In this document: positions 1 to 57,113 of the stretch, piece after piece
Numbering within the stretch: the stretch's first letter is position 1
How the letters are laid out: the number at the start of each line of letters is the position of its first letter
Origin: Coriobacteriia bacterium
GTDB lineage: Bacteria; Actinomycetota; Coriobacteriia; Coriobacteriales; Eggerthellaceae
Length of the DNA: 57,113 nucleotides
Direction: 5' to 3'
Assembly: GCA_030536315.1 (NCBI GenBank)
Contig: JAUNQF010000006.1
Location: 1-57,113, forward strand
Notes under the pieces: model-generated
What the model was told of the DNA's origin: nothing
Database searches by the model: none
The model's input: only the letters and a program-made list of their open reading frames with translations
Made by a program: the position numbers and the translations under genes

Positions 1-234
1 ATGGATGGAGGAGTTGAAGTTGATGAGTGTATGTCTTCTGGTATTCCTATGGAGTTGCTTCAATCTAGAAACTCATTTGCTGTAAGTATTTGAGCAATAT
101 TAGAAAGTATTTTCCCTAAGGAACTACTTGAAAATAGACAAGTTGATATTAATAAGAAAAAAGCAACACGGAAATCCGTTAAAGAAAAAAAGAAAGTCAA
201 ATCTGGAAAGTTATTAAAGGAGCGAAGAGCGTAA
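1..234 (+). CDS. tadZ: TadZ/CpaE-like ParA-MinD ATPase, C-terminal fragment
   Basis: The gene is open from the first base and ends with TAA at 232-234, so only its last 77 codons are present. The visible part (acidic start, then a GIPMELLQSRNSFAVSIWAI-like helix and a Lys/Arg-rich tail) resembles the C-terminal end of MinD/ParA-type ATPases, where a 'G.P.....S..A' segment precedes the final helix. TGA at 91-93 is read as Trp. It lies directly upstream of cpaF, where TadZ/CpaE (pilus localisation ATPase) normally sits. No Walker motif is in view, so the call rests mainly on context. Confidence 0.6.
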
Positions 235-1581
235 ATGTCACTTTACGAACGAGCACAGAAGACATCAAATCCTAATCTTACTAAAGGTCAAATTGCTAGT
301 GGTAATTTTTCTGTAAAGACAAGTCCAAAAAGCAATTTGGCAATTTTACATAAGCAAGTTCAAGAAATTATTTCTCCAGACAAATTGGCTGAATATATGA
401 CCAATAATCCTCAAAGAGCAAAATCTGAAATTCGAAATGCTGCAAATCGGTGCTTCATGAGTTCTAAATGAGAGGCATTAAATGATGATGAAAAGAAGGA
501 GCTTGTAAAGAATTTAATAGATTTTATGTTTGGGTTTGGACCTATTGAGGTGCTACTTGACAATCCGAAAATTACTGAAGTAATGGTAAACGGAACGAAG
601 TCAATTTATTATGAACTCGAAGGAAAGCTGCATCGTTGAAAACAACATTTCAATAATGATGAGCAAGTACGTTCTTTAATAGACCGAATTTTAGGTCCGT
701 TAGGACGACGAATTGATGAAGAATCACCTATGGTTAATGCTAGGTTAGGTTCAGGACATAGGGTTCATGCAATAATTTCGCCCTTATCTTTAGATGGAAC
801 TATTTTAACTATTAGAAAATTTGCTGAACATGTAATCACTTTAGAAGAGATGACCACAATGAATTCTTTGGACGAAAAGCTTCTTAAATTTTTAACATGG
901 GCAGTGTTAATGAGAAAAAATATTGCTGTTTCTGGCGGAACTGGAAGTGGTAAAACAACTTTATTAAATGCTTTGTCATGTAAAATTTCTCACAGGGAAA
1001 GAGTTATTACAATAGAGGACTCAGCAGAACTTCGTTTTTTAGAGCATCCTCATGTAATTAGGTTGGAAGCAAGGCCTCGGAATGCAGAAGGAACTGGCGA
1101 AGTTACAATTCGCGATTTAGTTATTAACGCACTTCGAATGCGACCAGATAGAATTGTTGTAGGAGAATGCAGAGGTGCCGAGGCTCTTGATATGCTTCAA
1201 GCTATGAATACAGGACATGATGGTTCTCTTACTACACTTCATGCAAATTCACCAAAAGAAACAATTTCAAGATTAACAACAATGGTTCGTTATGCTGCAG
1301 AACTTCCAGTTGATGTTATTGAAAATTATATTGCTTCGGCGATTGATTTAGTTGTTCAAACAGCAAGAGGGGTTGACGGTTCAAGATATATTAGTGATGT
1401 TGTTGCTTTTAATTTTAATGAGAAAAATAAAAAATGCGAAGTTCAGCAATTATTTTATCGAGGGCCATTTGACAGATCAGGAAAATGATTAAATTTCCCA
1501 AATTGGATTGACAATGTTCCGTTATATAAGTTTTCAACAAAGCAGGAGGTAAGTTTATGAAAATCTTGCGCATCTGCTTAA
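235..1581 (+). CDS. cpaF: Tad pilus assembly ATPase CpaF/TadA (secretion ATPase)
   Basis: This is the hexameric type II/IV secretion-family ATPase that powers Flp pilus assembly at the inner face of the membrane. Read with TGA as Trp it gives 448 residues, the usual CpaF length. Walker A GGTGSGKTT is at residues 234-242, followed by the Walker B/Asp-box region (RMRPDRIVVGECRGAEALDM) and the His-box TGHDGSLTTLHANSP. In-frame TGA codons at 469-471, 637-639, 1486-1488 and 1558-1560 are Trp. A Shine-Dalgarno AAAGGAG at about 217 precedes the ATG. The 3' end overlaps tadB by 25 bases, and the tadB ribosome site lies inside cpaF, so the two are probably translationally coupled. Confidence 0.95.
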
Positions 1582-2537
1582 TATTATTTGCAATTATTTG
1601 TGCTTGTATTTGTGGTTATTTTGTTTTTAATCGCATTATTGAATGATATAAAAAGCGAAGGCTTTCGAACTATGGGATTGATTCTTCGAATGATTACAAT
1701 AATAATTACTTTGCATGGTTAATGAGAAATGGCGTTTCCTTTTTAAAAAAACCTTCAAATTTTTTATTAAATCATTCTAAGTTTATTAGGACTAATTTCA
1801 ATAACATCGTTTCTTTATTAAATGAAAAAAATCTTCAATGCGATGAAATCTCTGTTTTATCTTCGAGCATATTATTAAGTTTCATATGCGGTGTTGTTGC
1901 TTCGTTATTATTTGCATCGTTTATTGCTGGCATTGCTTTAATTTTATGTATCTTTGTTTTAATTATTACTATAAGCAGATCTTTAATTGATAACCGAATT
2001 GCAAACTTGCGTAATTCAATCCCAGATACTTTAAGGTCAATGAGTACTTGTTTTGGTGCTGGTTATACAATTTTTCAAACGTTTTCTCATATTAGTTCTG
2101 AAAGTAAGGGACCTGTAAAAAATTTATTTGGGAAGTGTATGCATGTTTTGCAAACTGGAGGATCTATTTCAAGTTCGCTTGATTGTTTAAAAAATGTTAA
2201 GGATATCCCCGAGCTTTCATTTTTGGCAGTTGCTCTAGATGTTCAGCATCAAACAGGTGGAAGTATGAAGCCTGTAATTGAGTCGGCTAAAGATATGGTA
2301 GAGAACAAACTTGAGCTTATGAGAATGCTTCAAGTCCAAACTGCACAAGCAAAATTATCAGCTCGGATTGTAATGGTTTTACCGTTTGCTTTGATTGTGA
2401 TATTTTCCATGATAAGTCCAGGTTTTTTGACGCCATTTTTTACGAGTATTTTTGGTTTTATTTTGTTGCTAATTGCTTGTTTGATGCAAACAGCCGGAAT
2501 TATTTTAGTTAAGAAAATGTTAAATGTTGAAGTTTAA
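1557..2537 (+). CDS. tadB: Tad pilus inner-membrane platform protein TadB (T2SSF)
   Basis: The product is one of the two polytopic platform proteins that work with CpaF to extrude the Flp pilus. The 326 residues hold an N-terminal membrane segment, a second hydrophobic pair around residues 95-130, a cytosolic T2SSF domain (RNSIPDTLRSMSTCFGAGYT, then HQTGGSMKPVIESAKDMVE) and two C-terminal membrane helices. The start is the ATG at 1557, preceded by AGGAGG at about 1544. In-frame TGA at 1644-1646 is Trp. The gene abuts tadC with no gap. Confidence 0.92.
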
Positions 2538-3497
2538 ATGAGAATGTATATTTACATAGGAGTTTTAATTCTTGCAATAGCGTTTGCGGTTATTTGCGGT
2601 GTATTAATTGGACGATTAATACTAATTAGAAACAAAGAAAATTTATCGAGGAAATTTCGGAGGGAAGCTGCTGGAGTAGAGGATGTAGAGTTTGACAATT
2701 CATTTGTTTGTAGTGGATTTGCAAGAAGAATTATGAATTATATATTAAAAGTTTCATATTCTATAAGCCATGTAAATGATCAGTTATGAATAACAAAAAA
2801 GTTTATTAAAAGTGATGAATTACCAAAAAAATTAAAAAAACTTAAAAACATGTGTTCTATGCCAAATGTATTTGGAAGATTCGCCCTTAGAGAAGTTCAA
2901 TTTCGATTTGCTTTTATTGGCTTTTGTTCTGGAGCACTGATTGGGGTTGTTTTTTCGTATATATTAATGGTAATTCTTGGAATTATTGGATTAATCGTAG
3001 GTTTATATTTGCCTGTTTGGGCAATGAAACAAGAAAAAATAATTAAAAATAACAATCTTGATAAATGTTTGCCTGAAATGTTGGAGGTTGTTTCGCTTGG
3101 TCTTCGAAGTGGATTAACTTTTGACCGGTCATTTAGAATTTATACCTTGCATTTCAATAATGAATTTTCTAAATCTTGTTTGACTGCTCAACGAAAATGA
3201 GAAGGTGGAATTTGCACTCGCGAAGAATCGCTTCGAAACCTTGCAAAAAGTTATGACAGCCAATTGCTTTCGAGAATTATTGAAAACATTATTAGATCTT
3301 TGCGTTTTGGTTCATCTCTTGTTGAGGGATTGGAAGAAGCTGCACTTGAATCACGAAATTTATATAAAGCAAAGCAGGAAGAAATTGTATCTAAAGCTCC
3401 TGTAAAAATGATGATTCCAACAGGGACTTTAATTTTGCCTGCTATGTTGATTTTAGTATTAGGTCCAATTTTATTAGAACTTGGAAGTGGATTTTAA
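2538..3497 (+). CDS. tadC: Tad pilus inner-membrane platform protein TadC (T2SSF)
   Basis: This is the second platform protein of the Tad system, 319 residues once TGA (2787, 3198 and nearby) is read as Trp. It has N-terminal helices, a T2SSF core with CLPEMLEVVSLGLRSGLTFD and SLRFGSSLVEGLEEAALESR, and a C-terminal hydrophobic hairpin ending in VLGPILLELGSGF. The ATG directly follows the tadB stop codon. The pair CpaF-TadB-TadC is the minimal motor and platform of a Tad pilus. Confidence 0.92.
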
Positions 3498-3508
3498 AAG
3501 GAGCAAAA

Positions 3509-3706
3509 ATGAAAATTAAACATCGAATCATTAAGAGAGTTTCAAATTTTCAAGTCAAACTTTGAGACGAAAGCGGTCAAGGAACAACTGAATATGCAAT
3601 TTTAGTTGGTGTTTTAGTTGTGATTGCAATAATTGCGATTGCTGTTTTTAAACCGAAGCTTGAAGAATTGTGAAATTCAATTGCTGAAGGAATTAATAGT
3701 TTGTAA
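3509..3706 (+). CDS. flp: Flp-type major pilin precursor
   Basis: The 65-residue protein has a basic leader, then ESGQGTTEYAILVGVLVVIA followed by IIAIAVF. This is the class III prepilin signature: Gly at the cleavage site, Glu at mature position 5 followed by Tyr, and a single hydrophobic stretch. It is expected to be cut by a TadV-type prepilin peptidase, which is not in this window, and to polymerise into the pilus fibre. The ATG follows an AAAGGAG ribosome site by 5 bases. Two TGA codons encode Trp (residues about 18 and 55). It is too short to be found by simple ORF cut-offs under the standard code. Confidence 0.9.
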
Positions 3707-3709
3707 GTC

Positions 3710-3925
3710 ATGAAAAAAATTTTTTTAAAAATTAATTCCGATAGTGGTCAAAGTACTGTTGAGTTTGCAATTGTTACTGCTGCAATGCTTGTAGTTGTAA
3801 TTGTCCTTGGTTTATTTTGAAATCTTGGAGATGATGGAATTTTTGTTGATCATGCACAAAGTTCAGCTTCGCATCATCTTGAAGATGCAGCCGCAGGAAT
3901 AGTTGGAGATGTTTTTAGTTGTTAA
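3710..3925 (+). CDS. Prepilin-like minor pilin (Flp/TadE-like)
   Basis: The 71-residue product begins with a basic leader, then NSDSGQSTVEFAIVTAAMLV, one hydrophobic helix, a Trp encoded by TGA and a short tail. The G-Q-x-T-x-E pattern matches the Flp gene just upstream, so the protein is probably processed by the same peptidase. It starts 3 bases after the flp stop codon. It could be a second pilin or a very short TadE-type pseudopilin; the sequence does not decide. A paralogue of flp by tandem duplication is plausible because the two leaders match so closely. Confidence 0.8.
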
Positions 3926-4425
3926 GTATTTGAAAAAATAATAATGGTCAGGCTACCGTCGAAGCGGCAATCATGATTCCGGCAATATTCTTGTTGTTGC
4001 TATTGCTTATTCAGCCTGGCATTTATTTATATGATTTATGTGTGATGAACGAAGCTGCTTCGGAGACTTGTAGGGTTTTGACTACTGCCAGTGATAGTGA
4101 AAAGTCAAAAATTTGTGAACCTTTTGCACGTCGAAGGCTGTCTGCAATTCCTCAGCAGGATAATTTTCATGTTCATAGTTCAGGTTGTTCGTATGAAATC
4201 GAATACGTTGGAAGTCAAGGTGACAATGAAGTTCAAGTTACAATTAAGAATCAATTAAAGCCTCTTCCGCTAATTGGATTTTTAAGCGATATGTTTGGAC
4301 TATTAAACGAAAATAATTGTTTTGAGGTAAAGGCAGAATCGACACAAGTTTCAAGACCTTCGTGAGTAACTAATAGTCCACAAGGGAAAAATCCTGAAAA
4401 TTGAGTTGGGGGATGGTTGCCATAA
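3919..4425 (+). CDS. TadE-like pseudopilin
   Basis: The protein has 168 residues with a leader NNNGQATVEAAIMIPAIFLL followed by an extracytoplasmic domain containing several Cys residues. The VEAA..P pattern is typical of TadE/TadF pseudopilins, which are minor components of the Tad system. The nearest ATG (3973) lies inside the signature, so a TTG at 3919, 10 bases after GGAG, is the most likely start; it overlaps the previous gene by 7 bases. TGA codons at 3931, 4363 and 4402 are Trp. The C-terminal end overlaps the start of the next gene. Confidence 0.75.
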
Positions 4426-6584
4426 ATAATATATTTAAAAACGAGGATGGATTTACAACTTTAAGTGTAGTTGTATCTCTTTTACTTACGCTTTCTTTAA
4501 TCTTTTCAACTGCACAGGTGTATCGCATTAGCAGTGCTTCGGCAGATATTCAAAACGTATCTGATTCTGCGGTGCAGGCAGCAGAAAATCAAGTAGCAGA
4601 ATTTATGATTTTGGTTCGCGTATCAGATTCGGTAATATTGTCTTTAAGTTTAGGCGGGATCGTTTGTGCTGCTCTTGGAGTAGTTGCAATGTGTACACCA
4701 GTGACAGCTGCTGCTTCGGATGCTCTTTTAGAAGCTTCAACAAAAATGTTTAACGCGCGTGATTCTTTTGCTGATAAAAGCGCAAAGAGTTTAAATCAAA
4801 TGCAAAAAGCTATTCCGTTTTTAGCGTCAGTTAAAGCTTTTCAGGTATCACAGGCAAATAATGGCGGAACTTTTGATGCTAACTATATTTCTATTGCGAT
4901 GCTAATGCCTGGTGAAGGAATAACTATTGAGCCTGGAAATATCAATGAGGCAAAAGGAGTTCTTGAAGAAATTAACGCTAATTCTGATGATATAAAAAAG
5001 GCAGCGGCGGAAGCAGAAGAGGCTGCAAAAAAAGCTAACGAAGCAAAAGTGCGCGCGTTTATGGCTGATTGCGGAAATAATCCAAATTATTGTATGTATG
5101 AAAGAGCAAAGAACAAGGCATATATGACAGGACCCGAAAACCCTTTATATAATAGTCCAGATACCTGAAGCTTTTCGGTACCCTTAAAACGTTGTCAAGC
5201 TTATTATCCAAAAAGAATTCAAATCGAGGCACCAGATGGACCTTCGGTTGATGCGAAGGCGAATTCTGCGCTTCGTCGTGTGTTTTATCAATATGCTGTT
5301 GAACAATTTTCACATGCTTATGTTATAGATACAGGTGATACCTTCCAAGCAAACTTTCCACATCTTCCTAAAAACACTGATGAAATGAAACAAACATCAA
5401 TGTACACTAATGTAAGATTTCCGATTTCAGGTGGAAATTGTATGCATGCTTATGCTGATTGTCCGGGTTGTTCTGGGATTAGTGGATATGGCACTCTTGC
5501 ACAGATGGATGGAATGGGTAGATTTGTCCAATGCCCATATTGTAAGTTTAGTGCATCAAGCTTGGGAAGTGTTGCTGCAGCTTCGACATCAATTAGTAAT
5601 GGTTATGAATATCACTATAAGATTGTTGAAGAAGCATCCAAAGATTATCAAAAAGCAAAGGAGGAAGCTGAACCTCTAAATAGAAAAGTTAAAAATTTTG
5701 CTGATGGAATTTTTGACAAGATTAAAAAACTAATAAGTCAAATTGCGAATAAAAGAATTTATGCAAAGCCTCCGGGATCATATGGTGCAATATGTATGAC
5801 GGTTAATACAAATTCTGCCCCTGCTTCAAAAGGTTTTGAAAGCAGTTTTGTTTCAAGTGAGACGACTTTAGGTGTCCGTGCGGCAATATCAGCTGCAACA
5901 GTAATTGAAGAGGAGTCTGACGAAGGAAAGACAGTTCTGAATTCTATTCTTGATGGTCTAACAGATGAATTGCCTACGATTTCAGGTGCGGTTGGGATTG
6001 CTCTTAATTCTTGGTCCAAAATTTTGGAGGTTTATAGTAATGGTCAAGAAGCTTTTATGGATGGATTGGAATCTTCGTTGAATCAATTACCTGTAATTAG
6101 TGCAAGTGGTTTGGGGACTTGAGCTTCGAAGCGACTAAGCGAATTTATGCAAGACTTAGGTTTGGAGCCAGCAAATTTAAATGCACTAAAGCCCGTTTTA
6201 ATAAACTCAACTTATGTTGCTAAAGCTGAAGAAAACGAAGAGCCAGCCTCAACTGTTGGAATAGCAAGCAAGACCTTCGCTTCGAAATTTCTTGTTGTAA
6301 AAGATACAGCAATAAGTTTTACACAAGCGAATAATTCTTTACTTTCAGCAGTTTCAAGTGGACCTGAATTAGCTGCTGTTCTTGGACTTCATGATGTCAT
6401 TTATTCAGGAGGTGTAATAGAATTGGCAACAATTGAGCCTCTTGGAAATTTAGGACCAAGCATTCCAATTACAATCAAACTTCCAGAATTTGCGACAGGC
6501 ACTATGCAAAATATTGTTAGTTGAATTGCGGGAGCATTACAAAGTATTTTAGGAAATTTGTGAGGTGGAAAGATATGAAGATAA
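4413..6584 (+). CDS. Large TadG/Rv3654c-like Tad-locus surface protein with CxxC pairs
   Basis: The 723-residue protein starts with NEDGFTTLSVVVSLLLTLSL, a prepilin-like leader without the usual Glu at mature position 5, and then a long exported domain. Recognisable parts are a second hydrophobic stretch near residues 70-95, an Ala/Glu/Lys-rich helix (residues about 190-215), and a cysteine cluster with CPGC and CPYC near residues 350-380. No catalytic motif was recognised. It is in the operon position where TadG-type pilus-associated proteins occur. TGA at 5166, 6120, 6522, 6561 and 6576 are Trp. A TTG at 4401 is an alternative start. Function beyond 'Tad-associated exported protein' is not supported. 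Confidence 0.7.
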
Positions 6585-7018
6585 TTTCAAGTTTATGAAA
6601 AAATAACGAAGGTCAGTCAACCGTTGAGCTTGCCGTAATGTTTCCTGTGATATTAATTATTGCTGTAATTTGTGTTAATGCATTAACTTTTTTTTCTGAA
6701 TGTTCAAGTTTTGATAGAACGTTTAAACAAATTGTAACAAGTTTAGGACCTAATCCAGGTTATGGAAAAGATATTTCAAATGTTAAATCTATATTAGAAA
6801 GTGAATTAAAAAATAGATTTGATGATGATTTCCTTGACTTTGAAGTAAGTGTAGAAAATGTAAGTGGTGGGCTGCAAGAGTTTAGTGGGAATTTAAAAAT
6901 GTATCCAACTTTATTTGGCATGGGACTTCGAAGTGAAATATTTGGCGTTCCTCTTCCGAGCTTAAATCATCAACAAAAAATGACAATTGAAGTCTATAAA
7001 CCAGGAGTAATTATTTAG
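6575..7018 (+). CDS. TadE/TadF-like pseudopilin
   Basis: The 147-residue product has the leader NNEGQSTVELAVMFPVILII, again G-Q-S-T-x-E plus a Pro in the hydrophobic stretch, which is the TadE/TadF pattern. The rest is a small extracytoplasmic domain. The ATG at 6575 overlaps the previous gene by 10 bases and follows GAGGTGG. A TGA just before the leader motif encodes Trp. It is the fourth protein of this operon with the same processing signature. Confidence 0.8.
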
Positions 7019-7450
7019 ATGCTTTATAAAAGTGAAAAAATTAAATTATTAATCGGTCTTTTGATTGTTGCATCTATATTTGTCTTTATAGGAATTAGCA
7101 CATATTTTGAAAAAGCCGAAGATTATAATTCGCTTCTTAACTTTGATACGAATTATTCAAGTTATATTCCTGAGAATTATTTAGATGAAGTAATTGATGT
7201 TGCCTCTTTGGATGCACATTTAATAATGATTGACAAGAGCGAAAAGGTTGTGGGTTTTTCTATTGATAACGATGCAGTAACTTCGTTTAATAATTTAAAA
7301 GATCAATTAATATCACGAGGTTGAAATTATGTTGAAAGCGGGTCCTCGACTTCGTCAAGTTTTTACAAGAATAATGGCAATTATAAATGACTATTTGTTA
7401 ATTGTGTCAATGTGGGAGGAGAGACAAGTGTCGTCTTGACAGTTGACTAA
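7019..7450 (+). CDS. Small membrane-anchored protein of the Tad operon
   Basis: The product is 143 residues with one N-terminal membrane helix (KLLIGLLIVASIFVFIGIST) and an extracytoplasmic remainder. No family was recognised. The ATG directly follows the previous stop codon, so it is part of the same operon. TGA at 7322 and 7388 are Trp. The 3' end overlaps the DUF192 gene by 23 bases. A role as an accessory pilus-assembly or anchoring protein is only inferred from position. Confidence 0.7.
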
Positions 7451-7730
7451 TTATATAATTTGCAATTCGATTATTAAGAGACTTCGTGGGTTGTATTTTC
7501 GAAATGAAAAATCGATGTGTTTGATTTATCCATGCAATTGTATACATACTTTTTTCTTTAGAAGGAAAATAGATGTTGCATTTATAGATAAAAACAAATC
7601 TGTTGTAAGAGTTGTTGTTGGATTAAAACCATGAAGAGTTTTGATTTGTAAAAATTCATTTTATGTAGCTGAAAAGTTTAGCAGTAATGATTCAAAGTTC
7701 TTGTCATTAGGGGATAAGATAATTATATAG
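7428..7730 (+). CDS. DUF192-family protein
   Basis: The 100-residue protein contains RLRGLYFR, then an aliphatic-Pro-Cys segment with IHTFF, then IDVAFIDKNKSVVRVVVGLKP followed by a TGA-encoded Trp. This is the core pattern of the DUF192 family (R.RGLM-like motif, hydrophobic loop, 'DVAFID..G.V' strand). The start is a GTG at 7428, immediately after an excellent ribosome site GGGAGGAGA. DUF192 proteins have no settled function. Here the protein lacks a signal peptide and sits at the end of the Tad operon. Confidence 0.75.
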
Positions 7731-7742
7731 GAGGTTATTGAT

Positions 7743-8030
7743 ATGAAAGTTTGTCCAACTTGTAAAAGTAGATGTTTTGATGATATGGATACATGTTATG
7801 GATGTATGCATCATTTTATTGATTCTGATTATCAAACTAAAAATATAAATAAGGAGGTAACAATGAATGAGAAAATTCCGGAATATTTTGAACTTGATTC
7901 TTTTCCGTTTATCGAAGATGAAGATTATTTTAGAACCCGTGGCGCTCATGAAAGAATTAAGAATAATGATGAAAAGATTGTTATAAAACTTGAATTGCCT
8001 AAATCTGTTTTAGAAAAATATATTGTATAA
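7743..8030 (+). CDS. Small zinc-ribbon protein of the Tad operon
   Basis: The 95-residue product begins MKVCPTCKSRCFDDMDTCYG followed by Cys and His, giving two CxxC knuckles (CPTC and CYGC) that should bind one zinc. The C-terminal half is acidic and has no known domain. An AGGAGG site at 7731 precedes the ATG. The linker between halves (around residues 36-42) is encoded by a perfect internal Shine-Dalgarno followed by an in-frame ATG, see the separate entry. It could be a cytoplasmic regulator or assembly factor of the pilus locus, by position only. Confidence 0.7.
   Translation: MKVCPTCKSRCFDDMDTCYGCMHHFIDSDYQTKNINKEVTMNEKIPEYFELDSFPFIEDEDYFRTRGAHERIKNNDEKIVIKLELPKSVLEKYIV
7851..7865 (+). 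promoter_or_regulatory. Internal ribosome-binding site and in-frame ATG in the zinc-ribbon gene
   Basis: AAGGAGGT at 7851-7858 is followed 4 bases later by ATG at 7863-7865, in frame with the gene that starts at 7743. Initiation here would give a 55-residue protein without the zinc ribbon. The Shine-Dalgarno is stronger than that of many true starts in this window. Confidence 0.5.
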
Positions 8031-8055
8031 TAAGCCTTCGCAAGAAGGAGAAATT

Positions 8056-9036
8056 ATGGGTAAGAAAACAGTAATGATTTTGGCAACTGGTGGAACTATT
8101 GCTGGATCTGGAAAAGCTGGCAGAGGTGTTGGCTATAAGGTTGCTACTTTAACTGCGGAAAGTTTAATTGAATCTGTTCCTCAAATTCAGGACCTTGCTA
8201 ATATAAAGGCGGAGCAGTTGTTTAATCTTGGATCTGACAATATTACACAAGATGAATTGTTGCAGCTTGCTAACAGAGTTAATGAGTTGGAAAAAGATGA
8301 TTCGATAGATGGAATTGTTATAACTCACGGAACCGACACTATGGAGGAAAATTCTTATTTCCTAAATCTTGTTTGCGATGTTAGAAAGCCTGTAGTTTTT
8401 ACTGGTTCGATGAGGCCTGCAACAGCAATTTCTGCAGATGGTCCACTAAACTTATATCAATCAATTTTAGTTGCAACACATGACGATGCTGTTGATAAAC
8501 CTGTTATGTGTGTTATGAGTGATACGATATTAGATTCAAGAACGTTTTTTAAAACTTCGACATTTTCAGTTGAGACAATGAAAAGTGCGGGACTTGGTCA
8601 CCTTGGTATTATTCGCGACCAAGAAGTAATATTTACAAGTAAAGGGGATAAGTCTATACATACATCAAAGAGTGAATTTAGAATTGATGGTGTTAAGAAA
8701 CTTCCAAAGGTTAGCGTGGTTTATTTTCATATTGATGCTGATGTAAAAAATCTGGAATTTGCTCTTGAGAATTCAGATGGTGTTGTTGTTGCCGGTGCCG
8801 GTGAAGGAAGCTTCAGTAGATTTTGACGCGAAGTAATTGATAATACAAAAAAGCCTGTTGTTATTAGTTCAAGAACTGCGTCTGGAACTATTTCTGAGGA
8901 ATCTCTTCTTTCTAAAAATAGCATTGCTACACAATTTTTAAATCCACAAAAAGCTGCTGTTTTGCTTCGCGTTGCCTTAATTAATAATTTGAAACGAAGC
9001 AACGAAGACATCGACCGCATCTTTAGAACTTACTAA
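8056..9036 (+). CDS. ansA: L-asparaginase
   Basis: The enzyme hydrolyses L-asparagine to aspartate and ammonia. The 326 residues carry both catalytic signatures: ATGGTIAGSG near the N-terminus and DGIVITHGTDTMEE near residue 90. SMRPATAISADGP follows. There is no signal peptide, so the enzyme is probably cytoplasmic. AAGGAG precedes the ATG at 8056; an in-frame ATG 33 bases upstream (8023) overlaps the previous gene and lacks a ribosome site. TGA at 8824-8826 is Trp. The next gene is an amino-acid symporter, which fits uptake and breakdown of amino acids. Confidence 0.92.
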
Positions 9037-9084
9037 TAGCATTATTAAATTTTCATCTTTTGTCCTTTGCTGAAATTGGTAGGG

Positions 9085-9090
9085 TATAAT
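9085..9090 (+). promoter_or_regulatory. -10 element upstream of the AGCS transporter gene
   Basis: TATAAT at 9085-9090 sits 39 bases before the ATG at 9129. No good -35 is visible; TTGTCC at 9060 would give a 19-base spacer. Confidence 0.5.
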
Positions 9091-9128
9091 ATAGCGGGGC
9101 TAGAGTTAAGGATGAGCGAAGGAAATTT

Positions 9129-10832
9129 ATGGATGCATTGTTTGCTGCAGTAATTGAGGTTTGTGCAAAGTTACAAATTATTTCCGATTTCTTATGAGAC
9201 TTTCCAACCAATTTAGATTGATATGCAAATATTCCCATTTTGGGTAGTTTTAGTATTGCAATGATTGCTCTTTTGGGCACTGCAATATTTTTTACTTTCC
9301 GTTTTGGATTTTTGCAATTTCGTTATTTTAAACACGCAATTAAAATTTTGTTCTCGGGCACAAAAAAACGCAAAGGTATTTCTCCCTTAGCTTCGTTTTT
9401 GTTGTCTTCTGCAATGCGTGTTGGGCCAGGTAATATCCTTGGTGTTACAGGTGCAATAAGCGTTGGAGGTCCAGGAGCAATTTTGTGAATGTGAGTGTCT
9501 GCCCTGTTTTCGATGGCTACTGCTTTTGTTGAAAGCACGCTCGCTCAAATTTTTAAGCAACGCGACGGAGATGAATATATCGGAGGCATGGCCTTCTACG
9601 GACAAAAGTTAATCAAGAATGCTGTTGGAGTTGGAGTTGCTCTAAGTATTTTGTATATTGTTTACGCATTTTTGTGCTTGCCGGCTCAAGGCTTTAACAC
9701 AATTTCTGGATTTTTGGCAATCGCCGAATTGTTCGACCCAAGCGCTTCTTCTCCTGAACAACCAACTTGCTGAGTTATGTTTTTAATCATGCTTATTTTT
9801 GTTGGCTTCTTGGCCTTTGGTGGAGTAAAGTTTGTTACGAAGTTTACCGATGTAAGTGTTCCAATCATGGCAGTTGTTTACATCGGAACAGTTTTGACAT
9901 TGATCGCAATTAATTTTGATAGAATTCCTTGGTTTTTCTATGTTGTGTTCACCGAAGCATTTCAGCCAAACGCAATTTTTGGTGGAGCTTTTGGAGTTGC
10001 TCTTCAGCAAGGTATCCGTCGAGGTCTCATGAGTAACGAAGCTGGTCAAGGTACAATAACAATGGCTGCCGCAGCAAGTAATGCTAAGCATCCATGCGAA
10101 CAAGGCATGGTTCAATCGATGGGAGTTTTCTTCGACACGATTGTTATTTGCACGCCAACTGCCTTCGTTGTAATTATGTCTCAACTTTGGCTTGGTCCAA
10201 ACGGCGGGGAATGAATGGATCTTGGTAAGCTTGAAAAGTTTACCGCGTCTTGTACATCTTTGTGTGGAGGCGAAGGCTTTCCATCGGAGATTGTATTTAT
10301 AATAATGTGTGTTTGTTTCAGTCTTTTTGCACTAACTACACTTGTAGGATTTGTGTCGTTCACTGAAATTTGTGCGAAGCGAATTACTCGCGCAAAAGCA
10401 TGGGTCTTCTTTATTAGAATTATGTGTTTGTTTGTAACTGCGTTTGGTGTAATTGTTAATTTCTCTGGTCTTGATCTAAGCGCACTTTGGAACTTGAGTG
10501 ATATGGCAAATATCTTGATGGTTTATTGCAACTTGCCACTTCTATATATTGGGCTCAAGCACGTACTTAGAGCTTACAGGCATTATGTTCAAAACTTTAA
10601 TTTCCACTATTCAATGCTTCAATATGAAACAACTAACAATAAGCTTGCAAGAATGAATGACAAAACCTCAAAGAAGGCTAAGAAAATTTTAGAGAAAAAT
10701 TCTGTTGCGAAGAAATATTTAACAGAGCATGCAAATGATGATTGATCTTATCATTCGGGAAATGCAAATTTGAATTTGCCAGAATGAGATCAAATTACAA
10801 AAGATCACAAAGAGGTTATTAGGAATATTTAA
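9129..10832 (+). CDS. Sodium:alanine/glycine symporter (AGCS family)
   Basis: This is a polytopic Na+-coupled neutral amino-acid importer. The family motif region GPGAILWMWVSALFSMATAF is present, and both Trp residues in WMW are TGA (9486-9488, 9492-9494), a strong proof of the code. Later motifs include GGMAFYG and AFGVALQQGIRRGLMSNEAG. At 567 residues it is longer than usual because of a charged cytoplasmic tail of about 70 residues. GAAGGAA precedes the ATG at 9129. It is followed 1 base after its stop by murE. Confidence 0.92.
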
Positions 10833-10833
10833 C

Positions 10834-12276
10834 ATGAGCGATTCAAAAATCATATGAAAATTGAACGACTTGTGTTCAAGGCTTTCGCAAGATTATAAAA
10901 TTATTGGAAACGCCGAAGCCGAAGTATGCGGGCTTGAACTTAATAGCAAAGAAGTTAAAGCGGGTTATGCTTTTTTCTGCATTGTTGGGCTTGAAGCTGA
11001 TGGCCACAAATTCGCTGCTAACGCTATTGAAAATGGTGCATCGTGTTTGTTTGTTGAGCATGAACTTGAAAATGTCGATGTGCCGCAAGTTGTTGTTGAA
11101 AACACTCGCGATGTCATGGCTGAAGTTGCGGATATATTTTACGGATGCCCAACTGAAAAATTTAATGTTGTTGGTATAACTGGAACTAATGGAAAAACAA
11201 CAATTACAAATATTATTTCTCACGTTTTAACAACTTGTAATCGTCATTGTGGTTTGGTTGGAACTAACGGAATTAAGATTGATGGAGTTGAAACTGATAG
11301 CGAAGATTTTAAATTTGTTGGTCGAACAACTCCTGAGGCTTTTCAGCTTCAAAAAATTATGTACGAATTTAAGCAACGAGGAATTAACAATATCGTAATG
11401 GAAGTTAGCTCGCATGCTATCGAGCAAAACAGAATTAAAGGAATTAGATTCGGCGTAACGGCATTTACAAATCTAACTCAAGATCATCTTGATTATCATA
11501 AGACTATGGAAAATTATTTCGAGGCAAAGGCAAAGCTTTTCAGTAAAGAATACCCAGCTAAAAGGGTTATTTGTATTGATGATGAATGGGGCCAAAAACT
11601 TTATAAGCAAGCTTATATGAACGGCGAAGACGTAATTTCTGTTGGTTTAAATAAAGATGCATTGTTTAATTTAGATAAAGTTGTTGTTAATTTCCCTCTT
11701 ATTGGAAGATTTAATCAGCAAAATATGTTGGTTGCTTATGGGATTTGTAGGCAGCTCGGTTTTGATCATGATGAAATTGTTAACGCGCTTGAAACTATGC
11801 CAGTTGTTGAAGGAAGAATGCAACTTGTTGAAGTTGGAGAAAAGAAGCCTAAAGTTTTTGTCGATTACTGTCACACTCCTGATGCCTTGCAAAAAGCAAT
11901 TGAAACTTTGAAAAATGATTGCGACGGAAAAGTTTTTGTAGTTGTTGGTTGTGGAGGAGATAGAGATAAAGACAAGCGTCCAAAAATGGGTAAGATTGCG
12001 GTTGAAGCTTCGGACTATGCAATTATTACTAGTGACAACCCGCGCCGTGAAAAACCTGAAGACATTATTGATGATATTGTTGCCGGAATTAAAACTTATA
12101 AAAATTACGAAGTCGAGGTTGACAGAGCTTCGGCGATTGAAAAAGCTATTAAAATGGCCGAAGCTCAGGACTTCGTTCTTTTAGCTGGTAAAGGCCATGA
12201 AAAATACCAAGAAATTGGTACTAAAAAACATCACTTCGATGATGTTGAAGTTGCGTTAAGTGCGCTAAATAATTAA
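10834..12276 (+). CDS. murE: UDP-MurNAc-tripeptide synthetase MurE
   Basis: The ligase adds the third amino acid to UDP-MurNAc-L-Ala-D-Glu in peptidoglycan precursor synthesis. In 480 residues it shows the ATP-binding GTNGKTT (residues 117-123), SSHAIEQNRIKGI, the central TNLTQDHLDYHKTMENYF and DNPR (401-404). In this family DNPR goes with meso-diaminopimelate as substrate, whereas Lys-adding enzymes have DDPN-type motifs. The start at 10834 includes a TGA-encoded Trp at residue 8. The gene overlaps the convergent asnB by 4 bases. Its presence shows a walled cell. Confidence 0.93.
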
Positions 12277-14198
12277 TTCTCAAAAAAGATTTCGTGTCAG
12301 AGTAAAAACATGTAGACGATTCAGATTTTTCTTGAGTTGTCAACAATTCCTTTTTTGTGATCTTCTAAAATGTCAAGCAAATAATCTTCGTTGAAAAATT
12401 TATTTGAAGTTTTGTTTGTAAAATATTTTTTAACTTGCTTGTAATATTTATCTTCACGAAGTCAATTTGAAAGTGGAACAGGAAAGCCCAACTTTTTCTT
12501 TTCGGCTCAATCATTTGGAATTACTTTTTTGGCAGCATCGCGAAGGGCAATCTTGGTTTGAACCGAAGAAATTTTTTCATTGGTTGGAAGTTTTCTTGCA
12601 ACTTCAAAAACGTGAGTGTCAAGGAAAGGAACTCTACATTCAAGACAATGAGCCATTGCCATTTTATCGCCCTTCATAAAAATGTCGCCGAGAATCCAGA
12701 AATTTAGGTCGGTATACTGCATTTTCGCGCAATCATCAAGACCATCCGCATTAGCTTCAGCGTAAGTTTTTGAAGTAATTTCTTGAGGAGTTTTCATATT
12801 GTTAGACTTTACTTTTAGCAATTGATATCTCTCAGACACACTAAATGCACTCGCGTAAGCATTTGTGTAATATCAATTTTCAACACCCTTTTCAACTCTG
12901 TCTAAATATTTTGCACCACGTACTTTCATTTTTGACATCAAAGTTTTTGAACCCTTAATTACAGACTTTGGGAGTCAATTTAACTTTTTTGAAGAAAGAG
13001 ACGTTTGATAAATTGTGTAACCTCCGAAGAGTTCGTCTGCTCCTTCGCCAGAAAGTACAGCTTTTACATTTTTGGCAGCAAGTTGATCTACGAAGTAAAG
13101 TGCAACTGCACTCGGATCCCCATGAGGTTCGTCCATGTGTCACATAATTTTTGGAAGAGCTTTCCAGTATTCTTCTTCTGAGATTGTTTTGCTGTAGTTT
13201 TCAATATTTTTACTATCTGCAAGCTCTTTGGCTCAAGCTATTTCATTGCGTTCGCCCTTTTCTGACCCTGAATTTTTATAAGCCTCAAAACCAACAGTGA
13301 ATGTTTTAATTTTTGGGTTAATCTCATGCAAAAGGGTGGCGTTATAACTTGAATCAATTCCGCTTGAAAGCAGAGAACCAACTTCGACATCTGCAATGTT
13401 GTGATATTTAACAGATTCGTGCATTGCTTCGTCGATTTTATTAACCCATTGCTCATGAGACAAACTTTTATCTTGTTCAAATTTTGGACGCCAATATTGT
13501 TTTATTGAAAGTTTTCCATTCTTAACTTTCATGTAATGTCCTTGAGGCAAAACAAAAATATCTTTAAAGAAAGTTTCTTGCAAAGCAGAAAATTGAAAAC
13601 ATAAGTATTGCTCAAGCGCTTCGGTGTTGAGTTCTTTTTGATAATTTGGATGCTCAAGAATTGCTTTAATCTCCGAAGCAAAAATAAACTGACCTTTTTG
13701 GTTTGTGTAATAGAAAGGTTTGATACCAAAAAAATCACGAGCGCAAAATAGCTCTTTATTATTTTTATCCCAAATAACAATTGCAAACATTCCACGAAGC
13801 TTGTTAAGAATTTTTTCGCCTCATTTAATATAGCCGGTTAGTACAACCTCGGTATCGCTTTGTGTTGTAAATGTATAACCGTCGCTTTCAAGCTCAGATC
13901 GAATTTCTTTATAGTTATAGATTTCGCCATTCATAACAATCGCGAAATCTCCAACTTCATCAAAATTTTCTTTCGTTCCGTGTCAGGATTTAGCATTTTT
14001 ATCAGCGGATTTACGAATTATAGGCTGACCGCCATGGTTTAAATCAACAAGAGAAAGTCTTCGGTGGCCAAATGCAATACTGTCATTAACATAATACCCG
14101 AAGCCATCTGGACCTCGATGAATCATAGTATTACACATATTTTCTAGCGTGCTAAAATCGCCATTTTCTGTGTTATTAAATCCGCAAATTCCACACAT
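12273..14198 (-). CDS. asnB: Asparagine synthetase (glutamine-hydrolysing)
   Basis: The enzyme makes asparagine from aspartate, glutamine and ATP. The 641-residue product starts MCGICGF with the nucleophilic Cys2 of the glutaminase domain, then HRGPDG and the NGEIYNY loop. The synthetase domain has the PP-loop SLLSSGIDSS and SGEGADELFGGY. TGA is Trp at several sites, including near the C-terminal end. The ribosome site AGGAGG lies upstream of the start. A promoter with TATAAT is visible on this strand. The genome therefore can both make and degrade asparagine. Confidence 0.95.
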
Positions 14199-14220
14199 AA
14201 ATCCTCCGTTTGCGGATAAA

Positions 14221-14226
14221 ATTATA
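14221..14226 (-). promoter_or_regulatory. -10 element of the asnB promoter
   Basis: On the minus strand TATAAT (complement of 14221-14226) lies 23 bases upstream of the asnB start codon. It is back to back with the secG promoter. Confidence 0.55.
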
Positions 14227-14254
14227 CACGATTCACGTCTAAATTAAAAAAACC

Positions 14255-14282
14255 TTGCAAAACTCCATAAAAAGTGTATAAT
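14255..14282 (+). promoter_or_regulatory. secG promoter
   Basis: TTGCAA at 14255-14260 and TATAAT at 14277-14282 are 16 bases apart, a good sigma-70-type promoter. It is divergent from the asnB promoter. Confidence 0.65.
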
Positions 14283-14320
14283 TTCGCAGTCCACGTGAAG
14301 TTTGTAAGTAGGAGATTTAC

Positions 14321-14584
14321 ATGGAGTGGTATTTAATATTATTATTGATTTTGTTATTCTTGTCTGGCACAGGCTTGATTATCTTTATTCTTTTGCATTC
14401 TGGCAAAGGTACTGGTGTTTCGGACATGATTGCAAGTTCAGTTTATTCAAGTCAGACAGGAACAAGCATTGTTGAGAAAAATCTTGACAGAATTACTATT
14501 GTTCTTGCAGTAATTTTCTTGCTCACCTTAATTGCTTTGATGATCCTATATCCTCAAGGTACTATTGGTGGAGCTTCATCTTAG
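14321..14584 (+). CDS. secG: Preprotein translocase subunit SecG
   Basis: The 87-residue protein has two membrane helices (LILLLILLFLSGTGLIIFIL and the second near residues 50-75) separated by the SecG-type loop HSGKGTGVSDMIASSVYSS followed by GTSIVEKNLDRIT. SecG is an accessory subunit of the SecYEG channel. GTAGGAGA precedes the ATG. A tRNA-Leu gene follows 7 bases after the stop. Confidence 0.9.
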   Translation: MEWYLILLLILLFLSGTGLIIFILLHSGKGTGVSDMIASSVYSSQTGTSIVEKNLDRITIVLAVIFLLTLIALMILYPQGTIGGASS

Positions 14585-14591
14585 TTAATTA

Positions 14592-14681
14592 GTCGGAGTG
14601 GCGGAATTGGCAGACGCGCAGGCTTGAGGTGCCTGTGTCCACTTATCGGACGTGTGAGTTCAAATCTCATCTCCGACACCA
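14592..14681 (+). tRNA. tRNA-Leu (anticodon GAG)
   Basis: The acceptor stem GTCGGAG pairs with CTCCGAC, and the discriminator A and CCA are encoded. The anticodon loop TTGAGGT gives GAG. A long variable arm and 90-base length are typical of leucine tRNA. A dedicated GAG-Leu tRNA is unlike the minimal tRNA sets of mollicutes. Confidence 0.95.
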
Positions 14682-14736
14682 TCTTTTGTGTTAAAATAAT
14701 TGGGCTATAAATCTTATATATGAAAGGATGATACTA

Positions 14737-15111
14737 ATGGAAATTAAGTATTTAAAATGTGCGAAATGCGGTCAAATTGTATCTGTTATTCAAGATACAG
14801 GAGTTCCAATTATTTGTTGCGGTCAACCAATGGAGCCAATTGAGGCTGGTGTTACTGATGGTGCGGTTGAAAAACATGTGCCAGTATATGAAAATAGCGA
14901 TAATATGCTTCGAGTTAATGTTGGCATTGAAGATCATCCAATGACAGAAGAACATTATATTCAATGGATTGCTTGTCATACAAAATTTGGTTATCAACGC
15001 AAGAATTTAAAACCAGGCGATGTTCCTCATGCAGTGTTTTCATTAGTAGACAACGATGAGGTTCTTGCAGTTTATGCATATTGTAATTTGCATGGACTTT
15101 GGAAAAAATAA
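14737..15111 (+). CDS. dfx: Desulfoferrodoxin (superoxide reductase)
   Basis: The protein reduces superoxide to hydrogen peroxide without making oxygen, a defence typical of anaerobes. The 124 residues contain an N-terminal desulforedoxin iron site (CAKC and a CC pair) and the neelaredoxin domain with KHVPV, HPMTEEHYIQWI and the final CNLHGLW ligands of the active iron. Start: the ATG at 14737 lies 9 bases after AAAGG; the ATG at 14728 overlaps that site and is less likely. Rubrerythrin follows directly, which handles the peroxide produced. Confidence 0.93.
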   Translation: MEIKYLKCAKCGQIVSVIQDTGVPIICCGQPMEPIEAGVTDGAVEKHVPVYENSDNMLRVNVGIEDHPMTEEHYIQWIACHTKFGYQRKNLKPGDVPHAVFSLVDNDEVLAVYAYCNLHGLWKK

Positions 15112-15138
15112 GCTATTAACAAGTTAAAGGAGGAAAAA

Positions 15139-15678
15139 ATGGCTAATAAATATGCAGGTACACAAACAGAAAAGAATTTACAAGAGGCTTTCGCAGGTGA
15201 GAGCCAGGCTCGCAACAAATACACTTATTTTGCTGGCGTTGCCAAAAAAGAAGGCTATGAGCAAATTGCTGCGTTGTTTTTAGAGACTGCTGGAAATGAG
15301 CAGGTTCATGCAAAGCAATGGTTTAAAGAGCTCGATGGGATTGGCGATACTGTAGCTAATTTAAATGCTGCAGCTGATGGCGAGAACTTCGAATGGACAG
15401 ATATGTACGAAGGTTTTGCAAAGACTGCCGAAGAGGAGGGCTTTAAAGAACTTGCTTGCAAATTCCGTGCTGTTGCTGAAGTTGAGAAGCGTCATGAAGA
15501 ACGTTATCGTGCACTTCTAAAGAATGTAGAAGCTCAAGAAGTATTTAAGAAGAGTGAAGTTAAAGTTTGGGAATGTCGCAAGTGTGGTCACATTTGTGTT
15601 GGAACCGAAGCTCCACAAATTTGCCCAATTTGTGCTCATCCACAAGCATACTTTCAGATTGAACCAAAGAATTACTAA
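15139..15678 (+). CDS. rbr: Rubrerythrin
   Basis: This is a non-haem di-iron peroxidase of anaerobes. The 179 residues have a ferritin-like four-helix domain with [19 protein letters not shown] and [10 protein letters not shown] supplying the Glu/His ligands, and a C-terminal rubredoxin domain with CRKCG and CPICAHP. AAAGGAGG precedes the ATG at perfect distance. It forms an oxidative-stress pair with the upstream superoxide reductase. Confidence 0.95.
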
Positions 15679-15685
15679 GAGCTAA

Positions 15686-16747
15686 ATGCCAAATAAGAAC
15701 TTAAACAAAGCGCCATCGGAAACTACTGTTTTAGTTACTGGTGGCGCTGGCTATATTGGCAGTCACACTTGTGTTGAGCTTTTAAACAAAGGTTATAAAG
15801 TTGTGATTGTCGATGATTTGAGTAATTCGAAGAAGGAAGCCGTTCGACGCATTAAAGAAATTACTGGCGTTGATGATTCGCAACTTATTTTTTATGAAAA
15901 TAACTTGCTCGAAATGGATGTCATCCAAGATATTTTCAAGGAAAATGAGATTGACGCAATTATGCACTTTGCCGGTTATAAAGCTGTTGGTGAAAGCGTT
16001 GAAAAACCTCTTGAGTATTATGTAAATAATTTAATGGGATCTTTTGTGCTTTGTGATTGTGCAAGAGATGCCGGCGTGAAAAATTTAATATTTTCATCAA
16101 GCGCTACAGTCTATGGCGATCCTGCTGAAATTCCAATTACTGAAAATTGTCCGAAGGGCAATCCTACCAACCCTTATGGTCAAACAAAAAGCATGCAAGA
16201 ACAGGTCTTTCAAGACATCTATGTTGGCGATAACGAATGGAACATTGTGTTGCTTCGTTACTTCAATCCAATTGGCGCGCATGAGTCTGGAAAAATCGGC
16301 GAAGACCCGAAGGGCATTCCGAACAATTTAGTTCCTTATGTTTCGCAAGTTGCTGTTGGCAAGTTGGACAAGATTCGCGTTTGGGGTGATGACTATGATA
16401 CTCCGGATGGCACTGGTGTTCGCGATTATATTCATGTAGTTGATTTAGCGAAGGGTCATGTTGCCGCGCTTGAATGGATGGCCAAAAAGAACAACGGCGT
16501 TGAGGTTTTTAATTTGGGAACCGGAAAAGGCTCAAGTGTTTTAGAAGTTATTAAAGCATTTGAAAAGGCTTGCGGTCATGAACTTGCTTATGAAATTAAA
16601 GACCGAAGGCCTGGAGACATTGCAACTTGTTATGCAGATGCAACTAAAGCTAAAAAAGAAATGGGATGAGTTGCTGAATTTGATATTAACAAAATGTGTG
16701 AGGATTCTTGGAATTGGCAAAAGAATAATCCAGACGGGTATAGATAG
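15686..16747 (+). CDS. galE: UDP-glucose 4-epimerase GalE
   Basis: The enzyme interconverts UDP-glucose and UDP-galactose. It is an extended short-chain dehydrogenase with the NAD motif TGGAGYIGSH near the N-terminus, SSSATVYGD and the catalytic NPYGQTK. The final part (RRPGDIATCYADATKAKKEM then Gly-Trp) is typical. With TGA at 16667 as Trp it is 353 residues, about 15 longer than usual at the N-terminus. It starts 7 bases after rubrerythrin with only a weak ribosome site. Confidence 0.93.
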
Positions 16748-16755
16748 GAGTAGGC

Positions 16756-17205
16756 ATGAAGATAGCAATTGGAACAGATCATGGAGCAATCGATTACAAA
16801 TCAGAAATGATTAAGCATCTAACCGATAAAGGTTTTGATGTTGATGATTGCGGAACTAATTCAACTGAGAGTTGTGACTATCCTGATTTCGCAAAAATTG
16901 TTGCCGAAAAAGTTGCGAGTGGTGACGCCGACTTCGGAATTTTAATGTGTGGAACTGGCATAGGAATGTCTCTTGCTGCAAACAAGGTTAAGGGTATTCG
17001 CGCTGCTGTTGTTCCAAATGTTGATTATGCAAAGCTTTCAAAGCAACACAACAACGCTAATATTATTTGTTTGTCAGGTCGCTTTATGAGTCTTGATGAT
17101 TGCAAAGCTTGTGTTGATGCTTATATGAACGAAGAATTTGCAGGAGACCGACATGAGCGTCGCGTAAATAAAATTATGGAAATTGAAAACGAATACTTTA
17201 AGTAG
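16756..17205 (+). CDS. rpiB: Ribose-5-phosphate isomerase B
   Basis: The enzyme interconverts ribose 5-phosphate and ribulose 5-phosphate in the non-oxidative pentose phosphate route. The 149 residues match the RpiB/LacA family: GTDHGAIDYK at the N-terminus, DCGTNSTESCDYPDFA, CGTGIGMSLAANKVKGIRAA with the catalytic Cys, and a final GDRHERRV segment. TAGGAG precedes the ATG. LacA/B-type galactose isomerase is an alternative, but a single-gene form favours RpiB. Confidence 0.9.
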   Translation: MKIAIGTDHGAIDYKSEMIKHLTDKGFDVDDCGTNSTESCDYPDFAKIVAEKVASGDADFGILMCGTGIGMSLAANKVKGIRAAVVPNVDYAKLSKQHNNANIICLSGRFMSLDDCKACVDAYMNEEFAGDRHERRVNKIMEIENEYFK

Positions 17206-17214
17206 GAGGCTACC

Positions 17215-17673
17215 GTGGCTGATAGACCAAGTTGAGATGAATATTTTATGACAATTGCACATCAAGTTGCAAGCAGGACAACATGTATTCGAAGAGCTGT
17301 TGGCGCGATAGTTGTTAATGACAAGCGAATTTTGGCAACAGGCTATAACGGTGTCCCAAGTGGTTTGAAGCATTGCGAGGAGACTGGATGTCTTCGTGAG
17401 CAACAAGGTGTGCCAAGTGGGCAGCGTCATGAAATTTGTCGTGGCCTTCATGCTGAGCAAAATGCCATCATTCAAGCAGCTAAGAGTGGTACAAATTTGG
17501 ACGGTTCTGTTTTATATTGCACTACTCAGCCATGTGTTGTTTGCGCAAAAATGATTATTAATACAGGAATTAAGGAAGTTGTTTATACGAATCCCTATCC
17601 GGACGAACTTGCAATGAGCTTATTAAAAGAAGCTGGAATTAAACTTCGTGTTTTAGAAGATTTTAAGGCTTAA
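17215..17673 (+). CDS. comEB: dCMP/cytidine deaminase ComEB-like
   Basis: The zinc enzyme converts dCMP to dUMP for dTTP synthesis. The start is GTG at 17215 after AGGAGG and yields RPSWDEYFM, where the conserved Trp is a TGA (17233-17235). Zinc-site motifs HAEQNA and PCVVCAKM are present. Length 152 is normal for the family. The last 4 bases overlap the convergent AGCS gene. Confidence 0.92.
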
Positions 17674-19130
17674 TTTTTTCAGGCGCCTGTAGCGTCATCG
17701 ATCCCATATTTTTCAGGAACGAATTTTGGTTTTTCCTTTGCTTTAACTTCTCTTGTAAAGTCTTTAACAATCGCAACTGCTTTTGGCGACAAGAATAACA
17801 AGCAAATAATATTTATTCAACCAAGCATGCCCATGCCGATGTCTGCCGTGTTTCAAATAAACGAAGAATCAACAACCGCGCTTATAACTAATGCCGCTAA
17901 GAAAACTAATTTTGTAATGAAAATTGCACCTTTATTTGTTTTACCCATAATGAATCGAAGGTTGTTTTCAATGATATAGTAAAAACCGATAATTGTTCCT
18001 ACAGCAAATATTGCAATCATAACAGCTAAAACTTGAGGTGCCCATGCTTCTAATATTGGAACAGACTTTAAAGCTGCTTGGACCCATTCGGCGCCAGCTG
18101 CTGTTCCTGGAAATGATGGACCACTATAAAGAACATCGCCGTTTGGAGCAACAATTTGTCCCGCACCTGTTTGAATAACCATAAGCGCCGTAGCCGTACA
18201 TATTAATAATGTTGAAAGCAAAACAGAAAGCGCTTGAAGTATGCCTTGTTTAACAGGATGATCGCATCTTGCTGCAGCCGCGAAGGTTCCGCCAGGGCCG
18301 TAAGCAACATCGGTAGAATAAATTCCTCTGCGAACACCCATCGTAATTGCTTGACCAACAATTCCTCCGAATACTGCGTTGATTCCAAAAGCACTTGTTA
18401 TAATTGCTTCAAAGGTTTCTCCAAGATACTCTCCATAATAGGATATGACGATTGCTGCAAATGCAAGATACGCAACACATTTAATTGGTGTTAAAATTGC
18501 TTCAATTTTACCGATGCTCTTGATGCCGCCTCATATGATTAGTGCAATAAAAACTGCTGCAACTACTATTGTTATTGTTTTGTCAGCGCCGAATCCTTGA
18601 TGGATGCTGTTAACAACAGTGTTGCTTTGAACACCAGGCATTAGAATTCCAAAACTTACTACTGCAATTACGGCAAAAAGAAGACCAATTGCTTTGGAAA
18701 GTTTTTTGTTTTTAAAACCACGTCATATATATCAAGCGGCGCCTCCTAAAAATTCGTCACCGTCTTTTAATTTATATGCTTGGCCTAATACGCCTTCCAA
18801 AAATGAAATTGCAGAACCAAAAATTCCAAAAACTCAAATTCAAAAAATTGCTCCAGGACCTCCAGTTGCAATCGCCGAAGCTATGCCAGCAACATTTCCA
18901 ACACCAACACGAGCTCCCAAAGCTGTGATAAAAGCTTGAAATGGCGAGATTCCATCGTCTTTACTTCCAGCATTATCACTAAGTGCTCACTTTAGTTGTT
19001 TTGCAAATCTGAATTGTGGAAAAACTAATCTAATTGTAAAGTAAACACCGCTAAGTAAAATTAATCCAATGAAAAAATCATTTGAGATAATATTTTTTAT
19101 ATCTTCTGTAATTAAAACAAAGTCTTGCAT
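17670..19130 (-). CDS. Sodium:alanine/glycine symporter (AGCS family), second copy
   Basis: This 486-residue polytopic transporter shows the AGCS pattern [20 protein letters not shown] and GPGAIFWIWV, and later [20 protein letters not shown]. It is clearly diverged from the AGCS gene at 9129 and lacks that gene's long tail. Several Trp are TGA on this strand. AGGTGA lies upstream of the ATG. A Na+-dependent alanine, glycine or serine import role is expected. Confidence 0.9.
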
Positions 19131-19162
19131 AGATCACCTTCACCTATATTTTAGCATTTTCC

Positions 19163-19191
19163 TTGACATTTGTGCATATATGTATCAAAAT
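19163..19191 (+). promoter_or_regulatory. Promoter for tRNA-Arg and probably the binding-protein gene
   Basis: A consensus TTGACA at 19163-19168 and CAAAAT at 19186-19191 are spaced by 17 bases. The tRNA begins 12 bases downstream. Confidence 0.6.
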
Positions 19192-19203
19192 ACTCACTCA
19201 CGC

Positions 19204-19280
19204 GCGCCTTTACCTCAGCTGGATAGAGGGACCGGCTACGAACCGGTACGTCGGGGGTTCGAATCCCTCAAGGCGCGCCA
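19204..19280 (+). tRNA. tRNA-Arg (anticodon ACG)
   Basis: The acceptor GCGCCTT pairs with AAGGCGC, the discriminator is G and CCA is encoded. The anticodon stem ACCGG/CCGGT encloses CTACGAA, giving ACG, which would be edited to ICG by TadA. Confidence 0.95.
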
Positions 19281-19313
19281 CCTAAGTTCTAAACATTTAA
19301 AGGGGAAGGAATC

Positions 19314-20168
19314 ATGGGTAAAACTTTCGGAACCAAACATTTTATATTCTTTGCAGTTGCTATGTTAGTTATTGGTACTATTGCCTTTACTTTTGTAGGT
19401 TGCAATCAAAACAATGACGATAAGGGTTTTAATACCATTAAAGAAGGAACATTAAAAGTTGGAGTTGAAGTAAACAACTATCCAGTTTCTTATAAAAATA
19501 CTAATGACAAAATTGTTGGAGTTGAAATCAACTATCTTGAAACATTATGCAAAGAGGCTGGTTTTGAAATTGAATATGTTCCAATGGGCTTTGATCGATT
19601 AATTGAAGCTATTAAAAATCATGAAGTTGATATTTCGATGAACCAGATTAGTGTGACTGAAGCTCGTAGACAAATTGTAGATTTTTGCGAACCTTACAGT
19701 AAGAATGGAGCTTCGTTATATTTTAGAGAAGATTCTACTTATACTCTAGATTCGCTTCAAGAAAAAGCTGACACTTCTGAAGTTAAACTTGCTACTCAAG
19801 ATGGCACGTATTTTCCTAATTTTAAATCAAGGTTTAAAGGAAATTTTGTTAACGTGCCCTATACTACTGTTGACGATGCTATTGCAGCTGTGCAAAAAGG
19901 TGAAGTAGATTGTTTAATTTATGATTCTAATCCTATTGCACGAACTGATATGACGAAGAATCAACATCTTAAGGAGATTTTTCTAGACATTATGCCTGTT
20001 TATAATATTGCTATCGCACTTAATAAAGATTTAAATGGTGTTAAAGATAAACTAAACCCAATTATTAAGACGATGAACAACGATGAATATCTTGAGAGAG
20101 TTAAGGAATATTTTTATACGTTAGATAATCCAAGATCTTGAGATGGTACTTTGCCACAAGGTAAATAA
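19314..20168 (+). CDS. Amino-acid ABC transporter substrate-binding lipoprotein (SBP_bac_3)
   Basis: The 284-residue protein has a lipoprotein signal (hydrophobic helix then TFVGC) and the family-3 solute-binding fold: LKVGVEVNNYPVSY, VGVEINYLETLCKEAGFEIE, MGFDRLIEAIKNHEVDISMN and a C-terminal lobe with AIAAVQKGEVDCLIYD. Such proteins deliver polar amino acids or cystine to an ABC permease. No permease or ATPase gene is adjacent; it stands alone between two tRNA genes. AGGGGAAGGA precedes the ATG. TGA at 20139 is Trp. Confidence 0.88.
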
Positions 20169-20185
20169 TTGCATCATAAATATGT

Positions 20186-20262
20186 CGGGTAGTGGCGCAG
20201 TTTGGTAGCGCACACGACTGGGGGTCGTGGGGTCGCTGGTTCAAGTCCAGTCTACCCGACCA
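20186..20262 (+). tRNA. tRNA-Pro (anticodon GGG)
   Basis: The acceptor CGGGTAG pairs with CTACCCG, followed by discriminator A and encoded CCA. The stem CACGA/TCGTG encloses CTGGGGG, giving GGG. Confidence 0.95.
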
Positions 20263-20308
20263 GAAAATTATTTCTCGCTGTCTTTACCAATACTTTTGTT
20301 TTATGATG

Positions 20309-20314
20309 TATAAT
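20309..20314 (+). promoter_or_regulatory. -10 element before the pentulose-phosphate epimerase gene
   Basis: TATAAT at 20309-20314 lies 22 bases before the ATG; no convincing -35 is seen. Confidence 0.45.
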
Positions 20315-20335
20315 TTAATTGTTAAAGGAGTTGTT

Positions 20336-21001
20336 ATGAAAATTGCACCATCAATAATGTGTTCTGCACCATGAGATGTTAAAACTTATGTAGAAAAATT
20401 CGAAGAAACTAAAATCCCACTTATTCATTACGACGTTATGGATGGAAATTACGTTCCTAATATTTCTGTTGGAACTGGTATATATGCTGATATTCATTCG
20501 ATCACAGATTTACCTCTTGACCTGCATTTAATGGTGCAAAATCCAGATGTTGCTGTTGATTATTTTAAAGTGATGCCAGGAGATTATGTAAGTTTTCATC
20601 CTGACACAATCGAAGACCCGGCTTCGTTGTTGAAGAAAATTAAAGACAAGGGAGCGGTTGCTGGTGTTGCAATTAGTCCTAAGATTTCTCTTGATTATGT
20701 ATCTCAGTTAATTGACAATCTTGACTTTGTTTTGATAATGAGTGTTGAACCTGGCTTTGCCGGTCAGCGTATGCTTCCAGCTTCAGTTGAAAAAGTTGCA
20801 GAGCTTGCAAAAATGAGAGCGGATAACAATTGAAACATTGAAATTTTCGTTGATGGAGATTGCGCTCCGAAGAATGCGCGTAAGGTTGTAGATGCTGGAG
20901 CAGATGGATGTGTTGTTGGTTCGGCACTGATAAATAAAAATAACAAAGCAGAAGATTTTGCAACAACTCTTGATAAATATCTAGAAGAGTTTAATAACTA
21001 G
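20336..21001 (+). CDS. rpe: Ribulose-phosphate 3-epimerase family protein
   Basis: The 221-residue TIM barrel has PSIMC, HYDVMDGNYVPNIS, the metal ligands in LDLHLMV, and SVEPGFAGQ. Rpe epimerises ribulose and xylulose 5-phosphates. Some positions (PSIMC, HPDTI, PGFAGQ, VDGDC) resemble the allulose-6-phosphate epimerase branch as much as classical Rpe, so the exact substrate is uncertain. AAAGGAG precedes the ATG, and TGA codons encode Trp near residues 13 and 166. With rpiB at 16756 it could complete a non-oxidative pentose phosphate route. Confidence 0.8.
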
Positions 21002-21016
21002 TTTGGAGATATTAAT

Positions 21017-22066
21017 ATGTCATCCGCTGATTCTTATATAAATAAACGAGGTAACCGTAAACCTAATATTCGTTCTAAACGAGAATTAATCATTTATGGC
21101 ATTGTTATGTTCTCTGTTTATTTTATTATCACATTTATTCTTTCAAATATTATGCTTGCTGATGCTGAAGAATCGAGGAAATTACCGGGTAGTATTTTTA
21201 TGTCATTTATGATAGGTTTTATAGGTGCTACATTGTGTCCTGTTACTTTATGAAGAATGAATTACAACGAAGGAAACGCTTCATTCAAGCGACACGTGAT
21301 TAATTGAATCCTTGCCGCTTTGCTTTGATCGCCTTTTTTATTTATTGTTTTGCTCCCTTTTAACGATAGAGATTCCTCAAGTATTTGAGCTTTAGTTATT
21401 TATGTATTTATTCTTGTTGGCGCTATCATTCTTATTTCAAGGCATCAAAAAAGATCTATAGCAAAAAAAACTAAAAGAAGCGAAGCGCTTGAGAATCTTC
21501 CATCTAATATGAAAAAGAGCAAAGTAGTTTATAAATATAAAGAGCTTTTAAATTATATGGACATTCCTAAAAGAGGCGATGAAGAAACATGGGATAATTA
21601 TACAGAGCAATTAGAAAACCCTGTTGAGATCACTATAAATAAAAAGAATAAGATTTATTACAACTATTGCCATGCACTTTTGTTTTCGGATTCTTATTCT
21701 ATAAAGATTAAGAAGAAAATAAAGTTTCCACTATTTTTAACTTATACATCATCAGTTATTTACAATGTTGAAGAATTTGTTGAGACAGAAGATATTAAGC
21801 TTAATGATAATTTAGATATTTTTTGTGATAATGCTGAAACGGTATTCTATATTTTGACACCTCAGGTAATTGAGGCCATTAATAAGCTGATCGAGCTAAC
21901 TGGAAAACGAGTAATAATTTTCTTTTTAGATGGTTGGATGCATTTATTTGTTCTTAATTCAAATTTGTTAAACCATTTAACTAAAAGAAATATTCAAAAG
22001 AATTATCAAAAAGTTCAAGATATTGCTTTGCGCGTTGCGGAAATTCAGAACTTAATTAATGTATAA
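21017..22066 (+). CDS. Hypothetical membrane protein
   Basis: The 349-residue product has a basic N-terminus, about four membrane helices in the first 155 residues (for example LIIYGIVMFSVYFIITFILS) and then a soluble, probably cytosolic domain of about 190 residues rich in Lys, Tyr and Asn. I did not recognise the family. TGA codons at 21251 and onward, concentrated in the membrane part, are Trp. TTTGGAG precedes the ATG. It may be co-transcribed with the epimerase gene and ends at a hairpin terminator. Confidence 0.65.
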
Positions 22067-22071
22067 AAAAA

Positions 22072-22087
22072 CAGGGCCGAAACCCTG
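22072..22087. terminator. Bidirectional intrinsic terminator
   Basis: CAGGG and CCCTG pair around a 6-base loop. An A-run precedes it and a T-rich stretch follows, so it can end both the membrane-protein transcript (+) and the ferredoxin transcript (-). Confidence 0.75.
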
Positions 22088-22113
22088 CTTTCTATAATTT
22101 ATTTTTAAAGAAA

Positions 22114-22302
22114 TTAATCTTCTTCTATTTTGGTAATTGCACCCATTGGGCATTCTTCCATGCAAGATTCACATGCTGTGCATTCGTCTTCGTTGACTAC
22201 AGAAACAGAAGTGTCTTCAATTTCAAGTACACCATTGGGGCAAACTTCAACGCAAGAACCACAAGCTGTACAATCTTCTGTGTTGATAACAGGTCTTGGC
22301 AT
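22114..22302 (-). CDS. 2[4Fe-4S] ferredoxin
   Basis: The 62-residue protein carries two CxxCxxC...CP cluster motifs (CTACGSCVEVCP and CTACESCMEECP), the clostridial-type bacterial ferredoxin layout. It is a low-potential electron carrier. A plausible partner is the NfnAB-like pair at 48115-50341. GGAGAAGG lies upstream of the ATG. Confidence 0.95.
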   Translation of the reverse strand: MPRPVINTEDCTACGSCVEVCPNGVLEIEDTSVSVVNEDECTACESCMEECPMGAITKIEED

Positions 22303-22387
22303 ACCTTCTCCTTTCCTTAAGTACAGGCGACCACATTACCATTTATTTTATTCTTGTCAAGTATAATTTCTAATTAATTTTTTGTGG

Positions 22388-22393
22388 TAGAAT
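22388..22393 (+). promoter_or_regulatory. -10-like element close to the rseP start
   Basis: TAGAAT ends 10 bases before the ATG at 22404. If used, transcription would begin about 3-4 bases before the ATG, giving a leaderless mRNA. No Shine-Dalgarno is present. No clear -35 was found. Confidence 0.35.
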
Positions 22394-22403
22394 TTATCGC
22401 CCG

Positions 22404-23465
22404 ATGGATATTTTAATAACTATATTGTGTTGTTTAATTGTGCTTAGCGTGCTCGTTTTTCTTCACGAAGGCGGGCATTTCGTTACTGCACGTTTGTTTG
22501 GAGTTCGTGTTAGTGAGTTTATGTTGGGGCTTCCTGGTCCTCGTTTAAGTTTTAAACACAACGATACGCGTTACGGAGTTACTTGCGTTCCGCTTGGTGG
22601 TTATGCAAGAGTTTGTGGTATGGAGCCAGGTAATATGAAGCCATTTTTGGCTGAAACTTTGGAATTTATCCATAAAAGCGGAAAAGCCACAATTACTTCA
22701 GTTGCTAATGAATTAAAAATTTCAGAAGATGAAGCAGAAGATGCTTTGGATGAGCTGGTTGATTGAGGTTGTGTTGTTCGTGGAAAATCGAAAGATTATA
22801 AAGATAAGCCAATTGAATATTTTGCTGCTGACATAAATGGATATAAATTAGGTGAAAAGCGTGAAGTTAAAGATAAAGATAAGTATTTTAAAGAGGAATA
22901 TTTTAAGCAGTATCGATCCCTTCCTTTTTGGAAACGAATTATTATTTTGTTGGCAGGCATCTTTGTAAATATTTTATTTGCATTTATAGTGTTTGTTATT
23001 TTGTATTCTTTTGTAGGTTTTGACGTCCAACAACAATCTACTGGGGAAATTACACATATAAATATGACACCTATTGAAGCTATTCAATATGGCATGAATT
23101 ATCTTTGGGCTGTCATTTGTGCGGTTGTTAATTTATTTAACCCAGCGACGATGGCTGAAACCGTTTCGAACTCAACTTCGCTAATTGGCATTGCTGTTAT
23201 TTCAAAATCTGCTGCCGAAGCAGGCATATGTGCCTTCCTTGAATTCATGGCGATGATTTCTATTTCACTTGGTATTATGAATTTGCTTCCAATACCGCCT
23301 CTTGACGGAGGTCGTTTTTTAATTGAAATTTATCAAGTAATAACGAAAAAGAATGTTTCAGTTCGTGCAATTAATATTATTTCTTTTATAGGAATTGCTT
23401 TAATTCTGCTTTTGTTTGTTGTTGTTATGAATCAAGATATTCAACGTTTTATTCTTGGAAATTAA
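22404..23465 (+). CDS. rseP: Site-2 protease family M50 metalloprotease (RseP-like) with winged-helix-like insert
   Basis: This intramembrane zinc protease has HEGGH at residues 21-25 and the second metal/active-site motif LLPIPPLDGGR with Asp near residue 301, both inside membrane helices. Family members usually carry one or two PDZ domains between these motifs. Here the segment of about residues 72-135 instead reads like a winged helix (LAETLEFIHKSGKATITSVA then ELKISEDEAEDALDELVDWG). Length is 353. TGA at 22764 is Trp. No Shine-Dalgarno is visible, and a -10-like box lies very close. Confidence 0.88.
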
Positions 23466-23549
23466 CAAATAATAAAAGTTTTATATTTGGGCTATTATGT
23501 GGTAATATATTCCTCCCATTTTTGCTAAATGAAAGATTGAGGTTATTAA

Positions 23550-23786
23550 ATGAGTAAAAGAAGAACAATGACGCCTAAGCAAAAGCAGGCGAAAATTGAA
23601 GCAGCAAAAAAAAGCGAAGAGGCTGCTGCACGTGCTAAAGCAAGGTCCGAGAGAACTAAAAAAATTGTTACAGTTATTGTTTGTGTAATTTTGGTTCTTG
23701 GTCTTGGTATTCCTACAGTTTCATTGACTGTTTGTAGTCAAATGAACCAGCAAAGCGCTCAAAATTCTGAAGCAGAAGCAGCATAG
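23550..23786 (+). CDS. Small single-pass membrane protein
   Basis: The 78 residues consist of a Lys/Ala/Glu-rich N-terminal helix, one membrane helix (IVTVIVCVILVLGLGIPTVS) and a short Gln/Ala tail. No family was recognised. TTGAGG lies upstream of the ATG. It sits 23 bases before tatA and may belong to that operon; a link to protein export is only positional. Confidence 0.6.
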   Translation: MSKRRTMTPKQKQAKIEAAKKSEEAAARAKARSERTKKIVTVIVCVILVLGLGIPTVSLTVCSQMNQQSAQNSEAEAA

Positions 23787-23809
23787 ATATTAATTAAAGG
23801 TAGGCACAG

Positions 23810-24094
23810 ATGTTTGGTATAGGTGGGTTTGAACTATTTATCATAGTCGTGTTTATCTTTGTAATTTTTGGTCCAAAAAAAATGCCAGAAGTTACGAAGT
23901 ATGCTGGTTTGGCCATTAAAAAATTTCGTAAAGCTAAAGCAGAAATGGATAAGGTTGTTCAAGAAGAAATTGTTGATCCTGTAATGAAGGTTGCAAACGA
24001 ACCTGATCCTCCGAAGGATAAACCTAAGCCTAAAGAAACTACAAATAATAAAACTGAAAGTAAAGCAACTGCTGAAAAGAAAGGTGATAAATAA
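23810..24094 (+). CDS. tatA: Twin-arginine translocase subunit TatA/TatB
   Basis: The 94-residue protein has a short N-terminal membrane helix (FELFIIVVFIFVIFGPKKMP) followed by an amphipathic helix (KYAGLAIKKFRKAKAEMDKV) and a charged tail, the TatA/B layout. The FGP motif is shared by both types; a single gene next to tatC suggests a TatA doing both jobs. The stop codon overlaps the tatC start by one base. Confidence 0.88.
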   Translation: MFGIGGFELFIIVVFIFVIFGPKKMPEVTKYAGLAIKKFRKAKAEMDKVVQEEIVDPVMKVANEPDPPKDKPKPKETTNNKTESKATAEKKGDK

Positions 24095-24876
24095 TGCCTA
24101 TCGGACCAGCAAGAATGCCATTGATGGATCACCTCGGAGAACTTCGTATGCGAATTGTTCGCATCCTTGTCACTTTGGTTGTCTGCATTTTAGTATTTTA
24201 TGCAGCTGCACCAACTATTGGTCAATTTTTACTTTTACCAATTAAAGACTTTTTGCCACAAGATGAAAACGGAATGCAACTTTTTGCACTTACTCCATTT
24301 GAATCATTTGGAACAAGATTTAAAATTGCGTTTTGATCTTCGGTAGTTGCATCTTCACCGATGATATTATGACAACTGCTTGCATTTTTCTTGCCTGCAC
24401 TTAAACCAAAAGAGCGAAGATGATTCATTCCAACTTTTATTGCTGCTGTAGTTTTATTTATATTGGGTGTTGTATTTTGTTACGCGGTAATTTTAAAAAC
24501 AGCAATCCAGTGACTTGTTGAACAATCGCAAGGTCTAGGTGACGTAATTCCGCAAATGTCGGCGTACATAGACATCATTATAAAATTTGAAATTGGATTT
24601 GGAATAGCGTTTCAACTTCCTCTTATAGTATTTTATCTTGTAGTATTTGGAATTATTCCTTATAAAAAGCTTCGTGGTTCATGGCGAATTATTTATGTTG
24701 TGTTGTTAGTTTTCTCAGCAATTATTACTCCTGATGCTTCGCCTGTAACTATGATTTTATTGTTTATTGCTTTAGTTTTGCTATATGAAATTAGTTTGTT
24801 GTTCTCAAGAATTGTTTTAGCAAGAAAGATCAGAAGAGAAAAAGAAGAAGAACGCGAATTAATTGGCGAGGATTAA
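24094..24876 (+). CDS. tatC: Twin-arginine translocase subunit TatC
   Basis: The six-helix receptor for twin-arginine signal peptides is 260 residues long here. It shows MDHLGELRMRIV near the N-terminus, the F-E-S-F region before helix 2, PMILWQLLAFFLPALKPKER with a TGA-encoded Trp, and GIAFQLPLIVFYLV. TGA codons around 24334-24422 and 24511-24522 are Trp. Mollicutes generally lack Tat, so this gene argues against that placement. Confidence 0.93.
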
Positions 24877-24887
24877 AGGTTCGACTA

Positions 24888-25148
24888 ATGCATGAACTTG
24901 GAATAGCAACCGGTGTTTTAGATTCTGTTGTTAGTGTTGCAAAAGAACAAAATTGTTTGCGCGTGAAACAGATTGATGTTGTTGTTGGAAAAAAAGCTGC
25001 AATTATTGATGAGATGTTTGAAGAAGCTTTTAATGCACTTAAAGAATTGGATGATTATAAACTTTGTAAGGATGCAATAATTAAGACTCAACTTGCTGAA
25101 GGCCGAGATGTTTATATTGACAAAATAGAAGTTGAACAGGAAGATTAG
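24888..25148 (+). CDS. HypA-like nickel metallochaperone without zinc ribbon
   Basis: The N-terminus MHELGIATGVLDSVVSVAKE and VKQIDVVVGKKAAIIDEMFE match HypA, which inserts nickel into [NiFe]-hydrogenase; Met-His-Glu is the nickel site. HypA is normally about 113 residues with two CxxC pairs. This product has 86 residues, joins directly to the final strand (LAEGRDVYIDKIEVEQ) and has no CxxC. It lies 11 bases after tatC. No other hydrogenase genes are in the window. Confidence 0.7.
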   Translation: MHELGIATGVLDSVVSVAKEQNCLRVKQIDVVVGKKAAIIDEMFEEAFNALKELDDYKLCKDAIIKTQLAEGRDVYIDKIEVEQED

Positions 25149-25157
25149 GGGTGAATT

Positions 25158-26039
25158 ATGCCAAAGATTATTCCATTGCAAGAACAACTTGAAAATTTTG
25201 AAACTGAATGTTTTTCTGGTGATGAACCAAATCAAATTTTAAGAATGTATAACGCTTGCGTTGAGCAAACAAAAAAATTTGTAACTGATAGTGGATTCAG
25301 TGATGTTGTTATAGGACTTTCTGGCGGAATAGATTCGTCGCTTGTTGCAAAAATTGCTGTTGATGCTTTTGGTCGCGAACATGTTCATGGAATGATTTTG
25401 CCGGGCCCGTTCACTTCGCAAGATTCAATCAATGATGCAAATAAGTTAGCCGCAAATTTAGGTATTGATGTCAAAACTGTTTTTATAAATTCGGCATATG
25501 AAGCGTTTGTTAATTCTCTAAATTCCGAAGACGAGCAAATCTCGGATTTAACATCGCAAAATATTCAAGCTCGATGCAGAATGATAGTTTTGATGGCTGC
25601 TTCAAACGAGAACAATTGGTTGATGCTCAACACCGCTAACAAAAGCGAGGTTTGAACTGGTTATTCGACTCTTTATGGAGATATGGCTGGAGGATTTGCA
25701 CCAATTGGTGATGTTTATAAATGCGATGTTTATAAAATGTGCATTGCTAAAAATTTGCAATAGCGCAGAATGTATGAAAACAACGAAGATGTAATTCCTC
25801 AAAATGTTATTACTCGTGCGCCAAGTGCAGAGCTTACGGATAATCAAACTGACGAAGCCAGCCTCGGCGTTGACTATGCAACGCTTGATGCAATTTTACG
25901 TGAACATGTTGACAACAACAAAAATGCTCAAGACATTGTATTTTTAGGCTACAGCGAAGTTGATGTTCAAGCTGTTTTAACAAAAGTAAAACGAAGCGAG
26001 TATAAACGTCATTACGAACCACCTTGTGCAAAATTATAA
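25158..26039 (+). pseudogene. nadE: NAD+ synthetase NadE interrupted by an in-frame TAG
   Basis: NadE amidates deamido-NAD to NAD. The reading frame has the PP-loop LSGGIDSS (residues 55-61 region), [40 protein letters not shown] (Trp from TGA at 25653) and, after the interruption, VIPQNVITRAPSAEL. Codon 202 (25761-25763) is TAG, between KNLQ and RRMYEN, where many homologues have a Trp-Arg-Asn motif. The frame then continues without shift to TAA at 26037. A change from TGG to TAG is one base. Either the gene is inactivated, the base is a sequencing error, or the amber is read through. Confidence 0.8.
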
Positions 26040-27007
26040 TGACGAATTCTTGGCAAAATTTAGTTCCGGATAAATGCGATTGATGTCCACTTGCTTGTGG
26101 AGCGAATAGGGCTTCGGGGGAATCTGGACTTTGTGGTGCAAATGATAAGTTATATGTTGCCCGAAGTGCACTTCACTTTTGAGAAGAGCCTCCTATTAGT
26201 GGAATTATAGGTGGTCCTAAACGCGATCAAGGTCCTGGTAGCGGAACAATATTTTTTAGCAATTGTAATATGAAATGTGTGTATTGTCAGAATCGTGAGA
26301 TTTCTGGTGTTGGAAATGTTTGTGGTAGAGAGACAAACATTGATGAGCTTGTAGATATGATGTTGGATCTTCAAAATCAGGGTGCGATGAATATTAATTT
26401 AGTTACAGGTACTCATTATAGAAGTCATCTTATTTCTGCGGTTCGTGTTGCGAAGCAAAAAGGTCTTAGTCTTCCAATTGTTTGAAATACTTCTGGCTAT
26501 GAAACGCTGTCAACTGTCTATGCCTTAAATGACACCGTTGATATTTGATTAACTGATTTTAAATATGCAAGCGATGACTTGGCTTCGGAGCTTTCTTTTA
26601 ACAAAGTTACTAATTATGTTGAATGTGCGTTGGAAAGTTTGGATGCAATGGCAAGTTTTTGCGAAGAGCCTAAGTTTGATAATTATAAAGAGAATTTACG
26701 AATGACTAAAGGTGTAATTGTGCGTCATATGATTTTACCTGGTCAAATACAAAATTCAAAAGACGTTTTAAAAATGCTTTTCGATGAATTTGGTAACACA
26801 ATTAAATATTCAATTATGAATCAATACACACCTGTACTTGATAAAGAATCTGAAGTTGCTAAAAATCATCCCGAATTATTGCAAACTGTTTCTCAAGAAG
26901 ATTACGAAGAAGTGTTAAAGTTTGCAGATAATTTAGGAATTGAAGATTATTATTGGCAAAACGGTACAACATGTAGTGAAAGTTTTATTCCGAATTGAGA
27001 TTTGTAA
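26039..27007 (+). CDS. PflX-like radical SAM protein (COG1313 type)
   Basis: The 322-residue protein has an N-terminal Cys-rich part (CDWCPLACGANRASGESGLC) and the [4Fe-4S] radical SAM motif CNMKCVYC (Cys 76, 80, 83), with EEPPISG and GSGTIFFSNC between. This layout matches the PflX group, related to pyruvate formate-lyase activators; its substrate is not established. TGA is Trp at about eight sites. Start and stop overlap the neighbours by one and one base, so nadE, this gene and the next are one operon. Confidence 0.85.
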
Positions 27008-27981
27008 TGTTTAAAGTTATTGCTCCAAAAGATATTAAAGATTGTAAAACAAGTACTTCTGAGGTTTGAAATACTGGCGGGCAAACGGTTCCAGTTATTG
27101 AAGGATATATGCCTTACCTTGGATTTAAAACCTATTTTCGTATTGTAGGAAAAGGCAACGAAGCAAAGGCTCCACTTGTAGTTTTACATGGAGGACCTGG
27201 TGGAAGCCATAATACGCTTGAAGTTTTAGATGTGCTATCTTTAATAGAAGAGCGCCAAATAATTTTTTATGATCAATTGGGTTGTGGAAAATCTTATGTT
27301 GAAGGACACACTGAATTATGAAATATTAAAACTTGGATAGATGAGTTAGAAGCGCTTCGTAATTTTTTGAGACTTGATCAAATTCATTTGCTTGGGCAAT
27401 CTTTTGGAGGATTTTTAGAACTTGCTTATTGCATTGAGAAAAAATCTCGAGGAGTTTTAAGCATGATCGTCTCTTCTGGTTTGTGTAATCCAAAATTGTG
27501 AGCAGAAGAACAACGTAAGTGAATCTCAATGATGGATAAAGATTCGCAAAATGCAATCGCCGAAGCCGAAGCCACACAAAACTTTAATTTAGAATCTTAT
27601 ATTGAAGCTGATAAGAAATTTATGTTGCTTCATTCTTGTGATGATTTTTCTAATGTGGAAGATGCTCCAGAATGTTTTAAGCGAGGCAAAGTAAAAGGGC
27701 GAGAGAATGTTTATAAAACGGCCTGAGGTAAGGATGAATATAATCTAGGCGGAACAGTTTCTTGTATTGACTTATCTGATAAGTTGCAAGAAATTGATAC
27801 AAATGTCTTAATTGTGAACGGTTCTCAAGATTTATGCAGTGAAACAATTGCGAAAGATATGCACAAACGCATTCCAAATTCTAAGTGAGTGATGTTTGAT
27901 GGAGTTCGTCATCGTTGTTATTATGAAGCTTACGATGAGTATATTCCACTTGTTGATAATTGAATGTCAACTCATGAATAA
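27007..27981 (+). CDS. pip: Prolyl aminopeptidase-like alpha/beta hydrolase
   Basis: The enzyme family removes N-terminal proline from peptides. The 324 residues show HGGPGGSH (oxyanion loop), GQSFGG with nucleophile Ser132, NGSQDLC with the acid and GVRHRCYYE with the His. It belongs to the proline iminopeptidase/tricorn-interacting F1 group of alpha/beta hydrolases. Many TGA codons encode Trp, for example in NWMSTHE at the end. The start codon overlaps the upstream stop (TAATG). Confidence 0.88.
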
Positions 27982-28063
27982 ATTGTGTAAAATAGCAATG
28001 CAAATGCCCACAATTATCCTGCGTATAATAAAATAGATTGTGGTAAAATACCGCATTACCGCT

Positions 28064-28138
28064 GGGCCCATAGCTCAATGGTGGAGCAGAGGACTCATAA
28101 TCCTTTGGTTGCAGGTTCGAATCCTGCTGGGCCCACCA
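28064..28138 (+). tRNA. tRNA with CAU anticodon, probably tRNA-Ile2
   Basis: GGGCCCA pairs with TGGGCCC; discriminator A and CCA are encoded. The loop CTCATAA gives CAU. The sequence GGACTCATAATCCTTTGGTT closely follows bacterial Ile2 tRNAs (C34 modified to lysidine by TilS) rather than elongator Met, which usually has TTCATAC. A TAAAAT box at 28044-28049 may be its -10. Confidence 0.9.
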
Positions 28139-28151
28139 TTTTGGAGAAACT

Positions 28152-28730
28152 ATGAAATTGCTTAAAGACAAAATCAAGAAGTTAGGACAGATCAAAGACG
28201 GTGATGTCCTTAAAGTTGATGAATTCTTAAACCATCAAATTGATACCAAACTTGTAGATAAAATGGCTGACGAATTTATCAAACGCTTTAAGGGTATTAA
28301 GTTTACGAAAGTTTTAACAATTGAGACATCAGGTATTGCTGTTGCATATCCTGTAGCGCAAAAACTTGGTGTTCCGCTCGTCTTCGCTAAGAAAAGAGAC
28401 AGTGTAAACATTAATGGCGAGAAATATAGTTCCAAAGTTATTTCTTACACTCATTTTCGAGAATATGATGAAACAGTTTCGAAAAAATTCTTATCAAATA
28501 AAGATCATATTTTAATTATTGATGATTTTCTAGCGAAGGGAAGCCCGCTTCGTGGTTTACTTTCAATTTGTATACAAGCTGGTGCAAAAGTTGACGGCAT
28601 TGGAATTGCAATTGAAAAAGTATATCAAAATGGTGGAAATGAACTTCGTGATGAGGGGTATAGAGTTGAGTCATTAGTTAAAATTTTAGAAATAGACGAA
28701 AAAACAAACAAGATTAAGTTTGGTGACTAA
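28152..28730 (+). CDS. xpt: Xanthine phosphoribosyltransferase
   Basis: The enzyme salvages xanthine to XMP. The 192 residues align along their length with Bacillus-type Xpt: VLKVDEFLNHQID, ETSGIA, GVPLVFAKKRDS, the PRPP loop LIIDDFLAKGSPLRGL and GIGIAIEKVYQNGGNEL. TTGGAGA lies before the ATG. The stop overlaps the start of sstT by one base. No purine riboswitch is seen upstream; a tRNA gene occupies that space. Confidence 0.93.
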   Translation: MKLLKDKIKKLGQIKDGDVLKVDEFLNHQIDTKLVDKMADEFIKRFKGIKFTKVLTIETSGIAVAYPVAQKLGVPLVFAKKRDSVNINGEKYSSKVISYTHFREYDETVSKKFLSNKDHILIIDDFLAKGSPLRGLLSICIQAGAKVDGIGIAIEKVYQNGGNELRDEGYRVESLVKILEIDEKTNKIKFGD

Positions 28731-30064
28731 TGAAAAAACTATTTATTAAGTATCGTAATACGAATCTCATTTTGCGCATTGTTATTGGTTTAATTATTGG
28801 ATCTATTGTTGGTGTTTTGTGTAATCTTGCTGTTAATCATCAAGGCGGACTCCATGAAAATGAAATTGTAGTTAATTGTCTTGGAGCTCTTGCGGTTACA
28901 TTTCAAGTTTTTGGTAATTTATTTATTGGTGGGCTTAGAGCTATTGCGCCAATACTTGTTTTCTTTTTAATTACGGCTTCTTTGATGGGCGCAAAAAAGG
29001 CTGGCAGCAAGACTGTTCAAAAGACAATGGGTCTTTATGCTCTTGGAACTTTTTCTGCTGCATTTATTGCTGTAGTTATCAATGTGTTTTTCCCAGTAAC
29101 TTTAGTGCTCCCATCTGATGTTGATATTTCACAATATTCTGCTCCTGAAGGAATGGGAGATATTGTTGTAAATATTTTTACAAGCATTGTTGCAAATCCA
29201 ATAGATGCGATTGCTAATGCTAATTTTCTTGGCGTAATTTTTTGGTCAATTTTATTTGGAATTATTGCTCGACCAATTTTACCCGAACGCATTAAAGAAG
29301 GTTTTAAAAAAATTGCTGAAGTTCTAACCGGAATTGTAAAGATTATTATTGACTTTGCTCCTTTTGGAATTGCAGGTTTGGTCTTCACTGCAATTTTGGA
29401 TAATGGAATTGGAATCTTTACGGATTACGGTTTGCTTTTGTGTGTTTACTTATCAATTCTTTTGTTTATTGCTTTTGGATTTAATGCTTTAATTGTTGGC
29501 TTTGTTATGCGAAGAAATCCATACCCGCTTATTTTTAGAACTATTAAAGATGTTGCTATTACTGCTTTCTTCATGAGGTCTTCAGCTGCAAACATTCCTG
29601 TTAATATGAAATTTTGCGATGAGCTTCACTTAGATGAAAAGACATATTCAATAACAATTCCAATTGGCTCTACTATTAATATGGAAGGAGCGTCGATCAC
29701 AATTATTACTTTGACGCTTGCTTGTTGCCATACTCTTGGAATTAATATGGATTTTGGTACTGCTCTTTTGCTTTCTCTGATTGCTGCAATTAGTGCGGTT
29801 GGAACTTCTGGAGTTTCAGGTGGCTCAATTCTTCTTGTTCCGATGGCGTGCTCGTTGTTTGGAATTGGTGGAGACATTGCAGCAGGAGTTGTTGCTGTTG
29901 GATTTATTATTGGCGTAATTCAAGACTCTGTTGAGACTGCGTTGAACTCTTCAACAGATGGATTATTTACAGCTGCGGTTCAACTTCGTGAGCAAATTGT
30001 TTCAGGCAAGCCTTATCATAAAATTGTCGGCGGCACCCTCGACGACAAGTCTAAAACTAAATAA
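28730..30064 (+). CDS. sstT: Serine/threonine:sodium symporter SstT (DAACS family)
   Basis: The 444-residue carrier imports serine and threonine with Na+. It has the family's hairpin motifs AFFMRSSAANIPVNM and AVGTSGVSGGSILLVP, plus PIGSTINMEGASITI, and an N-terminal RIVIGLIIGSIVGVL helix. It contains no TGA codon that interrupts it. Its last 8 bases overlap the convergent glycosyltransferase. Confidence 0.93.
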   Translation: MKKLFIKYRNTNLILRIVIGLIIGSIVGVLCNLAVNHQGGLHENEIVVNCLGALAVTFQVFGNLFIGGLRAIAPILVFFLITASLMGAKKAGSKTVQKTMGLYALGTFSAAFIAVVINVFFPVTLVLPSDVDISQYSAPEGMGDIVVNIFTSIVANPIDAIANANFLGVIFWSILFGIIARPILPERIKEGFKKIAEVLTGIVKIIIDFAPFGIAGLVFTAILDNGIGIFTDYGLLLCVYLSILLFIAFGFNALIVGFVMRRNPYPLIFRTIKDVAITAFFMRSSAANIPVNMKFCDELHLDEKTYSITIPIGSTINMEGASITIITLTLACCHTLGINMDFGTALLLSLIAAISAVGTSGVSGGSILLVPMACSLFGIGGDIAAGVVAVGFIIGVIQDSVETALNSSTDGLFTAAVQLREQIVSGKPYHKIVGGTLDDKSKTK

Positions 30065-31256
30065 GACTGTTATATAAATCTATAGTTTTTAGAATTAGAC
30101 TGTCTTGGCTAAATGTTTGCTTTGTATATTCTGCACAAGTATTTCTATCGAAGGTCTTTTCTCCTGAAAGGACAGCTTTGACTTCGCGTGCAAGTGCGTC
30201 GGGGTCTTCGGGATCAATCAAGATTCCTGTTTTATCTGTCAGTATTCCTGCGATTCCTCCATCATTTGTTCCAATAACTGGAGTGCCGCATGCGTTTGCC
30301 TCAATTACAACTAATCCGAAAGGTTCATTACGCGAAGGCGCGAGTGATACTTCCGCAACGTTGTAAAGTTTACGAAGCTTTTCGTGAGGTTGATTATGGA
30401 TGAAGTAAACATTCTTTAAACCAAGCTTTTCGCGAAGGGCAGTCATCTCATCGAAGAGTTGACCATCACCCGCAAGCACGGTTGCGGTGTCTTCGTCTTC
30501 GTATTGAGCAGCCGCACGAAGTAAAATATCTATACCTTTAAAGTGTGCGAATTTTCCTGCGAAGCTAACTAGGTGTTTATATTCTTTTTCAATTCCAAAT
30601 TCTGCTAAGACTTCTGCTCGGTTGTTCTCTTCTGGATAGAACACATGAGAATCATAACCATTAGGCATAGTGATTGCTTTTTCTGCATCATCAGGGAAGT
30701 TCTCTCGAACTTCTGCAGCATTTTTATCGCTAATACAAATTATAGAACCTGCAGCGCGTGCAGCTTTATTGCAATATTCATGGAATCTATCAGTTGCGAC
30801 GAAACCCTGGATGTCTGTTCCGTGGCAAGTTATAACTAATGGGATGTTGAATTCAGCGGCTACCGCCGAGGTCAACCAAATATGTCCGCTATGAATGAGG
30901 TCTGGCTGAAACTCTTCGACTTCTTGTGCTATTGCTTTGCGGAATGCGTCGCAATATTGCGCTTCTTGTTCTTTGCTCAGATCACGGAAGTTAAAAACGC
31001 TTCGAGGATGAGTAGTCAAACAAGGGAAGTTGAAAGGTAGGACTTCGGCGTCAACATTTGGTTTAGTGCCATCATCTGCTGTAAAGTAGATAGGGTGGCA
31101 TTTAAATGGATATCCATTATCCTCAAACGGAAGGTTATCTATAAATATAACACAGACTTCGTGTCCTTGGCGCACAAGTGCGCGAGACATATTCTCTACA
31201 TAAACACCACTTCCAGAGCCTGTTAGTGGCATGAGGTTTATCATCAAAATCTTCAT
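30057..31256 (-). CDS. Family 4 glycosyltransferase (GT-B)
   Basis: The 399-residue protein shows the GT4 N-terminal MPLTGSGSGVYVENMSRAL, a C-terminal nucleotide-sugar domain with SFAGKFAHFKGIDILLRAA, and the retaining E-x7-E element EPFGLVVIEANACGTPVIG. It transfers a sugar from an NDP-donor, perhaps to a glycolipid or glucan; the acceptor cannot be read from sequence. Its ATG overlaps the pgi stop (TAATG), so it is translated with pgi, which hints at a glucose-phosphate-derived donor. Confidence 0.87.
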   Translation of the reverse strand: MKILMINLMPLTGSGSGVYVENMSRALVRQGHEVCVIFIDNLPFEDNGYPFKCHPIYFTADDGTKPNVDAEVLPFNFPCLTTHPRSVFNFRDLSKEQEAQYCDAFRKAIAQEVEEFQPDLIHSGHIWLTSAVAAEFNIPLVITCHGTDIQGFVATDRFHEYCNKAARAAGSIICISDKNAAEVRENFPDDAEKAITMPNGYDSHVFYPEENNRAEVLAEFGIEKEYKHLVSFAGKFAHFKGIDILLRAAAQYEDEDTATVLAGDGQLFDEMTALREKLGLKNVYFIHNQPHEKLRKLYNVAEVSLAPSRNEPFGLVVIEANACGTPVIGTNDGGIAGILTDKTGILIDPEDPDALAREVKAVLSGEKTFDRNTCAEYTKQTFSQDSLILKTIDLYNSLI

Positions 31257-32599
31257 TATTCAACTTCCTTTAGTCTGTTTTCTAAGTCGTCCTTCATATC
31301 TTCGAATCCTGGTTTACCAAGAAGAGCAAACATATTTTTCTTGTAGGCTTCAACACCCGGTTGGTCAAAAGGATTAACATCAATCAAATAAGCCGAAACT
31401 GCCAAACTCTTCCAGAAGAAGTAAACCATTTCGGCAAAAGTATAGTCGCTAAGTTCATCTAAATTCAAAACGATGTTTGGACATCCGCCATCAACATGAG
31501 CAAGCATTGTCCCACGCATCGCTTGTTTGTTTACATCTTGCATTTTCATGCCGCTTGTAAAGTTAAGCCCATCAACATTTTCTGGGTCGTTTGGAATTTC
31601 CAATTGAGCTTGAGGCTTATCAACTCAAATAACTGTTTCAAATAAATTGCGAGTACCATCTTGAATGAATTGACCAATGCTGTGAAGGTCAGTTGAAAAG
31701 TTTGCAGCAGTTGGGAACAAACCCTTGTGTTCCTTGCCTTCGCTTTCTGCCATAAGTTGTTTAAACCATTCACCGAACATCATCAAAGATGGTTCATAAT
31801 TAGCCAAAATCTCAATAGCCTTACCATTTTTGTACATCAAATAACGAAGTGCAGCGTATTGCATTACATCATTTGATGCAAAATCATCATTGTCATATTT
31901 TTTGGTAGCATCGGCTAAGCCCTTCATAACGTTATCTATATTCATTCCGGCAGCAGCCATAGGCAAAAGTCCTACAGCAGTCAAGCAGCTAAAACGACCA
32001 CCAGTTGCATTTGGAACAACGAAGCGATCGAAGCCTTCGGCGATTGCCATATCATGCATTGCGCCTTTTTCACCATCGGTTGTGCAATAAATTCTATCTT
32101 TGGCTCCATCCTTGCCGTATTTTTCTTCTAGCTTTTCACGGAAAAGTCTAAAAGCAACACCAGGTTCAGTTGTAGTTCCACTTTTGCTAATTACATTTAC
32201 AGAAAAATCACGATCGCCAATAATGTCGAAGATATTTTGAATGTAAGTGCTTGAAATATTGCTTCCTGCAAAATAAACTTCAACAGCTCCTCGTTTTTTA
32301 GCAAGCTGGTTTGCAAATTGACCAAAGCTAAATTCAATACCGGCGCGAGCACCAAGATAACTTCCGCCAATTCCAATGCAAACTAAGACTTCACTTGAAT
32401 CTTGGATCTTTTTGGCAGCAGTTTTAATTCGAGCGAACTCATCTTTATCATATTCATTTGCTAAATTCAGCCATCCAAGCATCTCGGATCCTTTGCCACT
32501 TCTATCCATTAAGGTTTTGTAAGCAGCAAGTGTTTGATCTTTAACAGAGTTAAGCTCGGCTTCGCTGAAACCAGAATTTTTCGTGTTTAGTTTAATCAT
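31256..32599 (-). CDS. pgi: Glucose-6-phosphate isomerase
   Basis: The enzyme interconverts glucose and fructose 6-phosphates. With TGA (31625-31627) read as Trp the protein is 447 residues, the short Gram-positive type. It has [36 protein letters not shown], the catalytic His/Glu region [12 protein letters not shown] and [19 protein letters not shown] lies upstream of the start. It is divergent from panE. Confidence 0.94.
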
Positions 32600-32631
32600 G
32601 TTTTCTCCTTTAACGATGATATTTTAACATT

Positions 32632-32662
32632 TTGATTATTTAATTTGTAAATAACATATAAT
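32632..32662 (+). promoter_or_regulatory. Candidate promoter for panE
   Basis: TTGATT at 32632-32637 and TATAAT at 32657-32662, spacer 19, lie 31 bases before the panE ATG in the divergent pgi-panE gap. Confidence 0.5.
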
Positions 32663-32692
32663 AAACAGGTCAAGTTATTCAAAGGAGAAATT

Positions 32693-33697
32693 ATGCGTGC
32701 TGCAATTTATGGAGCCGGCAGTTTGGGTACTGTTTTAGGTGCTTATATAACAGAAGCTGGCGGCCATATTGATTTAATTAATCGTAACAAAAAGCATGTT
32801 GAAGCACTTCGTAAAAATGGTGCAAAAATTATCGGAACGGTTCAGAAGAACGTCAAGGTAAAAGTTTTATTTCCAGACGAAATGGAAGGCAAATATGACG
32901 TTATCTTTTTAATGACAAAGCAACTTTTTAACGAAGAAGTTGTAACCATGCTTAAAAAATTCCTTGCGAAGGATGGAATTATTTGTACTTTGCAAAATGG
33001 AATTCCTGAACCTTTAATTGCAAGTATTGTCGGTCACGAACATACTATGGGTTGTACCGTTGAATGGGGCGCTACACTGCTTGAACCTGGTGTTGTTGAG
33101 TTGACTTCTGACACAGATTCGCTGTCTTTTCACATGGGCAAGATGGAAGGTGTTAGTGATGAGCAATTCAAAATGGTTAAGGATATTTTAGAATTAATGT
33201 GTCCTGTTGAATTCGAGGAGAATTTGATTGGTGCGCGTTGAAGTAAACTTCTAATTAATGCAACATTTAGCGGATTGGGTACAGTTGTTGGCGGTACCTT
33301 CGGTTCTATTTCTGAGGGTAAAGCCGCAAAGCCAATTGCAGTAGCAACTATGAAAGAATGTATTGATGTAGGACATGCAGCAGGAGTTACTTTTGCTCCT
33401 GTCCAGGGAAAAGATATTACAAAATTGTTTTACTACAAAGGTGGTTTGAAGAAGGCATTCGCAAAATTATTACTTCCAATTGCTATGAAAAAGCACCGTG
33501 ATATTGTTCCTTCTATGCATCAAGATATTTGTAACGGTAAAAAATGCGAGATTGAAGCAATTAATGGAGTTGTTTGTGAATATGGTAAAAAGTACAAAGT
33601 TCCAACTCCTTACAATGACAAAATTGTTGAGATTGTTAAGCAAATTAACGAAGGAAAGCTTGAAGCTCAAATGAGCAACTTAGAACTTTTTGACTAG
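32693..33697 (+). CDS. panE: 2-dehydropantoate 2-reductase family protein
   Basis: The 334-residue oxidoreductase begins with a Rossmann motif GAGSLGTVLGAY, has the ketopantoate reductase TKQ and LQNG signatures, and a C-terminal helical domain with PSMHQDICNGKKCEIEAING then PTPYN. It would reduce 2-dehydropantoate with NADPH in pantothenate synthesis, though many family members act on other 2-oxo acids. TGA at 33239 is Trp. AAAGGAGAA precedes the ATG. Confidence 0.88.
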
Positions 33698-33767
33698 GTT
33701 TTATATGATAGAATAATAGGTTAGCAATTTTATTGATTGCTTGTTTATGTGTGTAGTGGAGGAATAA

Positions 33768-35720
33768 ATGAAACAAAAGATTCAAAGTATGGGTCGAGCC
33801 CTGAGCGGAATGGTTATGCCAAATATTGGTGCCTTTATTGCGTGAGGTTTATTGACCGCTATATTTTTATATCCAAATGGATGGTTTCCAAATGAAGCAA
33901 TTTCTAAAATCCAGCCCTATATTCTTAATTTCTTGCTTCCTATATTAATTGCAGGTCAAGGTGGCAAGATGGTTGGTGGAACCCGAGGTAGGGTTATGGG
34001 TTCGATTGCAATTTTGGGTTGCATCGCTGCTGATTATGTTCAATACCAAGCTGCTCTTAATGAAGTTGCGGTTCAAACTGCTATGGTTGAAGCCGGAATG
34101 CTTTCCGAAGTGACAGCCACTGCCAGCACAACACCAATGCTTATGGCGGCTATGATAATGGGGCCTTTTGCTGGTTGGATAATAAAAATGTTTGACAAGC
34201 TTATGGAAGGACATATGCCAGCTGGCTTTGAAATGTTAATAAACAATTTCAGTGTTGGCATTTTTGGAATGATTTTGGCAATTATTGGTTATTTTGCGAT
34301 TGGTCCTTTTATGTCATTCATCCTAACAATTCTTGCAGGGGGAGTTGATATATTAGTTAATGCGAAGCTGCTTCCTGCGATTGCTGTTTTCTTAGAACCT
34401 GCAAAAGTTTTGTTCCTAAACAACGCAATTAATCATGGAGTCTTTACTCCTTTGGGAGCTCAAGAAGTTCAAGATGCGGGACAAAGTATCATGTATATGT
34501 TAGAAACAAATCCAGGTCCTGGCTTAGGTGTTTTGATTGCATATTGAGTATTTAGTCAAGATAAAGCAGCGAAGGATTCTGCACCTGGTGCAATTATCAT
34601 TCATTTCTTTGGAGGAATCCATGAGATTTATTTTCCATATGTTTTGGCAAATCCGCTTGTAATTATTGGTCCAATTGTTGGTAATTTCTGTGCAATTTTC
34701 TGGTTCATGATTATGGGTGCAGGCTTAATTGGCCCAGCAAGTCCTGGATCTATAGTTTCGTTTTTGATAATGAGCCCGAAAGGAGGAATTTGAATTTCTA
34801 TAGTTGGAGTTGTAATTGCTGCAGGAATTTCGTTTTTGATTTCTTCTCCAATTATCAAAATGTCAAAGGGAAAGAGTTTAGAAGAAGCAACAGCTCAAAA
34901 AGATGCGATGAAGGCTGAAAGCAAGGGTGCTGTGGCTTCGTCTGTTAAAAAGAATTCAGGCGATGTTTCAAAAATCATTTTTGCATGTGATGCTGGGATG
35001 GGTTCTTCGGCGATGGGTGCTACAAAATTTGCTAAGCGCTTGAAGAATGATCGGCCTGACATTACAGTTAAAAATTCTGCGATTGATAGCATTCCACAAG
35101 ATGCTGATATTGTTGTTTGTCAAAGTACTTTAGCTGACAGGGCTTCGAAGAAAACGCCTGCTGGTAGCCAATTAGTTCAACTGGAGAACTTCCTTGGTGA
35201 TCCAGCTCTTGATGATTTGTACAATCAACTAACTTCTGAAAAAACTAAGAAGGAGGTTAAGAAAATGGATAATTCAAAGGAAAAAACTGGAAAGAACACA
35301 AGAACAAAATTGTTAAAAGAAGGAATTAAGCTTGGGCAAAAAGCCGAAGGTAAAGATGAGGCTATTCAAGCTTCTGGTGAATTATTAAAAGAGCTTGGAT
35401 GTGTTGATGATCAATATATTGCTGCAATGCATGATCGTGAAAAAGAAGTTTCAACTTATCTTGGAATGGGTATTGCGATTCCTCATGGAACCAGCGAAGC
35501 AAAGAAACACGTTAAGAACAGTGGAATTGTATTTATGCAATATCCAGAAGGTGTTAGTTTTGGCGATGAAAAGGCATATCTAATTTTTGGTATTGCTGGA
35601 GTTGGAGATGATCATCTAAATTTGCTTGCAAAAATTTCTGAGCGTCTTGAAGACGAAGAGTTGGTTGAAAAACTCAAAAGCACTAAAGATGTTGATTTTG
35701 TTCTTAAGACATTCAATTAA
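33768..35720 (+). CDS. mtlA: Mannitol PTS transporter, fused EIICBA
   Basis: The 650-residue permease imports and phosphorylates mannitol. The EIIC membrane domain starts with [19 protein letters not shown], where the conserved Trp is TGA (33843-33845), and contains [20 protein letters not shown]. The EIIB domain has the phospho-cysteine [12 protein letters not shown] (Cys407), and the EIIA domain has IPHGT with the phospho-His573. All three are in one frame as in E. coli MtlA. A perfect internal ribosome site before Met500 could also yield free EIIA. GTGGAGGAA precedes the start. The operon continues with a membrane protein and mtlD. Confidence 0.94.
35250..35267 (+). promoter_or_regulatory. 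Internal ribosome-binding site and in-frame ATG before the EIIA domain of mtlA
   Basis: AAGGAGGT at 35250-35257 is followed 7 bases later by ATG at 35265, in frame as codon 500 of mtlA. The product would be a 151-residue stand-alone EIIA, the normal size of MtlF. Confidence 0.55.
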
Positions 35721-35735
35721 TAGTTCGGAGTAATT

Positions 35736-37121
35736 ATGAATATTGAAGAGCGTAAAGTTTTTGATCCTTATATTAGTGTTGAATACAGAAACGTAAAACC
35801 TGCAAAGACAAGCAAGAAGGAACATAAGCTTCGTCGAGTTTATAAACGCAACGTTGCACTTTCTATCATTTATACAATTATTACATTTGGTATTTATGGT
35901 ATTTTTTGGCAGTTTGAAATTGCTAAGGAAAGTAATGCCTTAAGTAAAAATGACGAAGGTTTTTGCCCAGCGCTTGTTGTGTTTTTTACAATTATTACTT
36001 GCGGAATTTATGGAGTTTACTGGGGATACAAAGTTGGTAAGAAGCACAATCAATTTTACGAAGCACATGGTGAACAAGACAAAGATTACAACGTAATATA
36101 TTTATTACTTCTTCTATTTAATTATTTGTTGCCTATACTTAGTTTAATTTGCTATGCAATTATGCAAGCTAAGATTAATACAATGCTCCGTATTGAAGAG
36201 GGGCAAAACCCTCAAGGTATATATGTTCGTGATAGTAGCATTTTTAATAGACCTTTATGAAGCACACTTATTTTGCTTTTAATTTGTCAAACTATTCCTG
36301 ATTATTTTATTTCCTTTTTTGAGCAGATGTTTATTGGTGCCCCAGGCAACCCTGCTACTCCTTTTGTTGGGGATTTGATGCAAGGTGCAATTCAAAATTC
36401 TGTAGATCAAATTGTTTATGCTGACAGCGCCTTTATGCTTGCACATAGCACATTAAGCATTTTATTAATTATTTTTGTTTTGTGGTGATTTAAACTTAGG
36501 TTTAAACATTCAAATTACGAGGGCGTATTGATTTTAAGAAATTTTGGACGCGCTTGCTTATTTATGTTGCCCGGTCTTTTATTTATAGGAATTAATGCTT
36601 TTGGTTTAAATTTTGATAACTTTAAGATTGGTATTGTTTTACTTGGTTTTGTTCCTGGATTTGTTGAGGAAATTACCTTTAGGGGTATGATAATTCCAAA
36701 CTTTATGAGAATTTATAATAGGTCTAAAGGAATTTGGTTGTCTTTATTTGTTTCAGCTGGAATCTTTGGCCTAATTCATCTTGCGAATATTTTTGCTGGA
36801 GCAGATTTTGGAACAACTTGATTCCAGGTTTTCTATGCTTTTGCAATGGGGATTTTATTTGCAGGTGTATTTATTAGAACCGGTAATATTTGACCTTTGA
36901 TTATTTGTCATGGTACTGTTGACGCTTTGGCAATGATGGCTGACGAAGCCCTGCAGCAAGGTGCAGTTCAAACTCAAGCATTTGTATTTGATCTTTCTAT
37001 TGCTCCACTTTTGGTTGTTTCTATATTCTTCATCATTTATGGAATTTTTATTTGTCGTCCTTCTAAACATGAAGAAATTTGTGAGTTGTGAAGCGAGAAA
37101 TGAGGCGACGCTATATGCTAG
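35736..37121 (+). CDS. DUF4234 / CPBP (CAAX-protease-like) membrane fusion protein
   Basis: The 461-residue protein joins two membrane modules. Residues about 40-160 are DUF4234-like, with repeated IITFGIYGIFWQFEI and IITCGIYGVYWGYKV. The second half is a CPBP-type intramembrane protease: EEITFRG (Glu311, Glu312), IHLANI and HGTVDAL provide the Glu/His residues. TGA occurs at five or more Trp positions. It lies between mtlA and mtlD, 15 bases after mtlA, and overlaps mtlD by 7 bases. Its role in a mannitol operon is unknown. Confidence 0.8.
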
Positions 37122-38260
37122 CAGTCCAGTTTGGTGCTGGAAATATAGGCCGAGGTTTTGTTGGTGCTTTGCTTCGTCAATCTAATTACGACGTAATTTT
37201 TGCTGATGTAGTTGATGATATTGTTGATGCAATAAATAATCAGAAGCAATTTACTGTTCACATTACCGATGTTAAATCCGAAGATATTTTTATTGATAAC
37301 GTTAGCGCTATTGATTCAAAAAAAGATATTTCGAATGTTTTAAAAGATGCAGATTTAATTACCACAGCAGTTGGAGTAAATATTTTGCCGAAGATTGCTC
37401 CTGCAATTGCAAAGGGTATTTCTGCCAAACATCTTGATGAAATTGAAAAACCCCTAAACATAATTGCTTGCGAAAATGCCGTTCTTGCAACTGATAAATT
37501 AAAGAATGCAGTTTACGATTTGCTAAGTGACGATGATAAAAAGTTTGCAGACAAACATGTTGGTTTTGCAAATTGTTCTGTTGATAGAATTGTTCCTCCA
37601 GTTTGTGATGCGCAAGGATTGAATGTTTGTGTTGAGCGTTATTATGAGTGAAATGTTTGTAAGCATGAACTTGTTGGCGATGTTGATATCGAAGGCGTGA
37701 ACTTCGTTGATAATTTAGAAGCTTACGTTGAGAGGAAATTGTTTACGCTAAATACTGGTCATGCAATTTGTGCCTACCTTGGATTTATTAATGACAAAGC
37801 CACTATTGAAGAGTCAATCAACGATGAAAATATTTATAAAATTGTTAAGTCTGCAATGATTGAAAGTGGTTCTGGTCTTTGCAAGAAGCATGGTTTTGAT
37901 GAAGATGCACACAAAGAATATATTGATAAGATCATTAAGCGTTTTAAAAATCCTCATTTAAAGGATTATGTTACACGTGTGGGTCGTGAGCCTCTTCGTA
38001 AGCTTTCGATTGAAGATAGATTGGTAAAGCCAATGCTTACGGCTTATGAATTTGAATTGCCGGTTGATAATTTATTGGTTGGTATTGCGGCTGCGCTTCA
38101 TTTTAATAATCCTGAAGATGCTGAAAGTGTTTTGATGCAAGAAAAAATTGCGAAGTATGGTCTTCGTGATGCAGTTGCCGATTTTACATCAATTGCTGAT
38201 AAAGAATTGTTAGATAGAATTGAAGAAAATTACTATAAGTTAATCGAAAATAATGGCTAA
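37115..38260 (+). CDS. mtlD: Mannitol-1-phosphate 5-dehydrogenase
   Basis: The enzyme oxidises mannitol 1-phosphate to fructose 6-phosphate, feeding glycolysis next to Pgi. It has the NAD motif [16 protein letters not shown], the [12 protein letters not shown] segment and the catalytic Lys/His region [17 protein letters not shown]. The ATG at 37115, 9 bases after GAGG, gives 381 residues, the E. coli length; a GTG at 37088 would add nine residues without support. TGA at 37649 is Trp. It overlaps uvrA by 8 bases. Confidence 0.94.
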
Positions 38261-41150
38261 GAACATTTGCATAAAGGGTGCTCGGGAGCACAATTTAAAG
38301 GATGTTAATATTGACATCCCTCGCGATAAGTTTGTAGTTATTACAGGACTATCTGGTAGTGGAAAAAGTAGTCTTGCTTTTGACACGATGTATGCTGAAG
38401 GTCAGCGCCGCTATGTTGAGAGCCTTTCGAGTTATGCTCGTATGTTTTTGGGACAGATGAGTAAACCTGATTTGGATAGTATTGATGGTTTGAGTCCGGC
38501 TGTTTCGATTGATCAAAAAACAACAAGTAAGAATCCGCGTTCGACAGTTGGAACAACTACAGAAATTTATGATTATTTACGTTTGTTGTTCGCGCGCGTT
38601 GGTATTCCTCATTGTCCGGAATGCGGGCGTGTGATTGAGGCTCAAACTACTGATCAAGTTACCGATGAAATATTAAAACTTGGTAATGGCGATGACAATA
38701 ATCCAACTCGAGCGATTATTTTGTCTCCTGTTGTGGCAGGCAAAAAAGGCGAATACACAAATTTCTTTGCTGATTTATTAAAGCAAGGTTTTAGCCGCGT
38801 TCGTATAGATGGTGAAATTAAAAAACTTGACGGAAAACCAATTCGTTTAAATAAACAAGTTAAACATTTTATTGATGTTGTAATTGACAGGGTTCAATTA
38901 AAGAGTGACGCAACAAGCCGAATTGCTGATGCCGTTGAACTTGCTACCAAACTTTCCGAAGGGCGAGTTCTTGTTCAAGTTTTAGATGAAAAGGATTCGC
39001 AAGTTAAGGCTTCAAAAGTTTCAAGTGGTGCAAAGGGTGGAATTGCCGAAGGCGAGCACATCTTTAGTTTGGCTCTTGCATGTCCTGAACATGGTCACAG
39101 TATGGATGAGCTAAAGCCTCGTGATTTTTCATTTAACGCACCATATGGTTCGTGTCCAGATTGTTTGGGTATTGGATACAAAGATGAAGTTGATCCAAGT
39201 TTAATTGTTCCGGATAAATCTCTTTCAATTGCCGAAGGTGCGATGGCTCCCTTCGTAAGTGGAAATTATTATCCGCAAGTTTTGGCTGCTGTTTGTAAAC
39301 ATGTTGGCGTCAGTGTTGATACACCTTGGCAAGATTTACCGAAGCGTGCTAAAGATGCTTTGATGTATGGACTTGGTGATGAAGAACTTCGTGTTGATTA
39401 TGTGACGGTGGACGGTAGGCACACCCATTGATATATTGATTGAGAAGGTGCGAGCGGTGCAATTAAGTATCGTCTTAAAAAAGCAAAAAGTGATAGGCAG
39501 CGTGAAAAGTTTGAGAAGTACTTCGCAACTCGCAAGTGTGAAACTTGTAAGGGTCAACGCTTAAAGCCTGAAATTTTGGCTGTGACAGTTGGTGGAAAAT
39601 CAATTCATGACGTTACAACGCTAAGTGCTGCAGAGTGTTACAAATTCTTTGAACATATTAATGATTATCAAAAATTTAGTGATGCTCAACATCAAATTGC
39701 CGATCCAATTATTAAAGAGATTAAAGCTCGTTTGAAATTTTTAGTTGATGTTGGTTTGGATTATTTAACTTTGGAGCGTGCTACCGCAACTTTGTCTGGT
39801 GGCGAGGCTCAGCGCATCCGACTTGCAACTCAAATTGGTGCTGGACTTGTTGGCGTGCTTTATATTTTGGATGAGCCAAGCATCGGACTTCACCAGCGAG
39901 ACAATGCTCGTTTAATTGCAACCTTGGAACATCTTCGTGATTTGGGTAACACAGTTGTTGTTGTTGAGCATGACGAAGAAACAATTCGCAGTGCTGATTA
40001 TGTTGTAGATATGGGTCCACTTGCAGGTGAACATGGTGGCTATGTTGTGGCTGCAGGAACACCTAAAAAGATTGAACAAGTTAAGAAATCTATAACTGGT
40101 CAATATTTAAGTGGTGCAAAAAAGATTGAGACTCCGAAGGAACGTCGTTCAAAAAATAATGGGAAGCTTGTTTTGACAGGTGCAAAACAACATAATTTGC
40201 AAAATGTAAAACTGGAAGTTCCTCTTTCAACTTTTACAGTTGTTACTGGTGTTTCAGGTTCTGGAAAAAGTTCTTTAATTGCAGATACTTTAGCTCCAGC
40301 TCTTTCAAATATGTTAAACAGATCTCACAGAAGTACCGGTGAATATAAAAAGATAAGTGGTCTTGAATATTTAGATAAGGTTATTACTATTGATCAAAGT
40401 CCAATTGGAAGAACTCCGCGAAGCAACGCCGCAACTTACATTGGTCTTTGAGACGACATTCGCGCATTATACGCAAGCACCCCGGATTCAAAGATTCGAG
40501 GCTATTCTCAAGGACGTTTTTCATTCAATGTTCCTGGAGGCAGATGTGAAGCATGTCGAGGCGAAGGTCAAATTAAAATTGAGATGCACTTCTTGCCAGA
40601 CATCTATGTTCCTTGCGAAGAATGTCATGGCACACGTTATAACAGAGAAACTTTGCTTGTGAAATATCGAGGCAAAAATATATCGGACATTTTAAATATG
40701 ACTGTTGATGAAGCTTTGAAGTTCTTTGAAAATATTCCAAACATTAAGCGAAAGCTTCAAACACTTTATGATGTTGGTCTTGGTTATATTCATTTAGGGC
40801 AGCCTGCAACAACATTGTCTGGTGGCGAAGCTCAGCGCGTCAAACTTGCAAGTGAACTTCAAAGAGTTCAAACGGGTAAGACATTTTATATTTTGGATGA
40901 GCCAACAACGGGTCTTCACTTCGAAGATGTTCGTCAGCTTCTTAATGTATTAAACAGACTTGTTGATAGTGGAAATACAGTTTTAGTTATCGAACATAAC
41001 TTAGATGTTATAAAATGTGCAGACCACATTGTTGACTTAGGTCCAGAAGGTGGAGATGGTGGTGGAAAAATTATAGCTACAGGTACACCTGAAGAGGTTG
41101 CAAAGATCAAAGGTTCTTATACAGGAGAATTTTTAAAGAGGATTTTATAA
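38253..41150 (+). CDS. uvrA: Excinuclease ABC subunit A
   Basis: UvrA recognises DNA damage in nucleotide excision repair. The 965-residue protein has two ABC modules: Walker [10 protein letters not shown] (32-40) and a second GVSGSGKSS near residue 667, each with a LSGGEAQR signature, plus zinc modules CPECG and CRGEGQ...CEECHG. TGA codons at 39429, 39441 and 40449 are Trp. Its start lies inside mtlD, so this repair gene is transcribed with the mannitol genes. Confidence 0.96.
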
Positions 41151-41971
41151 TGGGTGAGAATGTTGATGTAAAAAAACAAGGGCATCGTGAACGAATTGGT
41201 TTGGTCGTATTCGTTTTAGCGATTCTTGGAATTTTTGCTGCTGTTTTTGGATACATCACAGCCAGTCATTCGCTTGATTTAGCTGCTTCGGGAATTGATG
41301 AAAACGTTGGACAGTTGGATGGATATTTAACAATAATTTTTGAAGGAGATAATACTCCGCGTGTTGAAAAGACAAGTACAACTGAGAAAATTTTGAAGCA
41401 AGCAACTGAATTTTTTATTGGTGAAGATAGTAAAACAACAACTAATGAACCACAGAGCGATAAAGATATTCAAACTGAAAAGGCAACAACTGAAAATGTT
41501 CGTGATTTTTATAAGGGAAAAGATTCAACGGTTTGTAAAATTAAATGTAGCGATTATTCTGCCTATACATCCGGTGAAGTTTTCGAACGCGGCTATTGAA
41601 AAATTGGTGTCCTAAGCGTTACTCCCGAAATTTTAAGTGCTCAAACTGTTAGTACAATTCCAACTCAAGCCTTTAAAGCAATTCAAGAGCGCATTTATAA
41701 ACTTCGTTACGAAGATGAGGTCGACCTTGTTGTAGTGTTGTCGCCAGATCAAAAGATTACAAAATATATTGACAAAGTCGATTGCGTTATTTGTAAAGCT
41801 GTTTCTGATGATATTTCAGATGAAGGGAAAACTGTAGATAATATTTTTGTAATGAGAGTTCCAAATGTTGGAATTATTGGAACAGTTTTATCGTCTCCCG
41901 CAAAAATGCTTCAAGGACACGTTTATTCTAAAGTTGAAATTAAAAAAGACGAAGAAGAAAGTCACCCATAA
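41150..41971 (+). CDS. Hypothetical membrane-anchored protein
   Basis: The 273 residues comprise an N-terminal membrane helix (IGLVVFVLAILGIFAAVFGY), a low-complexity Thr/Lys/Glu linker (about residues 70-120) and a C-terminal alpha/beta part with EDEVDLVVVLSPDQK and VMRVPNVGIIGTVLSSPAK. The last part faintly recalls metallophosphoesterases, but the metal-binding residues are not evident. I do not assign a function. It starts at the last base of uvrA and ends 19 bases before the convergent MATE gene. TGA at 41597 is Trp. Confidence 0.6.
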
Positions 41972-41989
41972 TATATTAATTGTTGTAAA

Positions 41990-43450
41990 TTAAGATTGCG
42001 ATTTGCCAAGATTCTTTTTCATTCAGTCCTTTTTTTGTTTCTTTGCTTTCAATTTAAGTTTTCTACCTTCGATTACTACAAAGCAAATTGTTAGTAGACT
42101 TGAGAAAAAGTCAGCTGCTGGTGGGCATAAGATTACTGCAATAAGCCCGTCTTGAATTACACCCAAAGATAGAAGTAATTCTGGAATAATCAAATACATC
42201 GGAATTAAAAAGATAACTTGTCTGGTTAGTTCAAGAATTGCAGATTTAATTGGCTGTCCGCTACTTTGAAAATATGTGCCTCCAACCGCATGAAAACCTA
42301 CTAATGGGAAAAATGTGATATATACCATTAATGTTGTAGCGGAAAATTCTTCGAGGTCACCAGCAATACCAAACAACTGAACAATTTGATGAGGAAACAA
42401 ATAACATACAACTAAGAAGAATGTTCCAATAGCAACTCCTGTTGTAACTGATAAACGAAGCGCGCGAATAACTCTTGTTCAATTTTCTGCGCCATAGTTA
42501 TATCCAATGATTGGTTGAGCACCCATGGCTACACCAATAAGTGGCATGAAAGCAAATGTTGCAACTTTTTGAGATACGCCAATACTTGCAAGTGCACCCT
42601 GAGCTCCAAGGATTGATTGTGCTCCGTAATATCCAACAACTCAGTTAAACACAATACAAATTATTGTTGATGCTAAGTTCATTGCAAATGAAGCCAAACC
42701 CATAAGAAGGATTCTGCCCATTAATTTTGCATCTGGAACTAAACCAGTAATTTTTAATTTAAAGGCTGATTTTTTAGAGAATACAAAATAACAAAATACT
42801 AAAATTGCTCCGGCTCCTTGGCCAAGGATTGTTGCCAAACCACTTCCGCCAACACCCATATTTAACTCAAGAACAAATAATCAATTAAGAATAATACAAA
42901 CAATAACACTGACAACATTTGTTAAAAGTGCAATTTTTGGCGCTCCGGCAGTTCTAATAAAGTTGTTCATACCCATTCCAACGGCAAGAAGGAAAAAGCC
43001 GTAACATTGAATTTGAACAAAAATTTTAGTTCCTTCTCATAATTCTTCTCTTGTACCAATTATTAATAAGATGAAATCAATTCCAAAATATCCTATTAAA
43101 GCAATAATTCCGGAAAATATTATTAGTAAGATAAATGAATTGCCGAGGCACTGTTCAACACGCTTGTGATCGCCTTCGCCAAGAAGAATTGCAGCAAGCG
43201 CATTACCACCTTGTCCCGGAAGCATCGTAAAGCCTATTAATAAAAGCATTATTGGAAGCGCAAGAGTAGTTACCGCAACGCCAGAGCCATCAGGAAATGC
43301 TTGACCTAAAAATGCAGTATCAATTAAATTATAAAACGAAGTAAGAACCATTCCTGCAATAGCAGGGACCGAGAACTCAACCAGAAGCTTACCGATCTTC
43401 GCAGTTCCTAATTTGTTGTTCTTTGAATTTTTTTGTTGTTTCTTATCCAT
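41990..43450 (-). CDS. MATE-family efflux transporter
   Basis: The 486-residue protein has the 12-helix MATE pattern: an N-terminal KLLVEFSVPAIAGMVLTSFY then NLIDTAFLGQ, PGQGGNALAAILLGEGD, and a repeat half with GVGGSGLATILGQGAGAILV. MATE proteins export cationic drugs or metabolites in exchange for Na+ or H+. TGA codons split it under the standard code. Its ATG overlaps the stop of the upstream permease. Confidence 0.9.
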
Positions 43451-44373
43451 TATCCTACAATCAAAGTAACTATCATACCTATAACAACACTAATAACAAA
43501 AATAGCTATAGTGATAATAATATTTTGTTTCATCGGCCTATTGTTTCTAAACAAAACAATTAAGGCAACACCAGTTGCATCAAGCAATCCAGCAAGAAGA
43601 GCTCCAATCCCTAGAACTCCTTCTACATATAATTGAGCAATTACAACACTTGAAGCACAATTTGGAATAAGTCCTATTATCGATGTTCCAATAACGCTCA
43701 TATATTTATTTTCGTCAATTAAACCTGCTAAAGTATCATATCCACCAATAAGAACTATTATGAGATTAAGAAGCAAAGTAATTATGAATATAAAAATTGT
43801 AACTTGAAATGTGTGTATTATGGCAGGGCGCAAAACTTTGCTCTTTGATTTTCCATCATGATGATTGCAACTGCATCTATCACGTTCACAAAGTTCATGA
43901 ATCTCGTATCTTTCTTTATGCTCTTTCTTATCAAGTTTGAAAATTTTAATGAATCCGTCTATTGCAAATCCAACAATTACACCGATAGCAAACTTGACTC
44001 CAACAATTCCAAATAGTGTTTCTAATGGCATTCCGCCAGCAATGAATATTGGAATCATTTCATCTGATGTTGAAAGGTAAACTGCAAACAATGTTCCAAT
44101 TGTAATAACTTTTCCAGAAAAGAACGTCGAAGCCGCCGAAGACCATCCACATTGTGGAAGTGCGCCAAGGGCCGAACCAATGATTGGTCCAAGCGGTCCT
44201 GCTTTTTCAAATTTTGCTAAAGCTTTAGAGCTCATTCTGTTTTCCATAAATTCAAGGATTAAATAAGTAATAAACAAAAATGGAATTACTTCTAATGTAT
44301 CTATGAGAGCATCACCAATAAATTCTCGTCCGACCTCTAAAATGTTACTTAAAAAAGAAAAATCGCTTCCCAC
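43450..44373 (-). CDS. Putative metal exporter of the ArsP_2 (10-TM heavy-metal permease) family
   Basis: The 307-residue membrane protein has two inverted halves, each with a Gly-Pro-Gln/Asn-Cys turn: GSALGALPQCGWSS and GLIPNCASSVV, around a His/Cys-rich cytosolic loop (HELCERDRCSCNHHDG). This is the layout of the putative manganese/heavy-metal exporter group. The GTG at 44373, 7 bases after AAGAAAGG, is preferred over the ATG at 44430 because a promoter -10 lies between them. It is co-translated with the MATE gene. Confidence 0.78.
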   Translation of the reverse strand: MGSDFSFLSNILEVGREFIGDALIDTLEVIPFLFITYLILEFMENRMSSKALAKFEKAGPLGPIIGSALGALPQCGWSSAASTFFSGKVITIGTLFAVYLSTSDEMIPIFIAGGMPLETLFGIVGVKFAIGVIVGFAIDGFIKIFKLDKKEHKERYEIHELCERDRCSCNHHDGKSKSKVLRPAIIHTFQVTIFIFIITLLLNLIIVLIGGYDTLAGLIDENKYMSVIGTSIIGLIPNCASSVVIAQLYVEGVLGIGALLAGLLDATGVALIVLFRNNRPMKQNIIITIAIFVISVVIGMIVTLIVG

Positions 44374-44403
44374 AGCATATCCTTTCTTATATTTTGCAAG
44401 CGC

Positions 44404-44409
44404 ATTATA
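44404..44409 (-). promoter_or_regulatory. Extended -10 of the ArsP_2-permease promoter
   Basis: On the minus strand TGTTATAAT gives an extended -10 (TATAAT is the complement of 44404-44409), about 31 bases before the GTG start. It sits divergent to the SRP RNA promoter. Confidence 0.5.
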
Positions 44410-44415
44410 ACATAA

Positions 44416-44445
44416 TTGCTCACAGTTCATCTTTTTTGGTATAAT
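44416..44445 (+). promoter_or_regulatory. SRP RNA promoter
   Basis: TTGCTC at 44416-44421 and TATAAT at 44440-44445 are spaced by 18 bases. The RNA begins 7 bases after the -10, as expected for a stable RNA. Confidence 0.6.
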
Positions 44446-44451
44446 TTAGTT

Positions 44452-44534
44452 GGGCTAAGGCGGCAACACGCCTTGAACCTGGTCAGGCCAGAGATGGAGC
44501 AGCCATAAGGGGCCTCTGATGAGCGTTTTAGCCC
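44452..44534 (+). ncRNA. ffs: Signal recognition particle RNA (4.5S type)
   Basis: The 83-base RNA folds end to end: GGGCTAA pairs with TTAGCCC. The conserved domain IV core is present as CTGGTCAGGCCAGAGATGGA followed by GCAGCC and AAGGGG. It has no Alu domain, so it is the short form. Its place upstream of dedA, dnaX, ybaB and recR matches the classic location near dnaX. Confidence 0.95.
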
Positions 44535-44535
44535 A

Positions 44536-44543
44536 TTTTTTTT
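44536..44543 (+). terminator. T-run terminator of the SRP RNA
   Basis: Eight T residues follow one base after the closing stem of the RNA, enough for intrinsic termination, with probable read-through into dedA. Confidence 0.55.
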
Positions 44544-44560
44544 GCTCAACTGAGGTATAA

Positions 44561-45250
44561 ATGGAAGTAATAAGCAATATTTTTAATTTTTTTGTAACCC
44601 TTTTAAAAGATCCACGAAGTGTAATTTTGGGTTGAATTGCAGTTTTAGGTCCTGTTGGAGTTTTTACTCCCTTATTTTTGGTTGTATTCATTGAAACTGG
44701 AATTGTCTTCTTTCCATTTTTGCCAGGAGATTCATTAATTTTTGCCGCTGGTGTGTTTTCTGCCGAAGGAGGCGTGCCAGATGGCGGTCAAAATTTAAAC
44801 ATTTGAATGACGCTATTTGTTTTTTATGCTGCTGCAATTTTGGGTAATACATCGAACTATTGAATTGCAAGATTTTTCGGTGAACGCATCATTAAATCTG
44901 GAAAAGTTAAGGGTATGACAAAAGAACGCATGGACAAATTAAATAGTTTTTTTGATCGTTATGGCGGACTGACTGTTGTTATCACACGATTTATGCCATT
45001 TTTCAGGACTTTTGCACCATTTGCTTGTGGTCTGGGTAGAATGAAATTCGGCGTTTTCACAATTTGAAACACAATCGGTGGAGTTGCATGAGTAACTACA
45101 TTTGCATTAATTGGTTATTTCTTTGGAAATGTTCCGTTTGTTCAAGAACATTTTAGTGTAATTGTTATTGGAATAGTGTTAGTATCAGTTATGCCGGCCG
45201 TGATTGGCGTTATTAAAGCATTCATCGATTCGCGAAAGAAGAAAAAATAA
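44561..45250 (+). CDS. DedA-family membrane protein
   Basis: The gene is visible only with TGA as Trp, since five TGA codons split it. The 229 residues include [48 protein letters not shown] and NTIGGVAWV, all DedA/SNARE-associated family motifs. DedA proteins are lipid scramblase-type transporters, for example for undecaprenyl phosphate. The Arg and Glu/Asp of the motifs are retained. Its stop overlaps the dnaX start by one base. Confidence 0.9.
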
Positions 45251-47118
45251 TGGCAGAAGCACTTTATAGTAAATATCGTCCGAAGAAATTTGAAGATGTT
45301 GTTGGTCAAAAACACATTTTGCAAACTCTAAAGAATGCTATTACTGCGAATAAAATTTCACATGCATATATGTTTTGTGGCCCACGAGGCACTGGAAAAA
45401 CCACTATGGCACGTTTGCTCGCAAAGGCTTGCATGTGTAAAAACGCTGGTGGGAAAAGTCCTTCGGCAGACTTTTGTGGTAAGTGTGAGGATTGTACTGA
45501 AATCGCTAACGGAATTCATCCAGATGTTTACGAGCTTGATGCTGCAAGTAGAACTGGTGTTGAAAATGTCCGTGAAGAAATTATTAGTCGTGTTGGTTTT
45601 GCAGCAACTCGCGGTGAAAAGAAAATTTATATAATCGACGAAGTTCACATGCTCTCGACTGCGGCGTTTAACGCTTTGTTGAAAACTTTGGAAGAACCGC
45701 CAGAGCATGTAATCTTTATTTTGTGCACAACTGATCCTCAAAAAGTTCCTGAAACAATTTTGTCTAGGTGCCAGCGTTTTGACTTCGCAGTGATTTCAGC
45801 AACAGATATTTTTGAGCGCTTGAAATATGTTTGTGACCAAGAACAGGTAACGGCTGAGGATGATGCGCTTCGTCAAATTGCTCAAAATGCTGGTGGAGCA
45901 ATGCGTAATGCTCTTACAAGTTTAGAGCAAGCAATAGCTTTTACAAATGGCAATATTACAATTGCAAATATTAAAGATAATTATGCTAGCGATGCTGATG
46001 CTGACTTTGATACTTTGATTGAGGCAATTGGTATGAGAAATTTGCCTGGAATTTTTGAATGGTGTGAAAATGAAGCAAAGAATGGTGCTGATTTTTCAAA
46101 AATCTGTTATTCACTTACTGAAATTATTAGAAATATGTATGTTAAATGTGCAGGTGGTAATCTAAATGCTGAACTGCCTGATTATATTGATGCGCATTTA
46201 GGTTTGTTTAGTACTGATAGGCTTCACAGAATCATGCTTGTTTTAAGTGAACTTTTAGGTGAGCTGAAGACAAGCACTAATGTGCGCCTTTCTTTTGAAG
46301 TTGCTATGGCTAAAATTTCAAATCCAAAAAGTGATTTGAGTTTGGAGGCTTTGGCTGAACGAATTTCGAATTTGGAAATTGCTAAACCAGTTGAAGTCAG
46401 CGAAGCTCCAGCAGCTCCAGCTCATGCAATAGAAGAAGAGGCCGAAGAACCTCAGCAGGAAATTATCCAGGAAGAAGTTGCTGAGATTGTGGAGAGAGAA
46501 ATTCCTAAAAAGGTAGTTAATGTTGTTGAAGATAAGAAACCTGAACCTGAGCCTGAACCAGAAATAAAAATGCCAGAGCGTCCAGCAGCGGTTGACTTTT
46601 CTTCGGCGCGTGAAGATTTGAAACAAGAAGCTAATGTTGTAAGTCCAGCGGATGCTGAAAGCAAAAATTTGCAAAGCAACACAGAGCTTCAAAAACTTTG
46701 GCATGCTGCATTTGCAAATATCAGAAGAAAATACCCAGCTTTTGGAGCTACACTTCTTACAGCGAACCCAAGTTATAATGATATTAGCAATCAATTTATT
46801 TTGACTTTTCCAAAAAATGCAAGCTTTAGTGTGGGAGTTTTGAAAAAACCTGACAGTATGGAAAAGATTGAAGTTGAAATCAAAGCTGTTATGGGCGAGG
46901 ATGTTGGTTTTAACATCGAGATTGACGAAAATAGCAACGAGGTTTTTGAGCCTTCGTTTGAAAATAATTTTAGAGGCAAAAAACAAGATGCTGATGAAGA
47001 TGTTTTTCCTGAAGAAGAAACGCATAGTTATGTAGAAGATACAAGTGCAACTACTTCGAATGATTCAATTACTGATATCTTAAATAATTATGGTGCTTAC
47101 AATATAACTGAGGAATAG
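45250..47118 (+). CDS. dnaX: DNA polymerase III subunits gamma/tau
   Basis: The clamp-loader ATPase has Walker A GPRGTGKTT (44-52), a zinc module (CMCKNAGG, then CGKCEDC), DEVH and the SRC arginine finger in ETILSRCQRFDF. After domain III (about residue 375) comes an acidic, Pro/Glu-rich linker and a C-terminal tau-like domain. Length 622. No TGA codon interrupts it. The sequence at 46491-46520 contains a possible slippery site that would give a 423-residue gamma-like product (see findings). Confidence 0.95.
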   Translation: MAEALYSKYRPKKFEDVVGQKHILQTLKNAITANKISHAYMFCGPRGTGKTTMARLLAKACMCKNAGGKSPSADFCGKCEDCTEIANGIHPDVYELDAASRTGVENVREEIISRVGFAATRGEKKIYIIDEVHMLSTAAFNALLKTLEEPPEHVIFILCTTDPQKVPETILSRCQRFDFAVISATDIFERLKYVCDQEQVTAEDDALRQIAQNAGGAMRNALTSLEQAIAFTNGNITIANIKDNYASDADADFDTLIEAIGMRNLPGIFEWCENEAKNGADFSKICYSLTEIIRNMYVKCAGGNLNAELPDYIDAHLGLFSTDRLHRIMLVLSELLGELKTSTNVRLSFEVAMAKISNPKSDLSLEALAERISNLEIAKPVEVSEAPAAPAHAIEEEAEEPQQEIIQEEVAEIVEREIPKKVVNVVEDKKPEPEPEPEIKMPERPAAVDFSSAREDLKQEANVVSPADAESKNLQSNTELQKLWHAAFANIRRKYPAFGATLLTANPSYNDISNQFILTFPKNASFSVGVLKKPDSMEKIEVEIKAVMGEDVGFNIEIDENSNEVFEPSFENNFRGKKQDADEDVFPEEETHSYVEDTSATTSNDSITDILNNYGAYNITEE

Positions 47119-47127
47119 GAGAGCCTT

Positions 47128-47433
47128 ATGGATATGAAAAAAATGATGAAACAAGCGCAAATGATGCAGAAAAATTTAAATGCTGTTCAGCAAGAACTTG
47201 CATTGATGGATCACACTGCTGAGGCTGGCGGCGGAATGGTTAGCGCAACTGTTAATGGAAATATGGAATTGACTGCTCTTGAGATTAAGAAGGAAGCGGT
47301 TGATCCTGAAGATGTTGAAATGCTTCAAGACCTTGTTGTTGCTGCAGTCAACGAAGCGCTTCGCGGAATGCATGCAATCAGCGAAGAGAAAATGTCAGCC
47401 GTTACTGGCGGAATGAATATTCCAGGACTTTAA
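47128..47433 (+). CDS. ybaB: YbaB/EbfC nucleoid-associated protein
   Basis: The 101-residue protein has MKKMMKQAQMMQKNLNAVQQ at its start, then GGGMVSATVNGNMELTALEI and a Met-rich end, the YbaB pattern. It binds DNA as a dimer and is encoded, as usual, between dnaX and recR. GGAGAG precedes the ATG; its stop overlaps the recR start. Confidence 0.93.
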   Translation: MDMKKMMKQAQMMQKNLNAVQQELALMDHTAEAGGGMVSATVNGNMELTALEIKKEAVDPEDVEMLQDLVVAAVNEALRGMHAISEEKMSAVTGGMNIPGL

Positions 47434-48035
47434 TGTCTAAAGATGATACACATACTATAGAAAAGTTGTTGGCTGAACTTGAGCGTATGCCTGGTGTTGG
47501 CCCCAAGTCGGCACAGCGCATCGCTTATTGAATTTTAAATACAGACGAAGAAACTGCTCACAATCTAGCGAACACAATCAGCGAAGTTAAGGACAGGGTT
47601 CATTTTTGTAAAACTTGTTTTAATTATTCAACTGGTGATGAATGTGAAATTTGTGCGGATGCTTCGCGAGATCATTCACAAATTTGTGTTGTTTGTGAGC
47701 CTCGAAATATTCCGCCAATTGAGCGAAGCCTCGCATTTAAGGGTGTCTACCACGTGCTTGGTGGCGAGATTTCGCCTATTGATGGAATTGGTCCAGAAGA
47801 TTTAAACATCCAACCGTTGATAAATAGGCTTTCAAATTCTGAAGTCTCCGAAGTTATCATCGCAACAAATCCAAATATCGAAGGTGAGACAACCGCGTCT
47901 TACTTAGCAAGACAACTTAAACCCTTAGGTGTTAAACTTACACGTCCGGCGAGTGGAATTCCAGTAGGTGGAGACCTTGAATTTGCTGACGAAGTAACAC
48001 TAGGCCGCGCCTTCGAAGACCGCCGAGAGCTTTAA
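47433..48035 (+). CDS. recR: Recombination mediator RecR
   Basis: RecR works with RecO and RecF to load RecA at gaps. The 200 residues have the helix-hairpin-helix MPGVGPKSAQRIAYWIL (Trp from TGA), the zinc finger CKTC...CEIC and a Toprim domain with YHVLGGEISPIDGIGPEDL. The gene is in its classic dnaX-ybaB-recR position. Confidence 0.95.
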
Positions 48036-48072
48036 TCTCTAAATAGAATACTATCTGATTTAAAATATGTTG

Positions 48073-48078
48073 TATAAT
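48073..48078 (+). promoter_or_regulatory. -10 element of the nfnA promoter
   Basis: TATAAT at 48073-48078 lies 37 bases upstream of the GTG start at 48115. It overlaps an in-frame ATG at 48067, which is therefore unlikely to be the start. Confidence 0.5.
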
Positions 48079-48114
48079 ACCTGGTTTGGAGATAAATTAA
48101 AGGAAGGAATAGTT

Positions 48115-48954
48115 GTGTTTAAGATAGTAGAAAAAGAATCGCTAAATCCCGTTGTTGAGAGGATCACTATCGAGGCTCCTTACGTTGCTGCGAAGTGTGA
48201 GCCTGGACAGTTTGTTATCTTGCGCGTGGATGAAGACGGTGAAAGAATCCCTCTAACAGTTTCTGATTGGGACAGAGAAAAAGGTTATGTTAGTGTTTGC
48301 TTTCAACCAGTTGGAGCAACAACCGAGGCTCTAAATCACAAGAAAAAGGGCGAGTGCATTGCTGATTTTGTTGGACCTCTTGGAAAAGAAACTGAAACAG
48401 ACAATTTGAAAAAAGTTTGTGTAATTGGTGGAGGTGTTGGTTCTGCTATTGCCCTTCCAATTTGTAAAAAACTTCATGCAAAGGGAGTTGACGTAACTGC
48501 AATTGTTGGTTTTAGAAGTAAAGACATTGTATTTTACGAAGATGAATTTGAAGCCAACTCTAAAGAATTGATTAGAACTTCCGATGATGGTACATGGGGC
48601 GAAAAAGGTGTTGTAACTGCTCCTTTAGAGCGTATGTTAGAAGCTGGCGAGAAGTTCGACCAAGTTATTGCAATTGGTCCGTTAATCATGATGAAGTTTG
48701 TTTGCTTAACTACTAAGAAATATGATCAGCCAACCGTTGTTAGCATGAATCCAATTATGATTGATGGTACTGGGATGTGTGGTTGCTGTCGTTTGACTGT
48801 TGGTGGCGAAACCAAATTTGCATGCGTTGATGGCCCGGACTTCGATGGTCATTTAATTGACTTTGACGAAGTTATGGCCCGTGCTACAACATACGGTGAA
48901 TGAGAAAAGAAACGTCACGAAGAGACGTGCAACTTATATAAGAAGGAGGCATAA
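48115..48954 (+). CDS. NADH-dependent ferredoxin:NADP+ oxidoreductase-type subunit alpha (NfnA/PyrK-like)
   Basis: The FAD/NAD-binding flavoprotein has 279 residues with an FNR-like domain (EPGQFVILRV, RIPLTVSDW), a nucleotide-binding segment CVIGGGVGSAIALP and a C-terminal [2Fe-2S] site MCGCCRLTVGG then FACVDGP. Start GTG at 48115, after AAGGAAGG. Paired with the next gene it matches NfnAB, which bifurcates electrons from NADPH to NAD and ferredoxin; a dihydroorotate dehydrogenase electron-transfer role is the alternative. TGA at 48901 is Trp. Confidence 0.88.
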
Positions 48955-48955
48955 A

Positions 48956-50341
<1,386 letters not shown>

Positions 50342-51025
50342 ATGAAGACTAAATTAGCAGTTTTTGACTTTGATGGCACTTTGATTCCGGATCAATCCGG
50401 GCAACAGTTGTCATTGGATTTAGTTCATAACAAACATTTAAGTAAGTGGACGGCTACGAAGCTTATTTTGTGAGGCATTCGTTATAAAGCTCATCTTCCG
50501 TATAAAGAAAAAACTGCCAGAGAATTAATCTTTAAAGCATTTGAAAATGAAAACGCTGAAGAAGTCGATAAGTTCATTGATAAATTTTATGAGGAAAATT
50601 TAGAAGAGACCGTTCGTGAACCATTGCTTCGTATTGCTGAAGAACTTCGTCAAGATGGAATGGAATTAGTAATTCTATCTGGGGCTTTTACTTCGACTTT
50701 AGGAAGTTTTGCCAAGCGTCATGATTTTATGCATATTGTTGGAACTGAAATGGAAGTTGATAGCCAAGGCAATTACACTGGAAAAGTTGATGGCGAATGT
50801 GTTGCTGGCGAAGAAAAAATTAAAAGGTTGTATAATTATGCCGATGAGCATTTTGGTAAGAACAACTGAGAAATTGAATATGCTCTTGCTGATCATTATA
50901 CCGATAGAGATTTATTAGATTTAGCAAATAAAGTTTATGCTGTTGATCCAGATGCAACTTTGAGACGATATGCAAAAAAGAATGGTTGAGAAATTATTGA
51001 ATTTGAAAAGCCTAAGGAGAAATAA
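50342..51025 (+). CDS. HAD-superfamily phosphatase (SerB-like, HAD-IB)
   Basis: The 227-residue enzyme has the nucleophile motif DFDGTL, a helical cap, motif II LSGAF (Ser), and motif III Lys/Asp region with GEEKIKRLYNYADEH and ADHYTDRDLLDLA. The type-IB arrangement fits phosphoserine phosphatase or phospholipid/glycerol-phosphate phosphatases. Substrate not determined. TGA is Trp at 50471 region, 50867 and 50987. It starts at the last base of the upstream stop. Confidence 0.85.
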
Positions 51026-51732
51026 TGGCTGATTTTAAATACAAAAGAGTTGTTTTAAAACTTTCTGGCGAAGCACTTGCAGGAAAAAATGGCGAGAGCT
51101 TCGATATTGCTCTTATGGATGAAATTTCAAATGAAATTAGCAAACTTATATCTGGCGGAGTTGAAGTTGCTGTTGTTATTGGTGGCGGAAATATTATTCG
51201 CGGAGCAAGTCAAGAATGGATGAATCGTGAAAATGCCGACTATATGGGCATGACAGCGACAGTTATAAATTCGATGGCGCTTGCAGAAGTACTTCGTAAG
51301 AATAATTTAAAAGCGAAAGTTTTTTCTGCAATTCCAATGGAGCTTGTTTGCGAAACTTATAATCCATCAGTTGCTGATGAATATTTAAAGCGTGGCGAAG
51401 TTGTAATTTTAGGTGGCGGAACAGGTAAACCTTATGTAACGACTGACACTACTTCAACTCTTCGTGCTAAAGAACTTAATTGTGAGTGTGTTTTAAAGGC
51501 AACAAAAGTTGATGGCGTTTACGATGATGATCCAGTTAAAAATCCTGACGCTAAACGATTTGACAAAATTTCTTTTGACGATTGCTTGAATCGTGGTCTT
51601 AAAGTTATGGATGAAAAAGCGTTTAAGATGGCTAAGGACGAAAACATTCATATAATTGTTTTTAACATGTTTGAGAAAGATAATATTGTAAAAGTGTTGC
51701 AAGGCGAAGACGTAGGAACGGTAGTTTCGTAA
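51025..51732 (+). CDS. pyrH: UMP kinase
   Basis: The 235 residues match bacterial hexameric UMP kinase: RVVLKLSGEALAG, VIGGGNIIRG, MGMTATVINSMALAE, GGTGKPYVTTDTTSTLRA and TKVDGVYDDDP. It phosphorylates UMP to UDP. Start ATG overlaps the upstream stop; AAGGAGA is the ribosome site. The usual partner frr does not follow; yqeK does. Confidence 0.95.
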   Translation: MADFKYKRVVLKLSGEALAGKNGESFDIALMDEISNEISKLISGGVEVAVVIGGGNIIRGASQEWMNRENADYMGMTATVINSMALAEVLRKNNLKAKVFSAIPMELVCETYNPSVADEYLKRGEVVILGGGTGKPYVTTDTTSTLRAKELNCECVLKATKVDGVYDDDPVKNPDAKRFDKISFDDCLNRGLKVMDEKAFKMAKDENIHIIVFNMFEKDNIVKVLQGEDVGTVVS

Positions 51733-52400
51733 TGTTAGACATTTTTGATTTTGAAAGTAGAAGAATTAGTAAGAACGCAGAAGAGCGTAATCCTTACACA
51801 GATGAATTTTACGAGAGCCTTCTTGCGGATTTGAAAGAGCGCGTTGATGAAGATCGCTACACACATACTCTTGGCGTAATAGAAATGGCAGATATTTTAT
51901 GTGATGTTTATGGTATCGATAAAAAGAAAGCTCGTCTTGCGGCTGCAATTCATGATTGAGATAAATGCTATAACGACGAAGAAATGCGTAAGCGAATTTT
52001 TGCGGTTGGTGCAAATTCTTATGCGACAGAAGAAATTATAGATAAAATGCCGAAGGTTATGCATGGTGCAACTGCCGCATTTGCTCTTGGTATTGAATAT
52101 CCTAATATTCCATCCGATGTTTTGCGCGCTGTTATTAATCACACAACAGCAAATGTTCGTATGTCAAGATTGGATATGGTTATCTACATTGCAGATGCTC
52201 TTGATCCAAGTAGAGATTACCCAGAATATGATGAATTGGTTGACCTTATTGGCAAGATTTGTCTTGAAGATTTGTTTTGCCGTGTCTTCGCTGAGTCTAC
52301 TATTGCAGTTATAAAGAAGGGTAAACCGCTTCATCCAAAAACTGTTGAAGTTTGAAATGCGAATTTAGAAATGTACAATGCAAGACATGCTAACGATTAG
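51732..52400 (+). CDS. yqeK: YqeK-like HD-domain phosphohydrolase
   Basis: The 222-residue protein has the HD pattern RYTHTLGV, AAAIHDWDK (Trp from TGA), MHGATAA and INHTTAN, as in YqeK, a symmetrical diadenosine tetraphosphate hydrolase of Gram-positive bacteria. It begins at the last base of pyrH. TGA also encodes Trp near the C-terminus (52353). Confidence 0.88.
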
Positions 52401-52402
52401 GC

Positions 52403-52984
52403 ATGGAAAAGATTGTTATTGAAAATATACAAATTTCATTTACAAGAAAAAAAATTCGAAATATCAACCTCCGCATTATAGAGCCAAATGGCGAAGTAAA
52501 GGTTTCTGCACCTTATTCAATTAGTATGCGAAGAGTTGAAAAGTTTATTCGTGAGAGAAAAGATTGAATTTTGGCTTCGCAACAAAAAGTTATTGAGAGA
52601 TCAAAGAATAAAAGTAAATTTCAAACACAATTATTTGATTCATGCACTAACGAAAAAGAAATTAAAGAAAAGAAAAAATGATTTGAGCAAGAATTATTGC
52701 AACAAGCTCAACCTTATTTTAATAAATGAGAAAACTTAACAGGCTTAGTTCCAGAAAAGATTGTTGTTCGATGGCCTAAAACTTTATGAGGAAGTTGCGA
52801 TAAGCAAAAAAAGAAGATTATGCTTAATGGGCAACTTGTTGCCATGGATAAAAAATATTTAGATTATGTTGTTTTGCATGAATTAACTCATTTAAAATAT
52901 TCTAATCATGGAGATGGGTTTAAAAATTTTATGACACAATATATGCCCAATTGGAAAGATGTGAGGCGAGAGTTAAATGGATAA
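52403..52984 (+). CDS. YgjP/SprT-like metallopeptidase (WGSC-HExxH)
   Basis: The 193 residues read only with TGA as Trp: the family hallmark L-W-G-S-C has its Trp as TGA at 52787-52789, followed by HELTHLKYSNHGDGF with the zinc site. The family (DUF45, YgjP-like) is of unclear substrate. The stop overlaps the xerD start by 8 bases. Confidence 0.9.
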
Positions 52985-53882
52985 TGACTTAAGTGGATTC
53001 TCGCGAAATTATATAAACTACCTGCGAATAGAGCAAGGTGTTTCTAATAATACAATTGATGCATATTCGCGAGATCTTGCACATTTTGAAAAGTTTTTAA
53101 AATCCTGCAATCCGCCAAAAATGATTAATACTGCAAAGCGCGAAGATATTGTCAACTATGAAAAAGAACTCAATCCTTATATGAAGGCTTCAAGCATTAA
53201 GAGAAAAGTTTCTGCAATTAAGGGTATGTATAAATTCTTAATGCGAGAAGGTGATGTTAAAAATAATCCTGCGGCAAGTATTCCATTGCCAAAACCGGAG
53301 CAAAAGCTTCCTGATGTATTGAGTATAGATAAAATTTGTAAGTTGCTTGATTTGATGCCGGATTCAACTTCGGCGGCGCTTCGTAATAAAGCCATTATGG
53401 AAGTTTTGTATGGCTGCGGATTGCGTGTAAGCGAGCTTTGTGGTTTGAACTTGCAAGATTGTGCAATTAGCGATGGCTTTTTAATGGTTCACGGTAAAGG
53501 CGGAAAGGATAGAATTTCGCCAATATCAGGAACTGCTGCACAGGTTTTGTTAGATTATATTGAAAATGCTCGGCCGGAATTTGACAGAAGGGCGAAGCAA
53601 AGTTCTTCGGCTGTATTTTTGAATGCTCATGGCGGTAGGCTTTCGCGACAAAGTGTCCATTCAATAGTTAAAGAAAGTGGAGAAGCCATTCATGTTAAAA
53701 ATTTGCACCCGCATACGCTTCGTCATTCATATGCAACTCATATGTTGGAGGGCGGTGCGGATCTTCGTGTAATTCAAGATATTTTGGGTCATTCAGATAT
53801 ATCCACTACGCAAATTTATACGCATGTTTCTAATTCACATATCAAGGAAGAATATTTGGCGGCCCATCCGCGTGCTAAATAG
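52977..53882 (+). CDS. xerD: Site-specific tyrosine recombinase XerD-like
   Basis: The 301-residue integrase has a SAM-like N-terminal core-binding domain (FSRNYINYLRIEQGVSNNTI) and the catalytic residues: Arg in YGCGLRVSELCGL, HPHTLRHSYATHML, GHSDISTTQIYTHV with the nucleophilic Tyr. It probably resolves chromosome dimers with XerC. It is not next to any mobile element. It overlaps the convergent tcdA by 8 bases. Confidence 0.92.
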   Translation: MDNDLSGFSRNYINYLRIEQGVSNNTIDAYSRDLAHFEKFLKSCNPPKMINTAKREDIVNYEKELNPYMKASSIKRKVSAIKGMYKFLMREGDVKNNPAASIPLPKPEQKLPDVLSIDKICKLLDLMPDSTSAALRNKAIMEVLYGCGLRVSELCGLNLQDCAISDGFLMVHGKGGKDRISPISGTAAQVLLDYIENARPEFDRRAKQSSSAVFLNAHGGRLSRQSVHSIVKESGEAIHVKNLHPHTLRHSYATHMLEGGADLRVIQDILGHSDISTTQIYTHVSNSHIKEEYLAAHPRAK

Positions 53883-54552
53883 ATTCTAAAACTTTTCCAG
53901 CAAGCATAAGACCAGCTATAGGTGGCAAATACGAAGTTGAACCAAGTTCACCATTTTGAGATTTAATAGCTGGTTCAGTTGAGTACAACACTTCTAATTT
54001 TTCAATTTCGTTTTCTTTAGCAAGTTTTCTCACATTCTTACACAAAGGGCACACGCTTGTTTTATAAATATCATCAAAACGAAGCAAAGTTGCGTCCTTT
54101 CGCATTGCTGTTCCCATGCAAGAAATTAGTCGGACAGAATTTTCTTGTGCGAACTTTGCAATTTCAATTTTGGCGGGAACATCGTCAATTGCGTCAACAA
54201 TATAATCTACAGATTTTATTTGGCTAAGATTTGTAGAGTTAATTTTTTCAGAAATCGCAATAATTTTTAACGCAGAATTTACTTCACGTAAATAATTTTG
54301 GGCAGCATCTGTTTTCAATTCGCCGATTGTGCTTTCAGTTGCAAAAAGTTGTCTATTAATATTTGAAGCCTCAATTTTATCGAAGTCAATAATTGTTAAA
54401 GTTCCAACGCCACTTCTTGCTAATGCCGAAGCGCAAAACGATCCAACACCGCCAAGCCCAATTACAGCAATATGAGAATTTTTGAATTTTTTTAATTGTT
54501 TTTCACTATATATAGCTTCTAAGCGAGAATATTTTTCGTCATTACTGCTCAA
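53875..54552 (-). CDS. tcdA: tRNA threonylcarbamoyladenosine dehydratase TcdA-like (ThiF/E1 family)
   Basis: The 225-residue E1-like protein has IGLGGVGSFCASALARSGVG, DFDKIEASNINRQLF, VDAIDDVPAK and GSTSYLPPIAGLMLAG, the TcdA pattern. TcdA cyclises t6A at position 37 of ANN-decoding tRNAs. A CPLC pair is present in the crossover loop. It has a TAG stop that overlaps xerD. Confidence 0.9.
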   Translation of the reverse strand: MSSNDEKYSRLEAIYSEKQLKKFKNSHIAVIGLGGVGSFCASALARSGVGTLTIIDFDKIEASNINRQLFATESTIGELKTDAAQNYLREVNSALKIIAISEKINSTNLSQIKSVDYIVDAIDDVPAKIEIAKFAQENSVRLISCMGTAMRKDATLLRFDDIYKTSVCPLCKNVRKLAKENEIEKLEVLYSTEPAIKSQNGELGSTSYLPPIAGLMLAGKVLESI

Positions 54553-55635
54553 TTAATCCAAGTCAACATGATATGGCGAATTAAATGAATAGGCCTTTGG
54601 TAATGAAGCACCTTTTTCAAGCAAAAGTTCACGAGCTAGATATCCATAATCAGTAACAAAACCATCGCATTCCATTGCTAAAGCTTTTTCCATATCTTCA
54701 ACTGTGTTAATTGTCCATGGAACAACTCGCATTCCTCAATCATGTGCTTGTATAATTTGTGTTGTTGTTATTTCATCGAGTTGTGGAGAGATGATATCGC
54801 AGCCTAGAGCAAATGCTATATCAACAGCATTAAGTTCAAAATCGTGAATGTTATATCCAGAAAGTCATGGAGAAGGATCTTGTTTTTCAAGTCAGAGATT
54901 ACCAACACCCAGTTCAGGTCCCCCAACTTCTTCCCATAAAGCAGCAGTTAAAATATTTGGATTGAATTCATCAACAATAGGAAATACGGACCAATCAAAT
55001 GATTGAATAATAATTCGATTTTCCATGTTGTATTTCTTTACAAGATTAAGAATATTATTAACAAATACGTTCTTATCAACATTGTTTTGATAAAGAGCGC
55101 CTAAAGCAGGATCAGGATACAATTCAGTTTCAAGGTTTAACATAATTTCTTTGTTTCCAGAATCTTGAATAAGCTTGAATAACTCTTCTAATGTTGGAAT
55201 TTTTGCATCAACTTCGTATTGTGTTTTGCCAAATTCTTTAAAATATTCAGTACCTTTTTTAATATGCCCAACATTGTACTGTTCAACTTCTGAGTAATTC
55301 ATAGTACGAATATCTTCGTTACCTGTAACGTAATTGCCTTTTTTGTCCATAGTGATGTCCGGATTTAGAAGTGGGCTATGGCTTGTTACAACAACGCCAT
55401 CTTTAGTCATTTGTAGTTGTGTTTCGATTGTGGTTGCACCTTGTTCAATTGCATATGTAAAAGCATATAGTGTATTTTCTGGCATTGCAGCACGGCCACC
55501 TCGCTCAAATTGAAGATCAAAATATTTTTCGTAAGTTGGGGTTGTTGTTGTGCATGAAGTAATAGGAATAATAATCAATACAGCAGTAACAATTGCAATT
55601 AGCGAACTTATTGTAATCTTACCTACTTTTGACAT
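54553..55635 (-). CDS. Glycerophosphodiester phosphodiesterase-family lipoprotein, active site altered
   Basis: The 360-residue product has a signal with lipobox-like PITSC. The GDPD fold is recognisable: PENTLYAFTYAIEQGATTIE, TKDGVVVTSH, and MLNLETELYPD. However, the usual HRG is ERG, the E-x-D metal pair reads ETQ, and the HD pair is HS. Two residues essential in GlpQ-type enzymes are thus missing. Start ATG 55635 follows AAAGGAGAA; an upstream in-frame ATG lacks support. TGA encodes Trp in the C-terminal third. It is downstream of the MFS gene. Confidence 0.82.
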
Positions 55636-55718
55636 AATTTCTCCTTTTATATAAATCATTTTTTGGTATTTATACCATAATATATTGTTAATTTCAATTA
55701 AAGTGGTTAGTATCAGGA

Positions 55719-56975
55719 TTATTTTCCTTTTGGAAGTCCAATTTTGCATCCTGAAAATCCATATCAAGCTATAAACAAAAATCCTGGAACAGCAATTAAA
55801 AATGGAATGTTAATTCCTGCGATATCAGAAATTGCGCTCATTCCTAAAGGTAATAATGCTGCGCCTACAATTGCCATTACTAAAGCTGAAGAAACAGTCT
55901 TAACGTCCGGTCCTTGGAGGCCAGTAATTGTTAGTGAGAAGATGGTAGGATACCCTATTGATATAAATAAATAAGCAGCCATAAGAGCAAAAACTGAAAT
56001 TTGTCCAAGACCTAAAAATGCTACAAAGAATAATAATGCTGATAACGTCATATATATAGCAAGAATTTTTCCTGGATTAAATTTTGCCATAAGTGGAGTT
56101 GTTGCAAATCTGCCAATTGTAAAAAGAAGAGATAGGATAGATAAATACATAGCAGCATCTCCTGCACTCAATCCGGCCCATTCTTTTTGAGCAAATCCTG
56201 AAAATAGTGACATACCAGTAACTTGCAAACCTATAAAAATAAAAATTGCAATAACGCCTAATGCAACATAGGGTTTTGTAAATACTTTTACACCACTGGA
56301 TTTATTTGATGATTTCTTTTCTGCAATTTCATCTCCAGGAGGGCTAGGTAATTTGAATAGAATAAAAACAACTAATATAACGGCTACTGCTATTGCAATT
56401 ACAATATACATTCCTTGCATACTTCCTAAAAAGTTTTGTTTAGCTATTGCAAAATCAGGTTCACCTGCCGAAACTGTCTGCCCTAAAAATTGAGCAAGAA
56501 TTAAAGGACCTACAACATTTCCTAATCCATTAAAAGACTGAGCTAAGTTGAGCCTCATAGATTCGTGTTTTTCATCACCTAACTTTGTAATATAAGGATT
56601 GCAATTTGTTTCTAATGTTGCAGCACCCGCAGCAACAACAAATAATGCGCCTAAGAAAATTCCATATGAGGCAAGATTCGTCGCAGGAACAATAATTAGC
56701 GATCCTATTACAAAAAGTATTAAGCCAGTAATTACACCACCTTTATAACCAAACTTTTTAGAAATTAACGAAGCAGGGATTGCCATTACAAAATAAGCAC
56801 CATAGTATGAAACTTGCATAAACGAAGCTTCTGTTCCGCTAAGTTCAAGATAGTTGCCCATTGGATTGTTAAGCGCGTTAACCAAATTCATGGTCAAGCC
56901 TCAAGCAAAGAACAATAGAGTTACAAGAGCAATTGCAATTATTTCTCTCTTTTTTGTTTTATTGTTTTTACTCAT
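55719..56975 (-). CDS. FucP-like sugar:proton symporter (MFS)
   Basis: The 418-residue transporter starts with FFAWGLTMNLVNALNNPMGN (Trp from TGA), then YYGAYFVMAIPASLISKKFG and ETNCNPYITKLG, the hallmarks of the FucP/GluP/NanX-type MFS group. It probably imports a hexose such as fucose, glucose or galactose with H+. AAAGGAA lies before the ATG at 56975. It is co-oriented with the GDPD lipoprotein gene, possibly one operon. Confidence 0.88.
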
Positions 56976-57013
56976 TTTATTCCTTTGTTTATTATTAGAT
57001 CTTCAGATATAAG

Positions 57014-57088
57014 TGGAGCCAGCGAAGGGAATCGAACCCCCAACCCACTGATTACAAATCAGTTGCTCTACCATTGAGCCACGCTGGC
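57014..57088 (-). tRNA. tRNA-Thr (anticodon UGU)
   Basis: GCCAGCG pairs with CGCTGGC; the CCA end is encoded. The stem ACTGA/TCAGT encloses TTTGTAA, giving UGU. It lies 38 bases upstream of the MFS gene on the same strand. Confidence 0.95.
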
Positions 57089-57113
57089 ATCCGTTCGTGG
57101 TATTTTACAGGAA

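Follow-up and report, generated by a model that had tools for sequence, protein, structure and literature searches.

A candidate internal ribosome binding site in a fused mannitol transporter gene of a coriobacterium and its possible product, a free EIIA

Can a gene for a fused mannitol transporter also direct the synthesis of its last domain as a protein of its own? This question is raised by mtlA of a Coriobacteriia bacterium of the family Eggerthellaceae, located on a contig of 57,113 nucleotides (JAUNQF010000006.1), the whole of which is referred to here as the window. Within mtlA, the Shine-Dalgarno (SD)-like sequence AAGGAGGT is found upstream of an ATG in the linker between the EIIB and EIIA domains (Table 1). 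The genome is a metagenome bin of 1.09 Mb in 31 contigs and 75% complete.

Table 1 Features of the mtlA region, in window coordinates.
Feature	Position	Strand	Evidence
mtlA, fused mannitol PTS EIICBA, 650 aa with TGA read as Trp	33768..35720	+	NF011663, Pfam
IIB-IIA linker, approximate, Lys/Glu-rich	35219..35315	+	Conserved EIIB end to first EIIA strand in relatives
Weak hairpin pairing part of the SD	35227..35258	+	RNA fold of 81 nt
AAGGAGGT, SD-like, 8 nt	35250..35257	+	Sequence, genome-wide motif count
Candidate internal ORF, free EIIA, 151 aa	35265..35720	+	Frame, EIIA alignment, AlphaFold2
DUF4234 + CPBP (Rce1-like) protease gene, 461 aa	35736..37121	+	Profile matches
mtlD, mannitol-1-phosphate 5-dehydrogenase	37115..38260	+	Profile matches

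From its ATG, mtlA remains open only when its three in-frame TGA codons are translated as Trp (W26, W260 and W342). The protein scores 690.6 bits against NF011663 (PTS mannitol IICBA; cut-off 589), and Pfam places EIIC at residues 14-300, IIB at 402-484 and EIIA_2 at 517-649, the EIIC-EIIB-EIIA order of an EIICBA protein. Against the EIIC model TIGR00851 it reaches 410.9, below the cut-off of 468.4; its EIIC carries about 31 extra residues. Relative to the nearest relative in the same family (G014) and to most other relatives, this insert comprises residues 88-118 (34029-34121), and in one protein, L162, a shorter insert occupies this position. The motif ACDAGMGSS is present in EIIB, and the His of IPHG in EIIA is invariant in 28 of 28 aligned EIIA sequences, as is a second His. 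We take the Cys in EIIB and the His in EIIA, both present in MtlA, to be the phosphorylatable residues. mtlA is followed by the gene for a DUF4234 and CPBP-protease protein and then by mtlD; the three apparently form an operon. The mtlD frame is open already from 37079, with profile matches starting at residue 13 of that frame.

The internal SD and ATG of mtlA are a true and rare sequence feature. A spacer of 7 nt (TAAGAAA) separates AAGGAGGT from the ATG at 35265-35267, which is in frame with mtlA and opens a reading frame of 151 codons (MtlA residues 500-650) ending at the TAA common to both (35718-35720). The start of mtlA itself has a weaker SD, GGAGG only. The first-pass annotation had described a perfect SD and a well-spaced in-frame ATG in the linker before EIIA, the SD being read as Lys-Glu-Val in the long form, and a short product of the size of a stand-alone EIIA. 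All of this holds: the SD codons encode K495-E496-V497 and the ATG M500, between the Pfam boundaries of EIIB and EIIA. The in-frame start codon with an SD that a gene within a gene would have is thus present in the sequence.

AlphaFold2 predicts that the 151-residue product folds alone into a complete EIIA fold (pLDDT 91.7, pTM 0.85). In the model, the first 15 residues are without secondary structure, residues 6-11 having a pLDDT below 50. Alignment with EIIA domains extends over the whole folded part of the short form, with 13 columns invariant in 28 sequences, and the E. coli EIIA-Mtl domain alone has a solved structure (1a3a, 148 aa). As modeled, the short product is a plausible free EIIA with an unstructured N-terminal tail. 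Folding of an 81-nt RNA yielded a minimum free energy of -8.5 kcal/mol (z -1.46; 16 of 200 shuffles were as good). The hairpin pairs part of the SD, and the SD part is less accessible than at most starts, only 18% of 225 starts being less open there; taken as a whole, the SD-to-ATG region is more open than at 76% of these starts. A clear regulatory role of RNA structure was set aside, the fold being weak.

We would put the chances at about even that the variable linker of an old EIICBA gene became a near-ideal ribosome binding site, at which some ribosomes initiate and make a soluble 151-residue EIIA. Here, mtlA would be an ordinary fused mannitol transporter gene, the IIB-IIA linker of which drifted or was selected, in this lineage, into a ribosome binding site followed by an in-frame ATG. 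Some of the ribosomes would most likely start at 35265 by leaky internal initiation, so that free EIIA would occur beside the membrane-bound EIICBA. It could be phosphorylated by HPr and pass the phosphate on to EIIB in trans; alternatively, it may simply add EIIA capacity. Action of free EIIA-Mtl on EIIB in trans is known from systems with a separate MtlF.

The main rival of internal initiation is chance, i.e., a fast-changing Lys/Glu-rich linker that happened to spell KKEVKKM with AAG-GAG-GTT and yields little or no EIIA, or EIIA as neutral noise. We regard this as a serious possibility, if short of probable. Genome-wide, AAGGAGGT occurs 20 times, versus 58 times for the reversed control pattern. 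In our own classing, by open frames and protein sequence, 11 copies are at gene starts, five are internal in sense orientation, two are antisense and two are unplaced; the internal sense copies include those in a ClpP-like and a ribosome-hibernation-factor-like gene (names read off the sequence). An ATG follows 4-9 nt downstream of 10 copies, nine of them at apparent gene starts and one internal, the mtlA site, which is the only one of the five internal sense copies with such an ATG. The association of the motif with gene starts elsewhere in the genome, and the fact that mtlA holds the sole internal site of this kind, argue against chance. The 3' end of the 16S rRNA, sought in the bin for a check of the anti-SD, was not found, and the use of this SD therefore rests on the 11 of 20 copies at gene starts.

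A 277-kb sample with 217 ORFs was scanned for internal in-frame ATGs. Excluding ATGs less than 30 codons from the start or less than 50 from the end, an 8-nt SD match was found at one of 1697 internal in-frame ATGs, again the mtlA site, and at 3 of 217 chosen gene starts, a figure generous to starts because these were chosen for good SDs. Resampling of synonymous codons with the proteins fixed predicted 6.3 internal copies of AAGGAGGT versus one seen, and only 2.3% of 300 draws had as few. The motif is thus rarer within genes than codon usage predicts, and the genome seems to avoid such sites. For AAGGAGGT with an in-frame ATG, 0.31 sites were expected per 85,387 codons and at least one was present in 29% of draws; a single such site per sample is therefore not improbable alone. 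An extraordinary choice of codons for the SD was rejected on the basis of the resampling and of codon usage, since AAG and GAG are ordinary in the sample (42% and 27% of Lys/Glu codons). In a Lys/Glu-rich linker, an SD-like motif arises easily, and the mtlA site was picked after the fact. Its position exactly at a domain border speaks against chance and adds weight, but it is itself a post-hoc feature. Overall, the site is partly more than chance.

SD-like elements have also been reported to pause elongation strategically in membrane-protein mRNAs (PMC4359368), and the site marks a domain border of a membrane protein. The element could accordingly halt elongating ribosomes at this border, letting EIIB fold or EIIC insert before EIIA is made, with the ATG being incidental. 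We consider this improbable: the enrichment described in that report lies early, at codons ~15-65, versus codon 495 here (PMC4359368), the element is absent from relatives of the same architecture, and a pause element would need no ATG at SD spacing.

Of the 138 genomes of the family, two gave an MtlA match; at the level of the order, 75 of 395 did. A readable linker was obtained from 70 of these 75, the window included, and all 70 genes are fused; the other five were EIICB only (G179) or partial (G230, in which no linker anchor was found, G262, G294 and G296). In a related Bacillota order, 47 of 315 genomes gave matches, with both fused and split genes; 17 fused genes were read besides L037 and L039, and 11 split ones, while L036 and L038, being duplicates of L010 and L013, were left out. 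In total, 89 fused linkers were read, i.e., the window, 69 other Coriobacteriales and 19 others. The 8-nt SD is present in none of the 88 other linkers, a set that holds no second species of the same genus. This lack of conservation speaks for the chance explanation. The best SD among them spans 6 nt, e.g., AGGAGG with GTG in Collinsella tanakaei, and the nearest relative of the same family, G014, is fused without the internal site. Conservation of the signal among relatives, as a gene within a gene would show, was thus not found.

In a tree of EIICB (46 rows), the window gene pairs with that of G014 (support 99/99) inside a 25-member clade in which 25 of 25 genes are fused (100/100). The window gene thus has only fused genes around it, and its fusion long predates the internal site; going by the sequences compared, the site was acquired recently and in this lineage only. 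The EIIA tree, which has long branches and weak joins, places the window EIIA among fused EIIAs next to that of G014 (91/17, a weak join), and we relied on the EIICB tree instead. The fused MtlA proteins of Coriobacteriia and of one Bacillota order (L009, L010, L162-L171) group in one well-supported clade, a pattern suggestive of transfer between phyla.

These trees bear on the earlier proposal that mtlA and mtlF were once two genes that became joined when the mtlA stop codon was lost, so that the site would be what remains of the mtlF ribosome binding site. The size and start position of the short form do resemble those of stand-alone EIIA genes (~145 aa), and split mtlA genes exist in other lineages. 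The proposal is nonetheless not supported, and we rate it as very unlikely: it is contradicted by the EIICB tree, by the fused G014 gene and by the 88 linkers without the 8-nt SD, and the EIIA tree and a linker length like that of fused relatives likewise speak against it. In the comparison with split-gene relatives that the first-pass annotation had suggested, the split mtlA genes proved to be more distant and to end directly after EIIB; close relatives with separate genes, as a recent mtlA-mtlF fusion would leave, were not found among the genes read. An assembly or sequencing error, for which an incomplete bin in many contigs offers some opening, is scarcely credible, as the frame runs unbroken through the site and relatives show the same fused architecture.

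For internal initiation giving free EIIA speak the perfect SD, its standing as the sole internal site, the domain border and the predicted complete EIIA; against it speak the missing conservation, the Lys/Glu-rich linker and the partly paired SD, and elongating ribosomes may occlude an internal SD. Initiation, abundance and any benefit of the free EIIA are what we infer from these features. In B. subtilis, the EIIA of PtsG is described to work when held at the membrane and to be almost entirely defective when freed into the cytoplasm (PMC6148471); a soluble EIIA thus need not be useful. Other EIIA-2 domains in the genome are found in FruA and in one stand-alone protein, so that EIIA is not missing otherwise. 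The stand-alone protein (145 aa; L073 2049-2486; G000 C9 near 63057-63479) is encoded amid apparently non-PTS genes and is nearest to FruA-type EIIA.

In its most far-reaching and rather doubtful form, internal initiation would amount to a fused PTS gene being re-split by translation, the ribosome binding site in the linker letting one cistron yield the transporter plus an excess of soluble EIIA that acts in trans on EIIB or on regulators. If true, a gene fusion could in this way be reversed without any stop codon. If the site is used at all, few linker changes would let a domain of a fused transporter regain independence, EIIA levels could be adjusted independently of those of the transporter, and annotation may be overlooking products of fused PTS genes in little-studied bacteria. 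If unused, it would illustrate well that a gene can tolerate a perfect ribosome binding site in its interior. A literature search for an internal EIIA start or another PTS example found no report, which is not proof of absence.

A separate observation concerns the genetic code. In this coriobacterial genome UGA is read as Trp: TGA makes up 47.5% of 918 Trp codons in the 277-kb sample, and the reading is seen in mtlA, uvrA (38253-41150), pgi (31256-32599), mtlD and others. UvrA has three TGA codons here and none in the sister genus (G014, 84% identity). UvrA matches were obtained in 133 of 137 genomes of the family and, among the matches listed, TGA occurs elsewhere only in a broken copy with two. 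A profile search of the genome for RF2 gave none over the cut-off. A tRNA-Trp(CCA) with a 5-bp anticodon stem is present; scanning of the 277 kb revealed no tRNA(UCA). Neither Coriobacteria nor Eggerthellaceae is named in the main text of either of two genetic-code screens (PMC8629427, PMC13092985). This recoding seems to us more surprising than the internal start in mtlA.

Taken together, the internal site is possibly functional and not conserved, and it would represent a kind of phenomenon already known. E. coli K-12 MtlA has the same domain order, and its EIIA matches by way of 1a3a (E 1.9e-32), but its linker, unlike that of the window gene, has neither a Met nor an SD. The short form resembles the stand-alone MtlF (EIIA-Mtl) found beside an EIICB-type MtlA in its domain and approximate size (144 aa in L040); MtlF, however, is a separate gene, whereas the EIIA frame here is nested in an EIICBA gene. 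A comparable layout is seen in the endolysins CTP1L and CD27L, in which an SD-like element and a start codon in the linker of a two-domain protein give a free C-terminal domain, the binding domain of CTP1L being made separately in this way (PMC4777826). In those lysins, the arrangement has been demonstrated by mass spectrometry, by mutation and by structure, and it is conserved among related lysins (PMC4777826), while the mtlA site is known from sequence alone, in one genome. SpaO of type III secretion belongs to a protein family different from MtlA; its short form is conserved in a wide range of bacteria, a phenotype results when this form is lost, and as would be the case for mtlA, one gene gives both the full-length protein and a C-terminal form from an internal start (PMC13059759).
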